Positions 1-64,000 of a DNA stretch of 64,000 bases are shown one piece after another; within the stretch, counting starts at the first letter, position 1, and each line of letters opens with the position of its first letter. The stretch spans positions 558,001-622,000 of the forward strand of contig NZ_UHHW01000002.1 of NCBI RefSeq assembly GCF_900460345.1, given 5' to 3'. The DNA comes from Trueperella pyogenes (lineage in GTDB: Bacteria > Actinomycetota > Actinomycetes > Actinomycetales > Actinomycetaceae). Under the pieces are notes generated by a model that had not been told where the DNA came from, searched no databases, and worked only from the letters and a program-made list of their open reading frames with translations. Both the position numbers and the translations under genes were made by a program.

Positions 1-625
1 GGGTGACGGCGGACTGCTCGGAGAACGACTGTATCTGAATCGGGTTGTCTTTGCACGCCTTTGCGTTCATGTCAGTGAGGACTTCTTCTTGGTAGGTCCC
101 GGTTTGCACGCCGACGACGGTGCCGCACGGTGCCGTCTGGTCGAAGCCCTTTGGGTTGCCCGCGGGGACGGCCCACGCTGAGCCTGCCTCGAGGTACTGG
201 ATCATATCGACGACTTCTTGGCGCTCAGGGTTGATCGTGAAGTTTGCGATCCCGGCCTCATAGCGGCTGCCAATTCCGGGGATGATGGCGGCGAACTCGG
301 CGTGTTGGAACTCGGTTTCGAGGCCGAGAATCTTGCCTAGGGCTTTGCCAAGATCGATGTCGTATCCTTGCGGGGTGACGCCGTCGGGGGCGTAGAACTC
401 TGCGGGGGCGAAGAAAATGTTGGTTCCGAGGACGAGCTTGCCATCCGCCGCGATCTGCGCGGGAACCATGGCTGCGAGCTCGTCATTTTTTTCGATGGCG
501 GACAGATCAGCGGCACGGAAGCCCTCGGTCGCTGTCGTGGATGTCTGTGCGGCGTCGTCGCCTGAGCAGGCGGTCAACGAGAGGGCGAGGGTGGCGGCCG
601 CGAGGACCGAGAGTGTGCGCTTCAT
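1..625 (-). CDS. Amino-acid ABC transporter substrate-binding lipoprotein (partial)
   Basis: The gene runs off the left edge; 208 codons are visible from the ATG at 625. The N-terminus MKRTLSVLAAATLALSLTAC is a lipoprotein signal peptide with lipobox LTAC, so the mature protein would be anchored outside the membrane. The mature part reads like family 3 solute-binding proteins (PF00497): a GKLVLGTN opening strand, a 'YDIDLGKALG' segment and 'FAAIIPGIGSRYEAGI'. These bind polar amino acids for an ABC importer. The partner permease and ATPase would lie left of the window. A GGAGGA Shine-Dalgarno sits five bases before the start. Family assignment is firm; the substrate cannot be read from the sequence. 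Confidence 0.85.
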   Translation of the reverse strand, partial: MKRTLSVLAAATLALSLTACSGDDAAQTSTTATEGFRAADLSAIEKNDELAAMVPAQIAADGKLVLGTNIFFAPAEFYAPDGVTPQGYDIDLGKALGKILGLETEFQHAEFAAIIPGIGSRYEAGIANFTINPERQEVVDMIQYLEAGSAWAVPAGNPKGFDQTAPCGTVVGVQTGTYQEEVLTDMNAKACKDNPIQIQSFSEQSAVT

Positions 626-644
626 AGTTCCTCCGTAGAAAAAT

Positions 645-663
645 GTGCGCCTGCCTGGCGCAC
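645..663 (-). promoter_or_regulatory. Stem-loop in the leader of the substrate-binding protein gene
   Basis: A perfect 7-bp stem, GTGCGCC and GGCGCAC, encloses a 5-base loop and ends about 20 bases before the start codon at 625. It may be an mRNA hairpin or a protein site. There is no T-run, so a terminator is unlikely. Function is inferred only from position. Confidence 0.4.
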
Positions 664-679
664 CGCTACAGTAAGTATA

Positions 680-703
680 TGCATAGCTTCGAATAACTAT
701 GCA
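680..703 (-). promoter_or_regulatory. Inverted repeat in the promoter region of the substrate-binding protein gene
   Basis: TGCATAG and CTATGCA form perfect 7-bp arms around a 10-base centre that itself contains TTCGAA. On the minus strand a TATACT hexamer follows directly, which could be the -10 box, so the dyad would overlap the -35/spacer region. It is a good candidate operator for a dimeric regulator. The regulator is unknown. Confidence 0.45.
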
Positions 704-751
704 AGATGGGGTGGGTGTGTTAGGCCACACTGCACCGACGTCGTCGGCACG

Positions 752-1522
752 TTACCGGCCGACCATCGCCCACGCGCGCACACCACCAGCCATGCCAGCC
801 ATGTTAGCCACCCAGGTCACCTCGGGCATGCGCGCCCGTACCGAATCGGTCACCCGGCTCGCGTTACCGCCACCGATGTATAGGGTGTCCCAGCGAAAAA
901 CCGGCCACAGCGTTTCGATGGCTTTCAACACGCGGCGCGACCATGCGGCGTCGCCGAGCCGGACGCGCTCGTGCTCGCCAAGGATGTCGTCGTAGGTCAG
1001 CCCCCAGCGCACAGTTGCATGAGAAATCTCCAGGTGGGGCGCGAGCAGGCCGTTGTCAAGGAAAGCTGATCCCAGTCCGGTGCCCAGGGTGAGGACGAGC
1101 TCAAGGCCCTTGCCGGTCGCAATATCGGCGGCGGCGACTTCGGCGTCGTTAAGGACGAGGGCGGGCACGCCGAACCGAGCCTCGAGCGCGCCTTGCATAT
1201 CTTGCCCAGTCCACGCGTGCTCTAAGTTGGGCAGCACGCGGGTGTGGGGGCCAGCACGGCGAATATAATGCGGGGTGTAGACGACCACGCCGTGGCGAAT
1301 CATGCCCGGCATACCGAGGGTGGTGCGGTCGATATGGGGGGATCCCATCTCGGTGAGTTGGTGCTCGATTACCTTCAGGAGATCTTCGGGGGAAAACGGG
1401 TAGGGCACCTGCGTGCGGACGACGTCGCTGCATTGGGATCCGCTCGCGTCCAGAATGCAGGACTTAATGCCGCCGCCGCCGCAATCGACGGCCAAGGTGA
1501 TGGGATTCGGGGTCGCGTCCAT
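752..1522 (-). CDS. ROK-family sugar kinase, polyphosphate-glucokinase-like
   Basis: A 256-aa protein of the ROK fold. The N-terminal phosphate-1 loop is DCGGGGIK (residues 13-20), a variant of the usual DIGGTGIKG. The ND of LNDAEVAA (125-126) corresponds to the catalytic-base region, and LGTGLGSA (about 146-153) is the second phosphate loop. The cysteine-rich zinc motif of NagC/GlcK-type ROK proteins is absent, as in actinobacterial polyphosphate glucokinases (PpgK), which phosphorylate glucose with polyphosphate or ATP. ATG at 1522 was chosen over an upstream TTG at 1540; neither has a clear Shine-Dalgarno. The changed first loop (C and G in place of I and G/T) makes substrate and donor uncertain. 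Confidence 0.7.
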   Translation of the reverse strand: MDATPNPITLAVDCGGGGIKSCILDASGSQCSDVVRTQVPYPFSPEDLLKVIEHQLTEMGSPHIDRTTLGMPGMIRHGVVVYTPHYIRRAGPHTRVLPNLEHAWTGQDMQGALEARFGVPALVLNDAEVAAADIATGKGLELVLTLGTGLGSAFLDNGLLAPHLEISHATVRWGLTYDDILGEHERVRLGDAAWSRRVLKAIETLWPVFRWDTLYIGGGNASRVTDSVRARMPEVTWVANMAGMAGGVRAWAMVGR

Positions 1523-1595
1523 GCTTAGACGGTAGCGCAAAAGTTAGGACATTCAGTAATTTTTGTGGGTCGGTTTCGCCTCGTAGTCTAGAGGT

Positions 1596-2438
1596 ATGCG
1601 GATACGTATCGATCTGTCCTACGACGGCACCGGATTTCACGGCTGGGCTGTCCAACCTGGCCTGCGTACAGTGCAGGGCGAACTTGAGGCGGCGCTGGCG
1701 ACGATCCTGCGCACGCCCGTAGTGCTCACGGTGGCTGGCCGCACCGACGCCGGCGTTCACGCGGCCGGTCAGTGCGCCCACTTCGACGTCGATGAAGCGG
1801 CATGGCAGCGGCTGCCTGGGCGCTCGAGCCGTACGCCGAGTGAGTCCTTGGTGCGCAAGATCAACGCCATCACTTCGCGCGCGGCGCAGGGGCCAACCGG
1901 ATACACGGATGTGGTGGTGCGCAGCGCCGAGGTGGTGCCGGACGCATTTGACGCGCGATTCTCCGCGCTGTGGCGCAGGTATTCATATCGCATTGCCGAC
2001 GGCGTAGGGCACTGGGACCCCCGTAGGCGGGACGTGTTGTGGTTGGCTCATGAACTGGATGTGGACACGATGAACCGGGCGGCCGCAGGCCTGCTTGGAG
2101 AACACGATTTCATTTCCTACTGCAAGCCGCGCGACGGCGCCTCAACTGTGCGCACGCTCCTGGAACTGGGGTTTGTGCGGGAAGGTGGCATGGTCACGGG
2201 CTTTGCGAAGGCCGATGCGTTTTGTCATTCGCAGGTGCGCACGCTCATGGGGACCTTGATCGAGGTTGGCCGGGGTGCGCGCGCGGAGAGTTGGCCGACG
2301 TCGCGGCTAGCGGCTGCCGTGCGTAACGGCGAAGTGATCGTCGCGCCGCCGCACCCGCTCACTCTCGAGGAGATTGGCTACCCTGCGCCGGAGGAGTACG
2401 GGGTGCAAGCGGCGTTGACGCGACGGTATCGAGGTTAG
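1596..2438 (+). CDS. truA: tRNA pseudouridine(38-40) synthase TruA
   Basis: This 280-aa protein makes pseudouridine at positions 38-40 of the tRNA anticodon arm. The family motif AGRTDAGVHA carries the catalytic aspartate (Asp51), and the start (RIRIDLSYDGTGFHGW) is typical. The length is near the family's 260-290 aa. A GAGG lies just before the ATG. In many actinobacteria truA sits between rplQ and rplM; here about 6 kb of transporter and regulatory genes separates it from rplM at 8719. Confidence 0.95.
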   Translation: MRIRIDLSYDGTGFHGWAVQPGLRTVQGELEAALATILRTPVVLTVAGRTDAGVHAAGQCAHFDVDEAAWQRLPGRSSRTPSESLVRKINAITSRAAQGPTGYTDVVVRSAEVVPDAFDARFSALWRRYSYRIADGVGHWDPRRRDVLWLAHELDVDTMNRAAAGLLGEHDFISYCKPRDGASTVRTLLELGFVREGGMVTGFAKADAFCHSQVRTLMGTLIEVGRGARAESWPTSRLAAAVRNGEVIVAPPHPLTLEEIGYPAPEEYGVQAALTRRYRG

Positions 2439-2994
2439 CCGTGCAGCCGCTGAATTCCGGGATGCTAGATTGTTGAATGCCATTGATAATGCAGTTACTG
2501 GAGTGGGGTTGTTATTCTCCGCCCGGTCGTACATCCGTTGCCGGTGACGACTCGTTGTTTTTCTCACTGTCGTGTACCCTTCGTCCCGTGAGAGACAAAA
2601 ATGGGCAACAAGAAGTATCCCTATCCCGATTAAGGTCGGCGTACCTTATGCGTATTGAGCGCGCAGCTGGCGTGGTGCCTCGTATTGTTTGAGCGAGAAA
2701 TGCACCCATGGAGGAAGGTGTGGTGTCGCAGGAGTCTGTCATCGAGGTTGTCGCGACGCAAAACATGAATATGAGCCCTACCTGGCTCATATAGCGTCTG
2801 GTGGGCGACATATTCAAAAGAAATGTCGGCAAGTCGGCCAAAATCTCAAGAAAAATGTCTGGTTTCCCTCTTGGGGGGGGTGGTCCCAAAAAGCTAAACT
2901 CGTACAACAAAGTGGCTGGGAGCATCGAATGCTCCCAGCCACGGGACTATTTGCCCCTTGTCGTTGCGATCGTCCGATATCGCACGCTGTGAAC
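2439..2994. other. Non-coding gap with a degenerate repeat copy
   Basis: Several frames are open here on both strands but none shows a protein family or convincing start signals. The stretch 2770-2829 is a degraded copy of the palindromic element found intact at 9807-9883: its right arm (2813-2829, TTCAAAAGAAATGTCGG) differs at one base from the intact arm, while the left arm has decayed. A G8-like run lies near 2873-2880. A terminator hairpin (2912-2942) closes the gap. Confidence 0.5.
2912..2942 (-). terminator. Hairpin terminator after the 2995-3393 gene
   Basis: Perfect 14-bp arms (GTGGCTGGGAGCAT and its complement) enclose the 3-base loop CGA. On the minus strand the stem is followed by TTTGTTG, a weak U-tract. 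It would end transcription of the minus-strand membrane-protein gene. Confidence 0.7.
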
Positions 2995-3393
2995 TCACTT
3001 CGCTAGGGCCTCGCCCGCTTTCGCCTCGTCAAGGCGGTTGAAGGAGATCTGAGCACCGTTTGCGACTGGCACGCTAAGATCTTCCACCTTGTGCCGTGTG
3101 CGGCGCGTCTTTGTGGCAACAAGTTGCTTGAGATAGGCGCGTTTGACGGTGAGAACGACGTAGAAACCAATGAGAATGAATACGAGGTTGGAAAAGAGCG
3201 AGGGCCAAGCGCCGGTGGCTGATGCAAGGATGACCATGAACACCCCTGAGGTGATGCATATGAGCTGGTAGCGCAAGGAATCGGCGGCTAGTCTTCCGGT
3301 CGAGACGAGGTAGTAGCCGCCGAGGTAAAGCACAGCTCCGAGCCAGCCGAGGCTCTGCGCTAGGGTCTGAATCATGTCGTTCACATCCAACAT
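2995..3393 (-). CDS. Small integral membrane protein, CBU_0592-like
   Basis: A 132-aa protein with about three hydrophobic helices in residues 12-85 (GWLGAVLYLGGYYLVS, LICITSGVFMVILASAT, LFSNLVFILIGFYVVL) and a charged cytoplasmic tail. The pattern of a 'GWLGAVLYLGGYYL' helix followed by two more matches the CBU_0592-type membrane domain, whose function is unknown. It is transcribed away from the LysR gene at 3457, with only about 60 bp between them, so it is a possible target of that regulator (inference from layout). Confidence 0.65.
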   Translation of the reverse strand: MLDVNDMIQTLAQSLGWLGAVLYLGGYYLVSTGRLAADSLRYQLICITSGVFMVILASATGAWPSLFSNLVFILIGFYVVLTVKRAYLKQLVATKTRRTRHKVEDLSVPVANGAQISFNRLDEAKAGEALAK

Positions 3394-3456
3394 AGTGAAC
3401 GCTCCGGCGGTTAATTACAATTGCAATAAACTGGAGTGAAGATTAAGTTTTACTTC

Positions 3457-4392
3457 ATGGGTATTTCGGTGCAACGTCTTGACGTTCTCTTGGCGGTCTC
3501 GCGGGAAGGAGGCATCCAAGCGGCAGCCGATGCGCTGCGCGTTTCGCCCTCCGCCGTAAGCCAACAAATCCGCAAGCTGGAGCGGGAATGTGGGACGGAG
3601 CTGCTCACCAGAACCCATTCCGGAGCGGTCTTGACCGTGGCGGGCAAAATCGTCGTCGCCGGCGCCGAACGCATCGAAAGTGAACTCGATCGCACTTACC
3701 GCGAACTGCTGGAAGCCGAAGGCGTGCCCACGGGAATAGTGCGTCTTTCCTCATTCCAAACCGTCATCCGCGGCCTTGTCCTGCCCAACCTCGACGCATT
3801 TTCCGAGATGGCTCCGGGCATTGATCTCCACCTGCGCGAATCGGATGCCGGCGCTGCCCTCTCCGCAGTGCGCCGCGGCAAGACCGATATCGCCGTGCTC
3901 GAGTTCGATTCTGAGATCCCGCGTGGCCCGCGCGGCGTCAAAGTCTTTCCGCTCCTACAAGAGCCGTGGTACATGGTCTATCCCTCCAGCTACGCAGACC
4001 CGCACGACCCGCGGGAACTAGCGAGCCAGACCTGGCTCGGCGTCGATCCCAATACAGCCGCCGGCATAGCTACCTCTCGCCTAGCCGAGCAATGGGGTTT
4101 CACGCCGTCGAGTAAGTACGTCTATGAAGACTACGACGTCGCCCTGCACATGGTCGCGGCAGGCCTCGGCACCACCGTGCTCCCTAAGCTGGGCTTGACC
4201 AACCTGCCCGACGGCGTCCAGGCGCGTATGCTGACTGGGCTCGGAACCCGCCGCCTCGTCTTGTGTACGTCGGCGGCGCTGTCGCGCCAATCCGACACCA
4301 TTGATCTCACCTGTAAGGTACTCCGCCACATCGCGTTGACTCATTGGGAACAAGGAGACAAGACGACAGCTCCGGGCGCCACACAAGCTTAG
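3457..4392 (+). CDS. LysR-family transcriptional regulator
   Basis: About 311 aa. Residues 1-60 form the LysR winged helix-turn-helix ('GGIQAAADALRVSPSAVSQQIRKLE'-like segment), and residues 90-290 form the substrate-binding co-inducer domain ('GIVRLSSFQTVIRGLVLPNL', 'MVAAGLGTTVLPKLG'). ATG 3457 places the HTH at the usual distance from the N-terminus; a GTG at 3436 in the same frame is the alternative, and neither has a good Shine-Dalgarno. The AT-rich ATTACAATTGCAAT just upstream (about 3413-3427) is dyad-like and may be the LysR box shared with the divergent gene. Its ligand is unknown. Confidence 0.88.
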   Translation: MGISVQRLDVLLAVSREGGIQAAADALRVSPSAVSQQIRKLERECGTELLTRTHSGAVLTVAGKIVVAGAERIESELDRTYRELLEAEGVPTGIVRLSSFQTVIRGLVLPNLDAFSEMAPGIDLHLRESDAGAALSAVRRGKTDIAVLEFDSEIPRGPRGVKVFPLLQEPWYMVYPSSYADPHDPRELASQTWLGVDPNTAAGIATSRLAEQWGFTPSSKYVYEDYDVALHMVAAGLGTTVLPKLGLTNLPDGVQARMLTGLGTRRLVLCTSAALSRQSDTIDLTCKVLRHIALTHWEQGDKTTAPGATQA

Positions 4393-4414
4393 CTTTGCCT
4401 CATGTGAGGGGAGG

Positions 4415-4430
4415 CCGCCTAGGCGGTTTT
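4415..4430 (+). terminator. Short terminator between the LysR and ecfT genes
   Basis: CCGCCTAGGCGG is a perfect 12-bp palindrome followed by TTTT on the plus strand. The two convergent genes end at 4392 and 4429, so the hairpin lies exactly between them and overlaps the stop codon of ecfT. Confidence 0.6.
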
Positions 4431-5259
4431 AGAGAAAAGGATTCCAAAAGCGCCCACCGTTGACCTGGATGAGTGCTATGGCCGCGGCTACCACCCCGAT
4501 ACTGAGCGCCAACACCAACCAGTCGCCTAACGTCATGGCTCGCGCGCGAATCCACGTGCGCTTCTTTTCCCGCCCAAAACCGCGCAATTCCATGGCAGCT
4601 GCGATGGACTCGATGCGGTCAAACGTGCCGAGCAAGAGCGGCATAAGAATACGCGAGACGTTGCGGATCCGCGTGGCCAGACTGACCTTGCGCGTGATAT
4701 CCAGACCGCGCGCCTGTTGGGCGAGGGAGATCGTGGTGAACTCGCGCTGAATATCCGGGATGAAGCGCAGCGCGAGTGCGACCGAATAGGCGAAACGATA
4801 AGGGACACCGATCTTGTTCAGGGAGGCTGCAAACTCGCTCGGCGGCGTCGTGCCCACGAAGGTGAGGACTGCCGGGAGAACGGCGAAGTATTTCAGTGTG
4901 ACCAGGCTCTGATAGAAGACCTGCTCTTGGGTGAGTTTCCAGCGCCCTGGCCCATCGACAATGATGTGCACAGTGCCAAACAGCTCCGTGCCATACATCG
5001 GTGCGAACACGTAAATGAGGAGATTATTGAGCACCATAAAGACGACGACGAGGGTGATGACCACCTTCATATCGCTGAGCTTGAGCCGGGCACCCACCCA
5101 CATGCCGAGGTTGACGAAGGCGAGGGCGAGGAGGAGCCGCGCGTCGAAGGTGATGGCTGCCGCCACGACGAGCGCAATCACAATGAGCAGCTTGGCCGTG
5201 CCGGTGAGCCGGTGGACAGGGCTGGTGCGTTCTATGTAGCCGAGGATCGAGTTAGCCAC
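4429..5259 (-). CDS. ECF transporter T component (EcfT)
   Basis: A 276-aa membrane protein (CbiQ/EcfT family) that couples the S subunit to the ATPase. Several hydrophobic helices lie in the first 150 residues and again at the C-terminus. The two cytoplasmic coupling motifs are present: QARGLD and ELRGFG, the Ala-Arg-Gly type signatures that dock on the ATPases. GTG at 5259 was chosen because GGAGG precedes it and it overlaps the stop of the upstream ATPase gene by 8 bp; the open frame extends further upstream only through the ATPase gene. Translational coupling with the ATPase is likely. Confidence 0.9.
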   Translation of the reverse strand: MANSILGYIERTSPVHRLTGTAKLLIVIALVVAAAITFDARLLLALAFVNLGMWVGARLKLSDMKVVITLVVVFMVLNNLLIYVFAPMYGTELFGTVHIIVDGPGRWKLTQEQVFYQSLVTLKYFAVLPAVLTFVGTTPPSEFAASLNKIGVPYRFAYSVALALRFIPDIQREFTTISLAQQARGLDITRKVSLATRIRNVSRILMPLLLGTFDRIESIAAAMELRGFGREKKRTWIRARAMTLGDWLVLALSIGVVAAAIALIQVNGGRFWNPFL

Positions 5260-6997
5260 GCAGACCTCCGTCCGTAACTGCTTCGCGCTCGCGGCGATCG
5301 ACTTCGAGGAATCGACGCACGAGTGCCTGGGCGGCCAGCCCGTAGCGTTCAGCCAGTGTGTACAATCCCGTGGTGACCAGATCGGCGCGGGCAGTGACAT
5401 CTGGATCGGTGAGAACTGCCGACGGCGGTGCATCGGCGATGATCATCCCGTCCGAAATGACGAGGATCCGCTCGGTGTAGTCCAAGGCCAAATGCATGTC
5501 GTGGGTAATGAGGATGACCGTAGTGCCGGACTTATTGAGCTCGGTTAAGAAGTCCATAAACTCGGTGTAATGCCGAAAATCCTGGCCAGCCGTCGGTTCA
5601 TCCAAGATGAGGATCTGCGGGCCGAGCGCGAGCATCACCGCGATCGTCACGCGCTTCTTTTGCCCGTGCGAGAGCGCGGATATAGGCCAGGAGCGGAACG
5701 GCCACAGGCCACACACCTTCATCGCGTTGTCGGCCCGCTCGGTAATGTCAACTTCGGCCATGCCCCGAGCGCGCAATCCCAGCTCAATCTCCTCGCGGAT
5801 AAATGAGCTCGACAGCATTTGCCCCGGTTCCTGAAGCACGAAGCCCACCCGCTCGCCTTGTTGAGCTAGCGACCACTGCGCCGCGTCCTCGCCGCCAATC
5901 ATGATAGTGCCCGCGGTGGGTGCAATAAACCCGGCAATCGCGCGGGCGAGCGTCGATTTTCCAGCACCGTTCGAGCCGACGATCCCGATCATCGAGCCCT
6001 GCGCAATACTTGTGGAAAGATGCTCGAGAACCTGCACGTCGGGCAGGTCCCCGCCGCGCTTGTAGCTGACGGACACGTCCACGACGTCGACCGCTTTACG
6101 GGCGTGGACAGGCTCGGCCTCTCCCGCGCCGCAGGCGGCAAAGGAAGCGAGCCTGGCGACGGCGTCGTCGTCCAACACAGTGCGGTCGACGTTGGACGGG
6201 CGCATGTCCGGCGTGACGTCGATGCCCGCGTAACGGAGCGCTGCCACGTGCAAGGGCGGGCGGATGCCGTTGGCTTCCAGGAGGCCGGAGGATACCATCG
6301 CATCGGGTGGCAGATCGGCTACAATTTTGCCGCCGTCCATGAGGATAATGCGGTCAACCGGCCGGTGTAGGACTTCCTCGAGCCGATGCTCGACGATGAG
6401 GACGGTTTTGCCGTCCTGGCTCAGGGTATCGATCAGCTCGATTGTGGCGCGGCCAGAGGCAGGATCGAGCATGGCGAGGGGTTCGTCGAACAGGAGGATG
6501 TCGACGTCGTCAACGAGCACTCCGGCCATAGCCACGCGCTGCTTTTGCCCGCCGGAGAGGTCCTGCGGGGCGGCGCTGAGGTGATCCGCAATGCCCACCC
6601 GCCGAGCCGACTTGTGCACAGCATCCCCCATGAGGTGTTGGGGAACCATCTGATTTTCAAGCGAGAACGCGATATCTTCGGCGACGGTCAGGCCCACGAA
6701 CTGAGCCGACGAGTCCTGCAAAACGGTGCCGACACGGCGCGAGACATCCACCAGGTTCGCCGACGACGGGTCAAGGCCTGCCACCGACACCGACCCCTCG
6801 ACCACACGACCATTGAAATGCGTGAATGCCAGCGAGTTCAACACGTTAATGAGGGTTGATTTGCCACACCCAGACCGCCCAACGACGGCGACTTTCTCGC
6901 CTTCCGCGATAGTCAGGCTAATACCACGTAGGGTGGGTTCGGCCTGGCTCTCGTACTGGAAAGTCAGGTTATTGACTGCAATGAGCGGCCGGGGCAC
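5252..6997 (-). CDS. ECF transporter fused double ATPase (EcfA1-EcfA2, YkoD-like)
   Basis: A 581-aa protein with two ABC ATPase domains in one chain. Domain 1: Walker A GRSGCGKST near residue 40, signature LSGGQKQR, Walker B ILLFDEP. Domain 2 (from about residue 305): Walker A GSNGAGKST, a variant signature LSHGQKKR, and ILILDEP. It would power uptake through the UPF0397 S component and EcfT. The GTG start has AGGAGG about nine bases upstream and lies 4 bp after the S-component stop, so the three genes form one transcription unit. The second signature (LSHGQ for LSGGQ) is a common variant in this family. Confidence 0.92.
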   Translation of the reverse strand: MPRPLIAVNNLTFQYESQAEPTLRGISLTIAEGEKVAVVGRSGCGKSTLINVLNSLAFTHFNGRVVEGSVSVAGLDPSSANLVDVSRRVGTVLQDSSAQFVGLTVAEDIAFSLENQMVPQHLMGDAVHKSARRVGIADHLSAAPQDLSGGQKQRVAMAGVLVDDVDILLFDEPLAMLDPASGRATIELIDTLSQDGKTVLIVEHRLEEVLHRPVDRIILMDGGKIVADLPPDAMVSSGLLEANGIRPPLHVAALRYAGIDVTPDMRPSNVDRTVLDDDAVARLASFAACGAGEAEPVHARKAVDVVDVSVSYKRGGDLPDVQVLEHLSTSIAQGSMIGIVGSNGAGKSTLARAIAGFIAPTAGTIMIGGEDAAQWSLAQQGERVGFVLQEPGQMLSSSFIREEIELGLRARGMAEVDITERADNAMKVCGLWPFRSWPISALSHGQKKRVTIAVMLALGPQILILDEPTAGQDFRHYTEFMDFLTELNKSGTTVILITHDMHLALDYTERILVISDGMIIADAPPSAVLTDPDVTARADLVTTGLYTLAERYGLAAQALVRRFLEVDRREREAVTDGGLRG

Positions 6998-7001
6998 TGG
7001 C

Positions 7002-7559
7002 CTAGTCCTCCTGGCGCAGTGAGCCCGAACCTGTGCGGGTACGGGCGTAAATGGCCAGAATCAGTGTGCCGAGCACGCAGGTGACCACCGAGTTGGACGC
7101 GAAGGCGAAAGCGCCTTGAGTGAAGACCTTCGACGTCGGCTCCGAATAGATCAAGATGTCGCCAAGCGGAGCCACCAAGAGCCAGGCTACCGCGTGGGCG
7201 GCGATGACACTCAGATTAAAACGCACCAGCGTCTTCGAACCGAAATCGCCCTCACGCACCCGGTTACCCATCACAAACAGGCCGATCAGCAGGCCAAATA
7301 CGAGAGTTGCTAGCTCCCACGAGAGCCAAATTCCCCAGGTGGCGTCGATGAGCAGGTGGCCGATAAAGCCGGCCAATGCGCCGACGACCGGGCCGTAGAG
7401 GGCGGCGAACACGGCGAGCACAGCGTACTGCAACGAGATAGTGGTGTTGGGAATCGGGGAGGGGATCGCGACGAAGCGGCCCAACACGAAGAACAGGGCG
7501 GCACCGATACCGATAGCCACCACTTGGACGACGGGGGAGACCTTAGCGAACGTGGACAT
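7002..7559 (-). CDS. ECF transporter S component, UPF0397 family
   Basis: A 185-aa membrane protein with five to six hydrophobic helices. The segment 'VVAIGIGAALFFVLGRFVAI' followed by 'PSPIPNTTISLQYAVLAV' and 'GFIGHLLID' is diagnostic of the UPF0397 (COG4720) substrate-binding subunits. ATG 7559 has AAGGAG nine bases upstream; an in-frame TTG at 7574 lies inside that Shine-Dalgarno and is rejected. Substrates of this family are not firmly known. Here the next gene upstream is a SAM hydrolase, which hints at a SAM, adenosine or methionine link (inference). Confidence 0.9.
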   Translation of the reverse strand: MSTFAKVSPVVQVVAIGIGAALFFVLGRFVAIPSPIPNTTISLQYAVLAVFAALYGPVVGALAGFIGHLLIDATWGIWLSWELATLVFGLLIGLFVMGNRVREGDFGSKTLVRFNLSVIAAHAVAWLLVAPLGDILIYSEPTSKVFTQGAFAFASNSVVTCVLGTLILAIYARTRTGSGSLRQED

Positions 7560-7602
7560 GGTGTTCTCCTTCAACTCAAGCCGCGGAACAAGCTGCGGAA
7601 TT

Positions 7603-8439
7603 TTATTGTCTACTTAGCGTGATAGCCCATGCAGGGCCGGTGCCGATGTTGAATGCGCGGGCGTAGGAACCGCGGTTGATGGCCACCGCCATACGGTCGA
7701 GGGAATTGACGTAGGCGAGCGATTCGCCCACCTCGACCGAGGCGAAAGAGGGGACATAGGTGACATGGTTGGCGTGGACGACGCCGCCGTCGTGGGTGAC
7801 GTGCATCCGGACGCGGTCACCGAAGCCGAAGCCCAGTCCGAGGAATTGCTCGCGCGAAATCGAGGTCCACAGCGAACCGTAGCGGACGTCCAGGGCGTCG
7901 ATGGTGCCCGTGATTGAGTCTGCCTCGACGGTCGGATCTGTGACGGGTAGGAGAGCGAGGCGAGCTGGATCGAGGGCCGGTCCAACCTCGGGATACGAAA
8001 TAACGCCCGCGGCTAGGCGCGCGCCCGTGTAAGCGTAGACGTCCCGGCCGTGGAAGGTGTAGGAAGCCTCAGAGCCACGCAGGCGGTTCGCGGTTTCGTC
8101 AATCTCGCGCACCTCGGTGACCCCGAAGATGGACTGGACATGGGTGAGCGTGCCGTTGTCTGGGGTCACAATGAAATGACCGGTGGCGGTTTTTGCCACC
8201 ACTGACTTGCGCTCCGAGCCCACACCCGGATCCACCACAGAGACGAACACGGTGCCTGCGGGCCAGTAGTCAATCGTCTGCGCAAGACGGTAGGAACCCT
8301 CCCAAATGTTATAGGGAGGAATATTGTGTGTGAGGTTGTAAATCTGCAGGGCCGGGTCACACGACAGGGCGACGCCGTACATCGCGGCGACCGCACCATC
8401 GTCTAAGCCGAAATCTGACTGAATAACTAGTGCTTTCAC
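7603..8439 (-). CDS. SAM hydroxide adenosyltransferase (S-adenosylmethionine hydrolase, DUF62)
   Basis: A 278-aa member of the DUF62/SAM_HAT family, which hydrolyses S-adenosylmethionine to adenosine and methionine. The family's Asp-Arg-His triad is visible as D70 (VVDPGVG), R77 (SERK) and H130 (TFHGRD); the opening ALVIQSDFGLDDG is also typical. GTG 8439 starts the conserved sequence; the open frame reaches back to 8517 without homology. It is the first gene of a four-gene minus-strand block with the UPF0397 ECF transporter, separated from it by 43 bp. The start sits six bases after a -10-like hexamer, suggesting a leaderless mRNA. Confidence 0.9.
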   Translation of the reverse strand: MKALVIQSDFGLDDGAVAAMYGVALSCDPALQIYNLTHNIPPYNIWEGSYRLAQTIDYWPAGTVFVSVVDPGVGSERKSVVAKTATGHFIVTPDNGTLTHVQSIFGVTEVREIDETANRLRGSEASYTFHGRDVYAYTGARLAAGVISYPEVGPALDPARLALLPVTDPTVEADSITGTIDALDVRYGSLWTSISREQFLGLGFGFGDRVRMHVTHDGGVVHANHVTYVPSFASVEVGESLAYVNSLDRMAVAINRGSYARAFNIGTGPAWAITLSRQ

Positions 8440-8474
8440 ACTATTATCGTATCGGTGAAGCGGTTCGTAGTGAA
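8440..8474 (-). promoter_or_regulatory. Probable leaderless promoter of the SAM hydrolase/ECF operon
   Basis: On the minus strand TTCACT (8474-8469), a 17-base spacer and TACGAT (8451-8446) make a -35/-10 pair. The GTG start is only six bases after the -10 box, so transcription would begin at or next to the start codon. No Shine-Dalgarno is present, which agrees with leaderless translation. Confidence 0.5.
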
Positions 8475-8718
8475 AACTGCTCCGCCCATTGGACGGCGGC
8501 GTTTGGCAGGTCTGCAAACCGCGCTACGGCGTCGTTGGTGGAACTGACCACACCGGCCAGAAGACCTTTGACGCCGCTAGGCGCGCCGATTAGAATCAAA
8601 AACCGTTGTGCCCTGATGCCTATTCCCACTCGTCGAGGCACGGCAGCAAGTTTGACCATTTGGCACATAGCGGCGAAGCCATTCCGCTAGCCAAGCTTGA
8701 ATAGAAAAGGCTACGCAA

Positions 8719-9159
8719 GTGCGCACTTTTACACCGAAGCCCGGAGACATCGAGAAGAAGTGGTACGTCATCGACGCCACCGATGTCGTCCTCGGCCGAC
8801 TGGCAGCCCAGGTTGCCCCTCTGCTACGTGGGAAGCACAAGCCGACTTTCGCTCCCAACGTTGACACCGGTGACTTCGTCATCGTCATCAATGCAGACAA
8901 GGTCGCTCTGACCGGCATGAAGCACACGCAGAAGATGGCCTACCGTCACTCCGGCTTCCCGGGGGGCCTCAAGGCAACCTCCTACGCCGAGCTTCTCGAG
9001 GAGAATCCCGAGCGCGCCGTCTACAAGGCCGTCGCCGGCATGCTCCCCAAGGGAACCCTCGGACGTCAGCAGCTGTCCAAGCTCAAGATCTACCGTGGCG
9101 CAGAGCACCCGCATTCCGCTCAAAAGCCCGAAGTTTACGAGCTCAAGGCTGCCAAGTAA
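8719..9159 (+). CDS. rplM: 50S ribosomal protein L13
   Basis: A 146-aa protein with the L13 landmarks [17 protein letters not shown] near the N-terminus, '[19 protein letters not shown]', and '[20 protein letters not shown]' near the C-terminus. It is an early-assembly protein of the large subunit. Start is GTG at 8719. It is followed after 33 bp by rpsI, the conserved bacterial pair. Confidence 0.98.
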
Positions 9160-9192
9160 CCCCCTGGCCAGAATTTTTACCTAAGGAGAACC

Positions 9193-9678
9193 GTGGCAGA
9201 GACCACCGTCGAAACTGAAGAGCTCGAGGAACTGAGCTCATACACCACCGAGACTGCCGAAGAGCAGACCGGCCAGGGTACTTCCCTGACTGCTCCGGGT
9301 GCAGGCCTTGGCCGCCGTAAGGAAGCAATTGCGCGCGTCCGTCTCGTCCCCGGCACCGGCCAGTGGACCATCAACGGCCGCACGCTTGAGGACTACTTCC
9401 CGAACAAGCTGCACCAGCAGCTCGTGAATGATCCGTTCACTCTCCTCGATCTCAAGGGTCGCTTCGATGTCATCGCCCGTATTCACGGCGGCGGCACCGG
9501 AGGCCAGGCCGGCGCGTTGCGCCTTGGCATTTCGCGCGCCCTCAACGAGATTGACCGTGAGGCCAACCGTCCGGCGCTGAAGAAGGCCGGATTCCTCACC
9601 CGTGATGCTCGCGCCGTCGAGCGTAAGAAGGCCGGCCTGAAGAAGGCACGCAAGGCCTCGCAGTTCTCGAAGCGTTAA
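9193..9678 (+). CDS. rpsI: 30S ribosomal protein S9
   Basis: A 161-aa protein. Residues 1-32 are an acidic, low-complexity extension, common in actinobacterial S9. The conserved body starts at '[17 protein letters not shown]' and ends in the basic tail [12 protein letters not shown], which reaches the P-site tRNA. The GTG start has AAGGAG six bases upstream. A large palindromic structure follows 22 bp after the stop and may end the transcript. Confidence 0.98.
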
Positions 9679-9699
9679 GCTTACCGAACTTTGGAAGGC

Positions 9700-9782
9700 T
9701 CCGCCCGATTCTGAGCTGCTCCCCATTAGTTGGACTGAGAAATTAGATACCTACTGATGGGGAGCAGTTCATTTCGGGCGGA
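9700..9782. repeat. Palindromic IS3-end-like mini-element, copy 1
   Basis: GATTCTGAGCTGCTCCCC (9707-9724), a 34-base loop (9725-9758) and GGGGAGCAGTTCAT (9759-9772) make a long hairpin. Flanking TCCGCCCGA and TCGGGCGGA extend the stem. The arm core TGAACTGCTCCCC followed by TTAGTTGGAC resembles terminal inverted repeats of IS150-group (IS3 family) insertion sequences, but there is no transposase, so this looks like a MITE or a solo pair of IS ends. A second copy lies at 61473-61538 with the loop in opposite orientation. Its place after rpsI means it may now serve as a terminator. Confidence 0.6.
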
Positions 9783-9806
9783 CTTCGTTTTTCCCGCCCC
9801 CGCATT

Positions 9807-9883
9807 CCGACAGTTCTTTTGAATATAGGCTCTACCAGGCCCATATATGAATCGGTAGCCGGTATTTTCAAAAGAACTGTCGG
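9807..9883. repeat. 77-bp palindromic element (family A/B/C, intact copy)
   Basis: Perfect 17-bp arms, CCGACAGTTCTTTTGAA and its complement, flank a 43-base centre that has its own GGCTcTACC/GGTAGCC pairing. Related arms occur at 2813-2829 and 61848-61871. The three copies lie in separate intergenic regions, as expected of a dispersed non-autonomous repeat. No coding capacity is visible. Confidence 0.6.
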
Positions 9884-10169
9884 CAAATGGGAAGCGAGCA
9901 CCGGCCTGCGGCCTGACACCTGAAAAGTCCGATCGGCTCGTGCGCTGGCATCGAAAACTCGGATTTGGGCGTTAATCATCAAGTGCTAACCCGGCCCGCT
10001 TGCACGGATGCTGTCTACCCGCTCCGCCCGCCGTGGAGGCACGCAGCTGATTCGTCCGACAACGTGCCTATCTCACTAAAGCCAGCGGCCAGCGTCGTTC
10101 GATGCGAAGAAGTGGCGTGAGATAATCAGGAAGTTGAGCCCGCATACGCGGAATTAAAGGAGAAAACCG

Positions 10170-11498
10170 ATGGCTCGTTTATTTGGTACTGACGGCGTAC
10201 GTGGCCTTGCGAATCGTGAGATCACGCCGGAGTTTGCGCTCCAGCTCGGGCAGGCAGCGGCGCGCGTCCTAGCTGAGGATGCTACGGGTCGCCCCAAGGC
10301 CATTATCGGCCGCGATACACGGCAATCTTCGCCTATGCTCTCGCACGCGGTGGGGGCGGGGCTTGCCTCGGCGGGTGTGGACGTTGAGCACGTGCGGGAA
10401 ATTCCCACGCCCGGCATCGCCTACCTGACCTCTGCCCGTGGCTACGACCTCGGCGTCATGATCTCGGCATCCCACAACGCCATGCCGGACAACGGGATCA
10501 AGTTCATCAACGCCAACGGTTTTAAGCTCGACGACGCCATCGAAGACCGCATTGAAGCGAACCTGGCTGCAGACTGGGATCGCCCGGTGGGTGCAGAAGT
10601 TGGCTGGATTGACGAGTCCGCGGCCGTCTCTGATCGCCACTACATGGACCACTTGGTCTCAATCGGCGCTGACCTGTCCGGGCTCTCTGTGGTTTTGGAC
10701 TGTGCAAATGGCGCGGCATCGCACGTGGCGCCGAAGGTCTTCCAGGAGCTCGGGGCGGACGTCGTCGTCATTAACGCCAGCCCCGACGGGCGCAATATCA
10801 ACCGCAACGCCGGATCGACCCACCCCTACCGGCTCCAGCAGATGGTCAAGGCCGCCGACGCCGATATGGGCTTCGCCTTCGACGGCGACGCCGATCGCTG
10901 CCTGGCCGTCGATACTAGTGGCAAGCTGGTCAACGGCGACGCGATCATGGGGCTACTGGCCCAATCAATGCAGGAAAAGGGCGAGCTGGCTGGCAACACG
11001 CTGGTTATCACCGTCATGTCCAACCTCGGCTTGCGCCTTGCCCTTGACGAAAAGGGAATTGGTTACACCGTGACCGGCGTGGGGGACCGCTACGTGCTCG
11101 AGGAGATGCTGGCCAAGGGATATGTGCTCGGTGGAGAGCAGTCTGGTCACGTCATCAATCTCAACCATGCGACGACGGGCGATGGCACGTTGACCGGCAT
11201 TCTCGTCGCCTCGGAAATTGCCCGCCGAGGTGAGCCTCTGCACGAAGCCACCAAGTGGGTAGAAGAACTGCCGCAACGTCTCATTAATGTGCCCAACGTG
11301 GACAAGAACCGAACCGGCGAGATCGCGCGGGAGGTAGCTGCCGCAGAAGCCGAGCTCGGCGACACTGGCCGCGTTCTTTTGCGCGCCTCGGGCACGGAAC
11401 CGCTTGTGCGTGTCATGGTCGAGGCGAAGACTCAAGAGCAGACGGATCGGATAGCGGAAAATCTGGCTGCCGTGGTGGCGGATAAGCTCGCGTTGTAG
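10170..11498 (+). CDS. glmM: Phosphoglucosamine mutase
   Basis: This 442-aa enzyme converts glucosamine-6-phosphate to glucosamine-1-phosphate for UDP-GlcNAc and peptidoglycan. The N-terminus MARLFGTDGVRG is diagnostic. The active-site serine loop is ISASHNAMPDNG, with Ser101 as the phosphorylated residue; the metal loop is FDGDADR, and the C-terminal phosphate loop is RASGTEPLVRVMVE. Length fits the family. glmS, which supplies its substrate, lies 1.1 kb downstream beyond the divergent coaA. An AAGGAG precedes the ATG. Confidence 0.97.
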   Translation: MARLFGTDGVRGLANREITPEFALQLGQAAARVLAEDATGRPKAIIGRDTRQSSPMLSHAVGAGLASAGVDVEHVREIPTPGIAYLTSARGYDLGVMISASHNAMPDNGIKFINANGFKLDDAIEDRIEANLAADWDRPVGAEVGWIDESAAVSDRHYMDHLVSIGADLSGLSVVLDCANGAASHVAPKVFQELGADVVVINASPDGRNINRNAGSTHPYRLQQMVKAADADMGFAFDGDADRCLAVDTSGKLVNGDAIMGLLAQSMQEKGELAGNTLVITVMSNLGLRLALDEKGIGYTVTGVGDRYVLEEMLAKGYVLGGEQSGHVINLNHATTGDGTLTGILVASEIARRGEPLHEATKWVEELPQRLINVPNVDKNRTGEIAREVAAAEAELGDTGRVLLRASGTEPLVRVMVEAKTQEQTDRIAENLAAVVADKLAL

Positions 11499-11544
11499 CC
11501 TTGCTCGCAGGTAACTGTGCAGATCCCGGCCTCGGACTCAGCGG

Positions 11545-12480
11545 CTAGATCTTGCGCAGTTTGATTTCTTCGATGCGGTGATTTTTGCCTTTGGACAACG
11601 TGACCGTTGCGCGCGAGCGCGTCGGGGCGATGTTTTCGCGCAGATTGGGCAGGTTAATAGATGACCAGATCTGGCGGGCGGTCGCCTCGGCCTCCTCGTC
11701 GGTGAGGTTGGCATAGCTGCGGAAGAACGAGTCCTTGTGCGAGAAGGCTGTGTGGCGGAGCGAACGGAAGCGCGAAATGTACCATTCCTCGAGGTCGGCC
11801 TCGTCGGCGTCGAGGTAGATGGAGAAGTCAAAGTAGTCCGAGACGGCGAGTTGCTGACTCGAGTCGGTGCGTGCCGGCTGAAGGACGTTGAGCCCCTCCA
11901 CGATGAGGATGTCCGGCTTGTTGACGACGATCTTTTCGCCGGGAACGATGTCGTAGGTGATGTGGTCGTACACTGGCACTTCGATAGCGCTATCGCCAGA
12001 TTTGACCCGTTGGAGGAAATCCAACAAAGCGCGCCGGTCATATGATTCGGGAAAGCCTTTGCGGCCCATGATGCCATGCTCGGCGAGTACGGCGTTGGGG
12101 TAGAGGAAGCCGTCGGTAGGCACCAATTCCACGTTGGGGGTATGCGGCCAGCGCGAAAGGAGCTCGCGCAGGAGTCGTGCGGCTGTCGATTTGCCCACGG
12201 CTACGGATCCTGCGATGCCTACGATCCATGGGGTGCGTTCGGCTTGTCTGCCGTAAAATCCGCTTGTTTTTTTCAGTAGCTCGCCGGTACAGGTGGAGTA
12301 GGTTTGCATCAGTGCAGACAGCGGGCGGTAGATGGCGTCCGCTTCGGACAGGTCGATGGGGTCGCCGAGGGAGGAGATCCGATCCAGGTCGTGCTGCGTC
12401 AGCGGCAGTGGGGCGTTGGCTGCGAGTTCGGCCCACTCGTCGTGGGTGAAGGTGACGTACGGCGATAGGGCGTGTTCCAT
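11545..12480 (-). CDS. coaA: Type I pantothenate kinase
   Basis: A 311-aa P-loop kinase that phosphorylates pantothenate, the first step of coenzyme A synthesis. The Walker A motif GSVAVGKST occupies residues 91-99, and 'VPTDGFLYPNAVL' and 'FPESYDRRALL' match the CoaA family. Length matches the usual 310-316 aa. It lies between glmM and glmS on the opposite strand. It starts 136 bp from glmS, so the two share a divergent promoter region. Confidence 0.96.
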   Translation of the reverse strand: MEHALSPYVTFTHDEWAELAANAPLPLTQHDLDRISSLGDPIDLSEADAIYRPLSALMQTYSTCTGELLKKTSGFYGRQAERTPWIVGIAGSVAVGKSTAARLLRELLSRWPHTPNVELVPTDGFLYPNAVLAEHGIMGRKGFPESYDRRALLDFLQRVKSGDSAIEVPVYDHITYDIVPGEKIVVNKPDILIVEGLNVLQPARTDSSQQLAVSDYFDFSIYLDADEADLEEWYISRFRSLRHTAFSHKDSFFRSYANLTDEEAEATARQIWSSINLPNLRENIAPTRSRATVTLSKGKNHRIEEIKLRKI

Positions 12481-12616
12481 CCTTCAAGTGTGCCAACATT
12501 GGCGCACTTTCGCATGCCAGCGCCGCGGTAGGCACACGACGTCGAAACTGGTAGGACCTATCTCCCACGGCGAATGTCTTTTCGCAGATGGGTGTGACGG
12601 TGTAGATTCTTTTTCC

Positions 12617-14464
12617 ATGTGTGGAATCGTTGGATACATTTCAGCTAAGGCCTGCCGAACGCCGCTTAACGCCGTCCTCGAAGGTCTGACTCGACTCGAA
12701 TACCGTGGCTACGACTCGGCCGGCGTAGCGCTGGTGGGGGAGAGCATCACCACGGTGAAGAAGGCCGGTCGCGTGGCCAACTTGGAACAGGAGCTGTGTA
12801 ATCGGGGTGTCCCCGACGCCGTCGCCGCCATTGGACACACGCGGTGGGCGACACACGGCTCGCCTTCGGATGCGAACGCCCACCCGCACGTCTCGCCCGA
12901 TGGATCTGTGGCGATCGTCCATAACGGGATTATCGAGAACCACGCCGCGCTGCGTGCTGAGCTGGCCGCTCGCGGTGCTACCTTTGCCTCCGAGACAGAT
13001 TCGGAGATCATCGCCCATCTGCTCGCACCTCTCGTGGCTGCTCACGGTGACCTCACCGTCGCAATGCGCGAGGTGGTCGCCCGCTTAGAGGGTTCGTTCG
13101 CGATTGTTGCGGTGGCCGCAGCCCAGCCTGACCGCGTGGTGGCGGCGCGGCGCAACTCCCCGCTCGTCGTTGGCATCGGCGAGGGAGAGAACTTCCTCGG
13201 CTCGGACGTGGCCGCGTTCGTGGGTCGCACCCGCACAGCGCTCGCGATTGGCCAGGACCAGATAGTGACCGTGTGGGCGGACAAGGTGGAGGTCACTGAC
13301 TTCCTCGGCGTGCCCGTGGATAACGAGGTCTACGACGTGGATTGGAACGTGGAGACCGCCGTGACCGGCGGGTATGCCACCTTTATGGACAAGGAGATCC
13401 ACGAACAGCCTACTGCCGTGGAGGAGACACTGCGCGGGCGTCTTCAGGGTGGCCGTCTCACCTTGGACGAGTTGCGCATCCCGGAGTCGGAGTTGCGCGC
13501 AATCGACAAGATCATCGTGGTGGCCTGTGGCACGGCGGCGTACGCGGGACACGTGGCCAAATACGCCATTGAACACTGGTGCCGTATCCCGGTCGAGGTA
13601 GAGCTCGCGCACGAGTTCCGTTATCGCGACCCGGTGGTGAATTCCAAGACGCTCGTTATCGCAATTTCGCAGTCGGGCGAGACGATGGATACCCTCATGG
13701 CGATTCGTCACGCCGCCGAGCAGGGCTCACGCGTGCTCTCGATTGTGAACACTTACGGTTCGACGATTGCCCGGGAGTCCGACGCCGTCTTGTACACCCA
13801 CGCTGGCCCCGAGGTGGCGGTGGCTTCCACGAAGGCGTTCACCGCGCAGATCGCGGCTTGCTACCTGCTCGGGCTCTACCTGGCTGAGCTGCGTGGAAAT
13901 AAGTTTGCTGACGAGGTCGCATCTTACCTGGGTGAGCTAAGCGCTATGCCTGCGCGGATGGAGAAAGTCCTGGCGCAGGAGGCAGATATTAAGCGGCTGG
14001 CTGCCAGGTTGAAGGACGTGACGTCGGTTCTCTTCCTCGGCCGACACGTGGGCTATCCGGTGGCGCTCGAAGGTGCCCTCAAGCTTAAGGAGCTGGCCTA
14101 CATTCACGCCGAGGGTTTTGCCGCAGGCGAGCTCAAGCACGGTCCGATCGCGCTCGTGGAGGAGGGACTTGCGGTCTTCATCATCGTCCCCACCCCGCGC
14201 CGCGAGATGCTCCACGCGAAGGTCATCTCCAACCTCCACGAAGTGCAGGCGCGTGGCGCCTGCCCGATCGTCATTGCACAGGAGGGGGATTCCTCGGTGG
14301 ACGACATCGACAATGTCTTCCGTGTCCCCGCCGACACTCCGACCCTCATGATGCCTTTGGTCAACGTCATCCCATTGCAGATTTTTGCGTGCGAGTTGGC
14401 GCGGCAGAAGGGACTCGACGTCGATAAACCCAGGAACCTTGCCAAGTCGGTGACGGTCGAGTAG
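12617..14464 (+). CDS. glmS: Glutamine--fructose-6-phosphate aminotransferase (isomerizing)
   Basis: A 615-aa enzyme making glucosamine-6-phosphate from fructose-6-phosphate and glutamine. ATG 12617 gives MCGIVGY, which puts the nucleophilic Cys2 of the glutaminase domain at the mature N-terminus; the longer open frame upstream is not real coding sequence. The N-terminal Ntn domain covers about residues 1-225; two SIS sugar-isomerase domains follow ('VACGTAAYAGHVAKY', 'ISQSGETMDTLMAI'). The C-terminus DKPRNLAKSVTVE is the family's conserved end. No ribozyme-like leader is apparent in the 136-bp upstream gap. Confidence 0.97.
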   Translation: MCGIVGYISAKACRTPLNAVLEGLTRLEYRGYDSAGVALVGESITTVKKAGRVANLEQELCNRGVPDAVAAIGHTRWATHGSPSDANAHPHVSPDGSVAIVHNGIIENHAALRAELAARGATFASETDSEIIAHLLAPLVAAHGDLTVAMREVVARLEGSFAIVAVAAAQPDRVVAARRNSPLVVGIGEGENFLGSDVAAFVGRTRTALAIGQDQIVTVWADKVEVTDFLGVPVDNEVYDVDWNVETAVTGGYATFMDKEIHEQPTAVEETLRGRLQGGRLTLDELRIPESELRAIDKIIVVACGTAAYAGHVAKYAIEHWCRIPVEVELAHEFRYRDPVVNSKTLVIAISQSGETMDTLMAIRHAAEQGSRVLSIVNTYGSTIARESDAVLYTHAGPEVAVASTKAFTAQIAACYLLGLYLAELRGNKFADEVASYLGELSAMPARMEKVLAQEADIKRLAARLKDVTSVLFLGRHVGYPVALEGALKLKELAYIHAEGFAAGELKHGPIALVEEGLAVFIIVPTPRREMLHAKVISNLHEVQARGACPIVIAQEGDSSVDDIDNVFRVPADTPTLMMPLVNVIPLQIFACELARQKGLDVDKPRNLAKSVTVE

Positions 14465-14569
14465 GCAAGACAGGCTACACAAGTGCGGGCGCGCTCGGAG
14501 ATCCGGGCGCGCCTAGCATGTCCGCCACGGCTGGCCACGGGCGTAAAGTAGGAGGGAGGAAGGTGAAGG

Positions 14570-16051
14570 ATGTATCGAGCGTTTAATGCCACGGCTGTGC
14601 GTGGCGCAGAAGAACCGCTGCTCGCGGCCGGCGAGCCCCTCATGGAGCGCGCCGCCTATGCGGTGGCACAGGCCGTGATCCGTACCCGGCCAGCGCCCGG
14701 CGCGCGCATCCTCGCCCTGGTCGGGAAGGGCAACAACGGCGGTGATGCCCTCTTTGCCGCCGCCTACCTCGCCCGCCGGGGCTTCTTCGTCACCGCTGTG
14801 TTCACCGATGCCCATGGCGGCGCTCTGGCCGCCGCTGAGCGAAGTGGGGTCAGACTAGTCAATCTTCCAGACGCCGACCCATCCGACCTGCTTTCGCTCG
14901 CTCGTCGCGCGGAGGTGTGGATAGACGGTCTGCTCGGCATCGGTGCCCGAGGAGGGGCTCGGGAGCCCTACGCCACCTGGATTTCAGCTTTGGTTCAGCA
15001 ACGCGCGGCCATGCCGGTTGCGCCTGTCGTGGTCGCGGTGGACGTCCCCTCGGGCGTCGGGGTCGACGACGCCGACCTCCCAGGCCCGTTTCTCCCCGCT
15101 GACCTGACGGTCGCCACGGGTTGCCTCAAACCCGCTCACCTCTTGCCGCCCGCGCGCTATGCATGTGGGCAGGTCGAGGTGGTCGAATTGGGCATCAAGC
15201 CCGGCGAGCCGCCGGTGGCATGCGAGGTGACCGACGCCGACGTCGCAGACCTATGGCACATTCCTGGGCGCGAGGACCACAAATACACCCGCGGAGTGGT
15301 TGGCTTGGTCACCGGATCGCGCGAGTATCCGGGCGCTGGTGTGCTCAGCGCTGCCGGGGCGCTCGGCGGCGGGCCGGGGATGGTGCGTTATTTGGGCACG
15401 AGCCCGCACGTCGCGCGCGCGTTCCCGGAGGTGGTGCCCGTTACCGGACGAGTCCAGTCCTGGGTGGTCGGCTCGGGGCTGACGGATCTTGACGCTGTCG
15501 CAGGCATAGTGGACCAGGCTATCTCCGAGCGTCTTCCGATAGTGCTCGACGCCGCCGCGATCCGTCTCGTATATGGGCGTGCGCTGCCCGAATCCGTCGT
15601 GCTCACCCCGCATCCGGGGGAATTGGCTGACCTCCTAAGTGCGCACGGCATGGCCTGGGATCGGGCCCGTGTGGAATCCCAGCCGGTCGTGGCCGCAACG
15701 CGGGCGGCTCAGCTGACCGGTGCCACGATCGCCGCGAAGTTCGCCACCACGCTGATCGCCGCCCCGGTCGGTGCCGTGTTCGCCCAGGGGCGCGGGCCTG
15801 GCTGGACTGGCACGGCGGGCGCGGGCGACGTCCTGGCCGGGCTCATGGGGACGATCCTCGCTGCACATGCCGACGCGCTCAGGGAAGAACCCGAACGTAG
15901 CGCGGTTTTGGCCGCCGCCGCGGTACATATCCATCAGCGCGCGGCCGCGCAGGCCGCGGGTACACTAGCCGGGCGCGTCGGCCAACCGATTACCGCCTCG
16001 GACATCGCCCGCGCTCTTCCCTCCACGATTGGCTCGATACTCAATGACTGA
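14570..16051 (+). CDS. nnr: Bifunctional NAD(P)H-hydrate epimerase / ADP-dependent dehydratase
   Basis: A 493-aa two-domain repair enzyme for hydrated NAD(P)H. The N-terminal YjeF_N epimerase domain (about 1-210) has VGKGNNGGDALFAAAYLA. The C-terminal carbohydrate-kinase-like dehydratase domain (about 230-490) has 'LTPHPGELA' and the nucleotide loop TGTAGAGDVLAG. The stop overlaps the start of alr by 8 bp, the first of several overlaps in this cluster. In actinobacteria nnr often precedes alr and tsaE, as here. Confidence 0.93.
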   Translation: MYRAFNATAVRGAEEPLLAAGEPLMERAAYAVAQAVIRTRPAPGARILALVGKGNNGGDALFAAAYLARRGFFVTAVFTDAHGGALAAAERSGVRLVNLPDADPSDLLSLARRAEVWIDGLLGIGARGGAREPYATWISALVQQRAAMPVAPVVVAVDVPSGVGVDDADLPGPFLPADLTVATGCLKPAHLLPPARYACGQVEVVELGIKPGEPPVACEVTDADVADLWHIPGREDHKYTRGVVGLVTGSREYPGAGVLSAAGALGGGPGMVRYLGTSPHVARAFPEVVPVTGRVQSWVVGSGLTDLDAVAGIVDQAISERLPIVLDAAAIRLVYGRALPESVVLTPHPGELADLLSAHGMAWDRARVESQPVVAATRAAQLTGATIAAKFATTLIAAPVGAVFAQGRGPGWTGTAGAGDVLAGLMGTILAAHADALREEPERSAVLAAAAVHIHQRAAAQAAGTLAGRVGQPITASDIARALPSTIGSILND

Positions 16052-17144
16052 TTTTCCTTCTCGCGCCCTTATCTCGCACTCGGCTTTCGTCCACAATCTC
16101 CGTCGCGTCAGGTCGACGACGTCGGCCGAGGTCATGGCCATTGTCAAGGGCAACGCCTACGGGCACGGGTTGGAGCGCATCGCGCGCTGGGCGTGGGAGG
16201 AGGGCGTGCGCTGGTTCGGCGTCGCGCAACTGGCTGAGGCCCTCGAACTGCGCTCTTATCTTCCTCAAGCGCGGATCCTCACGTGGATATACGCCCCCAG
16301 TACCGATCTGACCGAGGCGTTCGCCGCGGATCTCGACCTGTCGATCGGCGCGGTATGGGCACTCGACGCGCTCGCGCACGCGCGCCACGCCAAGGTCCAC
16401 ATTAAGGTCGATACTGGCATGGCTCGCGGTGGATTTACTATGCGTGAGCTGCGCAGCCATGCCGAACGCATCGCGCAGCTGGAGCGAGAGGGCTGCATCG
16501 ACGTCGTTGGCCTGTGGTCCCACCTCGCTCGTGCGGATGAGCCGGATAGCGCAGAAACAGCGCGACAGGTGAAGCGCTTCGAGGAGGCCGCTGGGGTGCT
16601 TGCGCAAGTCGGGGTGATCCCGGAGCGCTTGCATTTGGCGGCATCCGCGGGAACGCTCTGGCACCCGGCTACTCACTACGACATGGTCCGTCCCGGCATC
16701 GCGCTCTACGGGTTGAGCCCAGATCCAGCCGTGCAGACCGCTGCTGAGCTCGGGTTACGACCTGTCATGCAGCTCGAGGCCGACATCATGACCACCCGAG
16801 AGGTGCCAGCCGGCACTGGGATCTCCTACAACCACACGTATACGACGCCGGAGCCGACCCGCCTGGCTGTGGTGCCGCTCGGCTACGCGGACGGGATCGC
16901 CCGATCGGCCTCGAATGCGATGGCTGTGACGGTCAACGGCGTGCGCTGCCCGATTAGGGGAAAGGTCTGCATGGACCAATTCGTCGTGGAGGGACAGGTA
17001 TGCTCGGGGGATGTCGCCGTCCTCTTCGGCGACGCTGCGGCAGGATTTACAACTGCCGACGACTGGGCGGGTGCGACGGCGACGATCGGTTACGAAATCG
17101 TCACCCGTATTGGATCCCACGTCCCTCGCCTAGACGCGCCCTAG
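16044..17144 (+). CDS. alr: Alanine racemase
   Basis: A 366-aa PLP enzyme making D-alanine for peptidoglycan. The PLP lysine is Lys35 in AIVKGNAYGHG (family norm AVVKANAYGHG). The second catalytic base region is GTGISYNHTYTT, and the C-terminal β-domain includes VCMDQFVV. ATG 16044 overlaps the nnr stop and was preferred to a TTG at 16029. The gene is translationally coupled to nnr. Alr supplies D-Ala while GlmM and GlmS supply aminosugars nearby. Confidence 0.95.
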   Translation: MTDFPSRALISHSAFVHNLRRVRSTTSAEVMAIVKGNAYGHGLERIARWAWEEGVRWFGVAQLAEALELRSYLPQARILTWIYAPSTDLTEAFAADLDLSIGAVWALDALAHARHAKVHIKVDTGMARGGFTMRELRSHAERIAQLEREGCIDVVGLWSHLARADEPDSAETARQVKRFEEAAGVLAQVGVIPERLHLAASAGTLWHPATHYDMVRPGIALYGLSPDPAVQTAAELGLRPVMQLEADIMTTREVPAGTGISYNHTYTTPEPTRLAVVPLGYADGIARSASNAMAVTVNGVRCPIRGKVCMDQFVVEGQVCSGDVAVLFGDAAAGFTTADDWAGATATIGYEIVTRIGSHVPRLDAP

Positions 17145-17180
17145 GCCGCTCCGCGTAGAATGTGGGGTGAAAGGACGAGT

Positions 17181-17699
17181 ATGAAGCTTGTAGCACCAAC
17201 TGTTGAAGATATTCACCGTGTAGGCCGCGCACTCGGCGAATCTGCCCAGCCGGGCGACCTCGTCATGCTTAACGGCCCGCTTGGGGCCGGGAAGACAACG
17301 ATGACGCAAGGAATCGCGGACGGGCTCGAGGTCACCGATCACGTCTCCTCGCCCACCTTCGTCATCGCTCAGATTCACCCAGGAAAATACGATCTCGTCC
17401 ACGTCGATGCCTATCGGCTGACGTCGATGGAGGAGCTGGATGCGCTCGATCTCGACACCTCGCTGGCAGATTCTGTGACGGTGGTCGAATGGGGGAGCGG
17501 CAAAGTTGAGGCGCTCACGGGCTCCCGGTTGGAGATCGACATCGAGCGGCCCACCGGCGCTGACGGTGGGCAAGTCGAGCTCGGCGCAGACGAGCCGCGC
17601 ACCCTCACATTCCGCCCCGTTGGCTCGCGTGGCAGCGCCCTCGCCGAGGCGGTATACGCGAAGGTGGCAGACCTCGCCGTAGATAGGCGCGTAGGCTAA
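17181..17699 (+). CDS. tsaE: tRNA t6A threonylcarbamoyladenosine synthesis ATPase TsaE
   Basis: A 172-aa P-loop ATPase needed, with TsaB and TsaD, to make t6A37 in tRNA. Walker A is GPLGAGKTT (residues 32-40); 'SSPTFVIAQ' and 'HVDAYRL' are family signatures, and the VVEWGSG motif is near residue 105. ATG 17181 has AAAGGA at the right distance; an in-frame GTG at 17160 does not. The C-terminal part (about 118-172) is longer than in E. coli TsaE and poorly conserved. Confidence 0.95.
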   Translation: MKLVAPTVEDIHRVGRALGESAQPGDLVMLNGPLGAGKTTMTQGIADGLEVTDHVSSPTFVIAQIHPGKYDLVHVDAYRLTSMEELDALDLDTSLADSVTVVEWGSGKVEALTGSRLEIDIERPTGADGGQVELGADEPRTLTFRPVGSRGSALAEAVYAKVADLAVDRRVG

Positions 17700-17701
17700 C
17701 C

Positions 17702-18574
17702 ATGCGCCGACTCCTTGCCTTGTTGTTCGTCATCTTGGCGTTGCCTGCCGCGCCAGCGCTCGCGGCTACGTCCAACGACGAACATGGTTGGATCGTCCCC
17801 GACGACGTGGCCGCCTGGTTCAACGACAAGGCAGTAGCGACCGTGCGCTCCCACGCCGCGGAAGCGTTCCCAGAGGCCAGTGCGGACGACATCAGTGCCA
17901 TGACGGTCGGGCTGCCGCGGCAGACCGGCATGTTGGGCAGGCGCACCACGGCAAACGCCATCCAGCTCTCCCAACGGTGGATCGCGCCTATCTTACGCGG
18001 CAATGACGCCGTGGGCGCCGTTTCGGTGGACTTCGCATCTGGGGTGGCAGGAGACGAGATCGTGCGCGGGGATGAACGCCTCGCCGCTGCTATCGCGCGC
18101 AACGAAAAGGTGACTTTCGTATGGGACAACCAGCTCAGTGCCTGGTTCACAGTGCGGGAATCGACGATCGAGCCGGCCGATTTGGCGGGCGCAAAGATTA
18201 TTCTCGGGGCGGTTCCGCTCACCGATTTTCTCGCCCAGCGTGAGCGCTTGCTTTCCGGTTCCACGCCCGTGCCCGAGCCGCCCAAAGACGGCCAGAGCGT
18301 GGCGCCGCAGACTGGGACGAATTTGCCTTTGACCATCACGATGATCCTCAGCGTGCTCGGCCTGCTCATTGGATCGCTCGTGTGGCTCCGTTCTGAGCAG
18401 GCGAGCACGAGCGAGGCTGATTTTTCCACAGATGAGTTCGCCGCGGTCGAACGCCATGGCACGGTGAACAGGGGAGAATCGAAGATGCGTTTTAGCGATT
18501 CGGGCAGAAAGATCAATGTGTACAAGTCACCCAAGGCAAAGGATAAGAATTCCAGTGGACTTTCTAACGATTGA
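17702..18574 (+). CDS. Exported membrane-anchored protein of unknown function in the t6A cluster
   Basis: A 290-aa protein I do not recognise. Residues 1-21 are a signal peptide (RRLLALLFVILALPAAPALA), which resembles the start of actinobacterial DUF4350/TPM-like exported proteins but has no clear match. An extracytoplasmic domain of about 190 residues follows, then a PEPPKDG linker and one transmembrane helix (about 212-230, TITMILSVLGLLIGSLVWL), then a charged cytoplasmic tail ending in KSPKAKDKNSS. It starts 2 bp after tsaE and overlaps tsaB by 20 bp, so it is cotranscribed with t6A genes. The extracytoplasmic placement makes a direct role in tRNA modification unlikely. Confidence 0.75.
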   Translation: MRRLLALLFVILALPAAPALAATSNDEHGWIVPDDVAAWFNDKAVATVRSHAAEAFPEASADDISAMTVGLPRQTGMLGRRTTANAIQLSQRWIAPILRGNDAVGAVSVDFASGVAGDEIVRGDERLAAAIARNEKVTFVWDNQLSAWFTVRESTIEPADLAGAKIILGAVPLTDFLAQRERLLSGSTPVPEPPKDGQSVAPQTGTNLPLTITMILSVLGLLIGSLVWLRSEQASTSEADFSTDEFAAVERHGTVNRGESKMRFSDSGRKINVYKSPKAKDKNSSGLSND

Positions 18575-19217
18575 TTCATCAGCTGGCATTGAGGTCGGCG
18601 TGTGCCGCTCGGATATGGGCAACTACCGTGACCTCGCCGTCGCTAGCGTAGATTCGACCCGCGAGCACGCGGAAAAGCTCACCCCGCTCATCAAGGCAGT
18701 CCTCACGGACGCGGGTATCAGGCGCTCGGAAGCGATCGTCGTCGGTACTGGTCCGGGGGCCTTCACCGGGCTGCGCGCCGGTCTCGTCACGGCTCGCACC
18801 CTCGCCCGAGCCTGGGGCATCCCGTTGTATGGGCTCTGTTCCCTCGAGGTCCTCGCTCTGGCTGCGGCGGATCTTGGCGCTCAGGAGATGGTCAGCATCA
18901 TCGACGCCCGCCGCAAAGAGGTGTACGCGATGCGCGCCCGCCCGATGGGTGGCGACGACGTCGCCGTCATCACCGAGCCAGCCGTGCTCAAACCCGCTGA
19001 GCTGGCTGAGGAGCTGCGCCGCCATCCGGCTGTCGTCGCCGCCATGTCGGCTGATCTGTATCCGGAGCTTGCGGGCGAGCGCGTCGTCGTCGCCCCCAGC
19101 CCGTCAGTGATGGCCCGGCTTGCCGACTCGCGTATCGCTCGGAGCGAGGCAGGGGAGGACATAATCCTCGACACCGCGCCGCTCTACCTGCGGCGCCCCG
19201 ACATCCATCAAGGATAG
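18555..19217 (+). CDS. tsaB: tRNA t6A synthesis scaffold protein TsaB
   Basis: A 220-aa ASKHA-fold protein that pairs with TsaD. The opening DFLTIDSSAGIEVGV and the segment 'VVGTGPGAFTGLRAGLVTARTLA' are diagnostic. GTG 18555 is the first start that gives the conserved N-terminus and overlaps the previous gene by 20 bp. It lacks the metal-binding histidines of TsaD, as expected of a scaffold subunit. Confidence 0.94.
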   Translation: MDFLTIDSSAGIEVGVCRSDMGNYRDLAVASVDSTREHAEKLTPLIKAVLTDAGIRRSEAIVVGTGPGAFTGLRAGLVTARTLARAWGIPLYGLCSLEVLALAAADLGAQEMVSIIDARRKEVYAMRARPMGGDDVAVITEPAVLKPAELAEELRRHPAVVAAMSADLYPELAGERVVVAPSPSVMARLADSRIARSEAGEDIILDTAPLYLRRPDIHQG

Positions 19218-19221
19218 TGCC

Positions 19222-19689
19222 GTGAGCGAAGCGCCCGCGGGCGTGCGACTGGTGCAGCCGCCGTCGTGGCGGAAGGCCGCCGCGTTCGACGTGGAGAACT
19301 TCGGCGTGGACGCCTGGCCGGAGAACGTCTGGAAAGAGGAACTTGCCGCGTACGAGCGTACCTACCTGGCCCTCGTCACCGACACCCAAATCGGTCCGGG
19401 AACGCTCGTAGGGCTCGGTGGCGTCACCCACGGCCCTGAGGCGGAAGTGCTCACCCTCGCCGTTAGCGCGCACATGCGCGGCCGTGGCCTCGGCGGCTAT
19501 CTCCTGGGCGAGCTGCTGCAAATCCCACGCATCCACGGCGCCGAAGCCGTCTTCCTGGAAGTGCGTGCTCACGACGCCGGGGCCCAGCGCCTGTACGAGC
19601 GCGCCGGCTTCGTCGCTGTAGGTTGGCGGAGGAATTATTACCACGACGACGACGCCGTCATCATGCGCCTGGATCTGGCTGGAGCGTGA
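19222..19689 (+). CDS. rimI: Ribosomal-protein-alanine N-acetyltransferase (RimI-type GNAT)
   Basis: A 155-aa GNAT acetyltransferase. The acetyl-CoA loop is 'MRGRGLGGYLLGELL' (about residues 92-106), preceded by the strand EVLTLAVSAH, and followed by 'FLEVRAHDAGAQRLYERAGF', the RimI-type signature. RimI acetylates the N-terminus of ribosomal protein S18 in E. coli. The position right after tsaB (5-bp gap) is the usual actinobacterial order. It ends the cluster. Confidence 0.9.
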   Translation: MSEAPAGVRLVQPPSWRKAAAFDVENFGVDAWPENVWKEELAAYERTYLALVTDTQIGPGTLVGLGGVTHGPEAEVLTLAVSAHMRGRGLGGYLLGELLQIPRIHGAEAVFLEVRAHDAGAQRLYERAGFVAVGWRRNYYHDDDAVIMRLDLAGA

Positions 19690-19767
19690 GTGTAGCCTGG
19701 GCGAATCGCGGGCGAGACAGGGAAAAGTCGAAATTGAATAACGCACTCGGACTGTCACGAAAATAGG

Positions 19768-19859
19768 GTTTTCCGGCAATTCGGCTAGAGTATGCCGTTT
19801 TGTTACGTTTGGTCGCGAAAATCGAGTGTAACGCGGGTCTAGTTTCGTTGTTTTCCGGC
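19768..19859 (+). promoter_or_regulatory. Direct repeats in the sdh upstream region
   Basis: GTTTTCCGGC occurs at 19768-19777 and again at 19850-19859, each followed within 12-25 bases by GCCGTT. The 225-bp gap upstream of sdhC is AT-richer than its neighbours and carries no gene. The spaced repeats could be binding sites for a regulator of sdh; none can be named. Confidence 0.3.
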
Positions 19860-19914
19860 CAAATCTAGGCCGTTAGAACGATATCTGACGGTGAACTTTT
19901 GATAGGTTCAAAGC

Positions 19915-20640
19915 GTGGCTAATTCAACTGTGAAAACTGTGAAAGGCCGTCGGACCACTGTCGCTCTGAAAATTGCGATGGCCGTGACGGGCCTATTTTT
20001 TGTCCTCTTCCTCCTCATGCACATGTACGGAAATCTCAAGATGTTCGCCGGGCCTGAGGCATACGACGGTTACGCGCACTGGATGCGCACGATCCTATAC
20101 CCGGTCCTCCCGCATGAGGGCACGCTGTGGCTCTTGCGTTTCGTGCTGCTCGCCTCCCTCATTATCCACGTGTGGGCGGCGGTGACCTTGTGGAAGCGCT
20201 CCGGTGATGCTCGCGGCCAGGCATACAAGGTCAGGTCCGGTAAGAAAGTGACTGCGGCTCATTCGTACACCGGTTCGCTCATGCGATGGGGAGGCATTGC
20301 ACTTGCCTTCTTCATCGTCTTCCACATCCTGCAGTTCACCTCCCTGCACATCAACGTGATCGGCGGCACCCATGCTGATTACGTTGCCCTTGGCCCGTAC
20401 TATCGCATGATCGGTTCGTTCCAGCCGGAGAACTGGTGGGTATACCTCGTCTACCTCATCGCGATCGCAGCGCTGTCCTTTCACATGCACCACGGCGTCT
20501 GGTCAGCTTTTGCCACTCTTGGCCTGTCACGCACCAACCGCGAAAAGGTCTACAAGCTGATCGCTAACCTCGTCGCTTTGGTGATCTTCGTGGGCTTCAT
20601 GACTCCGCCCACCGCGATCCTCTTTGGCGTCATTTCTTAA
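19915..20640 (+). CDS. sdhC: Succinate dehydrogenase cytochrome b subunit
   Basis: A 241-aa membrane anchor with five transmembrane helices, of the single-chain type found with Bacillus/actinobacterial SdhAB. Haem-ligand histidines are expected in 'LFLLMHMYGNLKMF', 'ASLIIHVWAA', 'FIVFHILQFTSLHI' and 'AALSFHMHHGVWSAF'. It passes electrons from SdhB to menaquinone. Starts with GTG, 12 bp before sdhA, in a three-gene operon. Confidence 0.92.
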   Translation: MANSTVKTVKGRRTTVALKIAMAVTGLFFVLFLLMHMYGNLKMFAGPEAYDGYAHWMRTILYPVLPHEGTLWLLRFVLLASLIIHVWAAVTLWKRSGDARGQAYKVRSGKKVTAAHSYTGSLMRWGGIALAFFIVFHILQFTSLHINVIGGTHADYVALGPYYRMIGSFQPENWWVYLVYLIAIAALSFHMHHGVWSAFATLGLSRTNREKVYKLIANLVALVIFVGFMTPPTAILFGVIS

Positions 20641-20652
20641 GGAGGAGGAAAA

Positions 20653-22619
<1,967 letters not shown>

Positions 22620-22623
<4 letters not shown>

Positions 22624-23363
22624 AAATTAACCTTGAATTTTGGCGTCAGAACGGTTCGGCGGATTCGGGCCATTTCGACACCCACACGATTGACAACGTT
22701 GACGAGACGGCCTCCTTCCTGGAGATGCTCGACCAGCTCAACGAGGAGTTGTTTGCCGAGGGCAAGGAACCCGTGGCATTCGACTCGGACTGCCGTGAAG
22801 GAATCTGTGGCCAGTGTGGCATCGTCATCAACGGCGATCCGCACGGCCCGAAGGTGACCACCACCTGCCAGCTTCACATGCGCACCTTCAAAGACGGGGA
22901 TACGATCACGATTGAGCCCTGGCGCTCGTCTGCTTTCCCCGTGCTCAAGGATCTCGTGGTCGACCGTTCCGCTTTGGATCGCATCGTTCAGGCCGGTGGA
23001 TACATCTCGGTCAACACGGGTGCGGCTCCAGACGCACACTCGGTGCCGGTTCCTAAAGAACACGCAGACCGCGCATTCGAAGCGGCAGCCTGCATCGGCT
23101 GTGGCGCGTGTGTGGCCGCCTGCCCGAATGGTTCGGCCATGCTGTTCACCTCGGCCAAGGTTTTGCACTTGGGTCTGCTGCCGCAGGGCCAGCCCGAACG
23201 CTATGATCGCGTGGTCAATATGCTCGCTCAGCATGACGCCGAGGGCTTCGGCGGTTGCACCAACGTCGGCGCTTGCCATGAGGCGTGCCCGAAGGAGGTT
23301 CCGCTCGAGCTGATCTCGCTGCTGAACCGCGAGCTCATGAAGGCTCAAGTACACGGTCGGTAG
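22620..23363 (+). CDS. sdhB: Succinate dehydrogenase iron-sulfur subunit
   Basis: A 247-aa protein carrying three clusters. The [2Fe-2S] ligands are C58, C63, C66 and C83 ([20 protein letters not shown]). The ferredoxin-like part has [16 protein letters not shown] and [17 protein letters not shown] 22620 overlaps the sdhA stop by 4 bp, giving tight translational coupling; the frame's upstream extension lies inside sdhA. Confidence 0.96.
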
Positions 23364-23380
23364 CCAGCTGCCTGGCCAAG

Positions 23381-23418
23381 TAAAGGGGTGCCTTTCTCTC
23401 AGGAAAGGCACCCCTTTA
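23381..23418. terminator. Strong bidirectional terminator after sdhB and metS
   Basis: A perfect 16-bp stem (TAAAGGGGTGCCTTTC and its complement) with a 6-base loop. It lies between the convergent sdhB and metS stops, with A/T-rich ends on both sides of the stem, so it can act in both directions. Confidence 0.88.
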
Positions 23419-23419
23419 C

Positions 23420-23521
23420 TTACTCGCTCGAGGAACGCACGTGATGCCAGATCGCCACGCCGAGGCCGCCCCAGACGGTCACGAAAGCGACGATCATCAT
23501 GATGATGGCTGAAGTTTCCAT
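23420..23521 (-). CDS. metS: Methionine/alanine importer small subunit MetS
   Basis: A 33-aa peptide of one transmembrane helix: METSAIIMMIVAFVTVWGG is followed by LGVAIWHHVRSSSE. This size, the single helix and the place 10 bp after a sodium:neurotransmitter-type transporter gene match MetS of the Corynebacterium MetPS system, where the small subunit is required for transport. The stop codon abuts the terminator at 23381-23418. It is easily missed by gene finders because of its length. Confidence 0.85.
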   Translation of the reverse strand: METSAIIMMIVAFVTVWGGLGVAIWHHVRSSSE

Positions 23522-23531
23522 TGACTGCTCC

Positions 23532-25079
23532 TTACTTCGATGCTGATGTGGCTCCGGGCTCGTGGAACGCGGCGGCGTCGTAATCGTCAACTTTGGTCAG
23601 CCAGGGGACGAAGGAGACGATGAAAGACAGGAACACGACGCCGACCATCATGAACCAGCCGTACCGGTAGACGAAACTTTCGGGGTAGCCGCCGTAGCCG
23701 TCTCTGATGAGGCTGATGCTGGTCAGGACCAAGGTGACGGCGAGAATCGCCGGGGTGATGACGCCAACCAGGCCGTACCAGATCTTCCCCAAGCGTATTG
23801 AGGAGTAATGGTTGAGGTGGTGGCGCAACTCGGGCAGCTTCTTGGCGATGAATGTGATGAAGATTGTCATGATGATGGCGGCGGTCACTATGCCGAGTTC
23901 GTTGATGAACTTGTCGACGACGTCGAGGGCATTGAGGCCGTTCGAGGTGGAGAAGACGAAGATCGAGGCGAGACCCGCCAGGCCCGTGGTGAGGAGTGCC
24001 GATAGCCGGCGGCTGAGGGCGAACTTCTCCTGGAAGGCGGCGGCGACGACCTGTATGAGGGAGACCAGTGAGGTGAATCCGGCGATGACCAGGGTGGCGA
24101 AGAATGCGACGCCGAAGACTGGCCCACCGGGCATGAGCGAGATTATCGCGGGGAAGGTGACGAAGGAGAGGATCGGTCCGGTGATGCCCTCGAGGTCATT
24201 GACGCCGACGCCTTGCGCGGTGGCCATGTAGCCAAGAGTGGCGAAAACGCCGATGCCGGCGAGGATTTCGAATGAGGAGTTTGCCAAGCCAGTCACGAGG
24301 CCGGTAGAGGTGACGTTGGTGCGCTTGTTGAGGTAGCTCGAGTAGGTCAGCATGATTCCAAACGCGACCGAGAGGGAGAAGAAGATTTGTGAGTAGGCGG
24401 CGATCCACACGTGCGGATCGGCCAGCGCCTGCCAATTCGGGGTGAAGAATGCGTTCAGGCCCGCGGTCGCCCCCGGCAGGAGGAGCGCGCGGACGACGAG
24501 CGCGGCGAAGATGACGACGAGTACGGGGATGAAGAAGCGGGAGAGCTTTTCCACGCCTCCGGCCACGCCCAGTGCGATGATGATGCCGGCGACCGACCAG
24601 ACAGCGACGAGTGGCCAAAATATGCCGGGCACGACGTTGGAACTGGCGCCGGGATCGGAAAGTTGGAGGAAGTCGCTGACGAAGAAGGTCAGGGTGTCAG
24701 CGCCCCAGGCCTCGTTGATGGAGAAGAATACGTAGCGCAGGGCCCATGCCAGGATGACGGCGTAGTAGGTCATGATGATGAGGGAGATGATGACCTGGAA
24801 CCAGCCCAGAGCCTCCCACTTGCGCGATATGCGGCGGAAGACGGCGGGGGAGGAGCCGCGGTAGCGGTGGCCGAGGGCGTAGTCGAGGAGAAGGATGGGG
24901 ATGCCTGCGGTGAGGAGCGCCACGAGGTAGGGGATGAGGAAGGCGCCTCCGCCGTTGGTGTAGGCGACGCCGGGAAAGCGCCAGATGTTTCCTAGGCCTA
25001 TCGCCGATCCGACGGCGGCGAGGATGAAGCCCGTTTGTCCGGTCCATTCTTCGCGTTTTGTGTGTGGATTGCTTGCCAT
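23532..25079 (-). CDS. metP: Sodium-dependent amino acid transporter MetP (NSS family)
   Basis: A 515-aa, roughly 12-helix secondary transporter. 'GFILAAVGSAIGLGNIWRFP' in helix 1 is the sodium/substrate site of the neurotransmitter:sodium symporter family, and 'YSQIFFSLSVAFGIMLTYSS' is the helix-6/7 counterpart. With MetS it likely imports methionine and alanine (from the characterised Corynebacterium pair). ATG 25079 starts MASNPHTKREEW; a long cytoplasmic N-terminus is normal. Confidence 0.88.
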   Translation of the reverse strand: MASNPHTKREEWTGQTGFILAAVGSAIGLGNIWRFPGVAYTNGGGAFLIPYLVALLTAGIPILLLDYALGHRYRGSSPAVFRRISRKWEALGWFQVIISLIIMTYYAVILAWALRYVFFSINEAWGADTLTFFVSDFLQLSDPGASSNVVPGIFWPLVAVWSVAGIIIALGVAGGVEKLSRFFIPVLVVIFAALVVRALLLPGATAGLNAFFTPNWQALADPHVWIAAYSQIFFSLSVAFGIMLTYSSYLNKRTNVTSTGLVTGLANSSFEILAGIGVFATLGYMATAQGVGVNDLEGITGPILSFVTFPAIISLMPGGPVFGVAFFATLVIAGFTSLVSLIQVVAAAFQEKFALSRRLSALLTTGLAGLASIFVFSTSNGLNALDVVDKFINELGIVTAAIIMTIFITFIAKKLPELRHHLNHYSSIRLGKIWYGLVGVITPAILAVTLVLTSISLIRDGYGGYPESFVYRYGWFMMVGVVFLSFIVSFVPWLTKVDDYDAAAFHEPGATSASK

Positions 25080-25155
25080 ATTTTCTCTGTTTTCTGCGCG
25101 AGAGGTTTTTCCTTGTGCGCATGATCTTCGCCCGATCTGCCCATTTTTACTAGCG

Positions 25156-25179
25156 TGTCCGCATTGTGGACATTTGTCC
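25156..25179. promoter_or_regulatory. Triple TGTCC/GGACA repeat between metP and tsaD
   Basis: TGTCC (25156-25160), GGACA (25168-25172) and TGTCC (25175-25179) make two overlapping dyads in the divergent promoter region of metP and tsaD. It could be an operator for metPS. No regulator can be named from the sequence. Confidence 0.35.
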
Positions 25180-25258
25180 TAGAGTTTGGGATAGGGTTCG
25201 CTATGATCCCGCGCACCCTCTGCGGTTCTCGCGGGCTGGCGGCGGTAGAGTTGAGTGC

Positions 25259-26302
25259 GTGAATGAACTGATTCTTGGTATTGAGACTTCCTGCGATGAG
25301 ACGGGCGTTGCGCTCGTGCGCGACGGCGAGTTGCTTGCCGACGTCACCGCCACCTCCATGGACGAATTTGCCCGCTACGGCGGAATCATCCCGGAGATCG
25401 CTTCGCGCGCCCATCTGGAGTCCTTCGTTCCAACACTTGACGCTGCTTTGGACAAGGCGAGCGTTTCGCTCGACGACGTCGACGCGATCGCCGCCACTGC
25501 CGGTCCGGGGCTGGTGGGGCCGTTGACGATCGGCGTATCGGCCGCCAAAGCCCTCGCGCTTGCCTTGGATAAGCCGTTCTACGCTGTCAATCACATCGTG
25601 GGGCATATCGCCGTCGATCAGCTTGTTCACGGTGAGTTCCCGGAGCGTTTCATTGGTCTTGTCGTCTCGGGCGGCCATTCCCATCTGCTGAAGGTCGATA
25701 ATATTGCCAACGCAATTGAAGAGCTTGGCGGCACGCTCGATGACGCCGCGGGCGAGGCCTTCGACAAGGTGGGACGGCTCCTTGGCCTGCCGTATCCGGG
25801 TGGGCCGCACGTCGATCGGCTTTCTCAAAAGGGCGATCCGCAGGCGATCCACTTTCCGCGGGGGCTTTCGGCTGGCAAGTTTAAGGCCCGCCATCAGTAC
25901 GACTACTCGTTCTCCGGCGTGAAGACAGCCGTGGCTCGCTACGTCGAGGGGTTGCAGGCGCGCGGCGAGGAGCTGCCAAAGGAAGACATCGCTGCGAGCT
26001 TCTCGTTTGCCGTGTGCGACGTGTTGGTGGAGAAAGCCTTTGCGGCCTGCCAGATCCACGACTGCGACACGCTCGTGATCGGCGGCGGTTTCTCGGCCAA
26101 TTCGATGTTGCGTTCGATGGCCGACGAGCGCGCCCGCGACTACGGCGTCACCGTCCGTATCCCTCCGATCCGCTATTGCACGGATAACGGGGCGATGATC
26201 GCAGCGCTTGGCTGGTCTGTGGTTCGCAACGGTGAGCTGCCGTCTCCCCTTGACGTCACCGTCAACACGGGCCTGCCTCGCGATACGATCATTCTGCGCT
26301 AG
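25259..26302 (+). CDS. tsaD: tRNA N6-adenosine threonylcarbamoyltransferase TsaD
   Basis: A 347-aa catalytic subunit for t6A37 synthesis. It opens with ILGIETSCDETGVALV; the metal-binding histidines are H112 and H116 (NHIVGHIA); 'LVVSGGHSHLL' and the C-terminal 'IGGGFSANSMLR' and 'CTDNGAMIAALG' are conserved. GTG 25259 gives the normal N-terminus. It is detached from tsaE and tsaB by about 6 kb, and overlaps the zupT stop by 4 bp tail to tail. Confidence 0.96.
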   Translation: MNELILGIETSCDETGVALVRDGELLADVTATSMDEFARYGGIIPEIASRAHLESFVPTLDAALDKASVSLDDVDAIAATAGPGLVGPLTIGVSAAKALALALDKPFYAVNHIVGHIAVDQLVHGEFPERFIGLVVSGGHSHLLKVDNIANAIEELGGTLDDAAGEAFDKVGRLLGLPYPGGPHVDRLSQKGDPQAIHFPRGLSAGKFKARHQYDYSFSGVKTAVARYVEGLQARGEELPKEDIAASFSFAVCDVLVEKAFAACQIHDCDTLVIGGGFSANSMLRSMADERARDYGVTVRIPPIRYCTDNGAMIAALGWSVVRNGELPSPLDVTVNTGLPRDTIILR

Positions 26303-27126
26303 AGCAGTAGCAAGGACAGCGCCATGACGGCCATGCCGGCAATCAGCCCGAACATGGCGTGGTGGTGTTTTCCGAATTTCTCGGCGGACGGCAGTAGCTC
26401 GTCGAGCGAGATGTAGACCATGATCCCAGCGACGGCGGCGAAGGTGAGGCCGAAGATGGTGTCGTTCATGACCTCGCGCAAGATGAGGTAGCCGAGTAGG
26501 GCGCCGATAGGTTCGGACAGCCCCGAGGCGAACGAGAGGCCGAAGGCCTTTTTTCGGGAGCCGGTCGCATAGTAAATCGGTACTGAGACGGCGATACCTT
26601 CGGGGATGTTGTGAATCGCGATAGCGACGGCGATGGGGATCGCTATCTCGACGTTGTAGAGCGCCGAGACGAAGGTGGCGAAGCCTTCGGGGAAGTTGTG
26701 GATGGCGAGCGCGAGGGCGGTCATGATGCCCATACGCATGAGTTTGGCGTGTGAGTCGCCTTCCTTTTTCACGACGAGCGTCTGGTTGCCTGGGCTGGAG
26801 AGGAAGTCACTGTGGTCGTGGAATTCGTGCGGGTTGGAGACCTCGGGGACTAGCCAATCAATGATGGCGATGAGTGCGATGCCGCCGAAGAAGCTGCCGA
26901 CAGTGAGCCACGCGGCGGCGTCGTGAGCGCGTTCGAGTATCTCGAGAGCCGTCGGCATGATCTCCACGAAGGAGACGTAGAGCATAACTCCCGCTGAGAA
27001 GCCCAACGAGAGGGAGAGGATGCGGGGTGTGGGGGTGCGGATGAGGAAGGCAACTGCGGCGCCGATTCCCGTGGCGAGCCCGGCCAGTAGCGTCATGGTA
27101 AACGCGATGAGTTCAGGCACGTGCAC
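26299..27126 (-). CDS. zupT: ZIP-family zinc transporter (ZupT-like)
   Basis: About 275 aa with eight hydrophobic segments. The metal-path motifs HNFPEG and HNIPEG lie in consecutive helices, as in ZupT. 'FSAGVMLYVSFVEIMP' and 'HEFHDHSD' (a His-rich loop) support metal transport into the cell. GTG 27126 gives a short overlap with the preceding methyltransferase stop (27113); an in-frame ATG at 27171 would overlap it by 59 bp and adds non-conserved residues. Confidence 0.9.
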   Translation of the reverse strand: MHVPELIAFTMTLLAGLATGIGAAVAFLIRTPTPRILSLSLGFSAGVMLYVSFVEIMPTALEILERAHDAAAWLTVGSFFGGIALIAIIDWLVPEVSNPHEFHDHSDFLSSPGNQTLVVKKEGDSHAKLMRMGIMTALALAIHNFPEGFATFVSALYNVEIAIPIAVAIAIHNIPEGIAVSVPIYYATGSRKKAFGLSFASGLSEPIGALLGYLILREVMNDTIFGLTFAAVAGIMVYISLDELLPSAEKFGKHHHAMFGLIAGMAVMALSLLLL

Positions 27127-28327
27127 CCCCGGTGGCTCGGCGTTCGCAGAGGAAAATGCGGTGTTTGCCATTGACTGTGGGGGAGGCGATGAGCGTGGCC
27201 TGACCGGGCTGCTTGGGGTCGAGCTTGAGTTTCTTGCGGAAAGCCTCGGGGTTGAGGTCAGTGCCGCGCTTCTTGATCTCTATTCGGCCGACCCCCATTT
27301 GGGTAAGAGTCGTGCGCAGCGGCTGTGGCTCAACTGGGAAGACGCCAAGTACAGTGAAAGAGGTCAGGAAAGGTGAATCGATTGGTTCATTACCCGTGAG
27401 ATAGGCGATCGAATCGGCGATGGGTGCGATCGAGAAGTGCGCACAGATAGAGGAAATGGAACCGGAGCGGATGATCGCGGGATCCGGTTCGAAGATGAAC
27501 CTCCCCACGGGTTGGGGCGGCACCGACGCCTGTGGCAGGCAAGGGTTCGCGACGTCGGCGTCCCACGTTGCCGATTCGCCCCCGTTGATGACGAGCGCGC
27601 GGCGGCCAGGGGCGGGGGCGGCGTCGCCGAGCCAGATGACTGCCTCGACGAGCTCGCCGTCGGCCGAGATCCATTCGACCAGGGAATCTTCAGGGAGGGC
27701 GGCGTAGTCGATGCCGGGGGCGATCTTGATGCCGGCCGTTTCGAAGAGCGAGGCGAGCCGGATGGCCTCGCTGAGTTTCGGAGACCACTCCTCGGGATTT
27801 TTCAGGCGTCTGCCGTCGCGGCGGCGGGCGGGGTCGATCCAAATGGCGTCGGCGCCGAAGGAGGTGATGTCTACGTCGAAGGCATCGGCGTGGAGGGCCT
27901 GCGCCTCGGGGAAGGGGCGGAGATTGAACGCGGCCGCAGCGGCGGCGTCGTCGTCCATCTCGATCGAGGTGGTCAGCAGGCCGAGGGCGGCGAAGGCGAG
28001 GGAATCGGCGCCGATGCCGCAGCCCAGGTCCAGGACGTGGGCTGCGCCGGCCGTGCGTAGGCGGGCGGCGTGGAAGGCGCCGACGCTCAGGCGGGTCGCC
28101 TGTTCGAGGCCGTCTTGGGTGAAGAGCATGTGGTCGGCGAAAGGGCCAAACTTTGCACGCCCGCGCTCGCGCAAGCGAGTCTGGGTGAGCGCTGCGGCGA
28201 TGAGTTCAGGTTCGTAACCGGCGCGCTGGAGGCGTGCGGACAGGGCGAGGGTCTGCGCGGGGTCATAGGCGGGCAGGGATGCGAGTAGACTTTGCCCCTG
28301 AGGGCTCATGAGTTTTTCGACTGACAC
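27113..28327 (-). CDS. Class I SAM-dependent methyltransferase with THUMP-like C-terminus
   Basis: A 404-aa protein. Residues 60-200 hold the Rossmann SAM site (LDLGCGIGADSLAFA, 'IEMDDDAAAAA') and 'DAIWIDPARRRDGRR', the DPPY-like catalytic stretch of this family. The C-terminal 'LKKLKLDPKQPGQATLIASP'-like part corresponds to the THUMP-like domain found in actinobacterial proteins of this type. The substrate, probably an RNA, is not known. Starts GTG 28327, next to the CIRCE element of groES on the other strand. Confidence 0.8.
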   Translation of the reverse strand: MSVEKLMSPQGQSLLASLPAYDPAQTLALSARLQRAGYEPELIAAALTQTRLRERGRAKFGPFADHMLFTQDGLEQATRLSVGAFHAARLRTAGAAHVLDLGCGIGADSLAFAALGLLTTSIEMDDDAAAAAAFNLRPFPEAQALHADAFDVDITSFGADAIWIDPARRRDGRRLKNPEEWSPKLSEAIRLASLFETAGIKIAPGIDYAALPEDSLVEWISADGELVEAVIWLGDAAPAPGRRALVINGGESATWDADVANPCLPQASVPPQPVGRFIFEPDPAIIRSGSISSICAHFSIAPIADSIAYLTGNEPIDSPFLTSFTVLGVFPVEPQPLRTTLTQMGVGRIEIKKRGTDLNPEAFRKKLKLDPKQPGQATLIASPTVNGKHRIFLCERRATGGARA

Positions 28328-28362
28328 ACCTCAATCTTGTCATGTTCGCAGGGAGCATTTCT

Positions 28363-28389
28363 TTGGCACTCGCCTTGATCGAGTGCCAA
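28363..28389 (+). promoter_or_regulatory. CIRCE operator (HrcA site) of groES
   Basis: TTGGCACTC-N9-GAGTGCCAA. The standard CIRCE is TTAGCACTC-N9-GAGTGCTAA; both arms carry a matching A-to-G/T-to-C change, so the dyad stays perfect. It lies 107 bp before groES. HrcA repression is inferred from the element. Confidence 0.88.
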
Positions 28390-28495
28390 AAGGGGGTTAA
28401 TCTTTATCTCGGTAGCAAACGCTACGGCCTGGTACCGGCCCCCGCGACGGCGGTTAGCCAGCGAGAAGTTTTTTGAGACAAGAAGGAGGAACCGC

Positions 28496-28792
28496 ATGAC
28501 GGTCTCCATTAAGCCACTTGATGACCGCATCGTCATCCAGCAGGTTGAAGCTGAGGAAACCACCGCGTCTGGCCTTGTTTTGCCGGACACCGCCAAGGAG
28601 AAGCCCCAGGAGGGCAAGGTCGTGGCTGTCGGCCCGGGTCGCATTGACGACAACGGCAACCGCGTGCCCATGGATCTCGCTGTGGGTGACACCGTGATCT
28701 ACTCCAAGTACGGAGGCACCGAGGTTAAGTACGGCGCGGATGAGTACATCATCCTCTCCCAGCGTGACGTGCTGGCGGTTGTGACCCGCTAG
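28496..28792 (+). CDS. groES: Co-chaperonin GroES
   Basis: A 98-aa cap protein of the GroEL chaperonin. [21 protein letters not shown], the mobile loop with [15 protein letters not shown], and the C-terminal [16 protein letters not shown] are all typical. GGAGGA precedes the ATG. No groEL follows; the gene is monocistronic with its own CIRCE element and terminator, an arrangement common in actinobacteria, where groEL genes are elsewhere. Confidence 0.97.
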
Positions 28793-28810
28793 CTTCCCGC
28801 CACGAAGACG

Positions 28811-28846
28811 AGAACTTCCCCCGGAGTCTGCTCCGGGGGATGTTCT
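28811..28846 (+). terminator. groES terminator
   Basis: Arms AGAACTTCCCCCGGAG and CTCCGGGGGATGTTCT pair with one mismatch around a TCTG loop, 18 bp after the stop codon. Confidence 0.82.
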
Positions 28847-28944
28847 ATTGGTGAGCGTCCCTAACCCCTGCGAATACCGATTCTCGTCGGGTTCGCCGCG
28901 AAACACAGGCTTTTGTGCAGAGGTTAGGGATGCGGGCGCTATTC

Positions 28945-28964
28945 CTATGTGATATGTGACATAG
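28945..28964 (+). promoter_or_regulatory. Inverted repeat before the lipoprotein gene
   Basis: CTATGT-N8-ACATAG lies 33 bp before the lipoprotein start, with AT-rich sequence that could be a promoter. The same CTATG half-site occurs in the dyad at 680-703, also upstream of a lipoprotein gene. A shared regulator is possible but not shown. Confidence 0.35.
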
Positions 28965-28997
28965 TATTGTGGCAGAGGGAAGGAGATAGGTGACGCC

Positions 28998-29603
28998 ATG
29001 AAAAGGGCTTGTGCGATTCTTTGCGGCTGCCTCCTCTTGAGCGCGTGTGCGAGTGGGAATGCGGGCATTGGCGTTCAACGACTAAGAAGCAACGCGATCA
29101 CCACTGACGATGGCTATGCTGCGGTGGAGGATAGGTATGAGGTGACGATAGCTGAGAAGACCTATGCCCTCGCTTCCGATGTTTGGTTGCCTGACGAGGA
29201 AAGCGCTTTGCGTCAGTTTTATGAAGAACAACGAGCCAGTCTCGAACGGATTGGCGCCATGGTCGGGTTCCAAGAATTGTCGGACGCTAACGCGGAAGAT
29301 TACGCTGCGCGGGTCACCCCGATCATTACTGCGACCGAGCATGAGGGGCAAGAGGTGACGGAACAAGACCGGCAGTGTGCCCGAGAGATTCTCCACATGT
29401 GCTTCTTGCTTTCCGGTGATGAGAAAGCGCGTGGGCTGCGCAAAACGTTGGATGAGATTGACGGGCTGGATCCCGCTTCTGACGCTTTTGCCTCGCACAT
29501 TGAGCGGCTATCTGAATATCTTCCGGTACTCGCAGCCGATAACGGGCAGTTCGTGCGTGATGCCTGGGATATCTCGCTCAAACGGGGTAGTGAAGGTACC
29601 TGA
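28998..29603 (+). CDS. Putative lipoprotein of unknown function
   Basis: A 201-aa protein. Residues 1-17 are a lipoprotein signal (MKRACAILCGCLLLSAC, lipobox LSAC at 14-17). The rest is acidic and probably helical, without a family I recognise; two cysteines (near residues 125 and 133) could form a disulfide. It has no operon partner: groES ends with a terminator upstream, and purE has its own promoter region downstream. GC content is lower than in the neighbours, which may indicate recent acquisition. Confidence 0.65.
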   Translation: MKRACAILCGCLLLSACASGNAGIGVQRLRSNAITTDDGYAAVEDRYEVTIAEKTYALASDVWLPDEESALRQFYEEQRASLERIGAMVGFQELSDANAEDYAARVTPIITATEHEGQEVTEQDRQCAREILHMCFLLSGDEKARGLRKTLDEIDGLDPASDAFASHIERLSEYLPVLAADNGQFVRDAWDISLKRGSEGT

Positions 29604-29741
29604 GAGCGCGCCGTCCTAATAGTGAGACGAACAGCCGGAGATCTTTCCCGACTGGCGAGACAAGATTTGCTTCCTCGGTTTTCTTGAGATGAAATAACGA
29701 CGTCGGCACGCAGTCGGCATCGCCAAATAGGGGGAGAAACA

Positions 29742-30215
29742 GTGCTCAAGGTGGGAATCGTCATGGGAAGCGCGAGTGACCTTCCCATCGTTCGCAAAGC
29801 GGCAGACATGCTGGACACCCTGGAAGTTCCCTACGAGGTTCACGTGTTCTCGGCGCATCGCACGCCCGATCAGGCGGCCGAATTCACCCGCAACGCGCGC
29901 GAGAACGGGATCGGCGTCATCATCGCCGCTGCAGGAATGGCCGCACACTTGGCCGGCGCCGTCGCCGCCAACACTACACTGCCCGTCATTGGCATCCCGC
30001 TGACCTCCTCCCACCTCGACGGCATGGACGCTCTGCTCTCCACCGTCCAGATGCCTCCGGGCATGCCCGTCGCCACTGTTGCCATCAATGGGGCGAAGAA
30101 CGCGGCCATCCTCGCCGCGCAGATCATCGCACTCACCGATCCGGAGCTTGCCGCACGCATCGAGGTTGACCGCGAGGCTACCCGCGCTTCCATCCTCGAA
30201 AAAACGCGGAAGTAG
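29742..30215 (+). CDS. purE: N5-carboxyaminoimidazole ribonucleotide mutase
   Basis: A 157-aa class I PurE, moving the carboxyl group from N5 to C4 of the imidazole in purine synthesis. [13 protein letters not shown] and [11 protein letters not shown] (His39 as the catalytic base region) are diagnostic, and '[33 protein letters not shown]' confirms. Start is GTG 29742. PurK, its usual partner, is not in the window. A terminator follows, so purE is a separate unit from the purC genes. Confidence 0.95.
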
Positions 30216-30238
30216 AAGCCGAATTCAACTAAACCCAA

Positions 30239-30265
30239 GGGCGCCGAGCAGGCGCCCTCATATTT
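30239..30265 (+). terminator. Terminator after purE
   Basis: GGGCGCC-GAGCA-GGCGCCC is followed by TCATATTTT. It lies between purE and purC, so part of transcription probably stops here. Confidence 0.8.
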
Positions 30266-30299
30266 TCGCAGGCTTACCCACCAAACAAAGGAATCGCAC

Positions 30300-31007
30300 A
30301 TGTACGGACCCCAGCTCTATGAAGGCAAGGCAAAGAAGGTCTTCGCGACGGACAACCCGGCCCACGTCGTCGTGTCCTATAAGGACGACGCCACCGCTTT
30401 CGACGGCCAGAAGAGGGGCACCATCGCGGGCAAGGGCGTGGTCAATAACCGCATGTCGAACCTCGTGATGCGCGTCCTCAAGGAGCACGGGGTGCCCACA
30501 CACTACGTCGAGGAGCTCAATGAGCGTGACACGGTCGTGAAGAAGGTAGACATCGTCCCGCTCGAGGTCATCATCCGCAACGTGTCGGCTGGCTCGTTTG
30601 CCAAGCGCTACGGCGTGGAGGAGGGCATCGTCTTCGACGCCCCCACGATCGAGTTCTCCTACAAGGACGACGCCCTGGGAGACCCGCTCATCAACTCCTA
30701 CCACGCCCTCGCTCTCAAACTTGCTACCCCAGAGGAGATCGAGCAAATCAAGGACTACGCCTTCACGGTCAATCGGGTCCTCACGGAGTACTTCGCCACC
30801 CTCAACTTGCGCCTCGTGGACTTCAAGATCGAGTTTGGCCGCCTGCCTGACGGCACAATCGTCCTTGCCGACGAGATTTCCCCCGATACCTGCCGCCTGT
30901 GGGACCTCGACACGGGCGAGAAGCTGGACAAGGACCGCTTCCGCCGCGATCTGGGCGGCGTCGAAGAGGCTTACGCCGAAGTGATGAAGCGAGCACTGGC
31001 CAAGTAA
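30300..31007 (+). CDS. purC: SAICAR synthase
   Basis: A 235-aa enzyme joining aspartate to CAIR. The family's N-terminus ([15 protein letters not shown]), '[12 protein letters not shown]', '[12 protein letters not shown]'-type centre and '[14 protein letters not shown]' are all present. AAAGGA precedes the ATG. It begins the run of purine genes that continues to 39174, after the purE terminator. Confidence 0.96.
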
Positions 31008-31039
31008 CGCCGCGACGATCTAGGGGAGCTAGGGCCGCA

Positions 31040-32539
31040 ATGGCAATTGAAGAAGAATGCGGAGTGTTCGGGGTTTTCCGCCCCGAGGCCGCCCGCGTGG
31101 CACTCGATTCTTACTACGCGCTGTATGCGTTGCAGCATCGCGGGCAGGAGAGCTGCGGGATCGTTGTGAACGACGACGGCATGTTCGCCGAGCACCGCGA
31201 TCTCGGTTTGGTGGGCGATGTATTTAGCGCCGACGTGCTCGAGCGACTCGGTACCGGCGAGATGGCCACCGGCCACGTACGCTACGGCACGACGGGCGCG
31301 CGCAGCCGGGTCAACGCCCAGCCGCTGGTGGTCAACCACATGAAGGGCACGATGGCGCTCGCCCACAACGGCAACCTCGCCAACGCCGCCGAGCTCCGCC
31401 GCGAGCTCGAGGGGCGTGGATCCGTGTTTCAGACCAGCACGGACACCGAGGTTATCTCCTACGAGATCATCCACGCCCGCCTGAAGACCGCCTCCATCGA
31501 GGCGGCGATCGAGGCCGCGATGGGGCGCCTGGTTGGCGCGTACTCGCTGGTCGTCATGTCGCCGAAAAAGCTCCTCGCCGTGCGCGACCCGCACGGCTTC
31601 CGTCCGCTGTGCGTCGGCACGCTCGACGACGGCGGGGTGGTTTTCGCCTCCGAGACGTGCGCCCTGCACGCGGTGGGGGCCACCTACCTGCGTGACGTGG
31701 AGCCCGGCGAAATCGTGATCGCCGAGCGCCCGGAGGTTGCCGATCCCGAGGTGCCGATCCGCTTGCGTTCGATCCGCACCCACTGCGGCACGAAGCCGCA
31801 CTCGGCCTGCGTGTTTGAATACATCTACTTCGCCCGCCCGGATTCGGACGTGGATGGCATGAGCGTACATATCGCACGCCAGCGTGCCGGCCGTTTTCTC
31901 GCGCGGGCGCACCCCGTGGAGGCGGACATCGTCGTCGGAGTGCCGGATTCTGGGCTCGATGCCGCGATGGGCTTTGCGCGAGAGTCGAACATCCCCTATG
32001 ACACGGGCTTCATAAAAAACAAGTACATTGGGCGTACCTTCATCTCGCCGGGTCAGTCTAGCCGCGAGCGCGGCGTGCGCATCAAGCTCAACCCGGTGCC
32101 GTCGGTAGTGGCGGGCAAGCGCGTGGTGTTGGTGGACGATTCGATTGTCCGCGGCACCACCTCCAAGCGCATCATCGGCCTGTTGCGCGAGGCCGGTGCC
32201 ACCGAGGTCCATTTCCGTGTCTCGGCCCCGCCGTTCCTCAACCCGTGCTACTACGGTACGGACATCGATTCGCGGGATAACCTCATCGCCTGCCGTCTGA
32301 ATGAGGAAGAGATCCGGGAGGAGATCGGCGCCGACTCGTTGGGATACCTCAGCATCGAGGACGCGCGCCGAATGGCTGAGCCCGCGAAGATTGGCGGCTT
32401 CTGCACCGCCTGCTTCGATGGGAATTATCCGACCCCTGTGCGTGCGGAGGTTGACCGCTACACGCGTGGGCTCTCGACCGGCCAGCCGAAGGCAACGGGC
32501 AGGACCACGATTTCTCAGGTGAAGGAGGCTCGTCCGTGA
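31040..32539 (+). CDS. purF: Amidophosphoribosyltransferase
   Basis: A 499-aa first enzyme of de novo purine synthesis. ATG 31040 gives [11 protein letters not shown]: a six-residue propeptide before Cys7, the glutaminase nucleophile, as in the Bacillus-type enzyme. The PRPP motif is [15 protein letters not shown]. Four cysteines for a [4Fe-4S] cluster are suggested by [10 protein letters not shown]..., NLIACRL and GGFCTACF. The open frame upstream of 31040 overlaps purC and is not conserved. The stop overlaps the purM start. Confidence 0.95.
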
Positions 32540-33582
32540 CTAGCCAGTCGTATTCGGAATCGTATGCCGCGGCGGGCGTAGATATCACCGCCGGTTATCG
32601 CGCCGTGGAACTGATGAAGTGCCATGTGGAGCGCACCCGCACTCCCGGTGTCATGTCCGGCCTGGGTGGCTTCGGGGGTCTGTTTGCCCCGGAGCTGGCA
32701 GGAATGGAACGCCCGATCCTCGTCTCTGGCACAGACGGAGTGGGGACGAAGCTCAAGCTCGCCTTCGCGCTCGACCGCCATGACACGGTGGGCATCGACT
32801 GTGTAGCCATGTGTGTCAACGACATCGTCTGCTGCGGCGCCCGCCCGCTGTTTTTCCTCGACTACATTGCCTGCGGCAAGAACGTTCCCGAGCGCATCGA
32901 GCAGATCGTCGCCGGCATCGCGGAGGGCTGCGTGCAGTCCGGCGCCGCGCTCATTGGCGGCGAGACGGCGGAGATGCCCGGCTTTTATCCTGCCGACGAG
33001 TACGACCTGGCGGGCTTCGCCGTCGGCGTCGTGGACGAGCACAAGATGGTGGTGGGCGACGCCGTCGCGCCCGATGACGTCGTGCTGGGGCTTTCCTCCT
33101 CCGGTGTTCACTCGAATGGATTCTCGCTGGTGCGCAAGGTGTTCGCACAGCCCGACTCGCTCTCGGCCGTCTACCCCGAGCTGGGCCAGAGCCTCGGCGA
33201 GGCGTTGCTGACCCCGACGAAGATCTACGTCAAGCCCGTGCTTGCGCTCGCCGAGGCAGTCGCCATCAAGGCGATCAGCCACATCACGGGCGGTGGGCTG
33301 TTCGAGAACCTGCCGCGCGCGTTGCCTTCAGGCCTGGGGATGCGCATCGACACCGCGGCGATCTCCCGCCCGCTGATCTTCGACCTCCTCGCGCGCGAGG
33401 GCAACATTCCGGCACGCGACATGTACAACACGTTCAACATGGGGCTGGGCATGGCGATCGTCGTCGCCCCCGGCGACGTCGACGCGGCTCTTTCCGTCCT
33501 CGCCGCTGCGGGGGAGCCTGCCACAGTGATCGGCGTCGTGACCGAGAACGCGGGTATCGAGCTGGAGGGCGTCCGGCTGTGA
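32536..33582 (+). CDS. purM: Phosphoribosylformylglycinamidine cyclo-ligase
   Basis: A 348-aa AIR synthase. '[34 protein letters not shown]' and '[11 protein letters not shown]' are family signatures. GTG 32536 overlaps purF by 4 bp (GTGA), and its own stop overlaps purN by 4 bp, so translation through this stretch is coupled. Confidence 0.96.
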
Positions 33583-34153
33583 ACGTGGCGGTGCTGTGCT
33601 CGGGCGGGGGCACGAACCTGCAGGCGCTCATCGATGCCGAGCGCGCCGGCGCATTCCCGCACGCGCAGATCGCGCTCGTGGGCGTGGATCGGGACTGTTA
33701 CGCGCTCGAGCGGGCCGGCACGGCCGGCATTCCCACCGTCACGGTGACCAGCGCGGATCTATTGGCGGCGCTGGAGGGGGCGGGCATCGACGTCGTCGTA
33801 TTGGCGGGCTTCCTCGCCATCGTGCCACCCGAGGTCACCCGCGCCTACGCCGGGCGCATCATCAACATTCACCCCTCGCTCCTGCCTGCCTACGGCGGGC
33901 ATGGCATGTACGGGCTGCGCGTCCACGAGGCCGTGCTCGCGGCCGGGGAGACCCGCACTGGTGCGACCGTCCACCTGGTCACCGACGAGGTCGACGGCGG
34001 GGACATCCTACTTCAGCGCGAGGTCGACGTGGAGCCGGGGGACACGCCCGAGGCGTTGCAGGTCCGCGTCATGCACGAGGCCGAATGGGAAATTTTGCCG
34101 CAGGCCCTGGCGGAGCTGACGGCGGACCTCGCACAGCGCGGGAAGGAAAAGCA

Positions 34154-34157
<4 letters not shown>
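33579..34157 (+). CDS. purN: Phosphoribosylglycinamide formyltransferase
   Basis: A 192-aa enzyme using 10-formyltetrahydrofolate. '[16 protein letters not shown]', '[19 protein letters not shown]' (catalytic Asn and His) and '[16 protein letters not shown]' (catalytic Asp) are seen. The GTG start overlaps the purM stop. Confidence 0.95.
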
Positions 34158-35416
<1,259 letters not shown>

Positions 35417-35424
35417 GGATCCCC

Positions 35425-38400
35425 ATGCACCGCATCTACGTCGAAAAGAAGCCCGCAGAACGCCTCGAGGCCGCCGCGCTCGCCTCCGAACTACGCGACG
35501 TGCTTGGCCTGAGCATCGGCCAGGTGCGGGTGCTCAACCGCTACGACGTCGACGGCCTGACCGACGCCGAATTCGCCGCCGTCGTTCCCACGATCCTGTC
35601 CGAACCGCAGGTAGATATTACTTTTGCCTCGCTGGACGACGCCGGCCTGGCCGGTCACGTCTTCGCCGTCGAGCCGCTGCCGGGCCAGTACGACCAGCGC
35701 GCCGATTCGGCCGCCCAATGCATCCAGATCCAGCTCGGCGGCCAACGCCCGGTGGTACGGGCGGCGAAGATCTACGCCATCGAGGCCGACGCCGCCGCGC
35801 TCGCGGCCATCAAAAACTACGTCATCAACCCGGTCGAGGCACGCGAGGGCACGCTTGCACGGCCGGAAAGCCTGGCAGGCGAGACGACGGCGCCGGACGG
35901 CGTCGTGAACGTAGAACTCCTGGGGAAAGATGACGCGGAGCTTGCACAGTTGCGGGTCGAGCTGGGCCTGGCGATGAGCGAGGCGGATTTGGCGATGCTG
36001 CGCGACTACTTCGCCACCGAGGGGCGCCAGCCGACGCTGACCGAGGTCAAGGTGGTTGACACCTACTGGTCAGACCACTGCCGCCACACGACGTTCATGA
36101 CCGTGCTCGACGAGGTGACGTTTGACAATCCACAGGTGGAGCAGTCCTACCAGACCTATATCGACGCGCGCCGCGAACTGTGGCGTTCCAAGCCGATCAC
36201 CCTCATGGACATGGCCACAATCGGTGCAAAGCTCCTCAAGGCGCGCGGAAAGCTTGCGCACGTGGACGAGTCCGAGGAGATTAACGCCTGTACGATCAAG
36301 GTCGATGCAAAGGTTGGCGGAAAGGCCGAGCCTTGGCTGGTGCTGTTCAAGAACGAGACGCACAACCACCCCACCGAGATCGAGCCGTTCGGCGGAGCCG
36401 CCACCTGCATCGGCGGCGCGATCCGTGACCCGCTCTCCGGGCGCGGCTACGTTCACGGGGCAATGCGCCTGACCGGCAGCGGCGACCCACGCACACCCCT
36501 GTCCGAGACCCTCGCGGGCAAGCTGCCCCAACGCGCGATCGCACAGCGCGCGGCCGCCGGATACTCCTCGTACGGCAACCAGATCGGCCTGGCCACCGGC
36601 ATCGTCGACGAGATCTACCATCCCGGCTACGTGGCCAAGCACATGGAACTCGGCGCCGTCGTGGCAGCCGCACCGGCGGGCCAGGTGCGTAGGGAAGCGC
36701 CCCAGCCGGGCGACGTCGTGCTGCTCGTGGGCGGGGCGACCGGACGCGACGGCATCGGCGGCGCGACGGGCTCGTCGAAGACGCACACGGTGGAGTCGCT
36801 GACTAGCGCCGGCGCGGAAGTCCAGAAGGGCAACGCGCCCGAGGAACGCAAACTCCAGCGCCTGTTCCGCAACCCCGAGGCCGCGCTCCTCATCAAGCGC
36901 TGCAACGACTTCGGCGCGGGCGGCGTGGCCGTGGCGGTGGGCGAACTCACCGACGGGCTGGATATCAACCTCGACGCCGTGCCCAAGAAGTACGAGGGGC
37001 TTGACGGGACCGAGATCGCGATCTCGGAGAGCCAGGAGCGCATGGCCGTGGTGGTCGAGGCCAGCGACGCCGAGCGCTTCATCGAGCTGGCCGCAACGGA
37101 GAATCTGGAAGCGACCGTCATCGCAACCGTGAGTGACTCTGGGCGGCTGCGCATGTATTGGCGTGGCGAGCCGGTGGTGGACATCGCCCGCTCGTTCCTC
37201 GACACGAACGGCGCCGAACAGCGCGCGAACGCCGAGGTGGCGGCGTCGGGGGATTGGGCAGCGACGCGGCTTGGGCACAGCGGCACGTTCGCCGAACGCC
37301 TAGCTGAGGTGGCTTGCGACCTCAATGTGGCCTCGAAGAAAGGACTCTCCGAACGCTTTGACTCGACCGTGGGAGGGGGAACTGTCCTCATGCCCTTCGG
37401 CGGCTCGCTGCAAGCTACCCCGATTCAGGCGATGGCCCACCGCCTCCCTACCAGCGAAGAGACCGACGCCGTGTCCGTCATGTCGTGGGGCTACAACCCC
37501 TACCTGAGCGAAGCGAGCCCCTTCCACGGCGCATATCTGGCCGTGGTGGAATCCGTGGCTAAGCTGGTGGCCACCGGCGCGAGCAGCGAGGACGTCTACC
37601 TCTCCTTCCAAGAATACTTCGAGGGCCTAGGCCAGGATCCAGCCCGCTGGGGCAAGCCCGTGGCCGCCCTGCTCGGCGCGCTGGAAGCGCAGATCGGCCT
37701 GGGCGCCGGCGCAATTGGTGGCAAGGACTCGATGTCAGGCTCGTTTAACGAGCTGAGCGTGCCGCCCACGCTCGTCTCCTTCGCACTCGCCGTGGACGAG
37801 GCTGGAAACATGGTACCCAACCAGTTCAAGGCTTTGGGCAACCGTGTCAGCCTGCTGCGCCCCCGCATCGCCGACGGCGGAGCGCTAGCTGGCCTGCCCG
37901 AACCTGAGTCCCTGCAGGCGGTGTTTGCGCAGGTGACCGAGCTGCTACGCAGCGGCGCGGTGGTGAGCGCATACACGCCCGGCCGCGGCGGCGTGGCCGA
38001 GGCTGTGATGAAGATGGCCGCCGGCGAGGGCTTTGGCTTCGAATTCGCCGGCGAGGTCGGCCTCGACTCGCTATTCGACTACGCCTACGGCGCGTTCGTG
38101 CTCGAATGGGCCGAGGGCGCCGAGGTTGCTGGCCAGGTGCTGGGCACGGTGAGCGCGGAAGGCTTCACCTGGCGCGGCGAAAGCGTGCCCAGTGCGGAGA
38201 TCTTCACCCTCAATGCAAGCGTGCTCGACGACGTCTACCCCCGCCACGTAGACCAGCCAGGCCAGATTCCAGCAGGCCTACGCGGCGCCCCGGCATCGCC
38301 AGGCGCTGAGAAGGTGTGTGGCGGGACGCGCCGCAAGCCCAAGGTTCCTCAGGGGGAGAAGGTAAGGCGCGCGGGCGGCGTCGTCAATGCGCTGATCCCC

Positions 38401-39174
38401 GTCTTTCCCGGAACGAACTGCGAATATGACACCGCGCGGGCCGTCGAGGCTGCGGGCGCGAAGGCACACGTCTTCGTGGTAAAGAACCGTAGCGAAGAGG
38501 ACATTGCGCGGTCCGTGGAGGAATTCGCGGGCGTGCTCGCGGATTCACAGATGCTTATTATTCCCGGCGGATTCTCGGGTGGTGATGAGCCGGACGGGTC
38601 GGCGAAGTTTATTACGTCGTTCCTGCGCAACGAGGCGCTCGTCGCGGGTGTGGGGGAGCTACTGGGCGGCGACGGCCTTATCCTCGGCATCTGCAACGGC
38701 TTCCAGGCGCTGGTCAAGCTGGGGCTCGTGCCCTATGGCGAGATCGTGGAGCCGCGCGCTGATTCTCCGACGCTGACTTTTAACCGGATCGGGCGCCACC
38801 AGTCGGGCATCGTGCGGGTGCGGGTGGAAAACAATTCCAGCCCGTGGCTGGCCGGGGTCAAGCCGGGGGAGGTGTACTCGGTGCCGATCTCGCACGGTGA
38901 GGGACGCTTCCACATCTTAGACGCCGACCTGCAGGCGCTGATTGACGCAGGGCAGATCGCCACGCAGTACGTGGATCGTGCAGGCAATGCGACGATGGAC
39001 ATCACGGCTAACCCGAACGGCTCAGTTGCCGCGATCGAGGGCATCACCTCGCCTGACGGGCACGTATTTGGCAAGATGGGCCACGCCGAGCGCATCGGTG
39101 CAGGCCTCTACCGCAACGTGCCGGGCCGCTACGATATGCAGTTATTCGAGTCCGCGGTGGCGTACCTCGGCTAG
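35425..39174 (+). CDS. purL: Phosphoribosylformylglycinamidine synthase, single-chain
   Basis: A 1249-aa large PurL that fuses synthetase and glutaminase parts, instead of the PurS/PurQ/PurL set common in actinobacteria. N-terminal PurS-like region about 1-160; linker and two AIRS-type halves to about 970 (KNETHNHPTEIEPFGGA, 'VGGKDSMSGSF'-like IGGKDSMSGSF); C-terminal class I glutaminase from about residue 990 (FPGTNCEYDTARAVEAAGA, with Cys in LGICNGFQAL, and VPISHGEGRF). Slightly shorter than E. coli PurL (about 1295 aa). Starts 8 bp after purD. It ends the core purine genes; GC content drops sharply just after it. Confidence 0.95.
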   Translation: MHRIYVEKKPAERLEAAALASELRDVLGLSIGQVRVLNRYDVDGLTDAEFAAVVPTILSEPQVDITFASLDDAGLAGHVFAVEPLPGQYDQRADSAAQCIQIQLGGQRPVVRAAKIYAIEADAAALAAIKNYVINPVEAREGTLARPESLAGETTAPDGVVNVELLGKDDAELAQLRVELGLAMSEADLAMLRDYFATEGRQPTLTEVKVVDTYWSDHCRHTTFMTVLDEVTFDNPQVEQSYQTYIDARRELWRSKPITLMDMATIGAKLLKARGKLAHVDESEEINACTIKVDAKVGGKAEPWLVLFKNETHNHPTEIEPFGGAATCIGGAIRDPLSGRGYVHGAMRLTGSGDPRTPLSETLAGKLPQRAIAQRAAAGYSSYGNQIGLATGIVDEIYHPGYVAKHMELGAVVAAAPAGQVRREAPQPGDVVLLVGGATGRDGIGGATGSSKTHTVESLTSAGAEVQKGNAPEERKLQRLFRNPEAALLIKRCNDFGAGGVAVAVGELTDGLDINLDAVPKKYEGLDGTEIAISESQERMAVVVEASDAERFIELAATENLEATVIATVSDSGRLRMYWRGEPVVDIARSFLDTNGAEQRANAEVAASGDWAATRLGHSGTFAERLAEVACDLNVASKKGLSERFDSTVGGGTVLMPFGGSLQATPIQAMAHRLPTSEETDAVSVMSWGYNPYLSEASPFHGAYLAVVESVAKLVATGASSEDVYLSFQEYFEGLGQDPARWGKPVAALLGALEAQIGLGAGAIGGKDSMSGSFNELSVPPTLVSFALAVDEAGNMVPNQFKALGNRVSLLRPRIADGGALAGLPEPESLQAVFAQVTELLRSGAVVSAYTPGRGGVAEAVMKMAAGEGFGFEFAGEVGLDSLFDYAYGAFVLEWAEGAEVAGQVLGTVSAEGFTWRGESVPSAEIFTLNASVLDDVYPRHVDQPGQIPAGLRGAPASPGAEKVCGGTRRKPKVPQGEKVRRAGGVVNALIPVFPGTNCEYDTARAVEAAGAKAHVFVVKNRSEEDIARSVEEFAGVLADSQMLIIPGGFSGGDEPDGSAKFITSFLRNEALVAGVGELLGGDGLILGICNGFQALVKLGLVPYGEIVEPRADSPTLTFNRIGRHQSGIVRVRVENNSSPWLAGVKPGEVYSVPISHGEGRFHILDADLQALIDAGQIATQYVDRAGNATMDITANPNGSVAAIEGITSPDGHVFGKMGHAERIGAGLYRNVPGRYDMQLFESAVAYLG

Positions 39175-39206
39175 CGGGAAGTGATTTTCCAGAATTTTGC
39201 CTTCTC

Positions 39207-39936
39207 TCAAGCGCAAGCAAAAATGTAGTCTTTTAATGAGGCAAGCCGCATCAATTGTGGCCGAGAAACCGACGGGAAAACTGTCAGCCAAACAGTCAGC
39301 AGTCCTCCTTCAGGTACTATAAAATCTGTTGTCCGAATATCTGGAACCAGTAGCCCTTCTCGGTTTCGAATAGCAGGTACAAGATTTCCTTCCTGATCCA
39401 TGCATGTCATTCTCTTAAACCCCCCCGTAACGAGCATGTACGGGGGAAGTACCAAACCTAACATCTGTCAGAACGTCAGGTCCTTTGAACCCCTCTAATC
39501 TAAGAACAAGTTGTTTCACGATTTCTTCAAAGTGTTCTACGCTACTTGGATATATAGCTATAAACTTTCCAGATTGTACTCGATCTGCATACTTGCCCAA
39601 GCTCTTGGAAAGCTCACCGCTCGATCGTAGGAATTTAAATGAGAATTTAAGTTTAAGAGCAACTTGTTCTACATGATGTAGTATCTTTTGTGCTTCGTCG
39701 GGTGTAGCAGAAACATGGATTTTCCAGCCTTGATCTGGGATCGTTACTTTATGATTTACAAATACTCATGGGCCCTCGGAATTGATTTCCCATTCTTGAG
39801 TTGGAGATCGTCGTTTTTCTTCCATCAACGAATTTATGTGGTAAGTATTTTCATCATTTTCAGCATCATGTTTTAGGCCGTCTGAATAGAAAAGGCTGTT
39901 ATGTTTTACATAAGCTATTTCAACTGGTCTTGCCAT
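39207..39936 (-). pseudogene. Class III lanthionine synthetase (LanKC) remnant, N-terminal lyase part only
   Basis: Starting at ATG 39936 (MARPVEIAYVKHNSLFYSD), the reading frame meets TGA at 39768-39766 where LanKC proteins usually have Trp. It then continues as VFVNH...QGWKIHVSATPDEA, SFKFLRSSGEL, QSGKFIAIYP, to VHARYGG. At a run of seven G (39420-39426 on the minus strand) the frame breaks; removing one G gives RYGGFKRMTC and NLVPAIRNREGLLVPDIR, again as in LanKC. These are landmarks of the N-terminal lyase region of class III/IV lanthipeptide synthetases. The kinase and cyclase domains are absent: the sequence ends after about 240 residues. ATG overlaps the upstream permease stop by 17 bp. 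A-T-rich, foreign to its surroundings. Confidence 0.8.
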
Positions 39937-41818
39937 TACGCCACCTTCGAGCCGTTCGCAAAGAGTACTCCCCACCGACAAGATAGATAATGGCGATGAT
40001 ACTTAGAGTCACCATTAGAAACCCTCCAGCAACTATACGATCTAATGACAGCCCAATTCCTGATTCTTGGGCAAACGGCACCACAATCGACATGCTAAGA
40101 CCGATAGCAAATCCCAACAGCAGCAACGAAGCGACACAGCCGATAATCATTTCATAGAGACTGATTACTCGAAAATCTTTCGAGGATCCACCAACGGAAA
40201 ACAAAACCACACTCGACCGTCGAATCATCTCTCGGTACGCACCAATAGAGGTTCCAGTAACGAAAAGAGCCATAACCATTGGAATCAAAAACATAATTAT
40301 TAAAGCTGACCGTTGATTACGTTCGGTCTGCAAAATCCCAGTTTTGATCCATTCATCAATTGTTACAATGTCCCATTCAGTATTCCCAAGCTGTTCTTCT
40401 AAACCGTGGATACCAAGTAACGAGTATGCTGTCGTTTTCCTGACGCTCATCCCTCCACAAGGCGGGTTTTCGGCCATCCCAATGACATCAAATTTAAGGA
40501 GAGAAGGTGCACTAAGAGTCGCGGCAATCGTTAGCGTGCATTGACGGCCATCTGCCATATAAAAGCTCAATTCATCACCTACATTAAGACCACTATTACT
40601 TGTGGCAACATGGGTGGCATCCAATGAATCAATACTGCCGGCTCGTACTTTGAAGGATGGAAAAATATTTGAGGTCTTATGCAAATTAAACAAACCCACT
40701 GTAGGTTGAGTCGCTCCGTAGGGATCTTCCGTCCTATATAAATCATTAGAGGTACCCACAAGAAGAGTTCTCGAAACAGTTTTGCTTGTTGACGCCAGTT
40801 CCTCGACGTTTTTAAGGGACGTGGTAGTAGCTATCGATTGCGCATGAACTGAACTATAGATTTCAACTATAGAGACACTCCTGCCTGTGGCCATGACGGC
40901 AGATAACGGAACCATGAAAGCCATAACAATGGTTAGTGGAATTACAGGATTCATCCTCGAGGACATGCTTTGAGCAAGCCGTGCTAACGCTAACCCAAGA
41001 CGGGGAAATCTCCCCGTCTTACGCAGCGGGCGTTGCAATAAAATACAAATCTCTCTAAGGATACGCACGCCGTATACCAGCAGGATCAAACAGGACCAGG
41101 GGATTATAAGCACCATTCGCGTATCGGTCGGAATAGGAGAATTAGGTATTACAAGCGGAATCCCGAGAGCAACTGCAACGATAATTCCTACCAAGAATTT
41201 AATCTTGTGGTTTCTTCTATCTTGTACTGATTGCTCTTTAGTCCCATGCACCGATACCGTTTTAGCTACAGTCGTGCCAACAATGAGCGCAATCATCGCC
41301 ACGCAAACAAGAAGGCTAGACATCAGGTTAGCGTGAATCGTAATCTCTTTCGGTACTAGCCCGGCTGTCCTCAGCATTTGCCCGTATACCCATACTGCAG
41401 GGAAAAACATTAGTAGAGCAGCAAAAGTAGCTACTATGCCAAAAACAAGAGATTCAACAACGTGAGAAACTAAAAGATCATTAAAGGATAATCCAGCCAA
41501 ACGGAGTATTCTCACGGTATATTTACGTGAGGAATACCGTGCACTTAGTGCAGATACGAGTAACATCGCACTAATCGCAGCCGCAATAACCGCAAAAATT
41601 AAATTGAATTGGAAGGTGACTTCAAGAAGCGCGTTTATATTCGCTGCTTTCTGAAAATCTCCAGAAATAACTCTGGAGTGCCGTGCTGCTAAAACTGCAT
41701 TCCAAATGACACTATTCAATAATAAGCTGAGAATGCTCGTCAGCAAGAAGCCCCATCGATTCCTATCGAACAGCGATCGAAGTATAGAGAGCCTAGAAAG
41801 AGATACGTCATCTTCCAT
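39920..41818 (-). CDS. FtsX-like ABC transporter permease of the lanthipeptide-type island
   Basis: A 632-aa membrane protein with an FtsX-type plan: helix near 22-45, a cluster of helices (about 75-175 and 205-260), a helix near 300, an extracytoplasmic domain of roughly 180 residues (about 315-490), and three C-terminal helices (495-620). It follows its ATPase gene by 5 bp and overlaps the LanKC remnant, as in lanthipeptide export or immunity units. The open frame is intact. The substrate is unknown, and without a working synthetase the exporter may now serve self-protection or nothing. GC content is well below that of the flanking purL and whiB genes. Confidence 0.78.
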   Translation of the reverse strand: MEDDVSLSRLSILRSLFDRNRWGFLLTSILSLLLNSVIWNAVLAARHSRVISGDFQKAANINALLEVTFQFNLIFAVIAAAISAMLLVSALSARYSSRKYTVRILRLAGLSFNDLLVSHVVESLVFGIVATFAALLMFFPAVWVYGQMLRTAGLVPKEITIHANLMSSLLVCVAMIALIVGTTVAKTVSVHGTKEQSVQDRRNHKIKFLVGIIVAVALGIPLVIPNSPIPTDTRMVLIIPWSCLILLVYGVRILREICILLQRPLRKTGRFPRLGLALARLAQSMSSRMNPVIPLTIVMAFMVPLSAVMATGRSVSIVEIYSSVHAQSIATTTSLKNVEELASTSKTVSRTLLVGTSNDLYRTEDPYGATQPTVGLFNLHKTSNIFPSFKVRAGSIDSLDATHVATSNSGLNVGDELSFYMADGRQCTLTIAATLSAPSLLKFDVIGMAENPPCGGMSVRKTTAYSLLGIHGLEEQLGNTEWDIVTIDEWIKTGILQTERNQRSALIIMFLIPMVMALFVTGTSIGAYREMIRRSSVVLFSVGGSSKDFRVISLYEMIIGCVASLLLLGFAIGLSMSIVVPFAQESGIGLSLDRIVAGGFLMVTLSIIAIIYLVGGEYSLRTARRWRNGKTS

Positions 41819-41823
41819 AACAG

Positions 41824-42558
41824 CTACCTGCTTTGCACAAGTTCGAAGATCTGTGACTCGGTGGGTGCTGTCAGACTTCCGCAGATTTTTCCATCTCGTA
41901 GAAGAACAACCCGATCCGCTTTTGAAGCGGCATGTATATCGTGCGTAACCATCAAAATTGACATGCCGGATAATTTCAGTTGCCGAAATATATCCAATAT
42001 TTCCTCAGAACTAATGCTATCCAAAGCCCCAGTAGGCTCATCAGCAAATAAAACTGTGGGTTCCTGGGCTACAGCACGAGCTAACGCCACACGTTGCTTT
42101 TCACCACCAGAAAGAAAACTTACCGGCTTCCCTCTTAGACCTCCGATACCAATTTTATCTATCGCCTGCCCTACGCGGGCTGCGATATTTGCACTTCCAT
42201 CGAGAGCTAGAGGCAATGCGATATTTTGTTCAACCGTAATCTCATCTATCAAATTGTAGTCTTGGAAAACATAGGCTAAGTTCTTTCGTCTAAGTATTGC
42301 CTTTTCTTTATCGCCCATAGTTGTAATATTTGCGTCGGCAATATATACATCTCCCTCATCTGGATGGATGATCCCGGAGGCGCAGTTAAGAAAAGTGGTT
42401 TTCCCTGAACCTGAGGCTCCCATAAGCGCAACCCACTCTCCGGAACTAAGAACCAGTGACATGTCACTTAAAACTCTTTGTTTCCGGCGTGAACTACCGG
42501 TTCTGAATGACTTGGAAATACTTATAGCGCGGAGGACGCTTTTATTGTCAACAGTCAT
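41824..42558 (-). CDS. ABC transporter ATPase, MacB/LolD type
   Basis: A 244-aa nucleotide-binding subunit. Walker A is GASGSGKTT (near residue 48), the Q-loop is VFQDYN, the signature LSGGEKQRVALARA and Walker B VLFADEPTGALDS are intact, followed by MVTHD. This is the LolD/SalX type that pairs with FtsX-like permeases such as the one 5 bp downstream. ATG 42558 overlaps the stop of the upstream fragment (ATGA); a GTG at 42570 is the alternative. All parts needed for activity are present. Confidence 0.87.
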   Translation of the reverse strand: MTVDNKSVLRAISISKSFRTGSSRRKQRVLSDMSLVLSSGEWVALMGASGSGKTTFLNCASGIIHPDEGDVYIADANITTMGDKEKAILRRKNLAYVFQDYNLIDEITVEQNIALPLALDGSANIAARVGQAIDKIGIGGLRGKPVSFLSGGEKQRVALARAVAQEPTVLFADEPTGALDSISSEEILDIFRQLKLSGMSILMVTHDIHAASKADRVVLLRDGKICGSLTAPTESQIFELVQSR

Positions 42559-42881
42559 CTTAGATTCCACTCACCTAACAAGTGCCTAAGCTCTTCAGAA
42601 TTCTGCAAACACTCATCAGTATTACCATCTAGCACTATTTTCCCTTCTCTAATCATGAGAATGTTGTCTGATGCGCGAACGGTGTACGGTCTATGAGCGA
42701 CAATAAGGACTGGAATATTCTGAGCGCATTCTTTTACAGTCTCAATCATCAAGCGTTCCATTTGTCCATCGACACTCGATGTCGGCTCATCAAGAAACAA
42801 TGCTGCTGGCTGTCCAACCAAAGCTCTGGACCGAAGATATTCATGAACCCTCCTTGAAAATATGTGTGAAGTCTTTATCAC
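42555..42881 (-). pseudogene. C-terminal fragment of an ABC exporter ATPase (truncated)
   Basis: 108 codons that match only the end of an ABC exporter: 'LRSRALVGQPAALFLDEPTSS' without its Walker A half, then 'VLIVAHRPYTVRASDNILMI' with the H-loop histidine and REGKIVLDG. The signature motif is degenerate (FSRRVHEY in place of LSGGQ). The N-terminal membrane domain and Walker A are missing, and sequence resembling an IS end begins within about 15 bp upstream. Probably the stump of a LanT-type exporter cut off by an insertion. Confidence 0.7.
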
Positions 42882-42894
42882 ACAATTCTATCCG

Positions 42895-42922
42895 GGGCTA
42901 TCTCATAAAGTGTGTAATTGGT
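42895..42922. mobile_element. IS-end-like sequence (possibly IS256 type)
   Basis: GGCTATCTCATAAAGTGTGT at about 42898-42917 followed by AATTGG resembles terminal inverted repeats of actinobacterial IS256-family elements as I remember them. No transposase is attached. It sits at the broken end of the exporter fragment, where an insertion would be expected. Weak evidence. Confidence 0.35.
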
Positions 42923-43023
42923 GTTTTGATCGTTAGTAGTGGAGTGCCTCAGGTTTTTAGCTCCAGTTGGCTTGAGTGTTGTCCATTGATGTCTCGCCCT
43001 TGGGGTGAGGAGAGTGGAGACAC

Positions 43024-43331
43024 GGTGAAAGAATCAGTAAGCGCACCCGGGGCAGATTGTTCGTGAGCTCGACAAAGCGCGGCGGATGAAGGAAGAGGGA
43101 CCGACGAGGGCTCAGATCCTGGTCGAGCTGGGGATTAGCGAAGCGATGCTGTATCGCTGGCAAGTAACTTATGACTCGATGACTATGAGCGAGGCTAAAG
43201 AGCTCCAGCGTCCGCGTGATGAAAACGGGCACTTGGCGCAATACTTGGCCTGCAAATCGGCTACTGGCTGCACCTATCTTCACAACCTGTCGCATGCCTA
43301 TTTACTGGTGCTGCCTTATGGATTTTCATAG
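43024..43331 (+). mobile_element. IS3-family OrfA transposase remnant
   Basis: The readable part (from 43050) gives GQIVRELDKARRMKEEG, RAQILVELGISEAMLYRWQ and 'MTMSEAKELQRPRDENGHLAQ', the N-terminal helix-turn-helix and leucine-zipper-like part of IS3 OrfA proteins. Upstream, KRISKRT lies in another frame, so there is a frameshift near 43045. OrfB with its DDE domain is missing. After about residue 60 the match ends. It marks the boundary between the foreign island and the whiB region. Confidence 0.6.
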
Positions 43332-43415
43332 GTGGCGTCGTGAATCTACAAGTCAAAATTCCAAAGTAAAGGCTGTGGATTTGCGGTAACTCGCCGAACA
43401 CGAGGCCCAACGAGG

Positions 43416-43449
43416 CAGGCTGCCCCTTGACAAAGCAAGGAGCAGCCTG
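43416..43449 (-). terminator. Hairpin downstream of whiB
   Basis: CAGGCTGC and GCAGCCTG pair, then one mismatch, then CCTTG with CAAGG around a 6-base loop. It lies 33 bp after the whiB stop. There is no clear U-tract, so termination strength is uncertain. Confidence 0.55.
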
Positions 43450-43481
43450 TGAAAGTCTTCCCTCGTTTTAGCGAAACTGCG

Positions 43482-43778
43482 TCAGGAGGCGCGGCTACGG
43501 CGTCGTTGACGCGACAGCCGGTTGCGCTCCTCCTCGGAGAGCCCGCCCCACACCCCGTAAGGCTCGTTGTGAGACAGGGCGTACTCGCGGCACTCGTCTA
43601 GTACGGGGCAGCTTTGGCAGATGCGCTTCGCCCGTTCGATACGCCGCCGCCGCGGGCCGCCACGTTCACCCTCGGGGTGGAAGAAGAATTCAGGATCCAT
43701 CATGTTGCAAGACCCGAGAGCCTGCCAGTCCCAATAGTCGACTAGTGCCCCGTGCACATCCTTGATCCGAGCTACCAC
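43482..43778 (-). CDS. WhiB-family iron-sulfur transcription factor
   Basis: A 98-aa protein with the four cluster cysteines C24, C54, C57 and C63 (GSCNMMDPEFFFHPEGERG and ICQSCPVLDEC). The turn motif EPYGVWGGL follows, with a basic C-terminal tail RLSRQRRRSRAS for DNA contact. GTG 43778 has AAGGA seven bases upstream; the frame reaches back to 43817 without homology. The FHPEGERG segment resembles WhiB2/WhmD-type proteins, involved in division and septation, but this subgroup call is tentative. Confidence 0.92.
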   Translation of the reverse strand: MVARIKDVHGALVDYWDWQALGSCNMMDPEFFFHPEGERGGPRRRRIERAKRICQSCPVLDECREYALSHNEPYGVWGGLSEEERNRLSRQRRRSRAS

Positions 43779-43961
43779 GATCACTTCCTTACATGCCCAA
43801 TGGCTAACTTGCTTCACCAGAGCAACGGCTGGTGAGAATCCAACAACGAGGGTACCCCACAGGGGAGTAATTTGGAATAGCCCAAGTTCCGCGCAGAGAA
43901 AACGTCCACATGGCGAACCCTGATGTTTCTGCCATGAGACGGGCTGGGGCGTCGCAGCTAA

Positions 43962-45482
<1,521 letters not shown>

Positions 45483-45631
45483 GACCAACGAGTGTGGGCA
45501 GCGGTCAGCTGGGCGCTGCCCACACTCATCCCATTTGTCGGTACTTGACGACGGCCGTCGTCACTCAAAACGCTGTTTACGGTGACGAGAAATTGGTTAA
45601 GGTACCGAGAAACGCGTGATGTGCCCTCCTC

Positions 45632-46354
45632 CTAGAACAGCGTATCGCGCACTTCCGGTTCAGGATCCGGCAGCTTAGACAGCGGCCATCCGTGCGGTTC
45701 ACCCGCCTTGCGCGGGTACTTACGGGACATAAAATTCGTGAATTCCTCGTAGGCAGCCCGCTGGTCGTTGATGACCACATCTATCGGTGCCTTAGCCACG
45801 TCCGGATAGCGCTCCAAAATCTTGTCCAGCACGCGCAAAGTCATGAGGACATCACCTTCGGCGTCGTGAAATGTTTCGGCCATGACCCCATAGTGCTCGG
45901 CAAGGTTCTCGAGCCGGCGCTTGCCGCGGCGGTAGCGATCCACGTGGCGGTCGAGGAAATACGGGTCAATTACCGGATAAATGTCCCCACCGAGGCGGTC
46001 GCAAAGCGTGGCCAGCCCGTGCCGAGCCAGCTCAGTTTCGAGCAGCGTGAAGTCATAAGCCGCGTTATAGGCGACGACCGGGTTACCACCAGCCATATGA
46101 CGCGCGAGTATGCTGGCAACCTCGTCCAACACCTCCACGATTGGCCGGCCTTCAGCCTGGGCGCGCTCGGTAGTAATGCCGTGTACGGCCGCGGCGGCCT
46201 GCGGGATCTCAACCCCAGGATCAGCTAGCCAAGTGTAGCGCTGCTCGCGACCGGCGTCGTGAATAACGATTGCAGCCGTGACCAGCCGGTCATTGAAGAC
46301 GTCAACGCCGGTGGTCTCGGTGTCGAAGCCAGCGCGCGCAAGTGTGGTCCACAT
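45632..46354 (-). CDS. DnaQ-like DEDDh 3'-5' exonuclease
   Basis: A 240-aa protein of the RNase T/DnaQ exonuclease family. Motif Exo I is FDTETTG (Asp11, Glu13), Exo II is AYNAAYDFTLLETEL, and Exo III is HDAEGDVLMT with the His five residues before Asp. There is no polymerase or BRCT domain, so it is a stand-alone exonuclease, of the actinobacterial type annotated as 'exonuclease domain-containing'. Its physiological substrate is not known. It lies between guaB and guaB3 on the opposite strand. Confidence 0.88.
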   Translation of the reverse strand: MWTTLARAGFDTETTGVDVFNDRLVTAAIVIHDAGREQRYTWLADPGVEIPQAAAAVHGITTERAQAEGRPIVEVLDEVASILARHMAGGNPVVAYNAAYDFTLLETELARHGLATLCDRLGGDIYPVIDPYFLDRHVDRYRRGKRRLENLAEHYGVMAETFHDAEGDVLMTLRVLDKILERYPDVAKAPIDVVINDQRAAYEEFTNFMSRKYPRKAGEPHGWPLSKLPDPEPEVRDTLF

Positions 46355-46440
46355 ATCAACTCCTCTTTCTCGCCCCCAGTCTAAAACGCCCCTCCGTCAT
46401 CTTGCGAGCGTGCCCGGCTCACACCCGATAAGCTGGGGGA

Positions 46441-47553
46441 GTGAGTGAAACGGAAATTGGACGCGGCAAGCGTGCACGTATTGGCTATTCTTTCGACGAC
46501 ATCTCGATTGTTCCCTCCCGGCGCACTCGCGACGCCGCTGACGCCTCGATCACCTGGCAGCTCGACGCCGCCCTGCTGGAGATCCCCATTATGTCGGCTC
46601 CGATGGATTCGGTGACCTCGCCGCTAACCGCGATCCGCATCGGCGAACTCGGCGGAGTGGGCGTGCTCGACCTCGAGGGCCTGTGGACGCGCTACGAGGA
46701 TCCGCAACCGATCTTTGACCGCATCGCGCGCGAGCCTGCGCGCTCCGCCACTGCCCTCCTGCAGGAGGTCTACAGGGAGCCGATCAAGGACGAGCTCATT
46801 GTCGAACGCCTGCGCCAGATCCGCAGTGCCGGCCAGATCGTCGCCGGTGCGCTGTCCCCGCAGCGCACGCAGGAGCATTGGCGTACCGTGGCGGGCGCAG
46901 GCGTGGACCTCTTCGTCATCCGCGGCACCACTGTCTCGGCCGAGCACGTCTCCTCCAACCGCGAACCGCTCAACCTCAAGCGTTTCATCTACGAGCTCGA
47001 CGTCCCCGTCATCGTCGGCGGTGCGGCCTCCTACACCGCGGCTCTGCACCTCATGCGCACGGGCGCAGCCGGCGTCCTAGCCGGTTTCGGAGGCGGCGCG
47101 ACGACGGCGAACCGCCGCACAGTTGGCGTCGCTGTCCCAATGGCGACGACGGTCGCTGACGTGGCCGCCGCGCGTCGTGAATACATGGACGAGACGGGCG
47201 GCCGGTACGTGCACGTCATCGCGGACGGCCAGATCTCCACCTCGGGCGACCTCGTCAAGGCAATCGCGTGTGGTGCCGACGGCGTCATGCTCGGCACCGC
47301 CCTCGCCCGCTCGACCGAGGCGCCTGGCCAGGGATACCACTGGGGAGCTGAGGTCTACCACAGGTCGCTGCCTCGCGGGGAGCGCGTACATGTGGGCACA
47401 CGTGCGCCGCTGGAGCAGATCGTCAACGGGCCGTCGTCGTCGGCAGATGGCCTGACGAACTTCACCGGTGCCCTGCGCCACGCGATGGCGATGACCGGCT
47501 ACCTGGACCTGAAGGAGTTCCAGCGGGTGCAGGTGTCGGTCGGGCGGTCTTAG
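46441..47553 (+). CDS. guaB3: GuaB3-family IMP dehydrogenase-related protein
   Basis: A 370-aa TIM-barrel protein related to IMP dehydrogenase and GMP reductase but without CBS domains. It opens with '[23 protein letters not shown]', standard for the GuaB3 family. Where GuaB has GPGSICTT, this protein has '[18 protein letters not shown]', with no cysteine, so the IMPDH mechanism through a Cys thioimidate is not available at that position. A cyanobacterial GuaB3 has been reported as a GMP reductase; whether that applies here is open. GTG start. Confidence 0.88.
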
Positions 47554-47642
47554 GCGATCCTAAGCTCGCAGCGCAAGGTGGCGACACGGGCGCCCACTCG
47601 TGGAAAAATATAAGAGTTCTATTGAGTTCCAAAGGAGTGACT

Positions 47643-49025
47643 ATGAAGTATCGCATCGAGCACGACACAATGGGCGAAGTGAAGGTACCCGCCGACGCCC
47701 TCTATCGTGCACAAACCCAACGCGCCGTGGAGAATTTCCCGATCTCCGGCAAGACGCTCACCCCGCCGCACATACACGCGCTTGCCCAGATCAAGCGCGC
47801 TGCGGCAATTGCCAACAACGAGCTCGGCGTGTTGGACGATGCCCGCAAGGCCGCCATCGTGGCGGCCACAGACGAGGTGATCGCCGGCCAGCACGACGAT
47901 CAGTTCCCTATTGACGTCTTCCAGACCGGTTCGGGAACCAGCTCGAACATGAACACTAACGAGGTCATCTCCACGCTGGCCTCCACCGCCGACCTGCCCG
48001 TTCACCCGAACGACCACGTCAACGCCTCCCAGTCCTCCAACGACGTCTTCCCGTCCTCGATCCACATCGCGGCGCTCGCGGCGGTGCGTGGCGACCTGAT
48101 CCCAAAGCTCACAGTGCTCGCCGAGTCGCTAGAGGCGAAGGCGGCGGAGTGGTCGACAGTTGTGAAGTCTGGGCGTACACATCTGATGGACGCCACCCCG
48201 ATCACGCTCGGCCAGGAGTTTTCCGGCTACGCCCAGCAGATCCGGTATGGCATTGCGCGCGTGCGGGCCGCCGAGGCGCGGCTTGCCGAGTTGCCGCTGG
48301 GTGGGACCGCCGTCGGCACAGGCATTAATACGCCGGCCGGTTTCTCTGCCCGCGTCATTGAGCTGATTGCCGAGCACATGGATCTGCCCTTCGTCGAGGC
48401 GGCCAATCACTTCGAGGCGCAGGCCGCACAAGACTCGCTGGTGGAGACCTCGGGCGCGCTGCGCACCCTCGCCATCTCGATGGTCAAGATCGCCAACGAC
48501 CTGCGCTGGATGGGCTCTGGCCCGCGTGCCGGTATCGGGGAGATCCACCTGCCCGATCTCCAGCCGGGCTCGTCGATTATGCCCGGCAAGGTCAATCCGG
48601 TGGTTCCCGAGGCCACAGTTCAGGTTGCCGCCCAGGTCATTGGCAACGACGCCGCGATCGCGTTCGCCGGCGCGCAGGGCAATTTTGACCTGCTCGTCAT
48701 GCTGCCGGTCATGGCGCAGAATCTGCTCGAGTCGATCAACATCCTCGGCAATGTGGCCCAGGTGTTGGCCAAGCGCACGATCGACGGGCTGGTGGCCAAC
48801 GTTGAGCGCTGCTTGGAGTTGGCCGAGTCTTCCCCGTCGATCGTCACTCCGCTCAACCGCCACATCGGTTACGAAAATGCGGCGAAGATCGCCAAGCACT
48901 CGGTCAAGGAGAACATCACGGTCAAGCAGGCCGCGATCGATCTCGGTTTCGTCGAGCGGGGCGAGATCGATGAGGAGACGCTGAACAAGGCACTCGACGT
49001 GACCACGATGGTCGGGGAGCGCTGA
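47643..49025 (+). CDS. fumC: Class II fumarate hydratase
   Basis: A 460-aa fumarase. The superfamily signature is [12 protein letters not shown]; '[16 protein letters not shown]' and '[18 protein letters not shown]' are active-site segments. ATG 47643 has AAGGAG upstream; an in-frame ATG at 47622 gives only seven non-conserved residues more. It turns fumarate from SdhCAB into malate. A strong terminator follows. Confidence 0.96.
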
Positions 49026-49071
49026 ATGGCCGATTCCGATCGGCAGGTTTGCTAAGAGCTGGTTGAACCGC

Positions 49072-49103
49072 AGGGGCCCAGGGCACGATTGCCCTGGGCC
49101 CCT
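49072..49103 (+). terminator. fumC terminator
   Basis: Perfect 14-bp arms AGGGGCCCAGGGCA and TGCCCTGGGCCCCT around a CGAT loop, 46 bp after the stop, followed by CTACTC without a strong U-run. Confidence 0.8.
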
Positions 49104-49177
49104 CTACTCAGGGTATGAAAGTTCTGCATCCCTGATCGCACTCAGGGTTAAGTCCTCCTCAGGGTGGATACGCCCGA

Positions 49178-49236
49178 CTATTCATTTAGTGACTAGTTGG
49201 AGTAGTCTGGGGAAGAACTACTCACTGAGTGAATAG
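49178..49236 (+). promoter_or_regulatory. Large dyad operator before the PadR gene
   Basis: Two 21-base arms (49178-49198 and 49216-49236) are inverted copies with 18 of 21 matches, separated by 17 bases. Each arm contains an ACTCACT/AGTGA-type core, and the right arm holds CTCACTGAG, itself palindromic. It ends just before the Shine-Dalgarno of padR. PadR regulators usually repress their own operon through such sites, so autoregulation is likely. Confidence 0.7.
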
Positions 49237-49245
49237 AGAGGATTG

Positions 49246-49800
49246 ATGAGTACGCAATTCGCCGTCCTTGGTCTGCTCGCCAAGGAACCGAACTACGGCT
49301 ACGAGCTCAAAAAGATGTACGACGATCTTTTCGCTGGGGACAAGCCCATTCTCCCTGGCCAGCTCTACGCCATCCTAGGGCGTCTCGCCCGTGACGCCGC
49401 GATCGCCAAAATCGACGACACTGGTATATCCGGCGGCCCGGAACGCACGCGCTACGCCGTCACCGACGTCGGACACGAGCGCCTTCTCGCTTGGCTGCGC
49501 CAACCCGAGGCTCCGGCTCCCACGCTCCAAGCCACCCTCTACATGAAGGTCATCCTCGCGCTCATGCTCGACGGCGACGCGGCTCCCTTCATCCACGACC
49601 AGAAGGTAGCCCACCTCGCCCGCATGCGAGAACTCGTCGCCCGGCGTCGTCGGGCAGCGCTCGCCGAACGCATCCTGCTCGACAACGCTATTTTCCACAT
49701 CGAGGCCGACATCCGCTGGATGGACATGACCGCCAGCCGCCTCACTCACCTGAAAGAAGAACTATGGAACACGACATCATCCTCGAAGCCCGAAGCCTAA
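49246..49800 (+). CDS. PadR-family transcriptional regulator
   Basis: A 184-aa regulator. Residues 1-85 are the PadR winged helix: FAVLGLLAKEPNYGYELKKM and 'LPGQLYAILGRLARDAAIAK', with a typical wing ERTRYAVTDVG. The C-terminal part (PadR/Vir type, about 90-184) is a helical dimer domain. ATG 49246 is favoured over a TTG three bases earlier. Its stop overlaps the ABC ATPase start by 37 bp, and a large dyad lies in front, so it probably controls the transporter in response to a toxic substrate. Confidence 0.92.
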   Translation: MSTQFAVLGLLAKEPNYGYELKKMYDDLFAGDKPILPGQLYAILGRLARDAAIAKIDDTGISGGPERTRYAVTDVGHERLLAWLRQPEAPAPTLQATLYMKVILALMLDGDAAPFIHDQKVAHLARMRELVARRRRAALAERILLDNAIFHIEADIRWMDMTASRLTHLKEELWNTTSSSKPEA

Positions 49801-50435
49801 AGAAGGCATTCGGCCGCACCGAAGCCATGCGCGGCATCGACCTCAACGTGGAACGAGGCGAAATCCTCGCCATCATGGGGCCCTCCGGCTCCGGAAAATC
49901 CACCCTCCTGCACGCACTCGCTGCCATCGAGCGCCCCGACGACGGCACAGTATTCTTCAACGGCGCACGCATCGACAGCCTTTCCGACGCCGAGCGCACC
50001 ATCCTCCGCCGCACCAAGTTCGGCTTCGTATTCCAGTTCGGGCAACTCGTGCCCGAACTGACGGCGCTGGACAACGTCATGGTGCCCCTCATGCTCGGCG
50101 GCGTGCGCAAGGGCGAAGCTGTACGGCGGGCTAAGGAATGGCTAGCGCGCGTCGGCCTAGCCGACCGAGCCGAGCTCCTGCCCGGCCAACTCTCCGGCGG
50201 TGAAGCCCAGCGCGTGGCCATCGCCCGCTCGCTCATCATCCGCCCCGAGATACTGTTTGCCGACGAACCGACCGGCGCCCTCGATTCCTTCAACTCCGAG
50301 CAGGTCATGGAGATGATCGTCCAGCTCGCTCGCGCAGAAGGCTTGACGGTCGTCATGGTCACCCACGAACCCATGATCGCCGCTTTCGCCGACCGAGAGA
50401 TAGTGGTACGTGACGGCCGAATCGAGGCACAATGA
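49764..50435 (+). CDS. ABC transporter ATPase controlled by PadR
   Basis: A 223-aa MacB/LolD-type ATPase. Walker A is GPSGSGKST (39-47), the Q-loop is VFQFGQ, the signature is LSGGEAQRVAIARS and Walker B ILFADEPTGALDS. It forms an exporter with the FtsX-like permease downstream, whose ATG overlaps its stop (ATGA). ATG 49764 starts the conserved N-terminus; the frame upstream lies inside padR. Confidence 0.93.
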   Translation: MEHDIILEARSLKKAFGRTEAMRGIDLNVERGEILAIMGPSGSGKSTLLHALAAIERPDDGTVFFNGARIDSLSDAERTILRRTKFGFVFQFGQLVPELTALDNVMVPLMLGGVRKGEAVRRAKEWLARVGLADRAELLPGQLSGGEAQRVAIARSLIIRPEILFADEPTGALDSFNSEQVMEMIVQLARAEGLTVVMVTHEPMIAAFADREIVVRDGRIEAQ

Positions 50436-52615
50436 GACTAGCAGCCAGCCTATTTCGTGCCAGCGCCAGGCAAAGCCGCGGGCGGCTCACGATGCTCACC
50501 GGCGCCGTCGCTTTCGGCGTCCTCATCCTCTTCCTTTTCTCCGCCTACCATCACGCCATTTTCGACACCACCCACACCGCGTGGCGCACCGCCTACGGCG
50601 AAGCCAGGCATGCCCGCTTTGAAGGCAACACCTCGGTAAGGACGCCCTCCGGTGAGGGCGACCCACTGTGGATGGAGTCGATCCTCTCCCCGGTTTTTAA
50701 ACTCGGCGACGAAGGCATAAACACAATGCATGTGGCCACCGATGGTGGCTCTCCCGAAAAACCAGAAGGGCTGCCCGCTTGGCCAGAGCCGGGACAGTAC
50801 TGGGTATCACCCGCTGTCGCACAGTTCCTCACCGATCACCCACAATACGACGCCGGTAGCCGCTTTGGCACCACACAGCTTGGCGTCCTGCCTGAGCAGA
50901 TGCTCGCCAGCCCTGACGAGCACCTAGTCATCGTCGGAGTAGAGCGCGCCGCCATCCCGGATGCGCTTCCCATCACTGACTTCCACCGCGACGGGCAAAT
51001 CGCCAGCAACATCATCAGCGCTGTCATATACCTCGGCATCGTCATCGTGCTCTTCCCCGTGGTCATCCTCATTTCCATTGCCGCCAAGCTCGGCAGCGTT
51101 CAACGCGAACAGCGCTACGCTGCATTACGGTTGGTAGGAGCCACAAACAAGCAAATCCTCAGCATCGTCACCTTCGAATCGCTCGTCGCCGCCGTTGTCG
51201 GCTACGCGCTCGGCGCGCTCGCCTACCTAGCAACGCGTCCGCTCCTCTTCGACATCTCTTTCGGTCACAGGCAGTGGCCCAGCCGCATTAGCCTCACACC
51301 GTGGCACTGGGTGATAGTCGCCCTGGCCACACTCGCCCTCATTTTCTTCTCTAACGCATGGGGCATGCGCGGCTTACGCGTCTCACCATTGGGCGTAGCT
51401 CGACAACAAAAACATGACGCCACTCCCAGAATTTGGCGTTTGCTCCCACTTCTAGCGGGCGTCGCGATCTTCACCTACATCTACATCTCTACCACGGAAA
51501 ACAAAGGAACCGAGCAGACCATCTACTTGATACTCGCCGGTGTCATGATGACGATGATCGGGTTGATCGTCGCCGGACCGTGGATCACCTACGTCCTCGG
51601 GGCGCTGGCCCGCAAGGCAGCCCAGTCAGCCGACATCTTCATCGGTTCATCCTACGTTCGCGCCCACGCAGGGCGAGTCTCCCGCTCGGTCGTCGGAGTA
51701 GTCCTCGCCCTCTTCGCAGGCAGCTTCTTCCTCACAGCAGTGTCAGACGTCGATTTCGACCGCTTCACACAGAGCAACACCGAACTCGCCACGGGCACGG
51801 TGAACGTGCAGGCGCCAGCAGAAGACCTTGCGCGACTTGCGGAATTCACCTGGGTAAAGAACATCACTAACGTCCCGCAGCTGTCCGGCGTCTACCGAGT
51901 CCTGCCCTGCGATAGTGCCCGCGACTACCTGCCAAATGTGCGCTGCGATGGCGGCGTCGTCGGTTTCAACCCCTACACAGATAAAAAGGATGCCTACCTT
52001 ATCGGGGCGGACCTGCGCGAGATAGCGCGATTGCTTGAAGAGCGCGGAGCCTATATCGAATACGACCCGGCGGGCGATCCGGTCGCCGAAAATGTTGCAG
52101 TCATTCAACTGCGCGAAGCGGCCGACATCGACCATCTGCGCACAGCCCTCAAGGACCAGTCCTTTAACCCGGATCTGTCTATTCTTGATGGCAGAGGCGG
52201 CAGGGGCATGAACACGCAGATTTATACGCTGACGATGATGACCTACATGGGCATCGGAGTAACGCTGATCGTGTCGGTGATCTCGCTGGTCGTGTCCACC
52301 TATGCGGGCTTGCTGGAGCGGCGCAGGTCGCTCCTCAGCCTGCGGCTGTCCGGCATGAAGATCAGCCAACTGGGCAAGATGGTGCTGGTCGAATCGTTCG
52401 TTCCACTCGTGGCTATGGCAACCGTGGCGACTGCCGCCGGCATTGGTGCTGGCTTCGTCCTCATGCATGCCGTGTCGTATTCGCTCAATGCGCGTCTGAA
52501 CGGGCTATATGTGGCGGTGCTGATCGGGGCGCTCATCGCGGCGGGCTTCGCCATCGCGGCGATCCTGCCGTCAATGAAGAAGATGACGCAGCTATCAGTC
52601 AACCGGACGGAATAG
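50432..52615 (+). CDS. FtsX-like ABC permease controlled by PadR
   Basis: A 727-aa membrane protein. One helix near 22-45, a large extracytoplasmic loop (about 50-190), three helices (about 195-310), further helices near 335-410, a second extracytoplasmic region (about 420-600) and a C-terminal FtsX core of three helices (about 605-715). This two-domain plan is that of peptide/antibiotic exporters in actinobacteria. It is co-transcribed with padR and the ATPase. The substrate is unknown. Confidence 0.9.
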   Translation: MRLAASLFRASARQSRGRLTMLTGAVAFGVLILFLFSAYHHAIFDTTHTAWRTAYGEARHARFEGNTSVRTPSGEGDPLWMESILSPVFKLGDEGINTMHVATDGGSPEKPEGLPAWPEPGQYWVSPAVAQFLTDHPQYDAGSRFGTTQLGVLPEQMLASPDEHLVIVGVERAAIPDALPITDFHRDGQIASNIISAVIYLGIVIVLFPVVILISIAAKLGSVQREQRYAALRLVGATNKQILSIVTFESLVAAVVGYALGALAYLATRPLLFDISFGHRQWPSRISLTPWHWVIVALATLALIFFSNAWGMRGLRVSPLGVARQQKHDATPRIWRLLPLLAGVAIFTYIYISTTENKGTEQTIYLILAGVMMTMIGLIVAGPWITYVLGALARKAAQSADIFIGSSYVRAHAGRVSRSVVGVVLALFAGSFFLTAVSDVDFDRFTQSNTELATGTVNVQAPAEDLARLAEFTWVKNITNVPQLSGVYRVLPCDSARDYLPNVRCDGGVVGFNPYTDKKDAYLIGADLREIARLLEERGAYIEYDPAGDPVAENVAVIQLREAADIDHLRTALKDQSFNPDLSILDGRGGRGMNTQIYTLTMMTYMGIGVTLIVSVISLVVSTYAGLLERRRSLLSLRLSGMKISQLGKMVLVESFVPLVAMATVATAAGIGAGFVLMHAVSYSLNARLNGLYVAVLIGALIAAGFAIAAILPSMKKMTQLSVNRTE

Positions 52616-52630
52616 GCGCAAGTGGGCCAC

Positions 52631-53053
52631 CTACTTACCTGCGTAACGGTAGACGTTGGTCTGGCGAGCTTCGAAGCCGCAGCGCTGATAGAGGCGGTTA
52701 GCGGCCTCGCGCGAGGGACGTGATGTCAGATCAACCGTTTTGGCGCCGCGCTTTGTAGCCAGATCACATGCGGCTTCGACGAGTGCGCGGCCAGCGCCCT
52801 TCCCGCGGGCTGCGTCGTCAACTACCACGTCCTCGATCCAAGCACGAACGCCGGTCGGGATCGTGAAAGTGACGAGGGTGAGCATGCCTTGGATCTCGTC
52901 CTCATCCTTGTAAAGGAGCAGGTCAATGGCCTGTTGGGCGATTAGCTGTTCGATCTGCTCAATGTCCATCGGCTGGGCAGAGGAGAGCTGGGGGATGAGG
53001 CGGGCGAAAGCAGCCTCGAGCTCTGGAGTGGCTGATGTGGCAAGTTCGATCAT
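52631..53053 (-). CDS. GNAT-family N-acetyltransferase
   Basis: A 140-aa acetyltransferase. The strand AWIEDVVVDDAARGKGAGRALVEAA (about 70-94) contains the acetyl-CoA loop, and 'LTSRPSREAANRLYQRCGFE' is the C-terminal GNAT signature. The substrate is unknown. It is preceded by an unusually long perfect palindrome that separates it from ackA. Confidence 0.86.
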   Translation of the reverse strand: MIELATSATPELEAAFARLIPQLSSAQPMDIEQIEQLIAQQAIDLLLYKDEDEIQGMLTLVTFTIPTGVRAWIEDVVVDDAARGKGAGRALVEAACDLATKRGAKTVDLTSRPSREAANRLYQRCGFEARQTNVYRYAGK

Positions 53054-53088
53054 GGGTGTCCTTTCTGATGTGTGAATCTGTGGGAGTT

Positions 53089-53128
53089 TTCTGGACCGAT
53101 CTTCGTATATACGAAGATCGGTCCAGAA
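53089..53128. repeat. 40-bp perfect palindrome without loop
   Basis: TTCTGGACCGATCTTCGTAT followed at once by its exact reverse complement, so both arms are 20 bp with no spacer. It lies between the ackA stop (53154) and the GNAT start (53053). It may terminate ackA transcription, but no T-run follows on the minus strand. It could extrude as a cruciform. Confidence 0.85.
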
Positions 53129-53153
53129 TCGTCCCGGAGATTTCCGGCAAACG

Positions 53154-54326
53154 CTAAATAATCTCCATCGCCTGGCGTGCGATGGCCAGTTCCTCGTTGG
53201 TGGGCACCACGCAGACGGTAACCGCCGAATCTTCGGTGGAGATCACACGGGCTTCCTTCGACCGAACGGAGTTCTTCTCCAGATCGAGCTTCACGCCAAA
53301 GGGTGCCAGGCGCTCACACACGCGCTCGCGCAGGCGCGAATCGTTCTCGCCCGCACCGGCAGTGAAAGTGAGGGCATCCAGGCCACCCATCACGGCAGTG
53401 TAGGCACCGATGTAGTGGATCAGGCGGTGGACGTAAACCTCGAGGGCTTCCTGCGCATTCGCATCGCCCTCGTCGGCGAGCTTCCACACCTGGCGCATGT
53501 CATTGTCGCCAGCCAACCCCTTAAGACCCGACTGCTTGTTAAACAGCGTGTCGATCTCGTCGATGCTCATGCCCGCCTGGCGAACCAGATGGAAGACGGC
53601 GGCAGGATCGATGTCGCCGGTACGCCCGCCCATGACCAGGCCTTCCAGCGGAGTCAGGCCCATCGAGGTGTCCACGGCCCTACCGTTGACCACAGCCGAG
53701 GCCGAGGCACCATTACCTAGGTGCAAAACGATCTGCTTGAGGTCATCGCGCCCGAGCAGCTCGCTGACCTGGCCAGAGACGAACTGGTGGGAGGTGCCGT
53801 GCGCCCCGTAACGGCGGATCTGGTACTTTTCGGCCACGTCGCGGTCGATCGCGTAGGTGGCCGACTCGTTCGGAAGCGACTGGAAGAAGGCGGTGTCGAA
53901 GACGGCCACATTCGGCACGTCGAACATCTCGCGTGCTACCTTGATGCCCTTGAGGTGGGCGGGGTTGTGGAGTGGGCCGAGTGGGGAGAGATCCTCGATG
54001 AGCTGCTGGACCTCGTCCGTGATGAGGGCAGCCTTGTCGAAGTACTTGCCGCCTTGAACCACGCGGTGGCCGACGGCCTTGATGTCAGCCTCGGCCAGAG
54101 ACGGGCCATGCGTGTTGAACATGTCGATGACGAGGGCGAGGCCCACGGCGTGGTCTGCGATCGGCTGGTCAAGCTCGAAGCTCTTGTCGTCTACCTCGTG
54201 CTCAAGGTGGGAGATGGATTCACCGATGCGCTCCACGAGGCCTTTGGCGAGCGATGCGCCGCTTTCGGGATCAATGAGCTGATACTTGATCGAGGAAGAT
54301 CCAGAGTTGATAACCAGAACGGTCAC
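53154..54326 (-). CDS. ackA: Acetate kinase
   Basis: A 390-aa ASKHA-fold kinase making ATP and acetate from acetyl phosphate. VLVINSGSSSIKYQLI, 'FDTAFFQSLP' and 'HLGNGASASAVVNGRAVDTSMG' are diagnostic. Start is GTG 54326, 36 bp after pta; the two form one operon. Confidence 0.97.
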   Translation of the reverse strand: MTVLVINSGSSSIKYQLIDPESGASLAKGLVERIGESISHLEHEVDDKSFELDQPIADHAVGLALVIDMFNTHGPSLAEADIKAVGHRVVQGGKYFDKAALITDEVQQLIEDLSPLGPLHNPAHLKGIKVAREMFDVPNVAVFDTAFFQSLPNESATYAIDRDVAEKYQIRRYGAHGTSHQFVSGQVSELLGRDDLKQIVLHLGNGASASAVVNGRAVDTSMGLTPLEGLVMGGRTGDIDPAAVFHLVRQAGMSIDEIDTLFNKQSGLKGLAGDNDMRQVWKLADEGDANAQEALEVYVHRLIHYIGAYTAVMGGLDALTFTAGAGENDSRLRERVCERLAPFGVKLDLEKNSVRSKEARVISTEDSAVTVCVVPTNEELAIARQAMEII

Positions 54327-54362
54327 GTGTGTTCTCCTTTTATTTTGGTGTCTGCGGCGAGT

Positions 54363-55994
54363 TTAGTTTTGTGCCTGAATAGCGGTGATGGCCACGGTGT
54401 TGACAATGTCTTCCACGAGCGCACCGCGGGACAGATCGTTGACAGGCTTGTTCAGCCCCTGCAGGACCGGACCCACGGCCACGGCGCCAGCCGAGCGCTG
54501 AACGGCCTTGTAACCAATGTTGCCCGCGTTCAGGTTCGGGAAGATAAAGACGGTGGCCTGGCCAGCAACGGGCGAACCAGGTAGCTTCGTCGCAGCGACG
54601 CGGGCATCCACGGCGGCGTCGTACTGGATGGGACCCTCGATGAGCAGGTCAGGACGCTGCTCCTTGGCGATGCGGGTGGCCTCGACGACGGCGTCCACAT
54701 CCGGCCCCTTGCCGGAGGTGCCGGTGGAGTAGGAGAGCATGGCAACGCGCGGCTCCACGCCGAACTGTTTGGCGGTCTCGGCCGAGGAGATGGCGATGCC
54801 GGCGAGTTGCTCGGGGGTGGGGTTGGTGGTCACGGCACAGTCGCCGTAGACGTAGACGCGGTCCTCCATAAGCATGAGGAAGCAGGAGGAGACGAGTGCG
54901 GCCCCTGGCTTGGTCTTGATGATCTGGAAGGAGGGCACGATGGTGTTGGCAGTGGTGTTGATGGCGCCGGAAACCATGCCGTCGGCGTCGCCCATGTGGA
55001 CCATCATGGTGCCGAAGTAGGACAGGTCCTTGATGGTCTCGACCGCCTGATCGTAGGTGACGCCCTTCTTCTCGCGCAGGCGAGCGAACTCGGCGGCGTA
55101 TTTGGCGACCAGCTCGGGGGTGGTGGGGGAGACGATCTGCGCGGCGCTGAGGTCGAAGCCGAGCTCGGCTGCGCGCGCGAGTACGTCGTCTGCCTCGCCG
55201 AGGAGGATGATGTCGGCGACCTCGCGGCGGATCAGCTCGTCGGCGGCCGCGAGGATGCGCTCGTCGGCGGATTCGGGCAGGACGATGCGCTTGCGCTGTG
55301 CCCGAGCGCGCGAGATCAGCGACGCCGTAAAGCTCAGCGGCGTCACGACGTTCGAGCCGTGTTCCATCGCCCCGCGCACCACGGCCTTGTCGGCGTCGGT
55401 GAGTTCGACGGCCTCGCCGTCGTAGAAGTAGATGATCGGGGTGTGCTCGCCCAGCGGGGACTGCTCTTCTTCGACGCGGTGCTCGGCAGCAGTGATGGCC
55501 ACGGCGGAGATCGGCGCATTTTCGCCCTGGATCTCGCGGGAGGCGAGGTGGGAGAGGTTAACAACCTGTTCAGGTGTGCGCAGCGCGCCCGAGACGACGA
55601 CGAACACCGAGGTCGCCAGGTTCGCTGCAGCGCGACCTGTGCGGGCGAGCATGCCTGGGTTGACGGGGTCGCCGTCGAGCAGACCGAGGATGAGCACGGC
55701 GTCAAAGTTCTCGGCGTAATCGGTGTAGCGCTTGACCAGGTCGGTCATGGCGGCTTCCTCATCGCGCACGTAGGCCTGGCGGGTGGTACCCCAGGCGATG
55801 TCGCGGTCTTCTTCGCGGCCGACGAGCTTGAGGAGGTCGATAAAGTCGACGTCGGTCTCGATCGGGCCGTTGGTGAAGGCCCGGAAGAGGCCGAGTTTGG
55901 GGTAGTCCTGCGTGAGCTGTTCAATAACCGCGCGGACGACGGGGCGGGTGCCGGAGTTGCCCTCTGCCGCGGTGAAGTAGACGCTCTTGGTCAT
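54363..55994 (-). CDS. pta: Phosphate acetyltransferase with degenerate N-terminal domain
   Basis: A 543-aa enzyme interconverting acetyl-CoA and acetyl phosphate. The catalytic PTA_PTB domain fills about residues 215-543 (RIVLPESADERILAAA, 'YFGTMMVHMGDADGMVSGA', 'GPVLQGLNKPVNDLSRGA'). The N-terminal part (YFTAAEGNSGTRPVVRAV) aligns with the P-loop of long Pta proteins (AEGNSGKST), but the GKS/T residues are replaced, so ATP binding there is probably lost. The chain is shorter than the 690-710 aa long forms, with a reduced DRTGG region. ATG 55994 has GAGAGGA upstream; the longer frame is not conserved. Confidence 0.93.
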   Translation of the reverse strand: MTKSVYFTAAEGNSGTRPVVRAVIEQLTQDYPKLGLFRAFTNGPIETDVDFIDLLKLVGREEDRDIAWGTTRQAYVRDEEAAMTDLVKRYTDYAENFDAVLILGLLDGDPVNPGMLARTGRAAANLATSVFVVVSGALRTPEQVVNLSHLASREIQGENAPISAVAITAAEHRVEEEQSPLGEHTPIIYFYDGEAVELTDADKAVVRGAMEHGSNVVTPLSFTASLISRARAQRKRIVLPESADERILAAADELIRREVADIILLGEADDVLARAAELGFDLSAAQIVSPTTPELVAKYAAEFARLREKKGVTYDQAVETIKDLSYFGTMMVHMGDADGMVSGAINTTANTIVPSFQIIKTKPGAALVSSCFLMLMEDRVYVYGDCAVTTNPTPEQLAGIAISSAETAKQFGVEPRVAMLSYSTGTSGKGPDVDAVVEATRIAKEQRPDLLIEGPIQYDAAVDARVAATKLPGSPVAGQATVFIFPNLNAGNIGYKAVQRSAGAVAVGPVLQGLNKPVNDLSRGALVEDIVNTVAITAIQAQN

Positions 55995-56134
55995 GTCATC
56001 CTCTCTAATGATTGAGCAATGTGCACTGGGTGCACGTAGTTCTATCGTCCCACGTTTGGCGCGCTGATGATCGATATTGCGGCATAATGCCATTGACCCC
56101 ACGTTTTGCCGAGGTTGAAAGGAAGGGTGATGCC

Positions 56135-57166
56135 GTGCGTAGGCCGCGTTCGCAGCGTCGTTCGGCGCGTCAGCGTGCGATTCGCCCGCCGTTGCGTGGC
56201 GGAGTTAACGCTTGCCCGCTTGTGCTTCCCGACGTCGACTTCGCCACCTTGGGCGAATGGGCGGTGAGCCGCTTCGGCCCAGCTGGCGAGGGGCTTTTTA
56301 GCGGCGATATCTTCTACGATTTCGCCATCCCCGCCCTGGCCGCCGACCCCTACCGCCCCGGAACGCGGCTGCACATCTTCCGCCCCGTCCCCGACGAGCC
56401 AGCCGAGCCGATCGTCCTTGACGTCGTCCACCGCGCCGAGCGATTCGTCGTCGTCGACAAGCCGCACGGCATCGCCACCATCCCGCGCGGCTCCTATGTG
56501 GCACGGAGCGTGACGATCGCGGCGCGCCGCCAGTTCTCCAACGACGACGTCGCCGCAGCTCACCGCCTCGACGCCGAGACCGCCGGACTCGTCTTGCTCA
56601 CGGAGGATCCGCGGTGGCGTGGCCCCTACCAGGACATGTTCGCCGCTCGGAAAGTGACGAAGATCTATGAGGCTGTGGCTCGTTGCGTGGATCTGGGGGC
56701 GCTCGCGGGCAACTTGCCGGGTGTGGCGAAGGCCGAGGCTGGACATCTGGGGGAGTGGGTGCGGGTGGATCTGCGCCTGGCCAGGGAGCCGGGCGCGATC
56801 GCCGTGCACGTCGCGGAAGGAGAGCCCAACGCGGTTACCTATATCCGCAAGGTTCGCCAATTGCGCGCGACACCCGAGTTGGTGCCAGCCGCGGCTGACG
56901 GCGAGGCGACGGCGCCGCCCGCACTTGCCCTGTACGAACTGCGCCCGATCACGGGTCGGCTCCACCAGCTGCGGGCCACGCTGAACTATCTAGGCGCTCC
57001 GATCGCAGGCGACCCGCTTTACCCGAAGGTGCTTTCGCTGGAGGACACGGCCGCTCGTTCCTTCCCCACGCAGTTGCTTGCAGCGCAATTGAGCTTTGTA
57101 GATCCTGTCGATGGCGAGCAAGTACATATACGGACGCGTAGGACACTCCAGTTCCTGACCCTGTAG
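56135..57166 (+). CDS. RluA-type pseudouridine synthase
   Basis: A 343-aa protein. A basic N-terminus (RRPRSQRRSARQR) is followed by a central synthase domain: 'FVVVDKPHGIATIPRGS' and 'AAHRLDAETAGLVLLTEDP' carry the RluA HRLD catalytic aspartate, and 'ELRPITGRLHQLRATLNYLGAPIAGDPLYP' is the C-terminal signature. It makes pseudouridine in rRNA or tRNA; the site is not predictable. GTG 56135 with GAAAGGAAGG upstream was chosen over an ATG at 56087. It is followed 9 bp later by guaA. Confidence 0.85.
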   Translation: MRRPRSQRRSARQRAIRPPLRGGVNACPLVLPDVDFATLGEWAVSRFGPAGEGLFSGDIFYDFAIPALAADPYRPGTRLHIFRPVPDEPAEPIVLDVVHRAERFVVVDKPHGIATIPRGSYVARSVTIAARRQFSNDDVAAAHRLDAETAGLVLLTEDPRWRGPYQDMFAARKVTKIYEAVARCVDLGALAGNLPGVAKAEAGHLGEWVRVDLRLAREPGAIAVHVAEGEPNAVTYIRKVRQLRATPELVPAAADGEATAPPALALYELRPITGRLHQLRATLNYLGAPIAGDPLYPKVLSLEDTAARSFPTQLLAAQLSFVDPVDGEQVHIRTRRTLQFLTL

Positions 57167-57175
57167 GCTAGGGGC

Positions 57176-58741
57176 GTGAGTGAATTACGCCCAGTTTTAG
57201 TCATTGATAATGGTGCCCAGAATGCTCAGCTGATCGCGCGGCGTGTGCGTGACGCCGGATATTACTCCGAGCTCGTGCCGCATTCGTGGAGCGCCCAACA
57301 AGTATTGGACAAGCAACCACGAGCGATCATCCTCTCGGGTGGGCCGTCCTCGGTGTATGCCGAAGGTGCCCCTCAGCTCGATCCCGCGCTCCTCGAAGCG
57401 GGCGTCCCCGTGCTCGGCATCTGCTACGGCTTCCAGCAGATGACGCACGCGCTTGGCGGCGTCGTCGGCCGGACTGACCTGAAGGAATACGGGACGACGC
57501 CGGCGCAGATGGTTGCGGGCGGCGTCGTGACCGGTCCTGCTGGACGGTCCGCGACCGTGTGGATGAGCCACGGCGATTCGGTGACGCGCGCGCCGGAGGG
57601 CTTCACTGTGACGGCCACGACGCCGGGCGCGCAGGTGGCCGCGTTCGAGAACGCGGAGCGCAAGCTGTTTGGCCTGCAGTGGCACCCCGAGGCTAAACAC
57701 TGCGAGCACGGCCAGGAGCAGATCGAGGCGTTCCTGCGCGACGGCGCCGGTTTGGAGCCGAACTGGGATTCGTCTTCGGTCATTGAAGAGCAGGTGCGTA
57801 AGATCCGCGAGCAGGTGGGGGACAAGCACGCCATCTGTGGGCTGTCTGGCGGCGTGGATTCGTCAGTGGCGGCGGCGCTCGTTCACAAGGCGATTGGTGA
57901 GCAACTGACCTGCGTGTTTGTCGATCACGGTCTGCTGCGCAAGGGCGAGGCAGAGCAGGTGGTGCGTGACTACGCCGCTTCGCTCGGTATCCGGGTGGTG
58001 GCAGTGGACGAGTCGGAGCGCTTCTTGAGCGCGCTCGACGGCGTGACCGACCCCGAGACCAAGCGCAAGATCATCGGCCGCGAGTTCATCCGTTCTTTTG
58101 AGGCGGCCCAGCGCGCGCTCGTCGCGGAGGCGGGCGCCGCGGGTAAGGAAATCAAGTTCCTCGTCCAGGGCACGCTGTACCCCGACGTCGTGGAGTCCGG
58201 CGGTGGGGATGGCACGGCGAACATCAAGTCCCACCACAACGTGGGCGGCCTGCCGGAGGACCTGGACTTCGAGTTGGTGGAGCCGCTGCGTGACCTGTTC
58301 AAGGACGAGGTGCGCGCGATTGGCCTGGAGTTGGGGTTGGACGAGAAGCTGGTGTGGCGTCAGCCCTTCCCCGGCCCTGGCTTGGGCATCCGTGTGGTCG
58401 GCGCAGTCAACCGCGAGCGCCTGGATATCCTGCGCGAGGCCGATGCGATTGCGCGTGAGGAACTGTCGGCAGCCGGGCTGGACCGCGAGATCTGGCAGTG
58501 CCCGGTGGTGCTGCTGGCCGACGTGCGCTCGGTGGGCGTGCAGGGCGATGGGCGCACGTATGGCCATCCGATCGTGCTGCGCCCGGTGTCTTCCGAGGAC
58601 GCGATGAGCGCGGACTGGACCCGCATTCCCTACGACGTGCTGTCAAAGATCTCTAGCCGCATCACCAATGAGGTGGACGAGATCAACCGCGTGGTGCTCG
58701 ACGTGACGAGCAAGCCGCCGGGGACCATCGAGTGGGAGTAA
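57176..58741 (+). CDS. guaA: GMP synthase (glutamine-hydrolysing)
   Basis: A 521-aa two-domain enzyme converting XMP to GMP. The glutaminase part (about 1-195) has Cys83 in GICYGFQQM and the LQWHPEA histidine/glutamate. The ATP-pyrophosphatase part begins with LSGGVDSS (about 222-229) and includes '[28 protein letters not shown]'. The C-terminus KPPGTIEWE is universal. GTG start. It completes the IMP-to-GMP route with guaB. Confidence 0.97.
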
Positions 58742-58824
58742 CTAGCCCTCTGAACTGGGTGTTTTTCATCTGTCTCATCCAGTGGCATCTGGTCTCATCT
58801 AGTGGTAGGTAACGGGGCAGACAA

Positions 58825-59190
58825 TTATGCCGGGACCGTCCAGACAACAAGCTCATCATCCCAAGAATCCGAGCTCCTCAATAAAGTAACGTTTGACGGC
58901 ATGTCATGGACGGCGTCGCCCAGGCGGTAGCTCCTTGTGACGGCTCCTGAGGGCGAGGTGCGGGTGCCTGTTTGCACGGCGAAGCCGCGCGACACCAGCT
59001 CGTTCACCGAGCGCGTGACCGTGCGCGCCGTTGTCCCAAGGAACTCGGCGGTCTTGGCCCTGCTCTCGTAGAGCTCCGAGGTGCCGTTGCCGCAGAAGCC
59101 GTAGACGCGCACGAAGATGCTGAGCGTCACGCCGGAGAGCCCGAGCGATTTCCACATGAACTGGTAGACACGAGGAACTACTACACCCAC
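58825..59190 (-). CDS. Winged-helix DNA-binding protein, probably truncated at its N-terminus
   Basis: Up to 121 aa from a GTG at 59190. 'FMWKSLGLSGVTLSIFVRVYGFCGNG' is followed by 'ESRAKTAEFLGTTARTVTRSVNELVSRGFAV', a winged helix-turn-helix typical of plasmid/phage replication or transfer regulators in Actinomycetota and Coriobacteriia. The family normally has some 10-15 residues before this, and here they coincide with the 5' end of an unrelated HEPN fragment on the other strand, so the N-terminus may be lost. Internal M at 59157 is an alternative start. Role unknown. Confidence 0.6.
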   Translation of the reverse strand: MGVVVPRVYQFMWKSLGLSGVTLSIFVRVYGFCGNGTSELYESRAKTAEFLGTTARTVTRSVNELVSRGFAVQTGTRTSPSGAVTRSYRLGDAVHDMPSNVTLLRSSDSWDDELVVWTVPA

Positions 59191-59349
59191 TTCAGCCCGG
59201 ATAGGAAGGACAAGGCTTTCGGAAAAGAAGAGCTGTCCATAGTCAACGCCGAGCTAATGGCGCTACTCGAATACCACCTGATGCTGACACTGGGCTTCGA
59301 CGACGAAACCACCTTGACGAACGTGCAGCGTAGACTCCGAAATCGATAA
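59161..59349 (+). pseudogene. C-terminal fragment of a HEPN-domain protein (ApeA-like)
   Basis: The plus-strand frame reads DTRNYYTHFSPDRKDKAFG and 'LSIVNAELMALLEYHLMLTLGF' before stop at 59349. RNYYTH is the R-X4-H motif of HEPN ribonucleases, and this tail is that of ApeA-type HEPN proteins, several of which act in antiphage defence. Everything upstream is missing: at 59161 the sequence switches to the winged-helix gene on the opposite strand. There is no plausible start, so this is a dead fragment. Confidence 0.6.
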
Positions 59350-59817
59350 GCCAGTAACCATCTACCTTCGCTTCGCTATGACTCTTGGGTCCGACACCCG
59401 ATTCTGTTGGCGGTTGGCTTCCGTACTGTGGGTATGCAACCATGGAGTCACTTTGCACACAGGAAAGCTAGTATTCCCAACTCAACGTAGTCACTCTTGG
59501 GTCGGGGAGCGCCCCACCCCGTTTACGTCGTTTTCACCCATGTAGTCAGTCGCACGCAACCGAACTGTGTTTCCGCAGTTCAGACGTGTCACTCTTCGGT
59601 CTGGCGAAAATACTCTCCTCAAGTGACTACATCGCATGTAGTCACCGCTGACTACATCGAAACGGGTCATGCAACGGTTGAGTGGGAGTATGTCGGATGT
59701 GGCATTGGTTGGCAGCAATTGGCGGCAAATGTTATTTTGTATGACCTTGTGTCTTCACTACCGCTTTAACCAGGGGCGGCGTGTTGCACTTGTAAGGAAA
59801 TAACCTACAAGTCCAAC
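59350..59817. promoter_or_regulatory. Repeat-rich upstream region of the AbiEi remnant
   Basis: No gene is visible. TGACTACAT or its complement ATGTAGTCA occurs at 59540-59548, 59624-59632, 59636-59644 and 59649-59657; a related ACGTAGTCA is at 59486-59494. The second and third form a 23-bp perfect dyad with a 3-base centre (59623-59645). ACTCTTGGGTC is also repeated (59381-59391, 59493-59503, and with one change 59591-59601). AbiEi antitoxins bind inverted repeats before their own genes, so this is a probable old operator region. Confidence 0.5.
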
Positions 59818-60341
59818 ATGGGATATTCGAACCATACAGGGGCAATAGCCGAGCTCTCCGAGTCTGAGGGCGTCTTCACCTCCGGTCAGGCGGCACGCAT
59901 GGGCATCCCGCGCGACGCCCTGCACGACGCGGTCGCGTCTGGACGCCTCGAACGTGTGGTGCGCGGCGCCTACCGCATGGTGGGGGTTTGGTTCCTCCTT
60001 CGTGGACGAGCTTGCGACGACCTGCAGCTCTCGCCTTACCGGTTCCACGCCCCCAGGAGGACAAACACAAGAACCCAGTAGCGAGCCTCGCCAAGCGAAT
60101 GGTGTCGCGCAACGAGGTGACGTTCGAGCCGGGGCTCCCCGTGACGCGCCCCGAGTGCACCGTGTTCGACCTCGTCGTGGATGACGAGGATCTCTCGCTT
60201 GTGTCGGGCGTCCTGGGCGATTCGAGGTATCTCGGCTTCGACTACTGGAAGCTCCAGGGACTCCTCGAAGACCATTACGGCAAGGAACGCGGGCGGGCCA
60301 TCTACCATGGCCTGATGGAGAACTCTGGGCTTCTTGGAAAT
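59818..60341 (+). pseudogene. AbiEi-family antitoxin/transcriptional regulator, frameshifted
   Basis: Frame 1 from ATG 59818 encodes the winged-helix part: FTSGQAARMGIPRDALHDAV, 'GRLERVVRGAYRMVG'. Just after, the expected SFVDELATT lies in a second frame (about 60000-60020); LSPYRFHAPRRTNTR returns in frame 1; and KNPVASLAKRMVSRNEVTFE, 'GLPVTRPECTVFDLV' and 'LEDHYGKERGRAIYHGLM' lie in a third frame to about 60341. A stretch between DELATT and SPYRF seems deleted. AbiEi neutralises the AbiEii nucleotidyltransferase toxin (type IV toxin-antitoxin); no AbiEii gene follows. A dead antitoxin. Confidence 0.7.
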
Positions 60342-60441
60342 TTGGCACCGGTTCTTTCCCCATGCAACCAGTGTATTCCGTGCTCAAAGCAAATGAGGCA
60401 CCGCCCCAGCCTCGCACTCAATGCACATAAGGTGCGCCGAG

Positions 60442-60485
60442 TTATGGCGCCAAGCTCGGTTAATGGCTATAATTATGGCCATAAT
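60442..60485 (+). promoter_or_regulatory. Promoter and operator of the phd-doc pair
   Basis: A consensus -10 TATAAT is at 60468-60473. ATTATGGCCATAAT (60472-60485) is a perfect 14-bp palindrome overlapping it. The half-site TTATGGC or TAATGGC is also at 60442 and 60462. This fits autoregulation by the Phd-Doc complex. The palindrome lies 24 bp before the antitoxin start. Confidence 0.7.
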
Positions 60486-60509
60486 AATTCGAAGTTGAGA
60501 GGAGCGACC

Positions 60510-60728
60510 ATGGTTGCCGTCACGGTGGGTCTTGCGGAGGCGAAGAATAACTTCTCGAAGGTCACTGCCGAGGTGAACCGCACCGGTCGCCCGGCTACGG
60601 TGCTCAAGAATAACAAGCCCTGGGTCGTCATCCAGCCGGCAAGCTTGGTCGTCAAGGATGACGCCGTCGATGTCGCGGTCGACTTCATGGATGAGTACGC
60701 CGACGTCTTCTCCGAGCTTGCGAAATGA
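60510..60728 (+). CDS. Phd/YefM-family antitoxin
   Basis: A 72-aa antitoxin. 'VGLAEAKNNFSKVTAEVNRTG' and 'PATVLKNNKPWVVIQPAS' are the Phd/YefM DNA-binding fold; the C-terminal 25 residues (DFMDEYADVFSELAK) would wrap the toxin. ATG 60510 has GAGAGGAG upstream. Its stop overlaps the Doc start by 4 bp, so the two are made together. Both genes appear intact. Confidence 0.88.
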   Translation: MVAVTVGLAEAKNNFSKVTAEVNRTGRPATVLKNNKPWVVIQPASLVVKDDAVDVAVDFMDEYADVFSELAK

Positions 60729-61111
60729 GCACGCCGGCCGTCATCACCAAATCCCAAGCTCTTGCCATCCACGACGCCGCGATCGAAAAGTTCGGTGGAG
60801 TTGTAGGAGTGCGCGATGAGGGCGCGCTCGATTCCGCACTCGCCCAGCCCTACCAGACCTTCGGTGGCTCGGATCTCTATGAAGGTGACATAGCGAAAGC
60901 GTGTAGGCTCTGCTTCGGCGTGATAGCGGACCACCCGTTCGCCGACGGAAACAAACGAACGGGAGCCGCGCTGCTCGGCACATACTTGCGGCTCACGGGC
61001 TACGCGTTTGAACCGCGCAACGACGAGTTCCTCTCAGCTATGCTCGGCGTCGCTGACGGCTCCGTCTCCTACGAACAGCTCGTGGAATGGGTGGAGCGAA
61101 TCGTGGATTAA
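60725..61111 (+). CDS. Doc-type Fic-fold toxin
   Basis: A 128-aa toxin. The Fic/Doc motif is HPFADGNKRTG (residues 70-80), with His70, Asp, and the NKR of Doc proteins, which phosphorylate elongation factor Tu to stop translation. 'VGVRDEGALDSALAQPYQTFGG' is the N-terminal Doc signature. Co-expressed with the Phd-type antitoxin. The motif is complete, so the toxin is predicted to be active. Confidence 0.9.
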   Translation: MSTPAVITKSQALAIHDAAIEKFGGVVGVRDEGALDSALAQPYQTFGGSDLYEGDIAKACRLCFGVIADHPFADGNKRTGAALLGTYLRLTGYAFEPRNDEFLSAMLGVADGSVSYEQLVEWVERIVD

Positions 61112-61323
61112 CTGTGTCTGCTGCATTGATTGCCGCCTCCAAATCACTCTCCAAGGGTGTGTCTTTTGGAGTGGTGGCAGTTCCTGCGGATTTGCCGGTG
61201 TGAGTGTGTGGCGGCATGCGGGTTGTTTCTTTGCGGCGACCACGTATTCAAAGGGTCTCCTGTGGTGCCTGTGGCTAAGTCTGCTTGAGACGAGCCGGAC
61301 TGCTACCGCGTCCGCGTCTTCGG

Positions 61324-61464
61324 ATGGGTAAACAATGGCAAGTAGGAGACTACGACACCCTCACTGATGCCAAGACCGCCCTCGCTATCGAGAAAGGCCT
61401 TAAAGCTAACGGCCAATGGACACCACCCCCACAACACCGAAACGGGAAACGTCTCCACAGGTAG
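61324..61464 (+). CDS. Short hypothetical frame, possibly a gene end
   Basis: 46 codons starting ATG 61324: 'GKQWQVGDYDTLTDAKTAL' continuing to KRLHR. The composition looks coding and the sequence could be the tail of a longer protein lost upstream. No family is recognised and there is no clear Shine-Dalgarno. It ends 9 bp before the IS3-end-like palindrome. Confidence 0.25.
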   Translation: MGKQWQVGDYDTLTDAKTALAIEKGLKANGQWTPPPQHRNGKRLHR

Positions 61465-61472
61465 CCCCGCTG

Positions 61473-61538
61473 GATTCTGAGCTGCTCCCCAGCAATAGGT
61501 ACCTAATTTCTCAGTCCAACTAAAGGGGAACAGTTCAG
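61473..61538. repeat. Palindromic IS3-end-like mini-element, copy 2
   Basis: The left arm GATTCTGAGCTGCTCCCC (61473-61490) is identical to the one at 9707-9724, and the right arm GGGGAACAGTTCAG (61525-61538) differs at two bases. The 34-base loop (61491-61524) matches the loop of copy 1 at 30 of 34 positions, but only as its reverse complement. No transposase is nearby. Confidence 0.6.
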
Positions 61539-61570
61539 AAGAAGAGTCCAGGGCTTATCTTGAATGCGGG

Positions 61571-61669
61571 TCGCTTCGCCAATGACGCCAGATCCCTCGC
61601 CGGAACACCCTCATCCAACTTGCGAGCAATTATCGCACGCATCGCCCGAAGAAGATCAACTCGTGACCC
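61571..61669 (-). pseudogene. Possible phage terminase small-subunit fragment
   Basis: The minus-strand frame reads GSRVDLLRAMRAIIARKLD and 'EGVPARDLASLAKR'. This resembles the helical segment of actinophage small terminases as I recall them. It lacks the N-terminal DNA-binding domain and ends at the IS3-end-like palindrome. Weak but worth listing. Confidence 0.3.
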
Positions 61670-61847
61670 GCAGCCTGCATATCGTCAACGACTTTTTTGA
61701 ACGCGTTACCGGGCACCTCCAGACCTCAATACATTGTTTCGCTACCTCTGTGGGACTATATGCGCTGGAACCTTCGATTGCTTGTCAGAGATATCGACGA
61801 AAAGTCTGAACCTGAGATTGACCAGGGTTGTATAACGATCGGCGCCC

Positions 61848-61872
61848 GGTATTTTCAAAAGATCTGTCCGGA
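61848..61872. repeat. Degenerate copy of the 77-bp palindrome
   Basis: GGTATTTTCAAAAGA matches the right half of the intact copy (9861-9875) exactly, followed by CTGTC after one changed base. The left arm cannot be recognised reliably. Confidence 0.45.
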
Positions 61873-62048
61873 GTCTTGAGAAGGCGTCGTCGCAGTGGCA
61901 ACTAAGTAATGCTCATAAAGGCTCGCGGGTGATCCTCGACATCACGCGAGGGAACTGACCGCGAACGCCAGATTTTCTCGGCAAAACCATGGGGCATGCG
62001 GGGAGCCTGTCAAAAAGTGTCGGAGGCCTGAATTAGGCTAAAGACGAT

Positions 62049-64000
62049 ATGTCTGATGCTTATTCACATGCTATGGAACGCCTGCGCGCCCGGGTTGCGG
62101 CTGCACAGGAAGTTAATGATGCCCGCCGGGCGGCGGCTCAAGGGCAGGTCGGCGCTGACCAGGGTCAGGCCGGCCCCGGTCAGGGGGCGGCGGGGCAAGG
62201 TGTCTCCGCCTGCGGCCACGCAGTGCGTTCTGACTCGGCACTCGAGGGGCTCAACGCCGAGCAGCGCCGGGCGGTGATCCATTCGGGTGGGCATCTGCTC
62301 GTCGTCGCTGGCGCGGGCTCGGGCAAGACGCGCGTACTGACCACGCGCATCTATCACCTCATCTCCTCGGGCTCAGTGCGCCCGTCGGAGATCCTCGCCA
62401 TCACGTTCACGAACAAGGCGGCAAAGGAAATGCGCGAACGCCTGGAGGCGATGATCGGCCCTACTGCGCAGCGCATGTGGATCTCCACCTTCCATTCGGC
62501 CTGCGTGCGCATCCTGCGCGCCGAACACGAGGCCCTCGGCATGCGCTCCACGTTCACGATCTACGATTCGGCCGACTCTAACCGGTTGATGACGATGGTT
62601 GCGCGTGAGGAAAACATTGACATCAAGCAGTTCCCGGTCAAGAAGTTGCTGCGCCGAGTCTCGGACTTGAAGAACGATATGGTCACGGCATCCGCACTCG
62701 AGATGCGCAACCTTAACCCGGAAGAGCGCGTCATCGCCCAGGCTTACTCTGGCTACCAGCGCCGGTTGAAGGCCGCCAACGCGGTCGACTTCGATGACCT
62801 CATCATGCTCACGGTCAATCTGCTCAAAGACAACCCGCTGATTGCCGAGCACTACCGCCGCCGCTTCCGCCATATCCTCGTAGATGAGTATCAGGACACG
62901 AACGTCGCCCAGTACGAGCTCATCCGCGTGCTCGTGGGGGGCGAGAGCGACGAGCCGCACGGCGAGCTGACCGTGGTGGGCGATGCCGACCAGTCGATCT
63001 ACGCCTTCCGCGGCGCCACGATCCGCAACATTCAGGACTTCGAGCAGGACTTTCCGAACGCCACCTCGATCCTGCTCGAACAGAACTATCGCTCCACCCA
63101 GAACATCCTCTCGGCTGCGAACGCCGTCATCGCCAACAACCTCGGGCGCCGGCCCAAGCGGCTGTGGACGGATTCGGGCAGCGGCGAGAAGATCGTGGGC
63201 TATGTGGCCGACGCCGAGTCGGACGAGGCGTCCTTCGTCGTCGAGGAAATTGACCAGTTGCGCGACAAGGGCTTTGCCTATGGTCAGGTGGCCGTTTTCT
63301 ACCGCACGAACGCCCAGTCGCGTGCGCTCGAGGAAATGTTCGTCCGCTCCGGCATCCCCTACAAGGTCGTCGGCGGAACGAAGTTTTACGAGCGCAAGGA
63401 AATCAAGGACGCGATCGCCTACCTCCAGGCCGTCGCCAACCCGGACGACACGGTCTCCGTCCGCCGCATCCTCAACGAGCCGCGCCGCGGTCTGGGCGCC
63501 AAGGCGGAGGAGACCGTCGCGGCCCACGCCGCCCGCTACGGTATCTCCTTCGGCGCCGCGCTCACCGACGTCGCCCATCCTGACGACGCCGCCAGCGCAG
63601 GTCGCGCCACAGTAGGCCTGCAGGCGCGCTCGGCGAATGCAATCACCGACTTCGTGGTCATGCTCGAAGAGATCCGCGCCAAGGCCGCGGCGGGGGCGCC
63701 CCCGGCCGACATCCTCGACGAGATCATGGACCGCTCGGGATACCTCGTGTCCCTGCAGAGGTCGAACGACCCGCAAGATGAGGTGCGCGTGGAGAACCTC
63801 GCCGAGCTTCATTCGGTGGCCTCGGACTTCAGCGTGGTCAACGATACAGGCACGCTCGGCGACTTCCTCGACCAGGTCTCGCTCGTGGCCGATTCGGATC
63901 AGATTCCAGACGAGGACGGCGGCGAGGGCGAGGTCGTCCTCATGACCGTCCACACTGCTAAAGGCCTCGAATTCCCGGTCGTGTTCGTCACCGGCATGGA
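62049..64000 (+). CDS. pcrA: UvrD/PcrA-type ATP-dependent DNA helicase (partial)
   Basis: The gene continues past the right edge; 650 codons are visible from ATG 62049. A Gln/Gly/Ala-rich N-terminal extension (about 28-52) is unusual but low-complexity. From residue 68 the SF1A helicase core begins: LNAEQRRAVIHSGG, Walker A AGAGSGKTR (87-95), 'ILAITFTNKAAKEMRERL', Walker B VDEYQDTN, VVGDADQSIYAFRGA, 'LEQNYRST' and 'LMTVHTAKGLEFPVVF'. It unwinds DNA in excision and mismatch repair and clears replication blocks. Motifs Ia to V are seen in order; motif VI and the C-terminus lie outside. Confidence 0.95.
   Translation, partial: MSDAYSHAMERLRARVAAAQEVNDARRAAAQGQVGADQGQAGPGQGAAGQGVSACGHAVRSDSALEGLNAEQRRAVIHSGGHLLVVAGAGSGKTRVLTTRIYHLISSGSVRPSEILAITFTNKAAKEMRERLEAMIGPTAQRMWISTFHSACVRILRAEHEALGMRSTFTIYDSADSNRLMTMVAREENIDIKQFPVKKLLRRVSDLKNDMVTASALEMRNLNPEERVIAQAYSGYQRRLKAANAVDFDDLIMLTVNLLKDNPLIAEHYRRRFRHILVDEYQDTNVAQYELIRVLVGGESDEPHGELTVVGDADQSIYAFRGATIRNIQDFEQDFPNATSILLEQNYRSTQNILSAANAVIANNLGRRPKRLWTDSGSGEKIVGYVADAESDEASFVVEEIDQLRDKGFAYGQVAVFYRTNAQSRALEEMFVRSGIPYKVVGGTKFYERKEIKDAIAYLQAVANPDDTVSVRRILNEPRRGLGAKAEETVAAHAARYGISFGAALTDVAHPDDAASAGRATVGLQARSANAITDFVVMLEEIRAKAAAGAPPADILDEIMDRSGYLVSLQRSNDPQDEVRVENLAELHSVASDFSVVNDTGTLGDFLDQVSLVADSDQIPDEDGGEGEVVLMTVHTAKGLEFPVVFVTGM

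Follow-up and report, generated by a model that had tools for sequence, protein, structure and literature searches.

The 64,000-nucleotide stretch of Trueperella pyogenes DNA analysed here (the window) carries the remains of a class III lanthipeptide operon in the spacer between purL and whiB. On balance we believe that this operon was acquired by transfer, that it suffered losses at both ends linked to insertion sequences (IS), and that the ABC transporter pair surviving in its middle stems from self-immunity. The original prediction, made from the sequence of this region, was right in its essentials; what is new here are the IS remnants, the full-length homologues, a candidate for the precursor LanA, the insertion site and a BceAB-like reading of the transporter pair. 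The features concerned are the following (window coordinates; P0007 is a T. pyogenes LanKC protein, and L006 is the locus of the intact operon described below).

35425..39174, plus strand: purL, left flank; open reading frame with a 91% alignment to the sister genome G026 up to 39170
39236..39305, minus strand: IS remnant; parts recur at three other genome places (75%, 87% and 87%)
39306..39419, minus strand: LanKC remnant, residues 173-210, in another frame; 38/38 identical to P0007
39421..39936, minus strand: LanKC remnant, residues 1-172 (lyase region); 168/172 identical to P0007; in-frame stop at 39766-39768
39920..41818, minus strand: FtsX-type permease with BceB-like topology, intact, 632 aa; PF02687, 4.2e-7
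41824..42570, minus strand: BceA-like ABC ATPase, intact, 248 aa; PF00005, 9.7e-34; Walker A and LSGGE present
42555..42830, minus strand: remnant of a lanthipeptide exporter, C-terminal 91 residues with the stop codon; 80% identical to the L006 exporter frame (residues 471-561)
42894..42940, minus strand: 47-bp repeat that may be one end of a further insertion sequence; 87% copy at G000:C2:2083324
42940..43235, plus strand: remnant of an IS3-like element (one end and the start of orfA), 296 bp; 76% to G000:C2:295010
43482..43817, minus strand: whiB, right flank, convergent with purL; PF02467, 7.9e-26

Results

An AT-rich island in a recurrent insertion site

The island is 4.3 kb long and fills the spacer between whiB and the convergent left-flank gene, which we take from its sequence to be purL. 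Its core (39307-42827) has a GC content of 43.8% against 61.3% for the whole window, and each of the window's five lowest-GC stretches of 3.5 kb has its start within 39101-39501, in line with the AT-rich island originally described; the four consecutive minus-strand genes assigned to it were likewise all found. The whiB gene of the right flank is present in 9/9 genomes of the genus and the purL end was matched in seven of these nine, our own genome being included. The island is absent from G026, whose purL is the most similar among the sister genomes and where 55 bp separate the two genes. This distance is 130 bp in G055 and 1.5-1.7 kb in G079, G129 and G122, whose spacers contain one mutually homologous insert (compared with G129, 99% for G122 and 81% for G079), which in G129 and G122 corresponds to a 414-aa ORF with an ATP-binding loop recognizable by eye. 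Since this insert exists besides the island, the purL-whiB spacer has taken up at least two unrelated inserts. The remaining genomes are uninformative on the spacer, the purL and whiB matches lying on different contigs in G136 and purL being unmatched in G097 and G110.

The RamC_N domain of LanKC enzymes was detected in 15/213 genomes of the family, again counting our own, and in none of the other eight genomes of the genus, while a search of 200 family genomes with the permease matched two, our own and the metagenome-assembled genome (MAG) described below. The low GC content, the empty site in the sister genome and the lack of RamC_N in the other eight genus genomes thus support the proposed arrival by transfer.

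The LanKC remnant

Only residues 1-210 of LanKC survive, in two pieces. RamC_N (PF25816) matches the larger piece at 4e-21 and the piece at 39306..39419 at 4.7e-6 (26.6 bits, just below the cut-off of 27 bits), and the class III LanKC model NF038151 scores them at 75.2 and 29.9 bits, both fragments lying far below its whole-protein cut-off of 575 bits. The class IV model NF038150 matched the better piece only, with 47.9 bits. The profile searches therefore return LanKC for both pieces, as expected of the broken lyase domain that had been proposed. The in-frame stop is one of the four differences from P0007 within residues 1-172; a frameshift follows near 39419 and LanKC homology stops at 39306. 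Two of the three sequence landmarks cited earlier, QGWKIHVSATP and QSGKFIAIYP, are indeed present in one frame, but the third, RYGGF, is interrupted by the frameshift and so contiguous in no frame.

The LanKC kinase and cyclase were found neither at the locus nor elsewhere in the genome, which contains no LanKC or RamC_N match outside these pieces and no second kinase/cyclase gene of this kind. The predicted loss of both domains is thereby confirmed genome-wide, and since they are missing here and throughout the genome the locus must be a remnant and not functional; the strain is presumably unable to make the peptide. A missing match to the cyclase family PF05147 was rejected as proof that there is no cyclase, as the full-length LanKC proteins of T. 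pyogenes and of the MAG do not match it either at an E-value of 0.01.

Intact relatives of the operon

The island core is one collinear 3.5-kb block of DNA (39307-42827) with 69% identity to an operon of MAG SUG1761 (Actinomycetaceae, G025; JAQYDG010000003.1), in which the genes follow each other in the order LanA candidate, exporter, ABC ATPase, FtsX permease and LanKC. The gene order is the same in both, and the exporter piece, ATPase, permease and LanKC piece are 80%, 74%, 61% and 71% identical to their counterparts. In contrast to the island, the MAG operon is intact, with an exporter that has both ABC_membrane and ABC_tran domains, and it adjoins a phage-type amidase and tandem serine recombinases instead of purL and whiB.

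A protein search with the MAG LanKC yielded P0007, a full-length class III LanKC of 861 aa assigned to T. pyogenes, which scores 602.6 bits with the class III model, above the 575-bit cut-off, and shares 98% of the 210 residues left in the remnant. Provided that the species assignment is right, a full-length LanKC would thus occur in other members of T. pyogenes. The comparison with related genomes consequently provides an operon with a LanA candidate in the MAG and a full-length enzyme in T. pyogenes, as the idea of a once intact cluster had anticipated. Arcanobacterium canis has a full-length permease (P0004) and a LanKC ORF of 589 aa without the lyase region (P0008); the two probably share a contig, since a 500405-bp contig is listed for both. 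A wrongly called start of P0008 may explain the absent lyase region.

We compared 12 further LanKC loci, drawn from 13 other genomes with RamC_N besides that of the MAG, with G203 left out. An ATPase at least 36% identical to that of the island lies near LanKC in three of them (L051, L053 and L054), and is followed by an FtsX permease in L051 and L053, L054 ending at this point. The L051 and L053 permeases may represent another subtype, because each contains two FtsX stretches compared with one here. Such an ATPase was unseen in the nine other loci, some of which are cut by contig ends.

The exporter end and the precursor gene

Exporter homology ends at 42830, so that the ORF starting at 42881 opens with 17 codons that do not belong to the exporter. 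The LanA candidate of the MAG is a peptide of 41 aa (L006:8387-8509) with a leader sequence IFDLQ, which resembles the LxLQ motif, and a core with two Sx2Sx2C units. These units come close to Sx2Sx3C, the motif that PMC7268733, in the portion available to us, gives for class III.

A precursor pattern scan of 13 LanKC loci (187 kb) gave five hits, one of them antisense to a recombinase ORF, and a stricter pattern, drawn up after the hits with the loose one had been seen, gave four. In eight Markov-shuffled controls the loose pattern produced 0, 0, 1, 0, 0, 1, 1 and 0 hits and the strict one 0, 0, 1, 0, 0, 0, 0 and 0. No pattern hit for a precursor with an LxLQ-like leader and an Sx2SxnC core was obtained in the window. 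A search of the genome revealed no relative of the MAG LanA either, the best match (E-value 0.152) covering 20 residues inside a long frame. Against the protein database this peptide found only itself in the MAG and no T. pyogenes LanA. Lanthipeptide precursors diverge fast and a sequence search may miss a divergent LanA. The results nevertheless agree with the suggestion that the precursor gene was lost.

Insertion-sequence remnants at the breaks

LanKC homology ends at 39306, directly at the IS remnant 39236..39305. The part at 39275-39305, where LanKC is cut, looks like an IS3-type terminal repeat and recurs at two genome places (87%), while a longer overlapping stretch recurs at a third (75%); one match of the remnant falls within the window. 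At L046 the copy borders an ORF containing rve and HTH_21 domains, and a 24-bp inverted partner lies at a distance of 1.2 kb, the arrangement that an IS3-type element should show.

At the right-hand break, exporter homology ends 64 bp before IS-like sequence, where the 47-bp repeat adjoins the 296-bp IS3-like remnant. The fuller copy of the latter at G000:C2:295010 has a later ORF with rve and HTH_21 domains. The remnant itself matches HTH_Tnp_1 at 1.9e-4, just under the cut-off, and an IS3 transposase model at 0.0019, far under the cut-off, and a PHROGs scan of the transposase remnant gave no family. The breaks would be most simply explained if insertion sequences had landed there and the parts outside had then been lost.

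The surviving ABC pair

The nearest solved structures of the ATPase are BceA (1.5e-48) and PsdA (3.2e-47), and its four best matches among the 98 solved sequences found at an E-value of 1e-30 are three BceA and PsdA. Its best NCBIfam model is TIGR03608, a putative bacteriocin export ATPase, with 194.4 bits against a cut-off of 254.85. The anti-phage label mad3 that PADLOC gives to the ATPase (1.5e-30) was judged to reflect generic ABC similarity.

The permease has its best database match in the T. pyogenes protein P0001 (624/632 residues identical, 99%). By hydropathy it has ten hydrophobic segments, with 194 residues (311-504) between segments 7 and 8. Ten predicted helices with an external domain of ~200-250 aa between helices VII and VIII are the hallmark of BceAB in the part of PMC5786555 consulted, and the 194-residue stretch approximates this domain, as judged from hydropathy only. 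Single-sequence and family-profile searches of the solved structures gave no sequence match of the permease to BceB; a single-sequence match to an acetylcholine receptor subunit (0.034) was regarded as fortuitous, and an AlphaFold model built from five sequences was unusable (pLDDT 38.5). A two-component system, the usual partner of BceAB, was not noticed among the island ORFs. From the nearest solved ATPases and the permease topology, the pair looks BceAB/PsdAB-type rather than MacB-type as the ATPase had been labelled.

Upstream of the ATPase, a scan of the operon strand gave one promoter-like and two terminator-like sites, with 0.9 expected of either kind. The original operon promoter was probably located upstream of LanA and is now gone.

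Discussion

The remnant shares the RamC_N lyase region with LanKC enzymes of the RamC, LabKC and ThurKC type, and its full-length relatives score above the class III cut-off. It differs from them in that only residues 1-210 are left here, and the T. pyogenes and MAG proteins are without a PF05147 match. The transporter pair resembles BceAB and PsdAB in consisting of one ATPase and one permease in which hydropathy indicates ten hydrophobic segments, the seventh and eighth being far apart, but in contrast to these systems it lies inside a lanthipeptide operon and its permease is unmatched to the solved BceB. In its presumed role, an immunity ABC transporter within the producer's operon, it is comparable to LanFEG. 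The latter, however, comprises two membrane proteins, with six helices each in NisEG (PMC5786555, in the same consulted part), while here there is one large FtsX permease.

We propose that a class III lanthipeptide operon made up of LanA, exporter, a BceAB-type pair and LanKC entered the purL-whiB spacer by transfer. Insertion sequences would then have landed at or near both ends of the operon and the DNA beyond them would have been lost, presumably through IS activity. On one side this would have removed most of the exporter, and LanA along with it; on the other side the kinase and cyclase of LanKC would have disappeared, while the rest of the gene gained a stop and a frameshift. The likeliest original job of the ABC pair is self-immunity, in which it would have shielded the producer by clearing the mature peptide off its membrane target, and it may even now guard against neighbours that make the peptide.

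A reading of the locus as an intact gene that merely looks broken through assembly or sequencing errors is very improbable. One stop and one frameshift could be errors of this kind, but the two truncations are structural and each has IS-like sequence at or close to it, and the lost parts of LanKC are nowhere in the assembly (2.31 Mb in five contigs, completeness rating 99.99%). We also consider it unlikely that the pair served a second export or processing step instead of immunity and was left without a substrate once exporter and LanKC were lost. The TIGR03608 match, although below cut-off, would fit such a step; however, a separate exporter precedes the ATPase in the intact operon and the hydropathy of the permease is BceB-like. 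Several observations do count against the preferred account: a BceA-like ATPase accompanies LanKC in only 3/12 other loci, the permease is unmatched to a solved BceB, no two-component system was noticed in the island, and on the right side 64 bp lie between the end of the exporter and the nearest IS-like sequence.

A more serious competitor, which we regard as possible but clearly less probable than the preferred account, shares the same origin and differs on retention: the island would decay neutrally and the ABC pair would be intact only because truncation was recent. Compared with the T. pyogenes proteins, the permease (8/632) shows as few residue changes as the LanKC pieces (4/210; Fisher p = 0.51), which counts against retention by selection, and the sites upstream of the ATPase leave no clear promoter. 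On the other hand, both point lesions lie within the 630 bp of LanKC and none in the four-fold longer ABC genes (2646 bp), a distribution with a chance of 0.037 if lesions fell evenly, though a weak argument with two events and a post hoc test. Moreover, in A. canis too the permease is full-length while the LanKC ORF is without its lyase region. The ABC unit, which had been suggested to be kept for self-immunity, is indeed intact, similar to peptide-resistance transporters and undamaged beside damaged neighbours; that selection maintains it for this purpose is possible but only hinted at.

Among the papers listed by a literature search short of most subscription journals, none was found to deal with a class III lanthipeptide cluster of T. 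pyogenes; PMC12715929 and PMC11580447, in the portions available, mention the species in other contexts. As the full-length LanKC proteins have no detectable PF05147, genome mining that starts from this family could miss this branch of the enzymes. As a tentative generalization, some class III operons of the Actinomycetaceae may carry BceAB-like immunity, and non-producing T. pyogenes, perhaps also A. canis, may have shed the synthetase and kept the pair, so that producers and resistant non-producers would coexist in one species. Should the pair be such a module, it would provide a testable handle on the self-protection of class III producers and on competition between strains of the same species.

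Results

The purL-whiB spacer of the sister genomes G129, G122 and G079 is occupied by an insert different from the AT-rich island of the window, homologous among all three and lower in GC than its flanks. Its 414-aa ORF, in which a putative ATP-binding loop was recognized by eye, appears to be split in G079.

L037:2444-3685, 414-aa ORF of the spacer insert, G129
L038:63-1304, 414-aa ORF of the spacer insert, G122
L036 after 2278, spacer insert ORF, apparently split, G079

In the window, a separate set of three ORFs lies beyond the island (49243-52615): a small one that resembles a regulator, one for a putative ABC ATPase and one of 727 aa that resembles a permease (putative names).

Class III precursor candidates adjoining LanKC genes were found in other Actinomycetaceae.

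L051:7191-7313, precursor candidate
L052:10353-10463, precursor candidate
L054:10203-10310, precursor candidate

Discussion

On the contig of the MAG SUG1761 (L006), the intact lanthipeptide operon stands immediately behind two tandem large serine recombinases (L006:3674-8176), with a phage-type amidase farther upstream of them, and it is possible that this neighbourhood was the vehicle by which the operon was transferred.

P0008, a 589-aa LanKC relative from Arcanobacterium canis, has no lyase region, and its gene probably shares a contig with that of a full-length A. canis permease; the short form of P0008 might represent a second case of decay or a wrongly called start. A RamC_N remnant besides the one in the window, with two internal stops, is present in G078 (L059:7713-7908), with an ABC ATPase nearby.

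The full-length T. pyogenes LanKC (P0007, 861 aa) and P0005, another full-length member of its branch, score above the class III LanKC cut-off, and neither gives a match to the PF05147 cyclase domain at E 0.01. Genome mining based on the cyclase domain could therefore pass over LanKCs of this branch.
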